From a virus, in IMG/VR virus record IMGVR_UViG_3300022707_000582, positions 1-35,353 of that record: DNA of 35,353 bases; one strand, written 5' to 3'. The notes beneath the pieces are model-generated. The model worked only from the letters and a program-made list of their open reading frames with translations. It had not been told where the DNA came from and made no database searches. Shown here one piece after another: positions 1-35,353 of the stretch; within the stretch, counting starts at the first letter, position 1, and the number at the start of each line of letters is the position of its first letter. The position numbers and the translations under genes were made by a program.

Positions 1-212
1 AACCCATCGGACTGCACTAAATGCATACTATCTAAAGTCCAAGAGTCTCCATTCTTTACATTCTCTTTTTGCTTCTCAAGTGATCGTTTAGTTTCAATAA
101 TACCGAAGTCGTATGGTGATAATTCCAAAGCTCTGTGGCATAACCTTACTAAATCGTAATGTAAGTCGTCCTTAAGCTTTGCGTTACTTGATTTTCCGAA
201 TTTAAAGTTCAT
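1..212 (-). CDS. Endolysin, M15 (VanY/T5 lys-type) peptidase, N-terminal part
   Basis: The gene runs off the left edge; 70 codons are visible. It starts at an ATG at 212 behind an AGGAAACATA leader. The N-terminus reads MNFKFGKSSNAKLK, followed by LCHRALELSPYDFGIIET and an S-rich stretch ending in DSMHL. This pattern, FGKxS then RALELSPYDF and a later histidine, is that of phage T5-like L-alanyl-D-glutamate peptidases, which cut the peptide cross-bridges of peptidoglycan at lysis. The His in DSMHL would be the first zinc ligand; the rest of the active site is outside the window. No signal peptide is seen, so a holin is expected elsewhere. The identification rests on motif memory, not on a search. 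Confidence 0.75.
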   Translation of the reverse strand, partial: MNFKFGKSSNAKLKDDLHYDLVRLCHRALELSPYDFGIIETKRSLEKQKENVKNGDSWTLDSMHLVQSDG

Positions 213-237
213 TATGTTTCCTCCTTCCAATCGCCAG

Positions 238-507
238 TTACCAATAGCCAACACGGTATACTTTTCCTGATCCATTTCCTATCCTGAAATGTGGGTCATA
301 AGGATAATCTACCCGTGGAGGATTTTCAGGATTATTATACTTTTTAAATATATCATCGATAATCTTTTTATCTACTTTCAGTTCTGTAGGAGGTACCTCT
401 TGCAAAGAACGTTCCCATTCTAAAAATTTAATCATATCTTCCACAGAGCTGAATTCTGTAGTGATAGTTTTGTTACCTACTGTAACTATTCTTTTTATCT
501 TACTCAT
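238..507 (-). CDS. Small hypothetical protein, 89 residues
   Basis: The ATG at 507 follows AAGAGGTATTT, a reasonable ribosome-binding site. The protein begins MSKIKRIVTVGNKTITTEF, looks like a beta hairpin followed by a helix (residues 20-40), and ends in a Gly- and aromatic-rich tail (GNGSGKVYRVGYW). It has no Cys pairs, membrane segment or known motif. It lies between the ribonucleotide reductase operon and the endolysin, 13 bases after nrdB, so it is probably co-transcribed with them. No function can be assigned. Confidence 0.6.
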   Translation of the reverse strand: MSKIKRIVTVGNKTITTEFSSVEDMIKFLEWERSLQEVPPTELKVDKKIIDDIFKKYNNPENPPRVDYPYDPHFRIGNGSGKVYRVGYW

Positions 508-520
508 AAATACCTCTTAT

Positions 521-1528
521 TTAAAAGTCATCCCAACCCGGTACTGCACCTGATTGACTGTAATCCGTCATTCCTGAAGTCTCAAAGAAATTACCACGAG
601 ACTTAATACCTAAGTGAACATAAGGGTTCTTTACATCAGAATATAATGGGTCTAGTTTTAAAGCTCTCAATCTTTGGTTTGTTAAATATTTAATATACTG
701 CTCACTACTTTCAGTAGAAATCCCTAGTATCCCGTTGCCATAAGTATCTTTTGACCATTTAATTTCCTGCCTTGCAGCTTCCCCTAATATTGAGTAAATC
801 ATACCTTTCTCTTTTTTAGTGTCCATTGTCTCATGTATGATCTTAGTGAAAAGTGCTACATGAGAATTTTCGTCTACTCGTATGTAGTCTATCACCTTCT
901 GGGATTGTACTAGTTTCTTCCGTCCCGCCAACTGATCGAATAAATTAAATCCTTGATAAAAATAAATACCCTCAAGTGCCAAATTAGCAATCAGAACTTT
1001 TTTAAAATTATCCTCTGTAGGATTATCCACAAAAGATTGCATTTGGTTGGCGATAAATTTATTTCTTTCAAGAAGAAGAGGATTACTCCGCCACAAGTTA
1101 TAAATAATATCACGATCTTCACTAGAATACAAGCTTTCCAGTAGATACTGATAACTTTGAGAATGAACAGCTTCTTGAAATGCTTGTATTGTTAACAAAG
1201 TCTTACATCCACTACATGTAATATAATCTGCAATATTAGGTAAATTATTAACCTGCATACTATCTAAGAATATAAGAAAACCCAGTGTATTCCTTACAGC
1301 TTCGTTTTCTTCTAGTGTGAGATTCTTAACAGTTATCTTATCTTCAACCAACGAAATTTTCTCTGGAATCCAGTGGTTATTAAGCATTGTTCTCCAGAAA
1401 CCAGAAACCCATGAATATTTAACATTATTCAGATTAAGTATTCCAGTGGGATTACCTTGGAAGATCTTTTGATTCTCCTTGCTGTCATCCCCGTCAATAT
1501 TAAACAGCTTTGTTTTTTCTAATAACAT
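521..1528 (-). CDS. nrdB: Ribonucleotide reductase class I, small (radical-bearing) subunit
   Basis: This 335-residue protein is the R2 partner of NrdA. It holds the di-iron centre and the tyrosyl radical needed to reduce ribonucleotides. Visible ligands are D89 (FLDSMQ), E119 and H122 (QEAVHSQSY), E185 (ALEG), and E219 and H222 (RVDENSH). Y126, four residues after H122, matches the radical tyrosine spacing of Escherichia coli R2. The C-terminus GAVPGWDDF is the typical tail that docks on NrdA. The start at 1528 is chosen because AAAGGAG precedes it; the longer open frame to 1600 reads into the end of nrdA. The gene begins 10 bases after the nrdA stop, so the two are one operon. Its length is short but normal for phage R2 proteins. 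Confidence 0.93.
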   Translation of the reverse strand: MLLEKTKLFNIDGDDSKENQKIFQGNPTGILNLNNVKYSWVSGFWRTMLNNHWIPEKISLVEDKITVKNLTLEENEAVRNTLGFLIFLDSMQVNNLPNIADYITCSGCKTLLTIQAFQEAVHSQSYQYLLESLYSSEDRDIIYNLWRSNPLLLERNKFIANQMQSFVDNPTEDNFKKVLIANLALEGIYFYQGFNLFDQLAGRKKLVQSQKVIDYIRVDENSHVALFTKIIHETMDTKKEKGMIYSILGEAARQEIKWSKDTYGNGILGISTESSEQYIKYLTNQRLRALKLDPLYSDVKNPYVHLGIKSRGNFFETSGMTDYSQSGAVPGWDDF

Positions 1529-1538
1529 AATTTCTCCT

Positions 1539-3719
1539 TTAACCTGCACAACCAGCACAACCTTCTTCTTTAATACCAAGGAGATCTTCGATAGTCTCAC
1601 CCTTCTTAATACTTCTTATATAGTAAACAGCCTTACAACCATTCTTCCAAGAAGATATTAAAGTATCGTACAAGCTCATGGCACAGAACCCTTCTTTATT
1701 TTGATCAAATAAATACTCAGCACTTATCCCAGTATCTACAAACTTCTGCATAGCACCAATTGTCTTGGCTAGAGCAGCTTGATCATATGTCCTAAAACTC
1801 TTACTATAGGATAAGGGATTCTCTTTTAGATGCATACATGATATAGGGTATTTACCGTTATCGTTATCCTCCCTAAAGAAAGGACTGTACACAGGGCTTA
1901 CTCCTGCCGCAGCATCCATAAATACACTAGTCGATGTATTTGGTGCGGGAGATGTTAGCTGTGAGTTCCTAATGCCATAGATATTACATTCTTCTTCTAA
2001 TGAAGTCCAATCTAAATTAGTAACAGACCTAGCTTTATACTTAGCAAAAATATTACCGTTATCCCATTCACTTCCTTCAAAGGCAGGATAGTGTCCTAAT
2101 TCACTTGCCAAGGCAATAGACGCCTTCACTGCCCCGTATTGAATATATTCCGCTACTCTGGTTGCCTCTTCTTTGTCTAAATAAGATTTCCATTCTTTGG
2201 CTAACCAATCGTGGTAACCTTGAATTCCCACGCCGACAGTACGGAAAGTATTATTATGCCTCTCACTACAATCCGTAGGAGGAGAGGTTAATTCAATACC
2301 TGCATCCAGTACTTCAACCAAAAGGCTTGCATGGTTCACTATATCTTCGTACCCCTCCATACGACCTACCACCACAGATGCTAAATTACAACAATGACTG
2401 TAAGTATTTGAATCTAATACAGAAGTTGATTCTGTGCATAAATTGAAACAAGGTATAGTCCCTTTGTGTTTGTTAGGGTTTTCTTCATTCAATGTATCTG
2501 TAAAGGTGATATAAGGAAGGCCTGTTTCAAATTGGGTACGCATTATTTTCTTCACAAGATCACGAGCTTTGTACTTATTGAATACCGCAAGTCTTCCTTC
2601 TTCAGCTAATATCACCATTTGATGATATCTTTCCTCAAACACTCTACCATAACAATTATTTAAATCAAGACCTAATTTCTTTGCTTCATAAGGGCAGAAT
2701 GTATACCAGTCTCCTTCTTCCTCGTCTGTTTGCCAGAACAAATCAGGAGTACATACTTGCGGGAATATGTCATATGCCTTACTACGGATATCTCCACTCT
2801 CTGATTGAATCTCTAGGAACTCATCTACATCAGCATGCCATATTGGTAAAGCTGGCGTGAAGGCTCCGGCTCTTTTCCCACCTTGGTCTATATAGAGTGC
2901 AATGTCATTAAGTACTTTAACACAAGCGCTAATGCTCTTCGCTGATGAAGGTCGCCCTCCTATCTCTGCACCCTTAGCCCTTAGATTGCCCAGATAGATA
3001 CCTAAACCACCTCCCATCTTAGAAATCTTGGCCGCTTTTTTCCAGCCATCTGTAATGCTCTCTAAGTCATCATCCAATGAGATAATAAAACAACTACTGA
3101 TGTTGCCATTGCTTCTTAGATTGGCTAACCAAGGGGTAGCAAGGCTAATCTTACGTAGACTTAAGGCATCATATAACTCTCTTACTTTTAATTCCCTGTT
3201 AGTTTTATCAGCAAAAATAATCATAGCCTCAACCATGAACGCATATTGAATAACTTCTCCTTCTAATAGATATTTGTTGTATGCTGTCAAAGTAGATCCA
3301 TAGCTGTGCTGGAAATCACGTTCAGAGATAATGTATTCTTCTAAAGCTTCTATATCTTCTTTACTGTATTTTTCAAGATTAGGGTGAGAATAGCTGCCAT
3401 GATCTTTCATATCCTCTAAGAATGCATAGAATTCTAAATCATACGCTCTTGTGTCTTTCCACCTTTTCATTGTATTTAATCTTCCTGCTACATACACCCA
3501 ATCAGTGTCTTGAGCTGTAGCCAGAGCTTGTGCATGGTATATAATATTATCATGTAGCTCTACTGTGGTGATTTCCTCACGTATACCTTCTTCAATTTTA
3601 CTTTCAAGAGCTAAGGAATTAACCTCAAGCCCTTCACAAGCCCAACCAATAACTTCTTTTAATTTCTGAGTATCTAATGGCTCCCGATCACCATTTCGTT
3701 TAATAACTTGTAATGTCAA
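1539..3719 (-). CDS. nrdA: Ribonucleotide reductase class I, large (catalytic) subunit
   Basis: This 726-residue protein is complete and reduces ribonucleoside diphosphates to deoxy forms for phage DNA synthesis. An ATP-cone-like N-terminus (VIKRNGDREPLDTQKL, residues 5-20) would be the allosteric activity site. Active-site residues visible are C210 (SSCF), the N426-C428-E430 triad in FNLCTES, C443 or C444 (SHCCNLASV), SPAPNTSTS, and the paired tyrosines KAVYYIRS near residue 702 for radical transfer. The C-terminal CAGCAG is the swinging dithiol re-reduced by a thioredoxin or glutaredoxin, and such a protein is encoded 11 bases upstream. No intron or intein interrupts the gene, although phage nrdA is a common insertion target. 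Confidence 0.95.
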   Translation of the reverse strand: MTLQVIKRNGDREPLDTQKLKEVIGWACEGLEVNSLALESKIEEGIREEITTVELHDNIIYHAQALATAQDTDWVYVAGRLNTMKRWKDTRAYDLEFYAFLEDMKDHGSYSHPNLEKYSKEDIEALEEYIISERDFQHSYGSTLTAYNKYLLEGEVIQYAFMVEAMIIFADKTNRELKVRELYDALSLRKISLATPWLANLRSNGNISSCFIISLDDDLESITDGWKKAAKISKMGGGLGIYLGNLRAKGAEIGGRPSSAKSISACVKVLNDIALYIDQGGKRAGAFTPALPIWHADVDEFLEIQSESGDIRSKAYDIFPQVCTPDLFWQTDEEEGDWYTFCPYEAKKLGLDLNNCYGRVFEERYHQMVILAEEGRLAVFNKYKARDLVKKIMRTQFETGLPYITFTDTLNEENPNKHKGTIPCFNLCTESTSVLDSNTYSHCCNLASVVVGRMEGYEDIVNHASLLVEVLDAGIELTSPPTDCSERHNNTFRTVGVGIQGYHDWLAKEWKSYLDKEEATRVAEYIQYGAVKASIALASELGHYPAFEGSEWDNGNIFAKYKARSVTNLDWTSLEEECNIYGIRNSQLTSPAPNTSTSVFMDAAAGVSPVYSPFFREDNDNGKYPISCMHLKENPLSYSKSFRTYDQAALAKTIGAMQKFVDTGISAEYLFDQNKEGFCAMSLYDTLISSWKNGCKAVYYIRSIKKGETIEDLLGIKEEGCAGCAG

Positions 3720-3730
3720 TTAATCTATCC

Positions 3731-3985
3731 TTATAGTGAGTCTAACATTTCTTGGAATTCATTTTTTGTTTTTATGCCAACGACGATGCTATGTTTATTT
3801 GTCACTGTGTCCTTGAACAGCAGTGTGGTAGGAACAGAACGCAACTTATATATATTTTCATCTCTATCCATATCCATAAAGACTAATTCAAAGTCACCTC
3901 GTTCTTCTGATAAGGACTTCCAAGTCTGTTTTACTACAGGGCAGTTATTACACCAATCAGCACCGTACACTACAACTTTCTTCAT
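3731..3985 (-). CDS. Thioredoxin/glutaredoxin-fold protein
   Basis: This 84-residue protein has the sequence VVVYGADWCNNCPVVKQTW, placing a CxxC redox pair (C12, C15) after the first beta strand. VPTTLLF further on carries the cis-proline typical of the thioredoxin fold. It probably reduces the C-terminal disulfide of the adjacent NrdA, 11 bases downstream in the same operon. The active site WCNNC is neither the WCGPC of thioredoxins nor the CPYC of glutaredoxins; it resembles T4-type NrdC proteins. The start at 3985 is preceded by ATGGAGAAATA. Confidence 0.85.
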   Translation of the reverse strand: MKKVVVYGADWCNNCPVVKQTWKSLSEERGDFELVFMDMDRDENIYKLRSVPTTLLFKDTVTNKHSIVVGIKTKNEFQEMLDSL

Positions 3986-4056
3986 TATTTCTCCATATTT
4001 ATTATTTGTTATCAGGTTAAGATTCTACCAAGTATCTCTACCCAATACAACCAGTA

Positions 4057-4221
4057 TTATGTTAAATCTTCCCATGAATTCTCATAGCCACATTCTTCCC
4101 ACATTTTAATACCCATCCTGTCTACCTCAAGCTTCATAGCCCATTCTTCTATGGTATACCCGTAATTGGCACTAAAATGTGGTTCTTTAGTTTTATTTAC
4201 TTTAGGATCTTTCTTACTCAT
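4057..4221 (-). CDS. Small hypothetical protein, 54 residues
   Basis: An ATG at 4221 preceded by CAGGAGAGATTT opens a frame starting MSKKDPKVNKTKEPHFSA and ending ENSWEDLT. The second half (YTIEEWAMKLEVDRMGIKMW) is probably helical. It fills the otherwise empty interval between the Dam-like gene (stop at 4234) and the thioredoxin-fold gene, which supports it being real. It has no recognisable domain. Confidence 0.6.
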   Translation of the reverse strand: MSKKDPKVNKTKEPHFSANYGYTIEEWAMKLEVDRMGIKMWEECGYENSWEDLT

Positions 4222-4233
4222 AAATCTCTCCTG

Positions 4234-5061
4234 TTACTTAGAAACTATCAAAACTTCGTCTGTCTTACTTGTGCTCTTACGAAAGCTACAGTTATTGTAA
4301 GAACGATTCAAATGGTGTATTGTGAACTTGTCCTCGTGCGTATCACAAAACTCAACCCACTTAGTATTAACTTTACCTTTGTTTTCGAACACATTGCTTG
4401 CAGCTATCTTAAACCCTTTGCTATGTAACTCCAAGATACAATCAAGTAAGTCTTCATCATCCTCGCCCTTCCAACCACCTGACTCGTTGTATGTCGCTGT
4501 ACAGGTTTGGTACGGGCTGTCCATATAAACTACCACAGGGTACCCTCCGTCAGGTGATACATTACAAAGAAGTCTCTTGGTGGATTCTCTAAAATCATTA
4601 CAATAGAATGATATCCTCTTACATGCCTCATGGTGAGCTTTCGTGCGCTCTAAATTGTAGTGGCAACGTTCTCCGTAGGGTACATTAAATTTCAAAGACT
4701 TATTAAATCTCATGTAATTCGTGTTGCTGCGGAGTATCAGGTTCAGAAGCTTCGCAGGGCTATCCTCTACGTTATAGGCTTTTCTTAGGGATAAGTACCC
4801 TTCCTTTGTCTGCGGGTAAGCTTCGTGTACAGAGGTTATTCTCTCTAAAAACTTTTCAATTTGAAAGGCTTTATGCAATTCAATCACTGGCTCCATTACA
4901 TCCATTGCCCACACAGATTCATATTTCTCTGTGGCGTTAAGAGCTACTGTGCCCCCTCCACATAGCATATCAACGAACAGGTATCCTTCTGGTAGTAGTG
5001 GCTCTATTTGTCCCCACAAACGTCTCTTGTTGCCTGTAAAAGGTATCGCTGATACTATCAT
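4234..5061 (-). CDS. D12-class N6-adenine DNA methyltransferase (Dam-like)
   Basis: This 275-residue protein has the order expected of Dam/DpnM enzymes: PFTGNKRRL near the N-terminus, the SAM-binding loop VDMLCGGGTVALN (around residues 30-42), the NLILRSNTNYMRFN region, and a motif IV-like YMDSPY followed by SNVFENKGK. It would methylate adenine in phage DNA, protecting it from restriction or marking it. The catalytic motif reads DSPY instead of the usual DPPY. Because the second position is normally proline, activity should not be assumed. The start at 5061 lies 10 bases after the neighbouring gene and follows AGGGAGG. Confidence 0.85.
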   Translation of the reverse strand: MIVSAIPFTGNKRRLWGQIEPLLPEGYLFVDMLCGGGTVALNATEKYESVWAMDVMEPVIELHKAFQIEKFLERITSVHEAYPQTKEGYLSLRKAYNVEDSPAKLLNLILRSNTNYMRFNKSLKFNVPYGERCHYNLERTKAHHEACKRISFYCNDFRESTKRLLCNVSPDGGYPVVVYMDSPYQTCTATYNESGGWKGEDDEDLLDCILELHSKGFKIAASNVFENKGKVNTKWVEFCDTHEDKFTIHHLNRSYNNCSFRKSTSKTDEVLIVSK

Positions 5062-5070
5062 AATTCCTCC

Positions 5071-5553
5071 CTACGGTCGCACAATATTACGTGAAGTCTT
5101 AGTAGCATCAACTCTCTTATCCATCCCTTTAAAACCGTCCGTATAAGCAGTTATACTACCAACATTATTGACGTTTTGCAATAAGTCCTTTGGAATATTT
5201 CCTATAGTTAAGACTTCAGTACTGAGGTAAAATTTATGTAAAAAGTGTGGAGTATCTGTTTTATATAAGATCTTATCACCTACCATACACAATACTTCGT
5301 TACGTGATCTTCCATTATAGATATCTGTTTTGTATACTTCATAAGGTCGCAGTGGATTACGAATCAATACATCCTTGTGGATACTGTAACTATTACTGGG
5401 ATTCCTTTGATCTATATAAAAACCCAAGTAGAATAAAATAGCAGGGACAGATACCTTTCCTTTCTTCACAAATATTTCAGGACTTTCCTTGGCCAAATAT
5501 TCTACCAACTCTTTACTTACTGAACAAGGTACTACATGTTGTTCTAAAACCAT
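5071..5553 (-). CDS. Hypothetical protein, 160 residues
   Basis: The protein begins MVLEQHVVPCSVSKELVEYL. A first helical segment (residues 12-30) is followed by mixed alpha/beta sequence rich in Tyr and Ile. It has no membrane helix, no repeated Cys and no catalytic motif that I recognise. The start at 5553 follows AAGGGAGATAATAA. It sits 10 bases upstream of the Dam-like gene in the same operon. Confidence 0.65.
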   Translation of the reverse strand: MVLEQHVVPCSVSKELVEYLAKESPEIFVKKGKVSVPAILFYLGFYIDQRNPSNSYSIHKDVLIRNPLRPYEVYKTDIYNGRSRNEVLCMVGDKILYKTDTPHFLHKFYLSTEVLTIGNIPKDLLQNVNNVGSITAYTDGFKGMDKRVDATKTSRNIVRP

Positions 5554-5568
5554 TTATTATCTCCCTTA

Positions 5569-5766
5569 TTACATCAAACCAATTATCATAGTACTTATGC
5601 TATTCACGGCAAGGAATAATAATACAGCCCCTCCGCTGCATAGGGTGGCAGCTATAATCATGGTAGGTTTTGTTAAATCGATCTTCTTTTCTCCATAAAC
5701 ACTCAGCAATATTATCACTAACATGGTCATTAACCAGACATCTATCAAGATCTTAGTTTCAACCAT
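5569..5766 (-). CDS. Small inner-membrane protein, 65 residues
   Basis: Two hydrophobic segments are visible, LIDVWLMTMLVIILLSVYG (about residues 7-25) and PTMIIAATLCSGGAVLLFLAVNSISTMII (about 34-62), separated by a short charged loop EKKIDL. The start overlaps the stop of the next upstream gene at 5766. It could be a holin-like or inhibitory membrane peptide, but nothing beyond topology supports that. Confidence 0.6.
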   Translation of the reverse strand: MVETKILIDVWLMTMLVIILLSVYGEKKIDLTKPTMIIAATLCSGGAVLLFLAVNSISTMIIGLM

Positions 5767-5948
5767 TATTTTTCTTCCTGTCCAATATTAAGTGAGTGTG
5801 TTATTTCGATAAACATGGAAATAATATCTTCTGTGGCATACCATACCTCATTAACATATTGCCCTCCTGTAATAGCACTATCTAAATCTACAGGATTGTC
5901 ATATTTTTCTAGGAGTCCTTCTACGAAGGCTTTTGTTTCTTTGTTCAT
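5766..5948 (-). CDS. Small hypothetical protein, 60 residues
   Basis: This short acidic protein (MNKETKAFVEGLLEKYDNP...) has a helical start and a helical end (ATEDIISMFIEITHSL). It is the first gene downstream of the promoter at 5985-6012. The ATG at 5948 is preceded by AAAGGAAATAAT. No family is recognised. Confidence 0.6.
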   Translation of the reverse strand: MNKETKAFVEGLLEKYDNPVDLDSAITGGQYVNEVWYATEDIISMFIEITHSLNIGQEEK

Positions 5949-5984
5949 ATTATTTCCTTTATAGTTCCCTCACTTCATACCTTA

Positions 5985-6012
5985 ATTATATAGGAGGGAG
6001 GGTAGGTGTCAA
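5985..6012 (-). promoter_or_regulatory. Sigma70-type promoter, minus strand
   Basis: On the minus strand, TTGACA (6012-6007) and TATAAT (5990-5985) are separated by 16 bases. Both hexamers match the consensus exactly. It lies in the gap between the metallophosphoesterase gene and the 60-residue gene and would drive 5948 leftwards through Dam and probably the reductase operon. Confidence 0.75.
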
Positions 6013-6046
6013 TGTTTATATCCTCAACTCTATGTACCTTCTTTTA

Positions 6047-7315
6047 TCAGCGGGTTGGTTGATCCGTAATAGCTACTTGGATATTAATTATATCCTTTAT
6101 ATTACTCCTTCCTAGCGTGTTATCATTAGTATGGAACATTATAGTCTGACTAGGGATACTGTTAAACCCGAGGATTGCTGAATACTCTAATCCCTCTTGG
6201 TCTACGCCAAAAAATGCCGAATTACAAACTTGTTCTCCTTGCCCATAGCAGATATGATGATGCTTATCAGCTTGTCGCCAATAGGTAGGGTGTATTTGTA
6301 ATTGAGCACCACGTTTACGCATTTGGTCTACCATTCCCTTTTCAGTAAGAGGGTTGTTATAACCGTGTTCGTATATCACCAGCTTTCCATAAATTTCTAA
6401 GTGCCCAAAAATACCCTCAGGGATATCAAATGTTATATGGTCATACCCAGAAATCCTACAGAAACTTTCTAGCGTTTTATGTACTATAAAGTCAAAACTA
6501 TATCGTCCTTCCTTGTAAGTGCCCATTCCTTTTCTTGTAGAACTTCCATGATTACCTACAACGCATATAACATCCATTGGTATTTTAAGTTCTGCTAAAG
6601 GACTGAGCACACTTTTCCAAATATGCTCGATTGAATCATGAACTTGCTCAGCTAATCCGCTGTCCGTTGATATAGCAGATTGAATACCATGCTTTTCGTT
6701 ATCCTCGCATAAGTCCCCTAACATAGCAAACACAATACGCTCTACTTTGAACTTATTCTTACGTTCTTCAATGGCTTGTAAGATACCCTCGCCATATAAC
6801 TTCATAGCTTGCTTGGCAATATCTGAATTATAATATCTACTAAGTTTAGCTACTTGCCAGTCAGATAACAAGACCTCTAACGTAGCAGGAGTAGCTTCGG
6901 TAGTCGGGATATAATTATACAATACAGGAACAGCCACAGATAAACTTTGTACTGCTTTAGCTACAATACTCTCAATACTTGGTGCAGATTCTCCTTCACT
7001 ACCATCAAACAACTCCCTTTGCACCTTCCGTAATTGATTATTACTTCTCTGGGCAGAACGAAGGCGTTTGGCTAAATTAGCCACATTCCAATCAGGACTG
7101 TCGCATAGAACATCTAGTACTTCGGGGGTTAATTCATCCACTGAGGAAGTATCTTCTTGTTCTCCTAAGAGACCTTTCTTTACCCAACCACGAATAGTAC
7201 TTTCCTTACTCTTTCGATCCCATATAATTTTAGATACCTCGCTAGAGGTGTTACCCTGTAGGAGTAGATCACGTACCTCTTGTTGCTCTTGAGTTAAATC
7301 TTCTTTATCAAACAA
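6047..7315 (-). CDS. Calcineurin-like metallophosphoesterase with N-terminal helix-turn-helix
   Basis: This 422-residue protein has two parts. Residues 1-100 look like a helix-turn-helix region (QGNTSSEVSKIIWDRKSKES resembles a resolvase or sigma-like recognition helix). From about residue 150, metallophosphoesterase motifs follow in order: LLSDWQVAK, MLGDLCEDN, VVGNHGSS, YEHGYN and ADKHHHICYG. These are the metal-binding Asp, Asn and His blocks of the family that includes SbcD/Mre11 nucleases. The DNA-binding N-terminus suggests a DNA-directed nuclease or phosphatase. The first motif is SDWQ rather than the more common DxH, as in several phage members. Transcription probably starts from the promoter at 7347-7374. 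Confidence 0.8.
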   Translation of the reverse strand: MFDKEDLTQEQQEVRDLLLQGNTSSEVSKIIWDRKSKESTIRGWVKKGLLGEQEDTSSVDELTPEVLDVLCDSPDWNVANLAKRLRSAQRSNNQLRKVQRELFDGSEGESAPSIESIVAKAVQSLSVAVPVLYNYIPTTEATPATLEVLLSDWQVAKLSRYYNSDIAKQAMKLYGEGILQAIEERKNKFKVERIVFAMLGDLCEDNEKHGIQSAISTDSGLAEQVHDSIEHIWKSVLSPLAELKIPMDVICVVGNHGSSTRKGMGTYKEGRYSFDFIVHKTLESFCRISGYDHITFDIPEGIFGHLEIYGKLVIYEHGYNNPLTEKGMVDQMRKRGAQLQIHPTYWRQADKHHHICYGQGEQVCNSAFFGVDQEGLEYSAILGFNSIPSQTIMFHTNDNTLGRSNIKDIINIQVAITDQPTR

Positions 7316-7346
7316 TACTTCTCTCCTTTATATTAGACTACTCTTC

Positions 7347-7374
7347 ATCTTAACACATTGACACTCAGTGTCAA
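7347..7374 (-). promoter_or_regulatory. Sigma70-type promoter with a 17-base palindrome over its -35
   Basis: The minus strand carries TTGACA (7374-7369), 16 bases, then TAAGAT (7352-7347), just ahead of the metallophosphoesterase gene. The -35 lies inside a perfect palindrome TTGACACTCAGTGTCAA at 7358-7374, which has the form of a repressor operator. It also overlaps the stop codon of the HNH gene at 7371. Confidence 0.6.
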
Positions 7375-8033
7375 CTATTTTGTAAAGCTTTTATATAACG
7401 AATATAAACTTCTCTGCGCTTCTTTTTATTACTGGTCTCTTGCTTCGAGAATCCTATGTCCATAAGAAATTGTTGGTGCTTAATTTTAGTATCTTCCCAA
7501 GCAATGGCTTGTTTATCTATTACGGCATCTTCCCATGATAACCCTGTAGAGTCGCAATGGGTTTTAATTTTATGGTCGGGTATACATAAAATTTGTAGAT
7601 CGTCCCCTCCTGAGTTCAGTAAAGAACTAGCCCAAAGATGTGCATCCTCTAAAGATTTGAAACTCTCCTCTTGATTTATATGATCAACATTTATTTCGTT
7701 AGCCCCAAACAAATGTTTACATTTATTACATTCCCAAACAAATCTTTTTCTACAATCAGGATCGTAACTTGGTATCTTTGTTTTTTCTAAGAAAGCAAGT
7801 TTTGCTTTGGAGTACATCCACTTTTCTCTTACACCCTCCCTGATTATTTGTTTTAATTGGTTTTCGGTTAATGGGTTAGGTTTCCCATTTTCATCTAAAC
7901 TCTTAGATAATATCTCTATTTTTTCTTTCCAAAGTTCAATATCTATCTTATCTGGGATATTGTTATGTTTCCTTTTTACTCCATTACGTTTGTCTTTCTT
8001 CTTACTACCTTTTCTACCTCTAGCAAATGCCAC
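7371..8033 (-). CDS. HNH nuclease with Cys-rich zinc site
   Basis: This protein has a basic N-terminus (ARGRKGSKKKDKRNGVKRK) and a C-terminal HNH module. Cys residues in CRKRFVWECNKCKHLF, the sequence VDHINQEES and the later LQILCIPDHKIKT fit the zinc-stabilised beta-beta-alpha metal fold. It cuts DNA, but whether it is a homing enzyme or a housekeeping phage nuclease is unclear. I chose the GTG at 8033 because AAGGAG lies nine bases before it. The ATG at 8051 has no ribosome-binding site and sits inside the previous gene. The GTG start is one base beyond the stop of the neighbour. Confidence 0.75.
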   Translation of the reverse strand: MAFARGRKGSKKKDKRNGVKRKHNNIPDKIDIELWKEKIEILSKSLDENGKPNPLTENQLKQIIREGVREKWMYSKAKLAFLEKTKIPSYDPDCRKRFVWECNKCKHLFGANEINVDHINQEESFKSLEDAHLWASSLLNSGGDDLQILCIPDHKIKTHCDSTGLSWEDAVIDKQAIAWEDTKIKHQQFLMDIGFSKQETSNKKKRREVYIRYIKALQNS

Positions 8034-8034
8034 G

Positions 8035-8265
8035 TTATATATCTCCTTCATTATACATGTAATTATCTGGAAGAACTATAATACGCTTAAGATGAGATAA
8101 CGGAATTTTTCCTACTTTACTATTTCCTTTACCTAAGATATAAATATCATCTTCAGTTATTTCTATAACTTCTCCTATAGAGATGGGACGATATCTACTA
8201 GATTTACCATAAGCAATACAAGCTCCCACAATTATTTTATTATTACGCATATCATATATCATCAT
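8035..8265 (-). CDS. Hypothetical protein, 76 residues
   Basis: The protein begins MMIYDMRNNKIIVGACIAYG and appears mostly beta-stranded, with IGEVIEITEDDIYILGKG in the middle, suggesting a small beta-barrel. Its first ATG overlaps the stop of the upstream gene (ATGA); the second ATG, three bases later, is better spaced from GGAG. Function unknown. Confidence 0.6.
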   Translation of the reverse strand: MMIYDMRNNKIIVGACIAYGKSSRYRPISIGEVIEITEDDIYILGKGNSKVGKIPLSHLKRIIVLPDNYMYNEGDI

Positions 8266-8525
8266 TTCTCCAATATCCTATCAACCCTACTAAGAATATC
8301 TTGTTGATTATCCTCAGTAGGTCCTTCACGAATTAAACTAAGGAGTTCTTTCATCTCCATATTCTGCTTTACAATACCATCCTCCAAAGCAGAATACATC
8401 ATCTTACGTATAGCATCCCCAATTGCAGTGATGTTATTCTTCCTTTGGTAGAAAAGGATATCTGCTGAAAGCTTCTTAGTCAGTCCTATGGAAATCCACT
8501 TAACTAACTTAACTGGCGCTGGCAT
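8262..8525 (-). CDS. Hypothetical protein, possible ribbon-helix-helix
   Basis: This 87-residue protein reads SIGLTKKLSADILFYQRKNNITAIGDAIRKMMYSAL in its first half: a short strand followed by two helices with the AIxxAIRKMM pattern seen in CopG/Arc-type DNA-binding proteins. The second half is helical and acidic and may oligomerise. If correct, it could regulate transcription, perhaps at the nearby palindromic site, but this is only an inference from layout. Confidence 0.5.
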   Translation of the reverse strand: MPAPVKLVKWISIGLTKKLSADILFYQRKNNITAIGDAIRKMMYSALEDGIVKQNMEMKELLSLIREGPTEDNQQDILSRVDRILEK

Positions 8526-8908
8526 TACAGAGAGGCCGGAGGATTTTCCTTGGGACTTCCCACCTTATGGTACTCTGTCACCATAACCTCTTTAGGTTCT
8601 ACCAGATAAGCCTTTGCCCATTCGTGCCCACTGTAACTAGCATACCAACCTTCTCGTTTTACATAAGCCTTTTCAAGTGTATTTTTATCTACAACTTTTA
8701 ACACCTCCCAGTACTCATCTCCCTGCCCTTCTCCTCCGTAGCTGGTTACCGGATGAACGAAGTAATTTTCACCCAATAAAATTTTATCCTCGTTGTACGT
8801 ACAGAAAATTTCATCTATACTTGTTGATAATATGTCATCATAGTTATCTTCTGGGCAAATAAAGTTCGCTACTTCTAGTATCGCAGCTTCTGCAGTTTTG
8901 TAATCCAT
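8525..8908 (-). CDS. Hypothetical protein, 127 residues
   Basis: The protein starts MDYKTAEAAILEVANFIC at 8908 with AAGAGGAT upstream. It is acidic, with a central YGGEGQGDEYWEVLKVVDK and a GWYASYSGHEW segment rich in aromatics. No known domain was recognised. It overlaps the nucleotidyltransferase-like gene by 34 bases and touches the next gene, which indicates translational coupling. Confidence 0.6.
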   Translation of the reverse strand: MDYKTAEAAILEVANFICPEDNYDDILSTSIDEIFCTYNEDKILLGENYFVHPVTSYGGEGQGDEYWEVLKVVDKNTLEKAYVKREGWYASYSGHEWAKAYLVEPKEVMVTEYHKVGSPKENPPASL

Positions 8909-9630
8909 AATTTATCCTCTTCTTTGCTGTTTAAAATCTCTTTGGCATTCTCCAACATAAATAATGGAAACCACCCCTTCGTCATTGTTGTAATTAATTG
9001 CTTAAAAGAATTATATTTAGCTCTGTTTGGTGAATATCCTTTTGGCAATATAAACCGTTCCGTTGCAATAACATATATTTCTTCTAAACATGTTTTCACT
9101 TTATCCTCGTGAGAGAGGAAATCCCATAATAACTTACTACACATAGGGCTATTTATATCTTCCCGTATAAGCTCATGCATAGGCCTCTTATTGAAAGCTA
9201 ATAGCTCATGTAATGTGTCATGGGGAACCTTCCTTGTCGCTTTCTCAGTGAAGAAATCTTCATTTGACCCATTCAGGCTGAAATCTTTCTTACCGTGTGT
9301 TTCATTCCATTGTTCTATTAAAAGATCATAGAATTCACGATTAAGAACACAGCCTTTCTCCTTCATGAAGATGATATGCGCTAGTGTTTTATCCCACTTC
9401 ACATTCCAATGGGCGTGACTAACCTTTAAAGTATACAGGAGATTTGCATCAACGTAAACACTGTCAATATTATTATTATTATCTTCTATATAACTAAAAG
9501 CATCAAACCAAAATATTTCTATATCTCTAGAAGTATCGCCTGTTCTGCTGAAAATATCGAGGTCTTTAGGCTCACCTTTCCAATCAGGGAACCAATGTTT
9601 CATGGCGACACTTCCTGCTATGAAAGACAT
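8875..9630 (-). CDS. Nucleotidyltransferase-fold protein
   Basis: This 251-residue protein has the sequence SFIAGSVAMKHWFPDW then EPKDLDIFS. A GS motif followed about 15 residues later by DLD is the metal-binding signature of the polymerase-beta nucleotidyltransferase superfamily. The substrate is not evident; related phage proteins have been left as hypothetical. The start at 9630 has a poor ribosome-binding site, and an ATG at 9603 is better spaced from AGGA, but the shorter form would lose the GS motif, so I keep the long form. It overlaps the upstream gene by 13 bases. Confidence 0.6.
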   Translation of the reverse strand: MSFIAGSVAMKHWFPDWKGEPKDLDIFSRTGDTSRDIEIFWFDAFSYIEDNNNNIDSVYVDANLLYTLKVSHAHWNVKWDKTLAHIIFMKEKGCVLNREFYDLLIEQWNETHGKKDFSLNGSNEDFFTEKATRKVPHDTLHELLAFNKRPMHELIREDINSPMCSKLLWDFLSHEDKVKTCLEEIYVIATERFILPKGYSPNRAKYNSFKQLITTMTKGWFPLFMLENAKEILNSKEEDKLWITKLQKLRY

Positions 9631-9944
9631 TGTTGGCGCTTACCGGCTATAATAAATTTAACATTTTCAGGTAAAACATTTTCCACAGAGGTAAACCTTA
9701 TCTTTGTCATATCATAGTTATCAACAAACTGGATACCGTGGCAAACATAGCTATTATATGTACCTATTCTCCATCCTGTTGTATTATATGAATCTACCAC
9801 CAAAGGATGTGTAATTAGTTCATAAAATTCCTCCCTAGTCATATGTACTTGTATCTGACCTTTCACTTGTGAGGCTAGTTCAAAACAGGTAGTACTAGGG
9901 TCAATAGTTAGTACCTCTAAATTTAATTCAAAAGTTTCTATCAT
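9618..9944 (-). CDS. Hypothetical protein, 108 residues
   Basis: The start ATG at 9944 follows GAGGAGAAATAAT, better placed than an upstream ATG at 9959 inside the exonuclease gene. The sequence (MIETFELNLEVLTID...) is mixed alpha/beta with a TTGWRIGTYNSYVCHGIQF core. No family is recognised. Confidence 0.6.
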   Translation of the reverse strand: MIETFELNLEVLTIDPSTTCFELASQVKGQIQVHMTREEFYELITHPLVVDSYNTTGWRIGTYNSYVCHGIQFVDNYDMTKIRFTSVENVLPENVKFIIAGKRQQCLS

Positions 9945-9945
9945 A

Positions 9946-11457
9946 TTATTTCTCCTCAATCAACTTCAACTGTTTCAACATCTCAATACCTTGCTCAAGC
10001 CTAGTACGTTTATCAGCAGCTTTCCCACTCTTATCAGATAACAATGTAATGATTTCATCTACGTCTGATTGTAAGTTAGATGGTGTAGGTTCCGACTCAG
10101 AGGTTTCCTCTGGGCGGTTGTTGTCAACGAGGCGGGAATAATCCACCTTAAAATAATCACATAACTTTTTAAATGTTAAAGGATCCTTAGGAGATTTAGT
10201 CATATAAGCTACAGAAAAACAAATTTCCATCCACTGGAAAGTGTCTATATCCATTTCCTTACTAGTATGTGACTTATACTTAATTCCTTTTTCAAACCAC
10301 ATAAACATATTATCTACGGCCTTTTGTAGAATTTCCTTACCTGTTTCTAATCTAGAATATTCCTTATATGCCTCCTTTTGTCCATATTTAATATGCTCTC
10401 TTAATTTCTTATCAAACTTCAGGTAGCCGTGATAATTATCTGATTGGTCACCTATACAAAATGCTTGCATTACCAGCCATTTTAATCCTGTCCCTTTAAC
10501 CTCTGTTGTTTTTGACTTTTGTACTAACTGTAACGTACCACAAGAAACAGAACTATCTTCTATAAGAGTGGCTTGTGGTTGCTTGAAACGACCTTCTGCA
10601 CGACCATAGTTTACCCATAATTTAGGGTTACCTGCTAGATCTTTATCTTCGCCAATGATCACGTGAGAATGAATTTCTGTCTTCTTATAAATCGCATGAG
10701 ACTTTGCCCCGTACCACTCAACAACATCGTCAGTCTCAAACAGGGGAGGTGCAACTTCTGAGGGATAATTATCAATAACCCATTGACGAGCTTCTTTTAA
10801 TAAGATAGGGCGTAGCGGACTCCGTTGTCCTTTATAAGCCTGTGGAAGCATAAGGCGGTCTCGAAAAACCTCCCCTGACCCGATACACATTAGGAAATTT
10901 TTAACCCCCCACTGAGCTTTCACTTCACGTACACGAGCTTCCATAATTTCAACAACATCTGTAATATCCTGATCAACCTTTTTCTTATCCTTGATGTTGT
11001 CGGTTTCTTTCTTAAACCTCTTTCCTGTGTTCTTATTTATGTACTTACTTTTAATCCTCTTCTTCTTTTCGATAGTAAAAGACTCTTTAGTCCACAGAGG
11101 GAGATCAGATATTTCTCTCTCAATGTTTTGCACACCAACCCACGAGTTTACTCCTACCTTTTTACCAACACCCCAGAACTCAGTTACATTTTTTGATTCG
11201 TGAGTTGTATCATCCTCTACGTTGGTGGCAACGAGATAGTCTTCTTCTACCATACTGGCAGCGCGGAACGGAACTCCATCGAAATCCCAGACAAACACAG
11301 TGTCGTCATTGGTTATTTTAGAGATATCTTTTACTTGAAGGTCCTTGAATAATTTATTATCTCTGTTATCTCGTGTCCACTCTTTAAAAGTGGTACCCTC
11401 TCCAAAATCATCTTTATCCCTACAATCACTCTCGTTCTCTATATTAAAACTACCCAC
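9946..11457 (-). CDS. 5'-3' exonuclease, FEN/PIN-like fold
   Basis: This long (503-residue) protein carries metal-binding patterns of the 5' nuclease family: VFVWDFDGVPFRAA (first Asp cluster), LMLPQAYKGQRSPLRP (helical arch, with the KGQR typical of phage 5' nucleases), ETDDVVE, VIIGEDKDLAGNP and FCIGDQSDNYHG. Such enzymes remove RNA primers and 5' flaps during replication. I start it at the GTG at 11457, which has AAGGAGA five bases upstream and begins just after the preceding stop; the ATG at 11499 lies inside that gene. It has an unusually long lysine-rich insert between the first motif and the arch (about residues 120-175). Confidence 0.8.
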   Translation of the reverse strand: MGSFNIENESDCRDKDDFGEGTTFKEWTRDNRDNKLFKDLQVKDISKITNDDTVFVWDFDGVPFRAASMVEEDYLVATNVEDDTTHESKNVTEFWGVGKKVGVNSWVGVQNIEREISDLPLWTKESFTIEKKKRIKSKYINKNTGKRFKKETDNIKDKKKVDQDITDVVEIMEARVREVKAQWGVKNFLMCIGSGEVFRDRLMLPQAYKGQRSPLRPILLKEARQWVIDNYPSEVAPPLFETDDVVEWYGAKSHAIYKKTEIHSHVIIGEDKDLAGNPKLWVNYGRAEGRFKQPQATLIEDSSVSCGTLQLVQKSKTTEVKGTGLKWLVMQAFCIGDQSDNYHGYLKFDKKLREHIKYGQKEAYKEYSRLETGKEILQKAVDNMFMWFEKGIKYKSHTSKEMDIDTFQWMEICFSVAYMTKSPKDPLTFKKLCDYFKVDYSRLVDNNRPEETSESEPTPSNLQSDVDEIITLLSDKSGKAADKRTRLEQGIEMLKQLKLIEEK

Positions 11458-11458
11458 A

Positions 11459-12208
11459 TCAGTCTCCTTTTTCAACAATATAGTTTTGTAAAATATCATA
11501 AATTCCTTCAGGTAATAGGTGTTTAAACTTATCCGGTTGGGTCTTTATAACCTTCTCTTTAAATTCCTTATATACTCCAAACGCTTCATCTTCTGTGTCA
11601 TAAGGCCCCATGTATGTACGGGGTCCGCCAGATCCGCCCTGACACTGAGCGTGAAATTTCTTATCTCTCTTTTTCCAGTGCACACCCAAAGCATGCGGTC
11701 CTCTATGATTAGCTCTGGATATGAATAGACTATTTATAACTTGGGGGACAAAGCAACAGGTGTCAGGGGAATAAACCTTATTACCTTTGATCTTAATGTC
11801 CTTGTCCAACTCAAAGACAATCTTAGGGTCTTTTGGGTAATTCTTATAATACCCCTTTGCAAAATTTTGAAAATTATGCCATTCTTCGCAGACTTCACAA
11901 TCTACGTATGCCACCACCCTACCTGAGTAGCACCTTAATATCATACTAGCCCAAGTAATCTTGGCGAGGTTTTTATGAGAAGTTGAGTAATCCCCTGCTC
12001 CCAGAAACCCCACACCACTTATGCTTGGGTGTAAATAATCTTTTAATTCCCCTCTCCTAAGAGCACCGCCATTGGAAACAACTTCATAACCTGTATCATT
12101 AAATCTCACAGTTACTTCTCGTGCACTCTTATAATGTATAACTGTGACTAACCCATACCTTTTTGTTATGAAGGTATCGCCTATAAAGATAGATTGTCGA
12201 CTGCCCAT
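11459..12208 (-). CDS. AP2/HNH-type homing endonuclease-like protein
   Basis: This 249-residue protein ends in an AP2-like DNA-binding domain (LGVHWKKRDKKFHAQCQ then TYMGPYDTEDEAFGVYKEF). The central part (CEVCEEWHNFQNFAKGYY, FELDKDIKIKGNKVYSPDTC, FVPQVINSLF) matches the degenerate HNH-like core found in phage AP2 endonucleases. It probably acts as a free-standing selfish nuclease. It sits between the RdgC-side genes and the exonuclease gene and fits the operon with a tight junction (2-base gap to the next start), suggesting long-standing integration. Confidence 0.72.
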   Translation of the reverse strand: MGSRQSIFIGDTFITKRYGLVTVIHYKSAREVTVRFNDTGYEVVSNGGALRRGELKDYLHPSISGVGFLGAGDYSTSHKNLAKITWASMILRCYSGRVVAYVDCEVCEEWHNFQNFAKGYYKNYPKDPKIVFELDKDIKIKGNKVYSPDTCCFVPQVINSLFISRANHRGPHALGVHWKKRDKKFHAQCQGGSGGPRTYMGPYDTEDEAFGVYKEFKEKVIKTQPDKFKHLLPEGIYDILQNYIVEKGD

Positions 12209-12210
12209 AA

Positions 12211-12396
12211 CTACGTTCCTTCAAGTATTTGTAGGATCTTTATTTTCAACTCAAACTCATAATCCTCTAAGTCACTTAATGTCGTCCACTTAAAAATTTC
12301 TGCTGTACTATCTATCTTAAGACAAGCTTGTGTTATATTGAGTTGCTTAACCAACTCACCCAACCCATTATCAGCAGCATCAATAATCTGTTGCAT
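12211..12396 (-). CDS. Small hypothetical protein, 61 residues
   Basis: The start ATG at 12396 follows AAGGAGG and overlaps the stop of the upstream 54-residue gene (TAATG). The acidic sequence (MQQIIDAADNGLGELVKQL...) is probably all helical. No function is assigned. Confidence 0.55.
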   Translation of the reverse strand: MQQIIDAADNGLGELVKQLNITQACLKIDSTAEIFKWTTLSDLEDYEFELKIKILQILEGT

Positions 12397-12560
12397 TATT
12401 CCTCCTTAATAGATTTTTCAACTTGTTCAGCAAATCTCATTAAATGAAACTCGATGCAGTCTAGGATTTCTCGATCTTCCAAGTCTTCTTTATAGATATC
12501 GTAGTCTACTTCATTAAGAATAGTTTCTGCCATTTCCTCAACATCTTTTAATTTTAACAT
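12396..12560 (-). CDS. Small hypothetical acidic protein, 54 residues
   Basis: This is a short open frame starting MLKLKDVEEMAETILNEVDY and ending EKSIKEE. Its start codon overlaps the stop of the RdgC-like gene (TAATG) and is preceded by GAGGAGGATTA, an excellent ribosome-binding site. Its own stop overlaps the start of the next gene. The tight coupling on both sides supports it being real. It is highly acidic and helical. Confidence 0.65.
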   Translation of the reverse strand: MLKLKDVEEMAETILNEVDYDIYKEDLEDREILDCIEFHLMRFAEQVEKSIKEE

Positions 12561-13435
12561 TAATCCTCCTCAACCAGATCAACCTTCGGAACAAACTCCC
12601 CGTCAAACTCTCCAACTAGATTATCAAACATCTTAACCAATTCATCCATCTGGATAATAAAACTTCCTACTCGATCCTCCGGTTCCACCTCATCTGTCAT
12701 TCCTGAATCAAACTTAATACCACTAATAGTGAAATCATCTTTGAGCAGAAAATCAATAATACCTTCATAGTTTAATGCCAACTTAGTCACAACTGAACCA
12801 TCTTTAATCAGATCTTGGGCCTCTGAATGATATACACTGCCAGCACTAATACCTACCTTACGCCCTTCTGCTGTTGTGAGGAATACTTTATCTCCCAATG
12901 TAATTTCATTACTCAGAGAGTTGGCAACAAATGCCGTCATACGCTCGTTAGCATCCACATTAACGCATAAAGGAATGATAGGCAATGTACCTATTGTTTT
13001 ACGGATTAGACTCGTTATATCATCTGCTACGGACGCTGTAGCGCCTACAAATACCCTACCTTCTCGTGTAATTAGGACAGTATGGCGCTTAGGCTCTTGA
13101 GGGTATGTCTCTGGTAATAGTTTTTCTATAGCCTGAGACTCAAACTCCATAAGCTCTTTTTTATTAGCAGGACGACCTTGTTCAACTTCTAGCATCGCAG
13201 CCTTCACCTTAATTGTTGCACTAAGATGATACTTGTTCACGACCTTCTTCTGTGTGGTTACATTCATCACTATATTACCTGTAATCTCACTAACTAAAAC
13301 ACCATCTGGATTATTGGAAAATCCAATACGTGATGTCTCGTGGGGGCCACATGGCTTGAACATAAACTGTTCTAACATATCCTGTGTGATTTCTGGTAAC
13401 TCGTTTGTTGCTGTGTAAACTACTAGTGCTTTCAT
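12560..13435 (-). CDS. RdgC-like recombination-associated protein
   Basis: This 291-residue protein is similar in length to host RdgC (about 300). Its N-terminus reads MKALVVYTATNELP, then LEQFMFKPCGPHE and a glycine, matching the 'LE..F.PC.P.E...GF' signature of RdgC, a ring-shaped DNA-binding protein that limits RecA filament formation. The central ETYPQEPKRHTVLITREGRVFV region also fits RdgC order. In a phage it may bias recombination or protect DNA ends. It lies downstream of the membrane cluster and is coupled to two small acidic genes. Sequence identity with host RdgC cannot be measured here. Confidence 0.7.
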   Translation of the reverse strand: MKALVVYTATNELPEITQDMLEQFMFKPCGPHETSRIGFSNNPDGVLVSEITGNIVMNVTTQKKVVNKYHLSATIKVKAAMLEVEQGRPANKKELMEFESQAIEKLLPETYPQEPKRHTVLITREGRVFVGATASVADDITSLIRKTIGTLPIIPLCVNVDANERMTAFVANSLSNEITLGDKVFLTTAEGRKVGISAGSVYHSEAQDLIKDGSVVTKLALNYEGIIDFLLKDDFTISGIKFDSGMTDEVEPEDRVGSFIIQMDELVKMFDNLVGEFDGEFVPKVDLVEED

Positions 13436-13457
13436 TTATTTCTCCTTGAAATTTTAT

Positions 13458-13664
13458 TTATCGTTTAAACATAGCTGTTGCCAGACAAGCTATTAAGCCT
13501 ACCCCCAAGATCGAAGCTACAAGAGCCAATCCCCCCCCCCAGAAAGGTAAAGTAACATACCACCATGACCAGTCTATAACATCTGTCAATTTTAATGTTA
13601 CAAACACTACCCCCAACAAACCTAAAACCCCAATACCGCTATTACTTGAATTACTTTCACTCAT
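13458..13664 (-). CDS. Small two-helix membrane protein (Fragile-X-F-like)
   Basis: This 68-residue protein has GIGVLGLLGVVFVTLKLTDV followed by IDWSWWYVTLPFWGGGLA and a second hydrophobic stretch. The LKLT-VIDWSWW pattern is shared with the small phage proteins labelled 'transmembrane Fragile-X-F'; no function is established for them. The Gly-Gly-Gly is encoded by a run of ten C/G (13531-13540), which could slip. The start at 13664 follows AGGAGAAATAATT. Confidence 0.7.
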   Translation of the reverse strand: MSESNSSNSGIGVLGLLGVVFVTLKLTDVIDWSWWYVTLPFWGGGLALVASILGVGLIACLATAMFKR

Positions 13665-13675
13665 AATTATTTCTC

Positions 13676-13915
13676 CTATTCTGTGTCGTCTTTAAATGCT
13701 CTGTGGAAATATCGTTCGTACCATGTACCCATGTTGTCAGGATGGGGATCGAATAACTCAGCGATATAATCTATAATAAATAATATGCAGGTCAGTACAT
13801 ACGCTTGAGTATCACCTACTATATCTGCATAGTTTAGTGCGGTAATCCCTAAAAACAATAGTGCCCCTAAATGGTAAAATGAGGCACGTACCCTGTGCTT
13901 TCCAAATAATTTCAT
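13676..13915 (-). CDS. Small membrane protein, 79 residues
   Basis: After a basic start (MKLFGKHRVRASF), two hydrophobic segments follow (about residues 15-32 and 38-54), ending in a soluble tail ELFDPHPDNMGTWYERYFH. It overlaps the stop of the SPFH gene by one base and precedes another small membrane protein, so the three probably act at the inner membrane together. Function unknown. Confidence 0.6.
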   Translation of the reverse strand: MKLFGKHRVRASFYHLGALLFLGITALNYADIVGDTQAYVLTCILFIIDYIAELFDPHPDNMGTWYERYFHRAFKDDTE

Positions 13916-14802
13916 TATTCTCCCCGTGTGTCTACTAAAAGCCCTGTACCTGATCCTGCAACAATTTTAGAACGTTTACCATCCCATCGTTTAGCTTCAA
14001 TGTATCTAATCAGTTCTGGTGATATAGATTGTCGTATCGCTAGGTTACCCTCTGCTGTTTTACCCATATCATAAGCTTTCGCGTCTGATACATTCTGTGC
14101 TGCCTTCTTGTCGAATACAGACGCAGCTTCTTTCGCTTGAGCTACCTTAGTGACTTCTTGTGCTTTAAGGTCTGCAATACGTAATGAGGATTTCTGTTGA
14201 TCTTCCTCTTCCTGTCTCTTCTTGGTAGTCACCATGAATTTCTTAACAATCGGATCAAGACTGATATCCGTAAACTGTACCTGTGTTAATTCGTATCCGC
14301 CACCAACCTGCGGGGATGATAGATAGTCATTTACACAATCAAGTACATAAGAAGACATACCAGACTGTACCTCTTCAGTAAAGAATGCTTGAGAGTTCTC
14401 AACTTGGGTACCCGCGCCAATGGCACAACTTCGTACCTTTTTATCTACGTGTGTAACCAAGAATTGTTCAGCAAGTCCTGTCGATGCACGTACAGAGGCA
14501 GCTTGGCCTTTAACGAAACGACCTGTGTAGCTAATATCCATCTGGGTTTTGAACTTATCCTGCGAGGGGATACCCCGATCATCTAAGGTTACTGTCACAA
14601 GTAAGTTGTTATATTCATTGATACTCCACCAAGGAGCTACCCAGTTAAACCCTTCTAGGTTTTTATCCTTATGCACCTCTCCGAAAGAAGTCACTGCAGC
14701 TTGAGATTCTGCCGTAACAATGGTAAAGCTATTCAGTCCAACAATAGCTAATAACACCCCACCTACGATACCCCCAATAATACCCTTCTCTTTTTTATTC
14801 AT
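13915..14802 (-). CDS. SPFH/Band 7 (prohibitin, HflK/C-like) membrane protein
   Basis: This 295-residue protein begins with a lysine-rich cap and a single membrane segment (GIIGGIVGGVLLAIVGLNSF, residues 8-27), then an SPFH domain: TAESQAAVTSFGEVHKD, GFNWVAPWWSINEY and VTVTLDDRGIPSQDK. From about residue 195 a charged helix typical of stomatins/prohibitins follows (KKRQEEEDQQKSSLRIADLKA). Host HflK/C form large membrane rings that restrain the FtsH protease, which affects phage decisions and membrane turnover; a phage copy could compete with or reshape these assemblies. This role is inference. Confidence 0.85.
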   Translation of the reverse strand: MNKKEKGIIGGIVGGVLLAIVGLNSFTIVTAESQAAVTSFGEVHKDKNLEGFNWVAPWWSINEYNNLLVTVTLDDRGIPSQDKFKTQMDISYTGRFVKGQAASVRASTGLAEQFLVTHVDKKVRSCAIGAGTQVENSQAFFTEEVQSGMSSYVLDCVNDYLSSPQVGGGYELTQVQFTDISLDPIVKKFMVTTKKRQEEEDQQKSSLRIADLKAQEVTKVAQAKEAASVFDKKAAQNVSDAKAYDMGKTAEGNLAIRQSISPELIRYIEAKRWDGKRSKIVAGSGTGLLVDTRGE

Positions 14803-14828
14803 TATTTATTTCTCCTATAATTTATTTA

Positions 14829-15566
14829 TTAATTCCAACATGATTCAAAATCCGGTTCTTTAAAAGTGCAAGGTTTGAGATACTTGACTTTAGTTTCTCC
14901 ATACTCTGTAGTAGACCAAAATACAAGTCGTGTCTCTCCTTCACCAGCTACTACTTCTCTACATATAACACCTTCGTATCTGCCGTTATCTTCGATACAC
15001 TCTATTTGGATCTCAACAAGAACTTCGTCAGGTACCCCACCTACATCAATATGTTCTTGTGTTGAGAGTCCCTCTCTTAGTTCGTCCATTGTTGGGAACT
15101 TCGACAAATTACTCTCAAGTACCTCGTCTACTGCTTTATTAATATCTATATTAGCATTACCTAGCATATCTTGTACTGGGTACACGCAATTGATATAATC
15201 ACCATCTTCAAAAGAAGGTAAGAAAAACTCTTTATAGTCTCTTGTTATCCCCTCATCCAGAATAAGAGTTATTTTTCCTAATTCTCCTTCTTGCAGGTAG
15301 TGCAGGTAATACCCAACCACAAGATAGTCCACCATGAAATCTAAAAATTCTACTTTATCTTTATTTTCTACCGCAGCAATTCCTTCTTTACCTTCTTCTA
15401 AGCATAAGGATTTATATGTTGAGATAAGTTTTTCTTTCTCATCTCCTTCTAAATCTCCAAGACCTATAAGTTTATTAGTATTAACTACTCCGTTGAATAG
15501 TCTGATTAATGCTTTCTTAACTATATCTTCATTAGGTTTTTCTAAACTTTGTAAAAATTCGTTCAT
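14829..15566 (-). CDS. MazG-like NTP pyrophosphohydrolase domain protein
   Basis: In this 245-residue protein, LCLEEGKEGIAAVE followed by VEFLDFMVDYLVV gives the ExxE and ExxD metal-binding pairs of all-alpha NTP pyrophosphohydrolases. VLESNLSKFPTMDEL downstream resembles the SNxSKF segment of phage MazG-type enzymes. They hydrolyse NTPs to NMP and pyrophosphate, cleaning the nucleotide pool or lowering alarmones. The C-terminal 70 residues (EVLVEIQIECIEDNGRYEG...) look like an extra beta-rich domain that I do not recognise. A second, smaller protein of this fold lies at 17913. Confidence 0.65.
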   Translation of the reverse strand: MNEFLQSLEKPNEDIVKKALIRLFNGVVNTNKLIGLGDLEGDEKEKLISTYKSLCLEEGKEGIAAVENKDKVEFLDFMVDYLVVGYYLHYLQEGELGKITLILDEGITRDYKEFFLPSFEDGDYINCVYPVQDMLGNANIDINKAVDEVLESNLSKFPTMDELREGLSTQEHIDVGGVPDEVLVEIQIECIEDNGRYEGVICREVVAGEGETRLVFWSTTEYGETKVKYLKPCTFKEPDFESCWN

Positions 15567-15581
15567 CCTCTTATTCCCTCC

Positions 15582-15794
15582 TTATTTTGTTGAAATTTCT
15601 TGCCATCTATTTTCTGCTTCTTCTTGGGTACTTCCGTAAACAGTTAAGGTGTGTTCTATAAATGGAGTTTTACTTTGATCATCCTCAGAATCACATTCAA
15701 CAACATAACCTTCAAAAGAACAACCTTTGGCTTGAATTGATGAACTGAATATATAAGGCTGTTTATTACATATAGGGCATGGGTTCAATTGCAT
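15582..15794 (-). CDS. Lar-like zinc-ribbon protein (restriction alleviation family)
   Basis: This 70-residue protein starts MQLNPCPICNKQPYIF, a CPxC knuckle, has another Cys in VVECDSEDD, and ends with GSTQEEAENRWQEI, the 'xxxAxxxWN' helix typical of the Lar family. Lar from the Rac prophage relieves type I restriction by modulating the methylase. Anti-restriction is possible here; many family members have never been tested. The start follows AGGAGAAATT. Confidence 0.55.
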   Translation of the reverse strand: MQLNPCPICNKQPYIFSSSIQAKGCSFEGYVVECDSEDDQSKTPFIEHTLTVYGSTQEEAENRWQEISTK

Positions 15795-15802
15795 AATTTC
15801 TC

Positions 15803-16417
15803 CTATTGCTTCAAAAACTTGCTAACCTGATTACTAACCTTATCATAAAAATCTTCCAATGTCCTATTATTTTTAATACTAATAAATTTAGTATTTGGAA
15901 AATCCTCTGGCTCTAACCAATTTCTACTATCACCTTCAAAACTACAACCATCTCGGTGAATCTGAATAACAATTAAATTCTCCGATCCAACTTCCTCTAT
16001 GACAGGATATAACTCTTCTTTAAATCCTGAATCAGGTACTAGGATAACACCCTCTCGTTCTGAGACCTTATTAGCAAGAGCATCCCCAAATACAGACTTA
16101 CCAAACATAGGTTTGGCTACATTCTCCGATACATGAATTTGTGCTGTACGCTGGCTATGTGGTCGGTAACCTACCGTCAATTGAGGTAACAATTTATCTT
16201 TATGCCACCCATCGAGCCAAGCCTCATCATAATCAACCAAGAATTCTTCCAAGGTCATATTAAAGAACTTAGCCGTCATACTAGTTAACTGCTCCTTAAA
16301 TCCCAATACATGTGCGGATAAATATCCCTCCCCAGAGTTAATTTCCTTATAGAGGTATGATGAAGCAGAGTCCTTTGCGCACCTAGGCGGGCCATTAAAC
16401 ACAATAACTTTCTTCAT
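15803..16417 (-). CDS. Deoxynucleoside monophosphate kinase
   Basis: The N-terminus KKVIVFNGPPRCAKDSASSYLY is a P-loop of the phage dNMP kinase type (the GPP..KD pattern also found in T4 gp1 and T5 homologues). Such enzymes phosphorylate several dNMPs, linking breakdown of host DNA to phage dNTP supply. The P-loop has Arg-Cys-Ala where Gly-Ser-Gly is usual (GPPRCAKDS). Length (204 residues) is typical. It overlaps the upstream gene by four bases and belongs to the same nucleotide-metabolism operon as the MazG-like gene. Confidence 0.8.
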   Translation of the reverse strand: MKKVIVFNGPPRCAKDSASSYLYKEINSGEGYLSAHVLGFKEQLTSMTAKFFNMTLEEFLVDYDEAWLDGWHKDKLLPQLTVGYRPHSQRTAQIHVSENVAKPMFGKSVFGDALANKVSEREGVILVPDSGFKEELYPVIEEVGSENLIVIQIHRDGCSFEGDSRNWLEPEDFPNTKFISIKNNRTLEDFYDKVSNQVSKFLKQ

Positions 16418-16644
16418 ATTTTATCTCCTTCATCATTACATATATACCAACTACCTTTTTCCATCTGTTCCTCAAAATAATCAACATGGAAGGTAGCATC
16501 CCCATTAACGAAATACACTTTAACATAATTGCCCAGCTTATCCAAGTAACATCTACAGATTTCTCCTTGAGAGTATATAAGAAATATTTCTGGAAGAGTA
16601 GGATGAACTTCCAATTCACCTTCAAACCAAGGTTGATACTCCAT
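16414..16644 (-). CDS. Hypothetical protein, 76 residues
   Basis: The ATG at 16644 overlaps the upstream stop (TAATG) and follows GGAGAAACG, so I use it rather than the frame's longer extension to 16746. The sequence begins MEYQPWFEGELEVHPTLPEI and is beta-rich with many aromatics, ending in EEQMEKGSWYICNDEGDKI. No function can be assigned. Confidence 0.6.
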   Translation of the reverse strand: MEYQPWFEGELEVHPTLPEIFLIYSQGEICRCYLDKLGNYVKVYFVNGDATFHVDYFEEQMEKGSWYICNDEGDKI

Positions 16645-16898
16645 TACGTTTCTCCTTGTGCCAACCGTTGCTGGATACGTTGGATACATAATGGATATAC
16701 TTGTGCTTGAGGAATGCTTATCATAGGCGCTTGTTGTGTCCACCACAGTAATGCTTGCCCTAATGAGTATAAAGTTTCTTCTTTTTGTTCAATACATGCA
16801 TCAATAAAAGCATCTATTTTCTCTACAGGAATTGTTATAGTCTGCTGCCGATAACCCATTTGTTGTTGAAGTATTCTTAACATGTCTTCTTGATTCAT
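16644..16898 (-). CDS. Hypothetical protein, 84 residues
   Basis: This Gln-rich helical protein (MNQEDMLRILQQQMGYRQQ) has a Trp-containing middle (GQALLWWTQQAPM). The start at 16898 follows ACAGGAGATAAATC. It is the first gene after the promoter at 16928-16956. No family recognised. Confidence 0.6.
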   Translation of the reverse strand: MNQEDMLRILQQQMGYRQQTITIPVEKIDAFIDACIEQKEETLYSLGQALLWWTQQAPMISIPQAQVYPLCIQRIQQRLAQGET

Positions 16899-16927
16899 GA
16901 TTTATCTCCTGTGTTACTGATATGTGT

Positions 16928-16956
16928 AGTATGTAATACATTTTATGTTGCGTCAA
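16928..16956 (-). promoter_or_regulatory. Probable sigma70 promoter, minus strand
   Basis: The minus strand shows TTGACG (16956-16951), 17 bases, then CATACT (16933-16928). The -35 differs from the consensus by one base, while the -10 is weak. It occupies the non-coding gap before the 84-residue gene. Confidence 0.45.
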
Positions 16957-16978
16957 GTATTATTTTATAAAGGCTTGT

Positions 16979-17531
16979 TTACAAAGCTACTACATCTACT
17001 TCAGTACCTGTATACTGGTCTAGCCGTGATGCTGCAATAATTGCTTCTTCCCCAGTAGCACCCATCTCTAACGCACCAGCTGCGTACTGACCCCCACTAC
17101 CGTCTACTATATATCCTTTGTTATCACAATAGTATCCCACACCCCAATCAAACTTATCTCCTTGCCACCATTTATTTTTAAGTTTAATTGCAGTATAAAT
17201 ATCTATTTCTAATGAATCTCCTTTACGTTTTACTTTATAGATGACTGTACGATTATTTGAAGGCTCTGGTAAGACAGGGATTTCCATCCCTCAAAGAAAT
17301 AACAATTTGCTTGAATATATCTGCATTGCCGCAACCTACTACATAAGTGTCATTTCCTATAGCACTTATTTTGCTGAAAGAATCTTGGTATTCAGTAAAA
17401 GAAGAGCTTTTACGAGAAACTAATCCTAAGAAGTTCATTATACCTCCTTCCCTTTCTTGTGTTGACGTTGTTGTCATCCTTTTATCTGCATAAATTTTCT
17501 TCTCTTTATAGTCGATGATTATCGTGGTCAT
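16979..17531 (-). CDS. HslV-like Ntn-hydrolase peptidase, interrupted by a +1 frame change
   Basis: Two overlapping frames make one recognisable protein. Part one (17531 to 17253) begins MTTIIIDYKEKKIYADKRMT, like HslV/proteasome beta chains where the Thr after Met is the nucleophile. Part two (frame through 17287 to 16979) contains YIVDGSGGQYAAGALEMGAT and ends SRLDQYTGTEVDVVAL, the classical C-terminal half of phage HslV-like proteins. Skipping one base at CCC_U (17279-17276) joins them into about 183 residues. The shift site sits in a perfect hairpin with a GGAA loop (17276-17291). It may be a programmed +1 shift, a real mutation or a sequencing error. The start at 17531 is downstream of the promoter at 17566-17593; the longer frame to 17570 starts inside the -10. 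Confidence 0.7.
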
Positions 17532-17565
17532 ATTGGTTATCCTTGTAAATATTTGGACTAAGATA

Positions 17566-17593
17566 ATCATACCCTAGCATAATCTTATGTCAA
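17566..17593 (-). promoter_or_regulatory. Sigma70-type promoter for the leftward operon
   Basis: The minus strand has TTGACA (17593-17588), 16 bases, then TATGAT (17571-17566). It faces the minus-strand gene block and lies back to back with the rightward promoter at 17618. Confidence 0.75.
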
Positions 17594-17617
17594 TAGGTAT
17601 TTTATAGTGACTAATGT

Positions 17618-17645
17618 TTGACAAATGAAATCATGAAGGTATAGT
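17618..17645 (+). promoter_or_regulatory. Sigma70-type promoter for the rightward operon
   Basis: TTGACA (17618-17623), 16 bases, then TATAGT (17640-17645). The first gene downstream starts at 17680. With the promoter at 17566 this makes a divergent control region of about 80 bases. Confidence 0.75.
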
Positions 17646-17679
17646 AGGGGGCATCAATAATTTTAAAAGGTTTATAACA

Positions 17680-17916
17680 ATGGATAAATTTAATACTGCA
17701 TTATATGGTCTATTTTGGCTTTACCTACTTAACCCTATATTTATAGGATTATTAGTTGGGGCAATTATAGAGAATCACTTTAAGAGTCTTGTAATGTTTC
17801 TGCTATGGATTCCTTTATGTTATATGTATTATTATTTTATATGGATGAGAGTTCGTAGAAAGTTTTATAAAATGGATCGGATTTGTGTCAATGCATATCT
17901 TGGGCGTAAATTATGA
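17680..17916 (+). CDS. Small membrane protein, 78 residues
   Basis: Two hydrophobic helices are seen (ALYGLFWLYLLNPIFIGLLV and SLVMFLLWIPLCYMYYYFIW), followed by a basic cytoplasmic tail (RVRRKFYKM...GRKL). The start at 17680 follows AAAAGG. It is the first gene of the rightward unit and overlaps the next by four bases (ATGA). Confidence 0.65.
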   Translation: MDKFNTALYGLFWLYLLNPIFIGLLVGAIIENHFKSLVMFLLWIPLCYMYYYFIWMRVRRKFYKMDRICVNAYLGRKL

Positions 17917-18161
17917 GTTACCATCTCTCAAAGATAACTAAAGGTACCATAGGAGAGCTGTCAAAGGTCTATGAGGAGATAGAGGAGGTTAGGGATGCCG
18001 AGGTACAGGGTATCGATATTATGGTCTTATGTGAGCTGTCAGACGTTCTAGGAGCTATAGAATGCTACTTAGAGAAGCACCATCCTTCGATAGATATACA
18101 AGACCTTAAAAAGATGAGTGATGTAACTAAACGTGCTTTTGCATCAGGGAGAAGAGGATGA
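17913..18161 (+). CDS. MazG-like pyrophosphohydrolase, minimal single domain
   Basis: This 82-residue protein reads GELSKVYEEIEEVRDAEVQG then ELSDVLGAIECYLEKH. The EExxE and ExxD clusters are the magnesium-binding sites of the all-alpha NTP pyrophosphohydrolases. It is near the minimum size for the fold and would need to dimerise. It is translationally coupled on both sides (four-base overlaps), directly before the aminoacyl-tRNA-synthetase-like gene. Confidence 0.7.
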   Translation: MSYHLSKITKGTIGELSKVYEEIEEVRDAEVQGIDIMVLCELSDVLGAIECYLEKHHPSIDIQDLKKMSDVTKRAFASGRRG

Positions 18162-18727
18162 ATATATCGATAGGACTTATCAGTGAAGCTATAGAATATT
18201 ATAAAGGTTGTGGGTTTGAGATGATTGAGGTACCGTTGGTTGTAGATCAAGATGTATCTAATTTAACAAAACCAAAAGGTATTCCAGATTTAAGTCATAT
18301 TGACGGGAAGGTATATGTGGCAAGCGCCGAACAAAGTTTTGTACAATTACACAAAGAAGGTAATCTCCTAGAGGGTAAGTATATGGCACTAACTCCTTGC
18401 TATAGGCCAGAGAGATTATTGGACGATATACACTATTTAATGTTTCTTAAATTGGAATTGATTATTGTAGGTTGTGATCAAATGGAAGATATGATAGATT
18501 ATGCAGGAAGTTTCTTTTCTAAATATATTCCTGTTACAGAAGATCCTTTGATCTGTGATGATTTTGAAATTAAGTATGATCTGATGTACAAAGACATAGA
18601 GCTTGGAAGTTATGGCTGTCGTAAGATGTTAGACGGAACTATATACACTTATGGGACAGGAATGGCATCCCCCAGGTTGGAGTATTGCATTAATAAGTAT
18701 AGGAGATTTTATGACCCCAAGAATTAA
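18158..18727 (+). CDS. Class II aminoacyl-tRNA-synthetase-like catalytic core
   Basis: This 189-residue protein has a class II synthetase-like order: a helix and strand FEMIEVPLVV, then LEGKYMALTPCYRPERLLDD (motif 2, with the xRxE loop), and DGTIYTYGTGMASPRLEYC (motif 3, with a GxG...R). These motifs bind ATP and activate an amino or organic acid. There is no anticodon-binding domain, so it cannot be an ordinary synthetase. By analogy with other paralogues it might form an amide or aminoacylate a protein or nucleotide. The gene is coupled to the MazG-like gene. Family-level assignment only. Confidence 0.55.
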   Translation: MNISIGLISEAIEYYKGCGFEMIEVPLVVDQDVSNLTKPKGIPDLSHIDGKVYVASAEQSFVQLHKEGNLLEGKYMALTPCYRPERLLDDIHYLMFLKLELIIVGCDQMEDMIDYAGSFFSKYIPVTEDPLICDDFEIKYDLMYKDIELGSYGCRKMLDGTIYTYGTGMASPRLEYCINKYRRFYDPKN

Positions 18728-18926
18728 ATACCTGCTTTGCACGATAATTTTAGCAGTAGTTTATACAACATTGATGATTTGGTGTGATATGACAGATAAA
18801 AGCGAAGTATTGATTACATGTTTGTATTTATGGAGTTTCGTAGGATCAATACCTTTTTGTGTGAAGAATTATGATAAGTTTATGTATATAAATACTTATA
18901 AGGAGCATAAGGATGAAGACAAATAA
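18711..18926 (+). CDS. Small membrane protein, 71 residues
   Basis: I start it at the ATG at 18711, which has AGGAG seven bases upstream, rather than the longer frame from 18651 that lies inside the previous gene. Two hydrophobic segments follow (KYLLCTIILAVVYTTLMIW and VLITCLYLWSFVGSIPFCV), with a charged C-terminus. Function unknown. Confidence 0.6.
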   Translation: MTPRIKYLLCTIILAVVYTTLMIWCDMTDKSEVLITCLYLWSFVGSIPFCVKNYDKFMYINTYKEHKDEDK

Positions 18927-19281
18927 TGAAAATATTGATGATGAAGAAATTATACTGTGGGAGGTTTGGGGTAAATTCTTCGAATACCCAGAATGTTGTG
19001 TAGAAGCATTCTGTCACAATAGAGATAATCTTGATTTTTATACAGTGTTTGCCGGTAGTGGTTTTGTCCCTTGTAAAGATTGCTCTGATAAAATTAGTGA
19101 TATGAGTGAAGAGGAAGCATTCAATTGGTTAGGGAGAGACCCATTTGACAATGTTGTTCCCTATTCAAGTTTGGATGAAAAGTTCTTAGCACAGACAAAA
19201 AGTAAGAAATTTATACAGGTTGCAAAAGAGTTAAATTTTGATTATGATGAATATAGTTATTGGTTAAGTTTAGATTTATAA
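18913..19281 (+). CDS. Cysteine-motif hypothetical protein, 122 residues
   Basis: A patterned core reads WGKFFEYPECCVEAFC, then FAGSGFVPCKDCSDK. The paired Cys sets (YPxCC and PCxxC) suggest a bound metal or an iron-sulfur site. Similar 'F.YP.CC...F' sequences occur in uncharacterised phage proteins. The start at 18913 follows AAGGAGCATAAGG. It lies just upstream of the helicase gene. Confidence 0.6.
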   Translation: MKTNNENIDDEEIILWEVWGKFFEYPECCVEAFCHNRDNLDFYTVFAGSGFVPCKDCSDKISDMSEEEAFNWLGRDPFDNVVPYSSLDEKFLAQTKSKKFIQVAKELNFDYDEYSYWLSLDL

Positions 19282-19313
19282 TAAATTTTAAGGAGAAGAA
19301 ATTGGAGGTACTG

Positions 19314-20663
19314 ATGAAGCAAGATTTTATTTTAACAGAAGAGCAGCAGCGTCATTATGATCTAATAGCAGCAGGTGTTCACAACACAATAAATTGCTCC
19401 GTAGGTGGGTCGGGTAAGAGTGTCCTGATCAATAAACTTAAACGGGAATTTGGACACGAGACTCTATTTTTATCCACAACAGGAATCAGTGCATTGGCTA
19501 TTGGAGGGATGACGCTTCATAGTGGCATGAGTATTCCTATAGGGCATTGTACGAAAGAGGCACTTAAGAAGGTGTCATCAAAGACGAGTAAATTGTTTGC
19601 CAAGGGAGCTATTAAGCGCATCATTATAGATGAATTCTCGATGATTACTCCTAGTACTTGGTTTGGTTTCTGTGAACGGTTGAAGAGGTTTAACAAAGCT
19701 ACTAGAAATCGTAAATCTGGGGATATTAAAGTACATCTCTTCGGGGATATTCTTCAAATTCCTGCTGTGATGCTGCCACGAGATATAGCTTTGGCAAAAG
19801 AAGAGTATGGTACAAGTAAGTTTTATAGGATGAAAGAGTTTAGTGAGATGAACTTTAAGCTCGTAGAGTTCACCAAGGTAATGCGACAATCTGATGAACA
19901 GATGAAAAACATGTTACATGCTATACGTACTGCTGTACCTAAAAGCAGGGTTAACAACAAACCTGTATATGGAACAGAGGTTAATGAGGCAATCGAGTAC
20001 TTCAATCGTAAGGTTATCTATCCCTTGCCTAGAGAGACTACGGTAATAGCTGCCACAAATAAGTCTGTAGCTAAGTATAATGCAGTAGCTTTTAATAATA
20101 ACCATAATCCTTGCGGTATCTATACCTCAGAGTTGACAGGTAATTTCAAGATATCAGACTTGGTTTGTGGAGAGGAAGTTAGACTGAAGGTAGGATTAGG
20201 GGTGATTATCTTAAAAAACTCCTCTCATGATAGTCCTATTCCTTATAGTAATGGAGATACAGGAAAGATTATTGATATGGCAGAGGAGGGCGCTACTGTA
20301 CGTCTTGCCCGTACAGGAGAGGAAATACTAATAGAACCCTCTCGATGGGAAAAACACGGATATGAAACAAGAAAGAATGAGGAAGGGGAAGAAGAACTTT
20401 ATCAGTTTGTGTCAGGTTCAGCCACAGCAATGGCACTTAAACAAAATGCTGCCATATCATGCCATCGTAGTCAAGGGACTACATTGGACAAAGCTATTGT
20501 TGATCTAGGGTGGAGTTGTACTTTCGCAACTGGTATTTTATATGTGGCTCTTAGTCGGATGCGCTCAATTGGTGGCCTGTATTTGAAGCGTAAAATAAGA
20601 CCGGAAGATATCTTTGTAGATTTAGATGCGATAGCATGGTTAAAGGAGATGAGAGGTGACTAA
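19314..20663 (+). CDS. PIF1/RecD2-type SF1B DNA helicase
   Basis: This 449-residue protein carries helicase motifs in order: SVGGSGKSVLINKL (Walker A), STTGISALAIGGMTLHS (Ia), RIIIDEFSMI (Walker B, DEFSM as in PIF1), HLFGDILQIP (III), FTKVMRQSD (IV), then CHRSQGTTLDKAIVD (V) and YVALSR (VI). Such helicases unwind DNA 5' to 3' and, like T4 Dda, help start replication. The first Gly of Walker A is Ser (SVGGSGKS), a change usually tolerated. I use the ATG at 19314 because GGAGG lies five bases upstream; the frame opens at 19260 inside the previous gene. Confidence 0.85.
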   Translation: MKQDFILTEEQQRHYDLIAAGVHNTINCSVGGSGKSVLINKLKREFGHETLFLSTTGISALAIGGMTLHSGMSIPIGHCTKEALKKVSSKTSKLFAKGAIKRIIIDEFSMITPSTWFGFCERLKRFNKATRNRKSGDIKVHLFGDILQIPAVMLPRDIALAKEEYGTSKFYRMKEFSEMNFKLVEFTKVMRQSDEQMKNMLHAIRTAVPKSRVNNKPVYGTEVNEAIEYFNRKVIYPLPRETTVIAATNKSVAKYNAVAFNNNHNPCGIYTSELTGNFKISDLVCGEEVRLKVGLGVIILKNSSHDSPIPYSNGDTGKIIDMAEEGATVRLARTGEEILIEPSRWEKHGYETRKNEEGEEELYQFVSGSATAMALKQNAAISCHRSQGTTLDKAIVDLGWSCTFATGILYVALSRMRSIGGLYLKRKIRPEDIFVDLDAIAWLKEMRGD

Positions 20664-21129
20664 CCCATTGCAACCTAGTTTTAGTAATGAAAAATATAGG
20701 TTCCTTAGTAATTTTTGGAACTTTGAAATTCCCATGCCTTATGGAAGAAATACTGATCGTTTTGATACTTTATATTTTAAGACTTCAGAGGCTTTCTACA
20801 TGGCTATGAAAACAAGACACTATAATATAAGAAGAGATATCTCTCTTTGTGTTACCGGCGCTGAGGCTAAACGGATGGGAGGTTCTTTAGAATTACGGCA
20901 TGACTGGGAAGATATAAAATTTGATGTGATGTTGTATGCTTTACGCTATAAATTCTCAAAAGCTAATCCTACTCTTAGGCAAAAATTATTAGACACTAAA
21001 GATAGTTATCTTCAAGAAGCTAATTGGTGGCACGATAAAGTATGGGGAGTTTGTATGAAAACAGGAGAAGGGGAAAATCATCTAGGACGTCTGTTAATGC
21101 AAGTGAGAGAGGAGGTAAGGAATGAATGA
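20656..21129 (+). CDS. NADAR (YbiA/RibX-like) N-glycosidase domain protein
   Basis: In this 157-residue protein, RFLSNFWNFEIPM near the N-terminus, YFKTSEAFYMAMK, and EANWWHDKVWGVCMKTGEG near the C-terminus match the NADAR fold: 'LSNF', 'EH/EAxYQxxK' and 'D..WG...GxN...G'. Members cleave N-glycosidic bonds of riboflavin intermediates, and some remove ADP-ribose from DNA guanine. In a phage it may undo host ADP-ribosylation-based defence. The start is GTG at 20656 behind AAGGAGATGAGA, overlapping the helicase stop by eight bases. Confidence 0.75.
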   Translation: MTNPLQPSFSNEKYRFLSNFWNFEIPMPYGRNTDRFDTLYFKTSEAFYMAMKTRHYNIRRDISLCVTGAEAKRMGGSLELRHDWEDIKFDVMLYALRYKFSKANPTLRQKLLDTKDSYLQEANWWHDKVWGVCMKTGEGENHLGRLLMQVREEVRNE

Positions 21130-21351
21130 GTTCATAGTAAGGAGATAGAACAACTTTTCAATTCAGGGGAAGTGGACTATTGTCACGCACGATGCCCCGC
21201 ACTATCAGGGCTAAATATAATAGTCACTTACCTTCCTGATTCAGGCATTGAGTTGGCTAAGGAAACAAAGATTTACGCTGCCAAAGTGCAAGAACTTCTT
21301 GGTGTAGACATTACAATAGAGGATATTGATAAGCTGTATGGCCTAGGGTAG
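21122..21351 (+). pseudogene. Frameshifted small gene
   Basis: An ATG at 21122 opens MNEFIVRR and stops, but one reading-frame change at about 21139 continues as KEIEQLFNSGEVDYC and on to IEDIDKLYGLG at the stop 21351, giving about 70 residues with good coding character. The change (-1, or one missing A) is needed because the second frame has no acceptable start codon at its beginning. It overlaps the NADAR gene by eight bases, as an operon gene would. Either a decayed gene or a sequence error. Confidence 0.45.
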
Positions 21352-21374
21352 CAGATTGAAAATGGGAGATTTAT

Positions 21375-21536
21375 GTGTTATGTTTAGGAGATAATAGGAA
21401 AGAGTATGAGATAGACCTTTATCCTGTAAGGTTAATTATTGCAGGAGGGCGAGACTTTTCAAACTACGAATTGTTGTGTATCAAGTTAGATTCATTCATT
21501 AGGAATATTGATGATAGAGATATTGTTAAATACTAG
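21375..21536 (+). pseudogene. Truncated YspA/DUF2493-like protein
   Basis: A GTG at 21375 behind GGGAG opens 53 codons ending VRLIIAGGRDFSNYELLC and RNIDDRDIVKY. The IIAGGRDFxxYxLL motif is the N-terminal strand-loop-helix of the DUF2493 (YspA, SLOG-like) Rossmann fold. In the family, the sequence continues with a GGAxGAD nucleotide loop at the point where this one stops. The remainder is absent, so it is probably a remnant, unless the short form has its own use. Confidence 0.45.
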
Positions 21537-21546
21537 GAGGATAGTA

Positions 21547-21810
21547 ATGGAGTGGTTAAATAAGCTATTACATAGAAAAGAGCAGACTAAGAGCTTCCAT
21601 GTAACAATGATGGCAATTGGTTTCATGAGTAATAGATATAAATTATTTGAGTTTGAAGTAGAAGGTAAAGATATTTATATTGCTGTGGGTAATGGATTGA
21701 CTGATGAACATTGGGAGATAATTAGAAAGAACTATAAGCCTTTTAATAAAGAGGGGTCATATCGGCTCAAATATAGGTATGAAGATTTAATCGATAAAAT
21801 AGGAGAATGA
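21547..21810 (+). CDS. Hypothetical protein, 87 residues
   Basis: The ATG at 21547 is used because TAGGAGGATAGTA precedes it; the frame opens at 21508 without such a site. The protein begins MEWLNKLLHRKEQTKSF, then alternates strands (FEFEVEGKDIYIAVGNG) and a helix. Function unknown. Confidence 0.6.
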   Translation: MEWLNKLLHRKEQTKSFHVTMMAIGFMSNRYKLFEFEVEGKDIYIAVGNGLTDEHWEIIRKNYKPFNKEGSYRLKYRYEDLIDKIGE

Positions 21811-21811
21811 G

Positions 21812-22072
21812 ATGAATGAATATATTAAGTTTAAAGTGCTGCCAGAAGGAAGTCCGCTAGAAGACATGACAGCTCAGAAGGTTGGCGAGATATGGTATTT
21901 CTACTCAAATTTAAATTGGACTACCACAGCTATTGCTGGGGATGATTTTATTGTTGAAAAGGAAAGTGTATCTTCAGGAAATACATCGTCTTTGGATGGG
22001 GATACTTTTCTTAAAGCAATGGCTATTGCACAAGATCCGAGGTTGGCTAAAGAGTTGTTGACAAAAGATTAG
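21812..22072 (+). CDS. Hypothetical protein, 86 residues
   Basis: It starts MNEYIKFKVLPEGSPLEDM one base after the preceding stop, with AGGAGAATGAG upstream. It is beta-rich with two Trp and ends in a helix (FLKAMAIAQDPRLAKELL). No family recognised. Confidence 0.6.
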   Translation: MNEYIKFKVLPEGSPLEDMTAQKVGEIWYFYSNLNWTTTAIAGDDFIVEKESVSSGNTSSLDGDTFLKAMAIAQDPRLAKELLTKD

Positions 22073-22125
22073 TAGTGTGGAATAATCATTGTGTATTAAA
22101 TATTAAACAATAGAGGAGAGAAAAT

Positions 22126-22608
22126 ATGAGTATTGAACAGCAAGTAAATAATTTTGAAAACAAGCCATTTAAGACAATAACTCTATGGCTTATTGCGATA
22201 ATTGTTATCGGCGGAGTAGGAAGTATTGTTGCTTCTGGTATGGGTTTCTTTACTAGCGCGGCTAAAGTTGCACATCAAGAGTTTAGTCCAGAAGCAATGT
22301 TAAGAAAATATGAATGGTTTAAGAATGCTTCGGCATCACTTCAGAAATCAGAATCCAATTTAAGTGCTTATAGTCTGCGGATTAATTCCTTTAAGAGTGA
22401 CTACGAGGGAGTTAAGAAAAAGGATTGGCCTCGTGATGAACGACAGCAATACAACCAACTACAGGCTGAGTATCAGGGAATGCTACAGATGTTTAACGCA
22501 ACAGCAGCAGAGTATAATGCACAAAGTACAAAATTTAATTGGTCAGCTTTTGATCAAACAGACGGTGATTTTGTTGTTAAATCGTTTAAAATTCAATCAC
22601 AATCTTAA
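22126..22608 (+). CDS. Membrane-anchored coiled-coil protein, 160 residues
   Basis: An amphipathic start is followed by one strong membrane segment (ITLWLIAIIVIGGVGSIVAS, residues 18-37). The rest contains long helices rich in Gln, Asn and Ser (RKYEWFKNASASLQKSESNL; YNQLQAEYQGMLQMFNATAA). Proteins with a similar 'KYEWFK' core occur in other phages without known function. Its start follows GAGGAGAGAAAAT. A lipoprotein gene follows 11 bases later, suggesting an envelope function. Confidence 0.65.
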   Translation: MSIEQQVNNFENKPFKTITLWLIAIIVIGGVGSIVASGMGFFTSAAKVAHQEFSPEAMLRKYEWFKNASASLQKSESNLSAYSLRINSFKSDYEGVKKKDWPRDERQQYNQLQAEYQGMLQMFNATAAEYNAQSTKFNWSAFDQTDGDFVVKSFKIQSQS

Positions 22609-22619
22609 GGAGAATAACT

Positions 22620-23174
22620 ATGAAAAAATTAATGTTAATCGCAGCACTATGTATTCTTGCTACGGGATGTAATGAGCCAAGAGCTAAAGTAATTCCAAAA
22701 TCAGACTCTGGGGTAAGTAAGGTAAGTGTCAAGGTAGTCGTTGGCGCGGATGGTAAGACAGTTGAACAACGAAATGTAGCTGAACGTGTAAAAAGAGATA
22801 ACAGTATAGGTAGTTATAAACATCTATATGTTATCAGTGCATACTCTGGTGATGTTATTATTTATTCAACAGTAAAAGGAAAAGTCACAAGTTCGGGTAA
22901 ACGACTAACACCTACATCCGTTGCTGCAACAAATGGGCAATATGTAGGAAAAGAACATTATGGCATGCTTACCAGTATCGGGGGTAAACGCAAGTATACT
23001 CCAGAAGTATTACAAGATGATGGGACTTATGGAAACTCAATACCATACATTTTCTGGTTTGATAGTAAAGGTGTATATCATCAGCATTATGTTACCGGAG
23101 GTCAGATCCTTCATGTGACAGACGCCCCAATGGTTGTTGGTAAGATTATTATTAATATGGAAATAACGGAATAA
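22620..23174 (+). CDS. Lipoprotein, 184 residues
   Basis: The N-terminus MKKLMLIAALCILATGCNEP is a signal peptide with a lipobox (LATGC) at residues 13-17. The mature part is beta-rich (HLYVISAYSGDVIIYSTVKG) and resembles phage proteins of unknown role annotated only as lipoproteins. With the membrane protein upstream it may affect the host envelope, for instance superinfection exclusion, but no evidence fixes this. RBS is AAGGAGAATAACT. Confidence 0.75.
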   Translation: MKKLMLIAALCILATGCNEPRAKVIPKSDSGVSKVSVKVVVGADGKTVEQRNVAERVKRDNSIGSYKHLYVISAYSGDVIIYSTVKGKVTSSGKRLTPTSVAATNGQYVGKEHYGMLTSIGGKRKYTPEVLQDDGTYGNSIPYIFWFDSKGVYHQHYVTGGQILHVTDAPMVVGKIIINMEITE

Positions 23175-23186
23175 GTAATATTTTGT

Positions 23187-23215
23187 TTGACTTATAAATA
23201 ATTAACTGCTATAGT
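23187..23215 (+). promoter_or_regulatory. Sigma70 promoter for the structured RNA/tRNA unit
   Basis: TTGACT (23187-23192), 17 bases, TATAGT (23210-23215), with TGC just before the -10 (extended -10). The expected start, about 23222, coincides with the first base of the stem that closes the RNA below. Confidence 0.8.
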
Positions 23216-23221
23216 TATTGT

Positions 23222-23378
23222 ATAGGGAAGGTCGAGGCCAAGTCCGGTAATGGGTGCGAGAGTGTACGGGTGGATAACCATGAAAGTGGGTGCAACGTAA
23301 GATACATCATTGCCTGTCAAAGTATATGTAAACCGTTAGACTCGTTCATGGTAGTGTTACCAGCCAACCTTTTCCTAT
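23222..23378 (+). ncRNA. Structured noncoding RNA, unclassified (RNase P-like segments)
   Basis: No open reading frame explains this stretch. The ends pair (23222-23232 with 23367-23378, 11 pairs with one bulge). Inside are an 8-bp perfect helix ACCATGAA/TTCATGGT (23277-23284 with 23345-23352), AACG/CGTT (23294-23297 with 23334-23337), TACAT/ATGTA (23303-23307 with 23326-23330), and a TGGTA/TACCA hairpin near the 3' end. Segments GAGGCCAAGTCCGG, TGAAAGTGGGTGCAACGTAAGA and GTAAACC resemble conserved blocks of bacterial RNase P RNA and appear in the same order, but the 3' conserved ACAGAA block is missing and the RNA is half the usual length. An alternative is a group I intron remnant (GGGTGCAACG also occurs in the terL intron). 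The tRNA starts nine bases later. Confidence 0.55.
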
Positions 23379-23386
23379 CCAGTAAC

Positions 23387-23460
23387 GCAGGTATCGTATA
23401 ACGGTAATACCTCAGATTTCCAATCTGATGATAGGGTTTCGACTACCCTTACCTGCTCCA
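23387..23460 (+). tRNA. tRNA-Gly (UCC)
   Basis: All elements can be read: acceptor GCAGGTA/TACCTGC, D stem GTAT/ATAC, anticodon stem TCAGA/TCTGA with loop TTTCCAA giving UCC, variable TGAT, T arm AGGGT-TTCGACT-ACCCT, discriminator T and an encoded CCA. It would read GGA (and GGN) glycine codons. Confidence 0.95.
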
Positions 23461-23555
23461 AACAACGCAGAGTATCGCTACCTTGCGTGTCAACCCATAG
23501 CGTCCCGTTGGGTATATCCCGGACAACCACTACTACTATAAAAAGGAATACGACT

Positions 23556-23840
23556 ATGAGTTTCACCCTAAAAATTGAGAAGAACAGAGAAGATTATATC
23601 AACATCACGGTAGACGAGGTTCAAGATGTTGATATCTTATCTCTATTCGGAAAAGCTGCCGTAGATAAGTTTAACGAGATGTCTCATAACGAAACGCAGG
23701 TAATGGAGACCACGCTATGTGCTGTAGTTCGTTGGCGGGATATGAATGGTGATTATATTGAAACGCCTATCCACAACAAAACCAATGTTTACGTTGTTAA
23801 CTCTGTAGGGGTTACAGTAAACACCTACAGAACACTCTAA
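23556..23840 (+). CDS. Hypothetical protein in the RNA/tRNA unit, 94 residues
   Basis: I start it at the ATG at 23556 with AAAAGGAATACGACT upstream; the longer frame from 23487 lacks a ribosome-binding site. The sequence (MSFTLKIEKNREDYINITVD...) is beta-rich with a helix (ILSLFGKAAVDKFNEM). It follows the tRNA by 95 bases and precedes a strong terminator. No family is recognised; its position makes it a candidate partner of the RNAs, though nothing in the sequence suggests RNA binding. Confidence 0.6.
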   Translation: MSFTLKIEKNREDYINITVDEVQDVDILSLFGKAAVDKFNEMSHNETQVMETTLCAVVRWRDMNGDYIETPIHNKTNVYVVNSVGVTVNTYRTL

Positions 23841-23864
23841 TACTGCCTGCTATTATTAAATAAC

Positions 23865-23934
23865 CAAGGCTAGTAGTCTGGTCAGAAATCAGATAATTAC
23901 TTTAATGCGGTATATGGTTCCGCACCTTGATCCA
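23865..23934 (+). other. tRNA-like three-way-junction fold
   Basis: CAAGG (23865-23869) pairs with CCTTG (23925-23929), followed by A and TCCA. Inside are a compound arm AGTA-TCTG / CAGA-TACT and a five-pair hairpin TGCGG/CCGCA with a nine-base loop. It resembles a tRNA with a 3' TCCA but lacks a normal T loop and a clear anticodon. It may be a decayed tRNA or a 3'-UTR structure protecting the transcript. Confidence 0.35.
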
Positions 23935-23960
23935 ATACACTACTATATATCTACTAAGGG

Positions 23961-23995
23961 CCTCGTTACTTTTATAGTAACGAGGTTTTCTTTTT
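23961..23995 (+). terminator. Intrinsic terminator closing the RNA/tRNA unit
   Basis: CCTCGTTAC (23961-23969) and GTAACGAGG (23977-23985) form a nine-pair perfect stem with a seven-base loop, followed by TTTTCTTTTT. Confidence 0.92.
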
Positions 23996-24004
23996 ATATA
24001 AGAT

Positions 24005-24034
24005 TTGATTTTGACCTCTATATTATGCTATTAT
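24005..24034 (+). promoter_or_regulatory. Sigma70-type promoter with extended -10
   Basis: TTGATT (24005-24010), 18 bases, TGC then TATTAT (24029-24034). It immediately follows the terminator and precedes the small gene at 24069. Confidence 0.6.
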
Positions 24035-24068
24035 ATTTACATAAAGAAATATAAATAAAGGAATACAC

Positions 24069-24260
24069 ATGCCATCATGTTCATGTGGTGTTTGGTTTAA
24101 ATACACCTCATACCCTAATAGTAAAAACGAAGACTCAAAGTTAGATTCATTATGCTCTGCATGTAAAAATGCATCCAACCCAGCTATAGGTTATTTAGCT
24201 TCACACGAATTTGTGCAAGGTTCTGCATCGAGCGATCCACTCCCCGATTATAGAGATTGA
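24069..24260 (+). CDS. Small Cys-rich protein, 63 residues
   Basis: MPSCSCGVWFKYTSYPNS at the start and LCSACKNASNP in the middle give two CxC/CxxC pairs that could form a zinc ribbon. The start follows AAAGGAATACAC. It has its own promoter and sits alone between two transcription units. Function unknown. Confidence 0.6.
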   Translation: MPSCSCGVWFKYTSYPNSKNEDSKLDSLCSACKNASNPAIGYLASHEFVQGSASSDPLPDYRD

Positions 24261-24270
24261 TTAAATTAAA

Positions 24271-24300
24271 TTGATTTAATGCTGTACTTTATGGTATAAT
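24271..24300 (+). promoter_or_regulatory. Sigma70-type promoter, extended -10, upstream of the head block
   Basis: TTGATT (24271-24276), 18 bases ending in TGG, then TATAAT (24295-24300). It shares the TTTATGGTATAAT pattern with the promoter at 28441. Confidence 0.75.
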
Positions 24301-24332
24301 CATGTTAATAAAGATAATTAAAAGAGATTAAC

Positions 24333-24617
24333 ATGAGGCCGAACAAAAAAGATACTGCTGATAAGCGTATGGATGAAATAGATGTAGATCTACGCTCTAA
24401 GGTGCCTGTTATCCTTCGTAAAGGGTTACAGCGTGTAGAAGATATCATGAACGATAAAAAGTCCTCAGATAGCTCTGTACTTCGTGGCGTAGAGGCTATG
24501 TATAAGATCTTGAAAGAATTAAAGCAAGAAGATATAGAAGTTGGGGTTAGGTCACCTTCGGACAAAGAAGATAGTGAGCCAGCACCAGTTATTTCACTGA
24601 AAGTGATTGAGAAGTAA
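24333..24617 (+). CDS. Possible small terminase subunit
   Basis: This 94-residue, almost entirely helical and charged protein (MRPNKKDTADKRMDEIDVD, then VILRKGLQRVEDIMNDKKSS) is the first gene of the head block. The 'RVEDIMND...DSSVLRGVEAMYKIL' segment resembles the helical oligomerisation region of some phage small terminases. Its position ahead of terL supports the call, but three genes intervene and no DNA-binding motif is clear. Treat as tentative. Confidence 0.35.
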   Translation: MRPNKKDTADKRMDEIDVDLRSKVPVILRKGLQRVEDIMNDKKSSDSSVLRGVEAMYKILKELKQEDIEVGVRSPSDKEDSEPAPVISLKVIEK

Positions 24618-24744
24618 TACAATTTCATAGTAGATAGCCTCCGCTATACAGTTCCCTCCTCCCTCAATAATCATAAGAACGGCTACAGTCGTCCCAATAG
24701 GATGCTCTCCTCATCCACTGATACCCTGTATCATCCTCTCCTTA

Positions 24745-24780
24745 CCCGCCTTGCATCTTGCAAGTGCGGGTTTTCTTTTA
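24745..24780 (+). terminator. Intrinsic terminator
   Basis: CCCGCCTTGCA pairs with TGCAAGTGCGGG (24745-24770, one bulged T, three-base loop), followed by TTTTCTTTTA. It ends the unit started at 24271. The preceding 125 bases (24618-24744) show no coding frame or other structure that I can define. Confidence 0.85.
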
Positions 24781-24794
24781 TGTGGAATAAGGTG

Positions 24795-24823
24795 TTGACA
24801 TAGTAGATAATGTATTTAATAAT
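24795..24823 (+). promoter_or_regulatory. Sigma70-type promoter
   Basis: TTGACA (24795-24800), 17 bases, AATAAT (24818-24823), just downstream of a terminator and ahead of the HAD gene at 24852. Confidence 0.65.
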
Positions 24824-24851
24824 GGGGTATTGATATTATAGGGGTTAAGAT

Positions 24852-25379
24852 ATGAGCAAACTTAAGATTATATTTTTAGATATAGATGGTGTGTTAAATA
24901 ATTCATCTGATGCAGATCATTATGAAGTATCTACTGGAAGATTTGGACGTAGTACTGAGTTTTATTCGTTAAGATGTGTTGAGTTATTAAACACTCTTAT
25001 CAAAGAAACTGATGCTAAAGTTGTTGTATCAAGTACGTGGAGAATGGGCAAGAGCGATGAGGAGATGCAAGATATCCTTAATAGCATGGGTGTGGTCTGT
25101 ACTGTGATAGGATGTACCGATGTTACAAATTCTGCTTTTATCTTCAGAGGGAATGAGATTTTAAAATGGTTACAGGATCACGAAGATTTAGTTGGGCATC
25201 ATTTCTACTACAAGTCTTATGTGATCATAGATGATGACTCGGATATGCTTCTTTGGCAAAAGGATAATTATGTTAACACTGATCCTGAAGTTGGTATGAC
25301 GGAAAGGACGGTGTTTAAAGCTAAAGCTATTTTAAATAACACTATTTGTGAAGATATCGGACAAGAATATACAGATTAG
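24852..25379 (+). CDS. HAD-superfamily phosphatase (Swiss-army-knife RNA-repair type)
   Basis: This 175-residue protein starts KIIFLDIDGVLNN, the DxDG nucleophile motif, followed by VVVSSTWRMG (motif II Ser) and YVIIDDDSDM (motif IV acidic). The whole layout, with LRCVELLNTLIKET in between, is that of the HAD domain found in RNA-repair fusion proteins and in many phages. It may remove terminal phosphates from RNA or nucleotides. It interrupts the head block, so it is likely an acquired extra. Confidence 0.75.
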   Translation: MSKLKIIFLDIDGVLNNSSDADHYEVSTGRFGRSTEFYSLRCVELLNTLIKETDAKVVVSSTWRMGKSDEEMQDILNSMGVVCTVIGCTDVTNSAFIFRGNEILKWLQDHEDLVGHHFYYKSYVIIDDDSDMLLWQKDNYVNTDPEVGMTERTVFKAKAILNNTICEDIGQEYTD

Positions 25380-25392
25380 TAAGGAGAAAACT

Positions 25393-25656
25393 ATGTGGGT
25401 TATTATTGGAATTCTTGGGTTATCGGCTGGATGGGTTGCGGGAGTGCATCTTCCTTGGCCTTGTATTTTATTTTTAATAGCGGCTTCAATTTATTTGGTA
25501 GCTGAGAATAAGTTGGGAGAAGGATTGGCAGCTATTCCGAGTACTATTATGCTAGGAGTAATGAATGTGGCTATGATTATAGCAGGAATAATCTTCTCAG
25601 AGATTACATTGAGTGGGGTCGGTGAAGGAATTAAGATGTTGTTTACAGGTGGTTGA
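25393..25656 (+). CDS. Small membrane protein, 87 residues
   Basis: The ATG at 25393 has AAGGAGAAAACT upstream; the frame itself opens at 25348 inside the HAD gene. Three hydrophobic helices are visible: WVIIGILGLSAGWVAGV, PCILFLIAASIYLVA, and IMLGVMNVAMIIAGIIF. It is encoded just after the HAD gene and ends in SGVGEGIKMLFTGG. Role unknown. Confidence 0.65.
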   Translation: MWVIIGILGLSAGWVAGVHLPWPCILFLIAASIYLVAENKLGEGLAAIPSTIMLGVMNVAMIIAGIIFSEITLSGVGEGIKMLFTGG

Positions 25657-25760
25657 TTTGCGTAGGAAGGGGAATAATGGTAGTATTTAAGTAGGAAAGG
25701 GAAAGTTTTATTAAAAATATAGGAGAATTACTGTGAGTTTAGAATATAAAGGGAGATTTT

Positions 25761-26555
25761 ATGTATTGCCATAAAGGTAAAGTAGCGTTCCCTGTACAAG
25801 AGAAGTGGAAAGACATACAGGGTCAAGCGGGCTATTATCAGGTAAGTAATTACGGTACTGTACAAAGTGTAACAAGAACTGTTGAATGGGTTACCAAGTG
25901 CGGTAAAAGTGGTTATAAGAATGTAGAAATGAGATATCTTAAGCCCAAAATAGACAAGGACGGTTATGAAGAATTCTGTTTGTGTCTTGAAGGTGAGAGG
26001 ACTTATCGTAGAGGTCATCGTTTAGTAGGAGAGGCTTTCGTAGACAATCCTGATAACCTTCCCGTGATAGATCATATAGATAACAGTAAAAGATATAACC
26101 TATTTATCAATTTGAGGTGGGTTACTAATACAGAAAATACTATAAATTATTATAAAGATTTCTATCAGGAAGGTAAGAATTTATCTTCTCTCACCAAAGA
26201 GGATTGGCAGGAGGTCTTAGATCTTCATCTACAAAATATTAGTTATAAAGATATAGCAACCCAAATGGGTTTGTCTATAAAAAGAGTAGATACTATAGGA
26301 GACGGGCTTTCTAGCAGAAGATTTTCTTCTATCACAGGGTTTACTAAAGATATGAGGAACCCTGTCAGTATTACATGTTTGAAATTAACAGATGACCAAG
26401 TAATTAAATTAATACATGACAGGGTTATAGAAAAGCTACCATTAAAAACATTAAGTTTAAAATACGGAGTTTCAGAATCTATGGTATCTCGTATGGCTAA
26501 TGGTAAGAAACGTCCCGAAGTATATAAGAAATTCAAGGAAAAGTATTATGAGTAA
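25761..26555 (+). CDS. HNH homing endonuclease (NUMOD4-HNH type)
   Basis: This 264-residue protein has an N-terminal NUMOD4 motif (WKDIQGQAGYYQVSNYGTVQ), an HNH core (RRGHRLVGEAFVDNP, IDHIDNSKRYNLFINLRWVT) and a C-terminal half with two helix-turn-helix-like repeats (SYKDIATQMGLSIKRVD; PLKTLSLKYGVSESMVSRMA). Such enzymes spread intron- or gene-linked DNA. It overlaps the terL start by eight bases and lies 85 bases before the intron, so it is likely the enzyme that mobilises that intron or this terL allele. Start at 25761 follows GGGAGATTTT. Confidence 0.85.
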   Translation: MYCHKGKVAFPVQEKWKDIQGQAGYYQVSNYGTVQSVTRTVEWVTKCGKSGYKNVEMRYLKPKIDKDGYEEFCLCLEGERTYRRGHRLVGEAFVDNPDNLPVIDHIDNSKRYNLFINLRWVTNTENTINYYKDFYQEGKNLSSLTKEDWQEVLDLHLQNISYKDIATQMGLSIKRVDTIGDGLSSRRFSSITGFTKDMRNPVSITCLKLTDDQVIKLIHDRVIEKLPLKTLSLKYGVSESMVSRMANGKKRPEVYKKFKEKYYE

Positions 26556-28346
26556 ACCCTTATTTGCCCCTGCCTCAAGAAAACAAGAAATGATGTTCAA
26601 GGCAGCAATGGAGGCGCAAATAGTCGTAATTGGTGGAGCTAAATAAATCCAGTGGTTCCACGTTAAATAACCCTGCTAATTCAGTGAAACTCCTAACGTA
26701 CAGACGAGGACAATACTGAGCCGAATGATTAAATTCATGGGTGCAACGATCAATCCTGATGAGTGTAAGGATGTAGGACTCAAGTGAGTTCGAAACGTAG
26801 GGCTATCGAAAGATAGAAGATATGATCTGATCTTTATGGAAACATAAAGAGGATTACCGGAAACGGGTAATCCGTAACAAAACAACTACCTGTGGCTGGC
26901 TCAGGTAAATCCTACCTTCTTCAATTAATGCCTCTTCTGTTTATAGATGACCCTAAAACAAACTGTATTATGTTCCGTAGGACAACACCCCAAATCACAG
27001 GACAAGGAGGTATCTGGGACACAGGGAAAGATATCTTTAATGCTCTACCCAAAGACCAAAGACCTCATATAAGAGAGAAAGCACTAGAAGCTGTATTTCC
27101 TACAAAAGACAAAGACACAGGAAAACTTAAATATAACGGAGCTAAAGTTAAGTACCAACACATGGAAAGGGTGGCGGATCGACTAAATATACAGGGCCTT
27201 CAATATACTTTCATAGGCGTAGATGAGGCATGTCAATTTGAGTGGGTCCAACTTGAGTATATGATGTCCCGCCTTCGTTCAGACTCAAAACATTTCTCCC
27301 GTATGGTTATGAGTTGTAATCCTGACCCAGACCACGAGTTACGTAAAATCATAGATTGGTACTTAGATGAGGAGGGATACCCCAACCCAGAAAAAGATGG
27401 GGTGGTTAGATACTTTATTAGGGAAGATGGTAATTTCTTATGGGGAGATTCAAAACAAGAACTTGCAGATAAATATGATATTCCCGAAGATAAATGGGTT
27501 GGTAAGATACTATCATTTTGTTTTGTAAGTGCAAATGTATACGATAATCCAATAATGCAAGAAAAGAATCCAGAATATGTTGCTTTTTTAGAAGGCCTGA
27601 ACGAGATAGACAAGGCGCAGCTACTCCACGGTAATTGGGATGCTCGCGCTAAAGGAGCAAACTATTGTGAGAGGTCTTGGTTTAAGGAAGTGGATAAAAT
27701 CCCTTCTGGCACTATCTTTGGTAGAGGATATGATTTAGCTGCTACTGAGGGAAGCCAAGTGAATAAAACTCCTGATGCCACAACTGGTGTTAAGATGCAT
27801 AAAGATAAAGATGGTTATTTTTATCTTGTGGGAGATTACTGTAAAGCTTTTGTGGATGAAGATACAGGAGTTTCTGGAAGAGTCTGTAAGCGTGTTGGAG
27901 ATAGAGATAATGTCATGACCAAACAAGCTGAACATGATGGCACTGATTGCATCATAGTGCTGCCAGTGGACCCAGCCGCTGCGGGGAAACAGGTCTACCA
28001 AGAGATGGCTAAGAAATTCTCTGGGCTTGGTTATCGTGTTAAGAAAGATCCGGTGCCAGGCAACAAAGCTAAGCTTACTAGATTCCTACCTTTTGCAGAT
28101 GCAGCTGAAAATGGTCTTATACGTATAGTTAAAAGCTCTTTTGATAAAACTACCTATGAGTGGATTATGAAGGAACTAGAATCTTTTGATGGGGAGAGAT
28201 CTACATCTCACCGCAAAGATGACTTCCCCGACTGTATTGCTACTATATACAATTACCTTTGTACAGCTAGGACGTACAAAGCCTTCAACATCCCCTCCCA
28301 TGGAGGGTCCACTCTACTCGCTTCTCATAAAATCCGCATACGGTAG
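26548..28346 (+). CDS. terL: Large terminase subunit, split by a group I intron
   Basis: The coding sequence is join(26548..26640, 26895..28346), 514 residues. Exon 1 ends IVVIGGA and exon 2 begins AGSGKSYLLQ, so the joined P-loop is GGAAGSGKS. Exon 2 contains the ATPase acid (TFIGVDEACQFEW), a motif III-like VMSCNPDP, and RNase H-like nuclease acids (GRGYDLAATEGS; IIVLPVDPAAAG; KDDFPDCIATIYNYL). It packages DNA into the prohead, with the portal gene downstream. Without splicing, translation stops after Lys-32 at TAA (26644-26646), so intron removal is essential. Confidence 0.93.
26641..26894 (+). ncRNA. Group I self-splicing intron inside terL
   Basis: The exon end GTGGAGCT pairs with GGTTCCAC (26654-26661) to form P1, with the U-G wobble at the 5' splice site. 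CCAGT (26649-26653) pairs with the first exon-2 bases GCTGG to form P10. The last intron base is G. Two GAAA-capped hairpins (26832-26849 and 26851-26873) fit P8/P9-type helices, and the core sequence ACTCCTAACG...GAGGACAATACTGAG is typical of group I introns. At 254 bases it is small and carries no internal gene; the endonuclease is upstream of the host gene. Confidence 0.92.
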
Positions 28347-28373
28347 TTTAAGATACTACACGGCCTATCAGAG

Positions 28374-28395
28374 CCTCTCCTATTCACAGGAGAGG
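28374..28395 (+). terminator. Terminator-like hairpin after terL
   Basis: CCTCTCCT and AGGAGAGG form an eight-pair stem with a six-base loop, 28 bases after the terL stop. The downstream TATTATA is not a good U-tract, so it may act as an attenuator or mRNA stabiliser. Confidence 0.55.
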
Positions 28396-28440
28396 TATTA
28401 TACACCTGCCATATAATAACCCGTTAAAACAGCCCTCCTA

Positions 28441-28469
28441 TTGCCTACACGCTTGTTTTATGGTATTAT
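28441..28469 (+). promoter_or_regulatory. Sigma70-type promoter for portal
   Basis: TTGCCT (28441-28446), 17 bases ending TGG, TATTAT (28464-28469). The extended -10 TTTTATGGTATTAT echoes the one at 24295. Confidence 0.65.
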
Positions 28470-28495
28470 TAAGCTATAAAGGAGGACTAACCCCA

Positions 28496-30007
28496 ATGGC
28501 AGAACATCCAAGTGACAAGAAGCTTACTAGCTCTACCAGAGAAAGTAGGAGATCAAAGAAACCAATTGCTACCCCGGCTATTGAGACTATTAGACAAATA
28601 GTAGATATCCTCAAACCATACGAGTTATCTAAAACCCAAAGATTACGTACATATCAGGCAATGATGCTAGATGATGCTGTTGGTAATGCTTTCGCAGCTA
28701 ATAGCATTTTAATAGAAAAAGCTTTCTCAAACTTCACAGTAGAGTGGAATAAGGATAGTGAAGATTCTAAAGAAGCGGCTGATTTCCTTAGATGGAATTT
28801 AGCTAATCTTACAGGACAAACTGTACGTAGTATAGCACGTTCAGCTGCTGAATTCAAGAGAGATGGCTTAGCGCCTTTTGAGAAAACATTTAAAAAGGGT
28901 ACAGGGGATTGGTCTGATAAATGGGTTCTGGATAGACTCAATTATATCCATCCATTATCATTGGATCAAAGTGTACCTTTTACAATCACGAATGGTGGTA
29001 GGACTGTCACAGAAATGCGCCAATCCTTACAGGCATTTAGAAACTCTACAGATATAGCAAGAAACTTTGAGCAATTTACTTCGAGGGGGTTTGTTTCTAT
29101 CCCAAGGAATAAATTAGCTTTCATGACTTATGCTGCCACAGATGCACAGCCGTTTGGATTGTCTGCGTTTGATACGTGTTATACTGCTTGGAGGGAGAAG
29201 ATTCTTCTTCAAGATTATACACTTGTCGGGGTTACGAAAGACTTCAGCGGGACCCCCGTTTTGTATCTGCCAGAAGATATTCTTGCTGAAGCTAGTAATG
29301 ACCCTTCTTCTCAAGCGGGTATCATGGTAGATCAACTGAAAACCAATATGGCTAATATGCATACTGGTGATCAGAACTATACTATCTTACCCTCAGACAC
29401 ACAATCTGCGAACGGAAATGGTGCAAGAGCTTTTGAGATTAAATTCTTGGGGATCGAGGGTGGAGGGAAAAATTTTGATGTAGTAGCTCTTGTATCTGAG
29501 AGACGTAAAGCGATATACAATGCTTTCGGGGCTGGCAATTTGATAGCTGGGGATGAAGGAGGCGGTAGTTATAATCTCATTGAAGGGAAATCTAGTATCC
29601 ATACCCATTTCTTGAATCGGGATATATCAGTAATAGAAGAGATATGGAATACCGACATAATTAGGCAATTATTCAGATTGAATGAGTGGGAGCTTTCTCT
29701 AGAGGATATGCCAAAACTAGTAGCTGGTGAAATTGAGCCTGTTAGTTTAGATGAAGTAAGTAAGGCACTACAACGGGTAGGTTCTGTAGGGATGACCCCT
29801 ATTAAAGACCCAGTTTTTCTTAACGAAGTTTATGAAAAACTGGGGTTCAATTATAGATTCAACGAGGATATGACACCAGATGAAGTTGATGCTCTTACCG
29901 GAGAGGTTACTTCTAGGGCAGGTGATGGTATGGAGTCGGGGATGCCAAATTCTACTTCCAAAAATACATCAACGGACAGTTCAGTAGGAAATAAAGAAAA
30001 CACATAA
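28496..30007 (+). CDS. Portal protein
   Basis: This 503-residue protein lies directly after terL. Its start is the ATG at 28496, behind AAAGGAGG; the upstream extension from 28460 overlaps the promoter. The sequence reads like DUF935-type portals: LRTYQAMMLDDAVGNAFAAN, FLRWNLANLTGQTVRS, DGLAPFEKTF, LDRLNYIHPLSL and FGLSAFDTCYTAWREKILLQ, which in the family form the wing and stem. The C-terminal tail (TSKNTSTDSSVGNKENT) is low-complexity. The portal is the twelve-fold ring through which terL pumps DNA. Confidence 0.85.
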   Translation: MAEHPSDKKLTSSTRESRRSKKPIATPAIETIRQIVDILKPYELSKTQRLRTYQAMMLDDAVGNAFAANSILIEKAFSNFTVEWNKDSEDSKEAADFLRWNLANLTGQTVRSIARSAAEFKRDGLAPFEKTFKKGTGDWSDKWVLDRLNYIHPLSLDQSVPFTITNGGRTVTEMRQSLQAFRNSTDIARNFEQFTSRGFVSIPRNKLAFMTYAATDAQPFGLSAFDTCYTAWREKILLQDYTLVGVTKDFSGTPVLYLPEDILAEASNDPSSQAGIMVDQLKTNMANMHTGDQNYTILPSDTQSANGNGARAFEIKFLGIEGGGKNFDVVALVSERRKAIYNAFGAGNLIAGDEGGGSYNLIEGKSSIHTHFLNRDISVIEEIWNTDIIRQLFRLNEWELSLEDMPKLVAGEIEPVSLDEVSKALQRVGSVGMTPIKDPVFLNEVYEKLGFNYRFNEDMTPDEVDALTGEVTSRAGDGMESGMPNSTSKNTSTDSSVGNKENT

Positions 30008-30014
30008 TACCAAA

Positions 30015-30029
30015 CGATAATCATTATCA
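30015..30029. promoter_or_regulatory. Fur-box-like palindrome
   Basis: CGATAATCATTATCA matches the 7-1-7 Fur heptad model TGATAATnATTATCA at 14 of 15 positions and lies two bases upstream of the -35 of the head-protease promoter. Occupancy by host Fur has not been shown; chance in AT-rich DNA is possible. Confidence 0.4.
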
Positions 30030-30030
30030 C

Positions 30031-30059
30031 TTGCACATGTGATTGATATGTGTTATCAT
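30031..30059 (+). promoter_or_regulatory. Sigma70-type promoter for the head-protease operon
   Basis: TTGCAC (30031-30036), 17 bases, TATCAT (30054-30059), with TGT before the -10. Drives the protease, decorator and capsid genes. Confidence 0.6.
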
Positions 30060-30114
30060 TTACTTATACAAAGGTAAGTAATCAAAAACTTATCTTAATA
30101 TAACAGGAGAAGGT

Positions 30115-31524
30115 ATGTCACATAAATTGGCGCGTTTCTCCAAGTCACTTCTAGAACAACCTCAATTAATAACCGCCGCTAAGTTTCAAGAGATTGCAGA
30201 GATTCTTGAAGACCGTAATAATGGTCTTTACAGAATGTCTGAGATATCTAATGACCTAGAAATGTTATCGGAAGGTTCTAGTAGAGTAGGGGGCTTGGTC
30301 GGAGAAACCATAGGTGTCTTGAATATAGAAGGACCAACAACCTATAAAAGCACTGGTTTTGAAGCTATTTGTGGTGGGGTGAGTTATCAAAGCTTACTTG
30401 TACAAATGGAAGAATTGGTCAAGCTTGAAGATATTAATGTTATTCTTATGAACATTAATAGCCCCGGCGGGGAAGCTTTTAGAGCTTTTGAGACTGCTAG
30501 GTCATTACGTAAGATGGCAGACGATAACAATAAGATGATCATTGCCTATGTTGATGGTATAGCAGCTTCTGCTGGTTTTGCATTAGCAAGCGCAGCTCAT
30601 GAGGTTATTGTAAACCCTGATAGTGAAGTTGGTAGTATAGGTGTTGTTATCCGTCTTGTCAATGTCAATAAAATGCTTGAGAAAGATGGTATAGAAGTTA
30701 AATATATAACCGCTGGTTCAGCTAAAGTACCTTTTGATGAAGACGGTGAATTTCGAGAAGAATTTATCTCTGATTTACAGAAACGAGTTACAGAATTATA
30801 TGACAATTTTGTAGTCCATATATCTAAACACAGAGATATGGATGAAGAAGTTGTACGGGCAACGGAAGCCAAGATGTTTAATGCTGAAGATGCATTAACG
30901 TTAGGATTGATTGATGGAATAATGGAAGGCGATACCTTCAATGAACACCTTGCAGAAGCTTCTGCAAATTTTAGTAGTGATAATGACGAAGATAAAGATA
31001 GAAAGTCTGTCACTAAAGTAATCCCAAAGACACAAAAGGAAAACTTAATGTCTGATGATAAGAAAATAGAAGCTTCTGTGGTAGATGCTGAACAACTAGC
31101 ATCCATGCAAGAGCAAATGAAAGAACAAGCAAAAGTTATTGCAACTTTTCAAGCTAAGGAATTAGCTGTTGAGAAAGAAAAAGTATCTGCTTCGCTAGAG
31201 TCTGCTCCATTCCTAAAAGAATGTAAAGAAGATGTATTGAGTTTCTTAATGAGTACGGATGTATCAGAAGGCCATAAAACTCTTATGAATTCTGTTATCT
31301 CTAAGTCTAAAGCTGCTCAAGATGCAGTTACAGAAGAAGCCGCTGCTAAAGTGGTAGAGGCTGAGGCAAAAGTAGAAACAGCTGAAGCAGAAAAAGAAGA
31401 AATTAAGAAAGAATTCGCAACTAGCCAACACTCTGTTGAAGGTGAGTTAACTGAATCTGTTAAGGGTGGTTCTACTCTAGCAGACAAAATCGCGGCTAAG
31501 AAAGCTGCACTAGCAGCTACGTAA
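30115..31524 (+). CDS. S49-family head maturation protease with C-terminal scaffold
   Basis: This 469-residue protein is like lambda gpC. The S49 domain covers about residues 60-300: NINSPGGEAF (115-124) and DGIAASAGFALASA (147-160) with Ser-152 as nucleophile, and TAGSAKVPFDED with Lys-204 as a likely general base. It would cleave scaffold and capsid proteins during prohead maturation. From residue about 310 the sequence changes to an Ala/Glu/Lys-rich coiled-coil (AAKVVEAEAKVETAEAEKEE), a built-in scaffold. The RBS is AGGAGAAGGT. Its only odd feature is the possible internal start described separately. Confidence 0.88.
   Translation: MSHKLARFSKSLLEQPQLITAAKFQEIAEILEDRNNGLYRMSEISNDLEMLSEGSSRVGGLVGETIGVLNIEGPTTYKSTGFEAICGGVSYQSLLVQMEELVKLEDINVILMNINSPGGEAFRAFETARSLRKMADDNNKMIIAYVDGIAASAGFALASAAHEVIVNPDSEVGSIGVVIRLVNVNKMLEKDGIEVKYITAGSAKVPFDEDGEFREEFISDLQKRVTELYDNFVVHISKHRDMDEEVVRATEAKMFNAEDALTLGLIDGIMEGDTFNEHLAEASANFSSDNDEDKDRKSVTKVIPKTQKENLMSDDKKIEASVVDAEQLASMQEQMKEQAKVIATFQAKELAVEKEKVSASLESAPFLKECKEDVLSFLMSTDVSEGHKTLMNSVISKSKAAQDAVTEEAAAKVVEAEAKVETAEAEKEEIKKEFATSQHSVEGELTESVKGGSTLADKIAAKKAALAAT
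31048..31524 (+). CDS. Nested head scaffolding protein (internal start in the protease gene)
   Basis: An in-frame ATG at 31048 has AAAAGGA eight bases upstream, as in the lambda C/Nu3 arrangement. Translation would give 158 residues beginning MSDDKKIEASVVDAEQ, helical, Ala/Glu-rich and ending in the same stop. It would be the assembly scaffold that is later removed by the protease. Predicted from the RBS and the lambda precedent; no direct evidence of expression. Confidence 0.6.
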   Translation: MSDDKKIEASVVDAEQLASMQEQMKEQAKVIATFQAKELAVEKEKVSASLESAPFLKECKEDVLSFLMSTDVSEGHKTLMNSVISKSKAAQDAVTEEAAAKVVEAEAKVETAEAEKEEIKKEFATSQHSVEGELTESVKGGSTLADKIAAKKAALAAT

Positions 31525-31542
31525 TCCTAGGAGATAATATAA

Positions 31543-31920
31543 ATGGCTGATTTAGATCTAAGCTTGTTTCAAGTAGTACTTAATGAAGTACAAAGCGACC
31601 TTCCGGGGTTCACCCACGATGTTCAACAAGTCACTTTCACAGCAACTATGAAGAATGGTTCCATCCTTGATGCAGCTGGTGTTGAATTGGCTGTAGCCGC
31701 AGCAGCTAACTCTGTAATGGTTATTGACGATTTAAGTATCCGTAATCTAGATGGTGACATCGAAGTAGGCGATACAGTAGATATCAGTGTTGCAAAACGT
31801 GGTGTCGTATATAACGAAGATGTAACAGTGTTTACTGATGCAGATATCGATGCAGCTGGTAAAACAGCTCTAGAAGCATTTAACAATAAGTTTGCCAAAG
31901 TAGTACCAGCTACTCTATAA
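31543..31920 (+). CDS. Head decoration protein
   Basis: This 125-residue, acidic, beta-rich protein begins MADLDLSLFQVVLNEVQSDL and includes VAVAAAANSVMVIDDLSI-type segments. It lies between the protease and the major capsid gene, the position of lambda gpD-type decoration proteins. The family assignment is from position and size; it is not a close match by eye to gpD. RBS is AGGAGATAATATAA. Confidence 0.6.
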   Translation: MADLDLSLFQVVLNEVQSDLPGFTHDVQQVTFTATMKNGSILDAAGVELAVAAAANSVMVIDDLSIRNLDGDIEVGDTVDISVAKRGVVYNEDVTVFTDADIDAAGKTALEAFNNKFAKVVPATL

Positions 31921-31935
31921 TAAGGAAAATATACA

Positions 31936-32943
31936 ATGCCAACAGCACGTAATGGTGATTTCGAGGTACTAGACTTTACTGGTTTGGTTGATCTTGTTCC
32001 CCGCACACATAAATTAATCTCTGATTTAAATCTTTTTGATGAACCTGTCTTTGGTGTAGCTACCATAGCACAAGTAGAAAGGGTTACCGAGACAAATGAT
32101 GATATTCAGGCCAAGCCACGAGGTGCAGACCGTAATTTCACTGGCCGTGAAAGTGCAATCGTCCGTAACTTCAATATCCCTTTCTTTCCTCTTGATGACA
32201 AGATCAAGCCTAAAGACGTTCAGGACTTGAGGGCTTACGGCACTACTGATACCCCCCAAACAGTGGAAGACCGTGTAATGCGTTCTATGAGCCGTATTGA
32301 GCGTTCTCACTCTAATGTAAAAGAAAAAGCATTATATGAAGCTATTAAAGGTAATAGTCATTCTCCGGGGTGGACCCAAGGAGTTTATGATTATGCCGTT
32401 GAATTTGGCGTCACAAGCCTAGTAACTACAGCTCCTGTTGATTTTACGGTATTGACTGTAGATCCTCGTGATACTTTAGAAGATAAGGCACGAGCACATA
32501 TCATCGATGAGGCAAAAGATAATGCTGATTCTTACCGCGTAATTGCTATTGTTGGGCGTCAATGGTTTTCAGCATTAATTAGTCACCCTCTTGTTATCGA
32601 TGCATACTCTCAGTATAGCTCAGATCAAGAGCCTTTACGTAAGCGTTTAGGTGGTGATGTTATTAACCGTATCTTCGAGAGCAAAGGAATTTTATATCTG
32701 GAAGACATAAGCGGGGAGATAGCCACAGGAGAGGCATTCGTGTTACCTCTGGGGATCAAAAATATGCTACAGCTGCATTACGCGCCCGCTGATACAATTG
32801 AACATGTTAATACAACTGCTGTCGAGATGTATGTGTTCATGAAATCTGACGGCCATCGCACAGAGACGATTGAAACGGAAACTAGTATGATCGCAGTCAA
32901 CTCAAGGCCTGAACTCGTGGTGAAGTCAGTTGGCACATTTTAG
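31936..32943 (+). CDS. Major capsid protein, capsid-E (lambda gpE) type
   Basis: This 335-residue protein begins MPTARNGDFEVLDFTGLVDL and contains the gpE-family sequence FFPLDDKIKPKDVQDLRAYG near residue 90, then a central REHL-like A-domain region and a C-terminal MKSDGHRTETIETETSMIAV. HK97-fold capsids of this class form the shell together with the decoration protein encoded 15 bases upstream. The start follows AAGGAAAATATACA. A strong terminator follows, as expected for the most highly expressed late gene. Confidence 0.85.
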   Translation: MPTARNGDFEVLDFTGLVDLVPRTHKLISDLNLFDEPVFGVATIAQVERVTETNDDIQAKPRGADRNFTGRESAIVRNFNIPFFPLDDKIKPKDVQDLRAYGTTDTPQTVEDRVMRSMSRIERSHSNVKEKALYEAIKGNSHSPGWTQGVYDYAVEFGVTSLVTTAPVDFTVLTVDPRDTLEDKARAHIIDEAKDNADSYRVIAIVGRQWFSALISHPLVIDAYSQYSSDQEPLRKRLGGDVINRIFESKGILYLEDISGEIATGEAFVLPLGIKNMLQLHYAPADTIEHVNTTAVEMYVFMKSDGHRTETIETETSMIAVNSRPELVVKSVGTF

Positions 32944-32964
32944 TTAATAATCAATTACTTATAT

Positions 32965-32989
32965 AAAGGAACCTTCGGGTTCCTTTTTT
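32965..32989 (+). terminator. Intrinsic terminator with UUCG loop
   Basis: AAAGGAACC (32965-32973) pairs with GGTTCCTTT (32978-32986) around a TTCG tetraloop, followed by more T. It ends the capsid transcript. Confidence 0.93.
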
Positions 32990-33004
32990 ATTACCTAAAA
33001 TATA

Positions 33005-33034
33005 TTGACATATAGTATCCACAGAGTTTATATT
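33005..33034 (+). promoter_or_regulatory. Sigma70-type promoter
   Basis: TTGACA (33005-33010), 18 bases, TATATT (33029-33034), between the capsid terminator and the GIY-YIG-like gene. Confidence 0.6.
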
Positions 33035-33068
33035 AATTATAAAGGGTTTATTTTATAGGGGAATGTAA

Positions 33069-34289
33069 TTGGAACGATATATAACAGAAAATTTTATAGG
33101 AAGTACTTTCCCAACACCAAAAGGAGGTGTGCTGACCATAGTGGGGATTAGTGGTAGAAAAATAGATAGTCATAAAGTGTACAGAATTTCATGTTCAATA
33201 TGCAGTAAAGATAAAGAGCTTTTCCCTGATTTATTTGAAAGCCTTAAGAGTAGTTTAGATAATGATCACATACCTTGTGGCTGTTCTCTATCTCCTAGGT
33301 GGTCTCGTCGGCAATATCTTATTAAGATAGCTCGTGAGTGTGATAAAAGAGAGACAGTAGATTTTAATGGATTTGCTTCAGCATGGGATAATGGTAAAAC
33401 AAAAATACATTTAAAATGTAAATCTGACGGACATGAATGGTCATATTCTGATATTAATAATTTCCTTGGAGGGAAGGTTTGTTCTGAGTGTCAGAGAACT
33501 GATAGTAACAAACCAGACCAAGAAATGATATATAGCTTCATGGCATCCGGTAAATTTCTGGATGGCACTACTTTTACACGTAATACTAAAATAAGATCGT
33601 CAAGAGGTAAATTATGCTACTGGGATGTAAGATGTCCTCGTTGCTCAGAGGATGAATATGTTGAAAATGGACTGTGCAATGGAGTATTTACCTGTTTTTC
33701 AGGGGACCTTGGTAAAGGTGTAATCTCTTATAGGTGTTCTAAGAGCTATCGTTGGAATAGTGGACAGAGAGAATATCAAATAAATGAGATAGGTAAAAAA
33801 GAAGGTATTTTATTTAAAGGATGGGTATCTGAAAAAGGGTATACTAAGGTAAGTTCACTATTTAAGTGGGAATGTAAAAATAAACATCCCTGCACATCTT
33901 CTGTGAGTAGTTTCATAAACAAAGGTAGAAGATGTAAAACCTGTGCAGCTAGTGGATTCAATCCTGGAAACTCCGCATACCTATACATAGTACGGTGGCG
34001 TAGGAATAATATTCCTTACTACTCTACTATCAAAACAGGAATAACTAACCGTGAAGTTTTAGTGAGGGTAGGAGAACAAAAGTTGGCTAGTAATAACATG
34101 GATTATGAAATGCTACACACCTTTCACTTTGACAAAGGCCAAGACGCCCTCGACATTGAGAATAAGATCAAAGCCGCCCTACAATGCAAGTCTTGTCCAA
34201 AGGAATTATTACCAGATGGTTGGACTGAAACTGTAGAAGATACCCCTGATAATTTACAATTAATACTTGACATTATCAATAACCATTGA
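33069..34289 (+). CDS. GIY-YIG-like endonuclease with zinc-ribbon repeats
   Basis: This 406-residue protein begins at a TTG (33069) behind AGGGGA. The first 300 residues hold several Cys pairs: SCSICSKD, CGCSLS, CSECQ, CPRCS, CKTCA, arranged as repeats with W/K-rich strands, like zinc-ribbon DNA-binding modules of phage selfish nucleases. The C-terminus (SAYLYIVRWRRNNIPY, then IKTGITNREVLVRV, and LDIENKIKAA) fits a GIY-YIG/T5orf172-like domain, with the usual GIY changed to LYI and YIG to TGI. It sits as a cassette with its own terminator and promoter between capsid and later head genes. Confidence 0.7.
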   Translation: MERYITENFIGSTFPTPKGGVLTIVGISGRKIDSHKVYRISCSICSKDKELFPDLFESLKSSLDNDHIPCGCSLSPRWSRRQYLIKIARECDKRETVDFNGFASAWDNGKTKIHLKCKSDGHEWSYSDINNFLGGKVCSECQRTDSNKPDQEMIYSFMASGKFLDGTTFTRNTKIRSSRGKLCYWDVRCPRCSEDEYVENGLCNGVFTCFSGDLGKGVISYRCSKSYRWNSGQREYQINEIGKKEGILFKGWVSEKGYTKVSSLFKWECKNKHPCTSSVSSFINKGRRCKTCAASGFNPGNSAYLYIVRWRRNNIPYYSTIKTGITNREVLVRVGEQKLASNNMDYEMLHTFHFDKGQDALDIENKIKAALQCKSCPKELLPDGWTETVEDTPDNLQLILDIINNH

Positions 34290-34314
34290 TTATCCTCCAC
34301 TATTATGGTACAAT
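34286..34314 (+). promoter_or_regulatory. Sigma70-type promoter, extended -10
   Basis: TTGATT (34286-34291, overlapping the stop of the previous gene), 17 bases ending TGG, TACAAT (34309-34314). It resumes head-gene transcription after the inserted endonuclease gene. Confidence 0.6.
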
Positions 34315-34371
34315 TGTAATATCACGGTATGCTATTTATGCTGCCTATTAATAAAAGTTTTATGGAGATTT

Positions 34372-34947
34372 ATGATGGCAGAGGTATATACTAACCCCCT
34401 ATTATTTAAAGAGGCCTTATCAAATCGGTTTGAAGATTTTGATTATGATGCTTCTAGTAAATTACCCCGTTTCTTCTTTGCTGACAAACAAGGAGAGATT
34501 TATCAATCTGTAGCAGCAACTCATATGTTTGATAAACTTAATAAACGCTTCGGGGAGTTCATAGATCCTCTTCGTTGTGTTGCTAGACGCAGGGTTATTG
34601 TTATTACTTATTTAGAAGATGGCGAATCCCTACCTAAAGAAGTAATCAAAGAATCAACAGAGGTAGTTGTTAATGAAGAAATTAAAGTCCAAGAGCCTAT
34701 CTTTGTCCAATTTGCTGAAAGCAACGAGAAAAACAATGAAGAGTCTACTGACTTGGTTGAACAACCATCCCCTGAAGAAATCTTTAATAAAAACTACGCT
34801 AATACTTTGTATAATAGTAAGTCTAAAGCGAAAAGTAAAGATGCCCTCGAAGAATATGGTCTTAAGTTTGGAATTGATCTAAAGAAGAACATGAGCTTTG
34901 CTAATATGTTGTCCGCTTTAGAAGATCATGTTAATTCTTCTAACTAG
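34372..34947 (+). CDS. Post-capsid head protein with HeH/LEM-like C-terminus
   Basis: This 191-residue protein starts at an ATG at 34372 behind GGAGATTT; a second ATG follows at 34375. The N-terminal 85 residues (EVYTNPLLFKEALSNRFEDF...) look folded. The middle is acidic and variable, and the C-terminus (SKDALEEYGLKFGIDLKKNMS) resembles the HeH/LEM helix-extension-helix found in phage head and tail proteins. Its place after the capsid gene is where lambda FI lies; a similar assembly role is inferred, not shown. Confidence 0.6.
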   Translation: MMAEVYTNPLLFKEALSNRFEDFDYDASSKLPRFFFADKQGEIYQSVAATHMFDKLNKRFGEFIDPLRCVARRRVIVITYLEDGESLPKEVIKESTEVVVNEEIKVQEPIFVQFAESNEKNNEESTDLVEQPSPEEIFNKNYANTLYNSKSKAKSKDALEEYGLKFGIDLKKNMSFANMLSALEDHVNSSN

Positions 34948-35055
34948 TTTATATCTGCTGAGTAACAAATAACAGAAGCCACTTTACCATCACGGTGAAC
35001 GTGGCTTTTATTTTATGTATCTAGCAATCCTGTTCCGTACAAATCCAAAGCATTG
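34938..35055 (+). repeat. Left arm of a 118-bp perfect inverted repeat
   Basis: This arm is the exact reverse complement of 35236-35353. It includes the end of the 191-residue gene, the terminator and the first part of the convergent gene. The two arms are separated by 180 bases. Confidence 0.95.
34976..35012 (+). terminator. Intrinsic terminator
   Basis: AAGCCAC (34976-34982) and GTGGCTT (35001-35007) enclose an inner stem-loop with one mismatch and a bulge, followed by TTTATTTTAT. It sits between convergent genes. Confidence 0.75.
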
Positions 35056-35276
35056 GCTGAACAATAACCTACTATAAAAGAATGTGGGTTTATATGACAT
35101 CCTCCTATCTTTTCATTTTCCTTAATTGCTTCTAGGATAATCTTCCAGCAGTAATTGGAAATCTTTACATACTTTAATCCTTTTCCATGAAGAGTACCCT
35201 TATCCTTTCCTTTCATAGCACGAGGTTCTGGAAGACAATGCTTTGGATTTGTACGGAACAGGATTGCTAGATACAT
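35013..35276 (-). CDS. Minus-strand hypothetical gene, probably with a chimeric 5' end
   Basis: An 87-codon frame ends LYGTGLLDT at 35013, and its central part (residues 15-72, KGLKYVKISNYCWKIILEAI region) lies in the unique 180-base loop and looks coding. The first 14 codons (MYLAILFRTNPKHC) fall in the right repeat arm, which is an inverted copy of other sequence. The true gene probably continues upstream differently, so the start is unreliable. No function recognised. Confidence 0.4.
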   Translation of the reverse strand: MYLAILFRTNPKHCLPEPRAMKGKDKGTLHGKGLKYVKISNYCWKIILEAIKENEKIGGCHINPHSFIVGYCSANALDLYGTGLLDT

Positions 35277-35353
35277 AAAATAAAAGCCACGTTCACCGTG
35301 ATGGTAAAGTGGCTTCTGTTATTTGTTACTCAGCAGATATAAACTAGTTAGAA
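35236..35353 (-). repeat. Right arm of the inverted repeat, reaching the window end
   Basis: The reverse complement of 34938-35055 with no mismatch. It stops exactly at the end of the sequence, so it may extend further. A fold-back amplification or assembly chimera at a contig end is the simplest reading. Confidence 0.95.

What the first reader, a model, noticed from the sequence alone, without database searches (positions are those of the whole stretch)
23187..23995. Self-contained RNA/tRNA transcription unit in the phage genome
An 809-base unit has its own near-consensus promoter and a perfect terminator. Between them lie a structured RNA, tRNA-Gly(UCC), a 94-residue protein and a tRNA-like fold, in that order. 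No neighbouring gene shares it. Such a compact arrangement suggests a functional module (RNA processing, translation or defence against tRNA cleavage) rather than scattered genes. The order and structures are seen; the joint function is inferred.
Basis: partly seen in the sequence, partly recalled or inferred. Interest (0 to 1): 0.75.

Follow-up and report, generated by a model that had tools for sequence, protein, structure and literature searches.

The report
Phage tRNA unit with SroH-like RNA
A short phage transcription unit makes a glycine tRNA together with a conserved structured RNA whose core turns out to be shared, with its segments in a different order, by phage T4, several marine phages and the unexplained E. 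coli small RNA SroH, which suggests a widespread RNA part whose job is still unknown.

Summary
The unit is real: an extended -10 promoter (23187-23215), a ~165-nt 5' RNA, tRNA-Gly(UCC) with encoded CCA (23387-23460), a 94-codon ORF with a ribosome-binding site, and a strong terminator (23957-23989). The claimed 3' tRNA-like fold is not supported. The 5' RNA is genuine by comparison, though not by folding energy. Its inner 114 nt are 84% identical to an ORF-less array at the same place in another metagenomic phage (L003), better conserved than that phage's terminase (69-78%), with 7 compensatory pairs. Its first 30 nt match (E = 7.7e-8, window excluded from the model) a three-way-junction core found in T4-like phages upstream of vs.8, a Vequintavirus, Vibrio phage tRNA/ncRNA arrays and E. 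coli SroH. In the window, and probably in L003, this core appears circularly permuted, with a ~110-nt domain closing the other end. The locus lies between helicase and terminase, where Shewanella and Vibrio relatives have promoter-headed tRNA/ncRNA arrays and ICP1 makes its published most abundant transcript, a lncRNA of unknown function. Best reading: a compact phage tRNA/ncRNA operon whose 5' RNA is released from the tRNA precursor and acts as a stable RNA, perhaps on tRNA or translation.

The parts
23187..23215 (+). sigma-70-type promoter TTGACT-17-TATAGT with extended -10 (TGC)
   Evidence: equivalent TTGACA-type sites head the homologous arrays
23222..23386 (+). 5' structured RNA (start and end predicted: +1 about 7 nt after the -10; 3' end set by RNase P cleavage at the tRNA)
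   Evidence: boundaries inferred
23228..23257 (+). SroH-like junction core: AAGGU-CGA-GG(CCAAGU)CC-GGUAA-UGG (strand b of P1, J1/2, P2, J2/1)
   Evidence: 39.8 bits, E 7.7e-8 with a model built without the window
23254..23363 (+). inserted domain closing the open end of the junction; aligned stretch 23238-23349 is 84% identical to L003 3941-4054; helices P3 23256-23260/23341-23345, P4 23262-23267/23322-23327, GAAA hairpin P5 23278-23289
23364..23370 (+). strand a of P1 (CCAACCU), 3' of strand b, hence circularly permuted; pairs with AGGU 23229-23232 and UGG 23251-23253
   Evidence: chance of such a heptamer in the shuffled segment about 0.9%
23222..23228 (+). 5' strand of terminal stem extending P1b (partner 23372-23378, with a bulged U at 23371)
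23371..23378 (+). 3' strand of terminal stem (partner 23222-23228)
23387..23460 (+). tRNA-Gly (anticodon UCC), CCA encoded
23543..23547 (+). ribosome-binding site AAGGA of the small ORF
   Evidence: read from sequence
23556..23840 (+). 94-aa ORF, no known relative; probably coding, unproven
23957..23989 (+). intrinsic terminator

Best explanation
The 809-bp stretch is a self-contained phage tRNA/non-coding-RNA operon, the compact local form of the promoter-headed tRNA/ncRNA array that relatives carry between helicase and terminase. One transcript runs from about 23222 to about 23990. RNase P cleavage at 23386/23387 frees a ~165-nt 5' RNA from tRNA-Gly(UCC), and the rest is the mRNA of a small protein. 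The tRNA supplies a GGA-reading tRNA (GGA is 31% of Gly codons in 18 window genes). The 5' RNA is a stable, trans-acting structured RNA, not a mere leader. It is built on a three-way junction (P1a-P1b, two-pair P2, conserved joins CRA and GGUAA) shared with E. coli SroH and several phages, here in circularly permuted order with an added domain. It most likely works on tRNA or translation. Shown: parts, conservation, core homology, synteny. Inferred: single transcript, processing, trans action, target.
For: Parts. Synteny: window helicase, NADAR, 24069, 24333, 24852, 25348 and terminase products have relatives flanking the equivalent region in ICP1 (helicase only), RYC, Shewanella 1/4 and 1/40, qdvp001 and L003 (annotation). 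ICP1's region is published as its most abundant transcript, ~800 nt, ORF-less (PMC7567579; PMC9040626). 5' RNA: the only non-coding match between window and L003, at 84% nt identity against 69-78% for terminase and 67% for portal; RNAalifold gives 7 pairs changed on both sides. Core: R2 model hit E 7.7e-8. Canonical motif covaries: 11 double-changed cells, 0/500 shuffles as high; P2 is C-G, U-A or G-C across phages and SroH. A phage-only model finds SroH (21.1 bits, E 7.8e-5) and T4 (70.2 bits). Motif near tRNA genes in RYC, 1.187.O, L032, L057.
Against: No expression data for this phage. The motif also occurs outside tRNA arrays: directly upstream of vs.8 in T4-likes, near lysis genes in a Vequintavirus, beside yjaZ in E. 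coli and P1-like phage-plasmids; a leader function is possible there. Only two sequences carry the inserted domain. No array besides the window and L003 shows the permuted order, and the window's own heptamer match has a ~1% chance level. Folding energy of the 5' RNA is unremarkable, and the comparative structure is not its MFE.
Confidence: 0.6

Rival explanations
1. The SroH-like core is a cis-regulatory leader (riboswitch or protein-binding site) that controls the downstream gene; in the window it would control the tRNA and the 94-aa ORF.
For: In T4-likes and VR7 the motif lies just upstream of vs.8. In L032 it is followed by a terminator and then an ORF. In L057 it precedes an ORF.
Against: SroH is an independent sRNA ending in its own terminator, with yjaZ convergent and no downstream gene. 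In RYC and 1.187.O the motif lies deep inside ORF-less arrays. In the window it is more than 290 nt and a tRNA away from the ORF. No shared downstream gene was found.
Confidence: 0.22
2. The 5' RNA is only a structured tRNA precursor leader that helps transcription or processing of tRNA-Gly and has no function after cleavage.
For: It ends 8 nt before the tRNA.
Against: The same domain in L003 is not next to a tRNA. Its conservation exceeds that of protein genes. The core occurs without tRNAs in SroH and T4-likes.
Confidence: 0.1
3. Counter-defence module: the tRNA and structured RNA replace or decoy tRNAs against host anticodon nucleases.
For: A tRNA gene plus an RNA-repair-type HAD domain (PF18143) 0.86 kb downstream; modules are shuffled between phages as accessory loci often are; tRNA-processing gene annotations in Shewanella phage 1/4.
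Against: No defence homologue was tested or found in the unit; the host is unknown; the 5' RNA has no anticodon arm or tRNA shape.
Confidence: 0.12
4. Chance assembly: unrelated promoter, tRNA, ORF and terminator, with a spurious RNA.
For: Promoter hits are not enriched overall; folding z is -0.69.
Against: Conservation, covariation, E-value and synteny.
Confidence: 0.02

Closest known systems
E. coli SroH small RNA (Rfam RF00372)
   Same: Same junction core AAGGU-CRA-GG(N6)CC-GGUAA-UGG; P2 G-C/G-C identical in type; found by a model made from phage sequences only
   Different: Canonical strand order with a longer P1b hairpin; no 110-nt insert; beside yjaZ, not tRNAs; full-family score in the window far below cut-off (12.7 of 80 bits)
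ICP1 abundant lncRNA locus (gp139-gp140) and related Vibrio/Shewanella phage arrays
   Same: Same genome position after the helicase; TTGACA-type promoter at its head; strong terminator at its end in ICP1 and RYC; ORF-less RNA modules, with tRNAs in several relatives
   Different: ICP1 has no tRNA, and its RNA shares no detected module with the window directly, only with L003's array (45 nt); the window's unit is shorter and contains an ORF
T4-like vs.8 upstream element (T4, VR7, Klebsiella Jiaodavirus)
   Same: Junction core; 24/28 identical to the window stretch in VR7; covariation supports one structure
   Different: Canonical order, capped by a UGUAAYA loop; directly upstream of a protein gene
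T4 species 1 and 2 stable RNAs (rnaC, rnaD)
   Same: Stable phage RNAs of unknown function made with tRNAs; position next to tRNA genes
   Different: No sequence similarity to the window RNA; no junction core in that record above noise
GOLLD and ROOL large phage RNAs
   Same: Large structured phage RNAs near tRNA islands, function unknown (PMC12286853)
   Different: No Rfam match in the window or relatives; much smaller unit

Membership tests
tRNA (RF00005) | cloverleaf scoring above gathering cut-off, with anticodon and CCA | tested here: met
   61.3 bits against cut-off 29; anticodon UCC; CCA encoded
tRNA (RF00005), for the 3' fold at 23855-23940 | score above gathering cut-off | tested here: not met
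   no match at E 5; relaxed ARAGORN background of 89 in the window
SroH (RF00372) | whole-family score of at least 80 bits | tested here: not met
   12.7 bits, 9.2 bits
SroH-like junction core (proposed here) | strand b: AGGU-CRA-P2-GGUAA-N-GG | tested here: met
   R2: 39.8 bits, E 7.7e-8, window not in the model
SroH-like junction core (proposed here) | strand a CC-N-ACCU pairing with AGGU and N-GG | tested here: met
   present 3' instead of 5' (permuted), N pair A-U, chance about 0.9%
SroH-like junction core (proposed here) | structure formed in solution | not testable with these tools
   needs chemical probing
ICP1-type phage lncRNA locus | position between helicase and terminase/lysis genes with own promoter and terminator | tested here: met
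ICP1-type phage lncRNA locus | shared RNA sequence modules with ICP1 | tested here: not met
   none between window and ICP1; L003 shares one 45-nt block with ICP1
ICP1-type phage lncRNA locus | abundant transcript in infection | not testable with these tools
   no RNA data for this phage
GOLLD / ROOL | Rfam match above cut-off | tested here: not met
T4 species 1/2 RNA | sequence similarity | tested here: not met
   no BLAST match to the T4 stretch
Interdigitated double T-loop (T-box, RNase P, L1 stalk) | two pentanucleotides of U/G-N-N-R-A type facing each other | tested here: inconclusive
   GUCRA and GGUAA fit by eye in window, SroH and the canonical phage motifs; noticed after the fact, consensus taken from memory, no 3D test

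The most novel reading that the evidence does not exclude
The junction core is a portable tRNA-elbow clamp: its two conserved joins, GUCRA and GGUAA, form an interdigitated double T-loop as in RNase P, T-boxes and the ribosomal L1 stalk. SroH and the phage RNAs would then be one family of tRNA-binding RNAs, moved between phages and bacteria as a building block and, in this window, circularly permuted around an extra domain.
Probability: 0.2. Interest if true: 0.88.

Novelty: new variant of a known kind. Interest (0 to 1): 0.66.

Why it matters
ICP1's most abundant transcript, the T4 region upstream of vs.8 and E. coli SroH have each been left without a clear function (SroH has one reported mRNA interaction, kbl, PMC6172242). 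A shared, covariation-supported core, testable in E. coli K-12 and T4, would tie part of these puzzles together and give a handle on what phage ncRNAs that travel with tRNA genes do. The circularly permuted copy would be an unusual natural example of an RNA core rewired while keeping its helices.

Tried and rejected
3' tRNA-like fold: no support. GOLLD/ROOL or any Rfam family: no match. T4 species 1/2 RNA homology: none; the T4 element found is a different one, upstream of vs.8. 94-aa protein: no Pfam, PHROG, tblastn or IMG/VR relative; AlphaFold from a single sequence was poor (pLDDT 50), so no fold search was made. Exact searches for the window's junction stretch found nothing and for the L003-type domain only L003 in IMG/VR. 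Exact search of the canonical motif in 84,980 prokaryote genomes gave 0 hits; SroH itself differs from that pattern, so this says little. Canonical (non-permuted) reading of the window core: the phage model R1 aligns a 5' strand only with a long gap and inside the promoter (14.1 bits, E 0.21), hence rejected in favour of permutation. A mixed alignment with SroH and a re-ordered window row was misaligned by MAFFT and was not used for counts. vs.8 is not a YjaZ homologue. Literature on the vs.8 upstream RNA: nothing found.

Full report
WHAT IS THERE. The window is a 35,353-base IMG/VR phage record, a fragment. Between the gene ending at 23174 and the gene starting at 24069 lie a promoter (23187-23215; 10 of 12 consensus matches, extended -10), tRNA-Gly(UCC) with encoded CCA (23387-23460), a 94-codon ORF with AAGGA upstream (23556-23840) and a strong intrinsic terminator (23957-23989). 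The ORF is longer than chance gives (0.6% of dinucleotide shuffles reach 94 aa), but it has no relative in Pfam, PHROGs, phage records or IMG/VR. The 3' 'tRNA-like fold' is not supported: the tRNA model does not match at E 5, ARAGORN at that laxness reports 89 tRNAs in the window, and the MFE fold is different.

THE 5' RNA IS REAL. Folding energy alone would not have shown it (z -0.69). Terminase relatives led to IMG/VR contig L003. Window 23238-23349 and L003 3941-4054 are 84% identical, the only non-coding match between the two; terminase is 69-78% and portal 67% identical at DNA level. RNAalifold on the two sequences gives 36 pairs, 7 changed on both sides, including the GAAA hairpin 23278-23289 and parts of the enclosing helix; helix 23262-23267/23322-23327 (P4) is kept through one-sided changes. 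In L003 the terminal stem has quite another sequence but pairs over about 17 bases.

THE LOCUS. tblastn places the unit in conserved surroundings: helicase, NADAR protein, small proteins 24069, 24333, 24852, 25348 and terminase have relatives on either side of the equivalent region in various members of the group L003, Shewanella phages 1/4 and 1/40, Vibrio phages RYC, 1.187.O and qdvp001, and ICP1 (helicase). There the region is 1-2.4 kb, largely without ORFs, often with tRNAs (Gly-UCC, Arg-UCU, Met-CAU recur). L003 and Shewanella 1/4 share about ten blocks at 81-97% identity, two of them in swapped order, so these arrays are mosaics of modules. A TTGACA-type promoter lies at or near the head of ten of the eleven regions scanned. 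For ICP1 this region is published as its most abundant transcript, ~800 nt, function unknown (PMC7567579; PMC9040626). L003's array and ICP1's share a 45-nt block (86.7%).

THE CORE. A stretch of the RYC array hit T4-like phages, and the same T4-like segment, which lies just upstream of vs.8, matches window 23228-23282 (75% over 57 nt in a Klebsiella phage; 24 of 28 in VR7). From IMG/VR and phage copies the motif reads CC-N-ACCU-(GUAAYA)-AGGU-CRA-[P2]-GGUAA-N'-GG. On 16 phage sequences 99.3% of cells pair; N.N' is A-U, U-A, U-G or C-G and the second P2 pair is C-G or U-A; 11 cells change on both sides, reached by 0 of 500 shuffles. A model of these phage sequences finds T4 itself (70.2 bits), a Vequintavirus (61.8) and E. 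coli SroH (21.1 bits, E 7.8e-5), the last not in the model. SroH reads CGCAACCU-GCGAUUAUCGCA-AGGU-CAA-GG(CAAAGU)CC-GGUAA-UGG, and P1-like phage-plasmids carry a copy in which P1b is ACCA/UGGU, a compensated change. Metagenomic phage L057 has the SroH-type P2 with the phage-type loop, with seven predicted tRNA genes farther along the same strand. A 30-position model of strand b, window excluded, hits the window at 23228-23257 with 39.8 bits, E 7.7e-8.

CIRCULAR PERMUTATION. In the canonical form strand a (CC-N-ACCU) lies 5' of strand b. In the window the bases 5' of strand b are the promoter and +1 region. Instead CCAACCU lies at 23364-23370, pairs with AGGU 23229-23232 and with UGG 23251-23253 (N.N' = A-U), and its helix continues into the terminal stem. 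Such a heptamer is expected in 0.9% of shuffles of the segment. The loop that caps P1b in T4 is thus opened, and the open end is closed by the ~110-nt domain shared with L003. L003 has the same topology by inspection (GUUUAUG/CAUAAAC flanking an AGUC/GACU P2 and GGUAA), though the R2 model does not detect it. The permutation rests on these two genomes.

HOW IT MAY WORK. Shown: parts, conservation, core, synteny. Inferred: one transcript; RNase P release of the 5' RNA, whose last paired base (23378) is 8 nt before the tRNA; trans action. The tRNA serves GGA, 31% of Gly codons in 18 window genes. A tRNA or translation role for the 5' RNA is suggested by company: tRNA genes in RYC, 1.187.O, L032 and L057, tRNA-enzyme annotations near the Shewanella 1/4 array, and an RNA-repair-type HAD protein 0.86 kb downstream here. 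The joins GUCRA and GGUAA both fit the T-loop pentanucleotide as I recall it. [quoted passage not shown] This is a hypothesis only.

COMPARISON. Not a member of Rfam SroH (12.7 of 80 bits), not GOLLD/ROOL, not T4 species 1/2 RNA. It works most like the tRNA-associated phage ncRNAs of ICP1 and T4 type; its core is of SroH type. I found no paper that links these (open-access library only).

Noticed in passing
window 26542-28346: The terminase gene is split inside its P-loop by a group I intron (26631-26849, Rfam 57.5 bits, above cut-off): exon 1 (MSKPLFAPASRKQEMMFKAAMEAQIVVIGGA) lies at about 26551-26640 and exon 2 begins near 26892. A NUMOD4-domain, homing-endonuclease-like gene lies upstream (25761-26555). 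L003, 1.187.O and qdvp001 have 2-3 group I introns in or beside the same gene.
   Followed up: partly
window 24852-25379: HAD domain of the 'Swiss Army Knife RNA repair' type (PF18143, E 3e-29), 53% identical to a Shewanella phage 1/4 protein annotated next to a peptidyl-tRNA hydrolase.
   Followed up: partly
window 20656-21129: NADAR-domain protein (PF08719, E 2.5e-26), possibly acting on ADP-ribose or NAD-related marks.
   Followed up: no
L003 3317-5601 and L004 6587-9026: Two phage arrays share about ten non-coding blocks at 81-97% identity, some in swapped order; tRNA-like folds are interspersed. An unexplored set of RNA modules.
   Followed up: partly
L006 7274-7308, L007 4960-4997 and 5488-5522, L008 about 9960-9996: A second short motif (AGGTGATACGCTACCTTAAGTGCGAACTTGAA and close variants) recurs in arrays of Vibrio and Serratia phages.
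   Followed up: no
L052 1501-2120; L055; L056: P1-like phage-plasmids carry an sroH plus yjaZ pair like that on the E. coli chromosome, so the pair may move as a unit.
   Followed up: partly
window 33069-34289: Protein with CapR homology domain repeats (PF21817, E 1.4e-41) just after the head genes.
   Followed up: no
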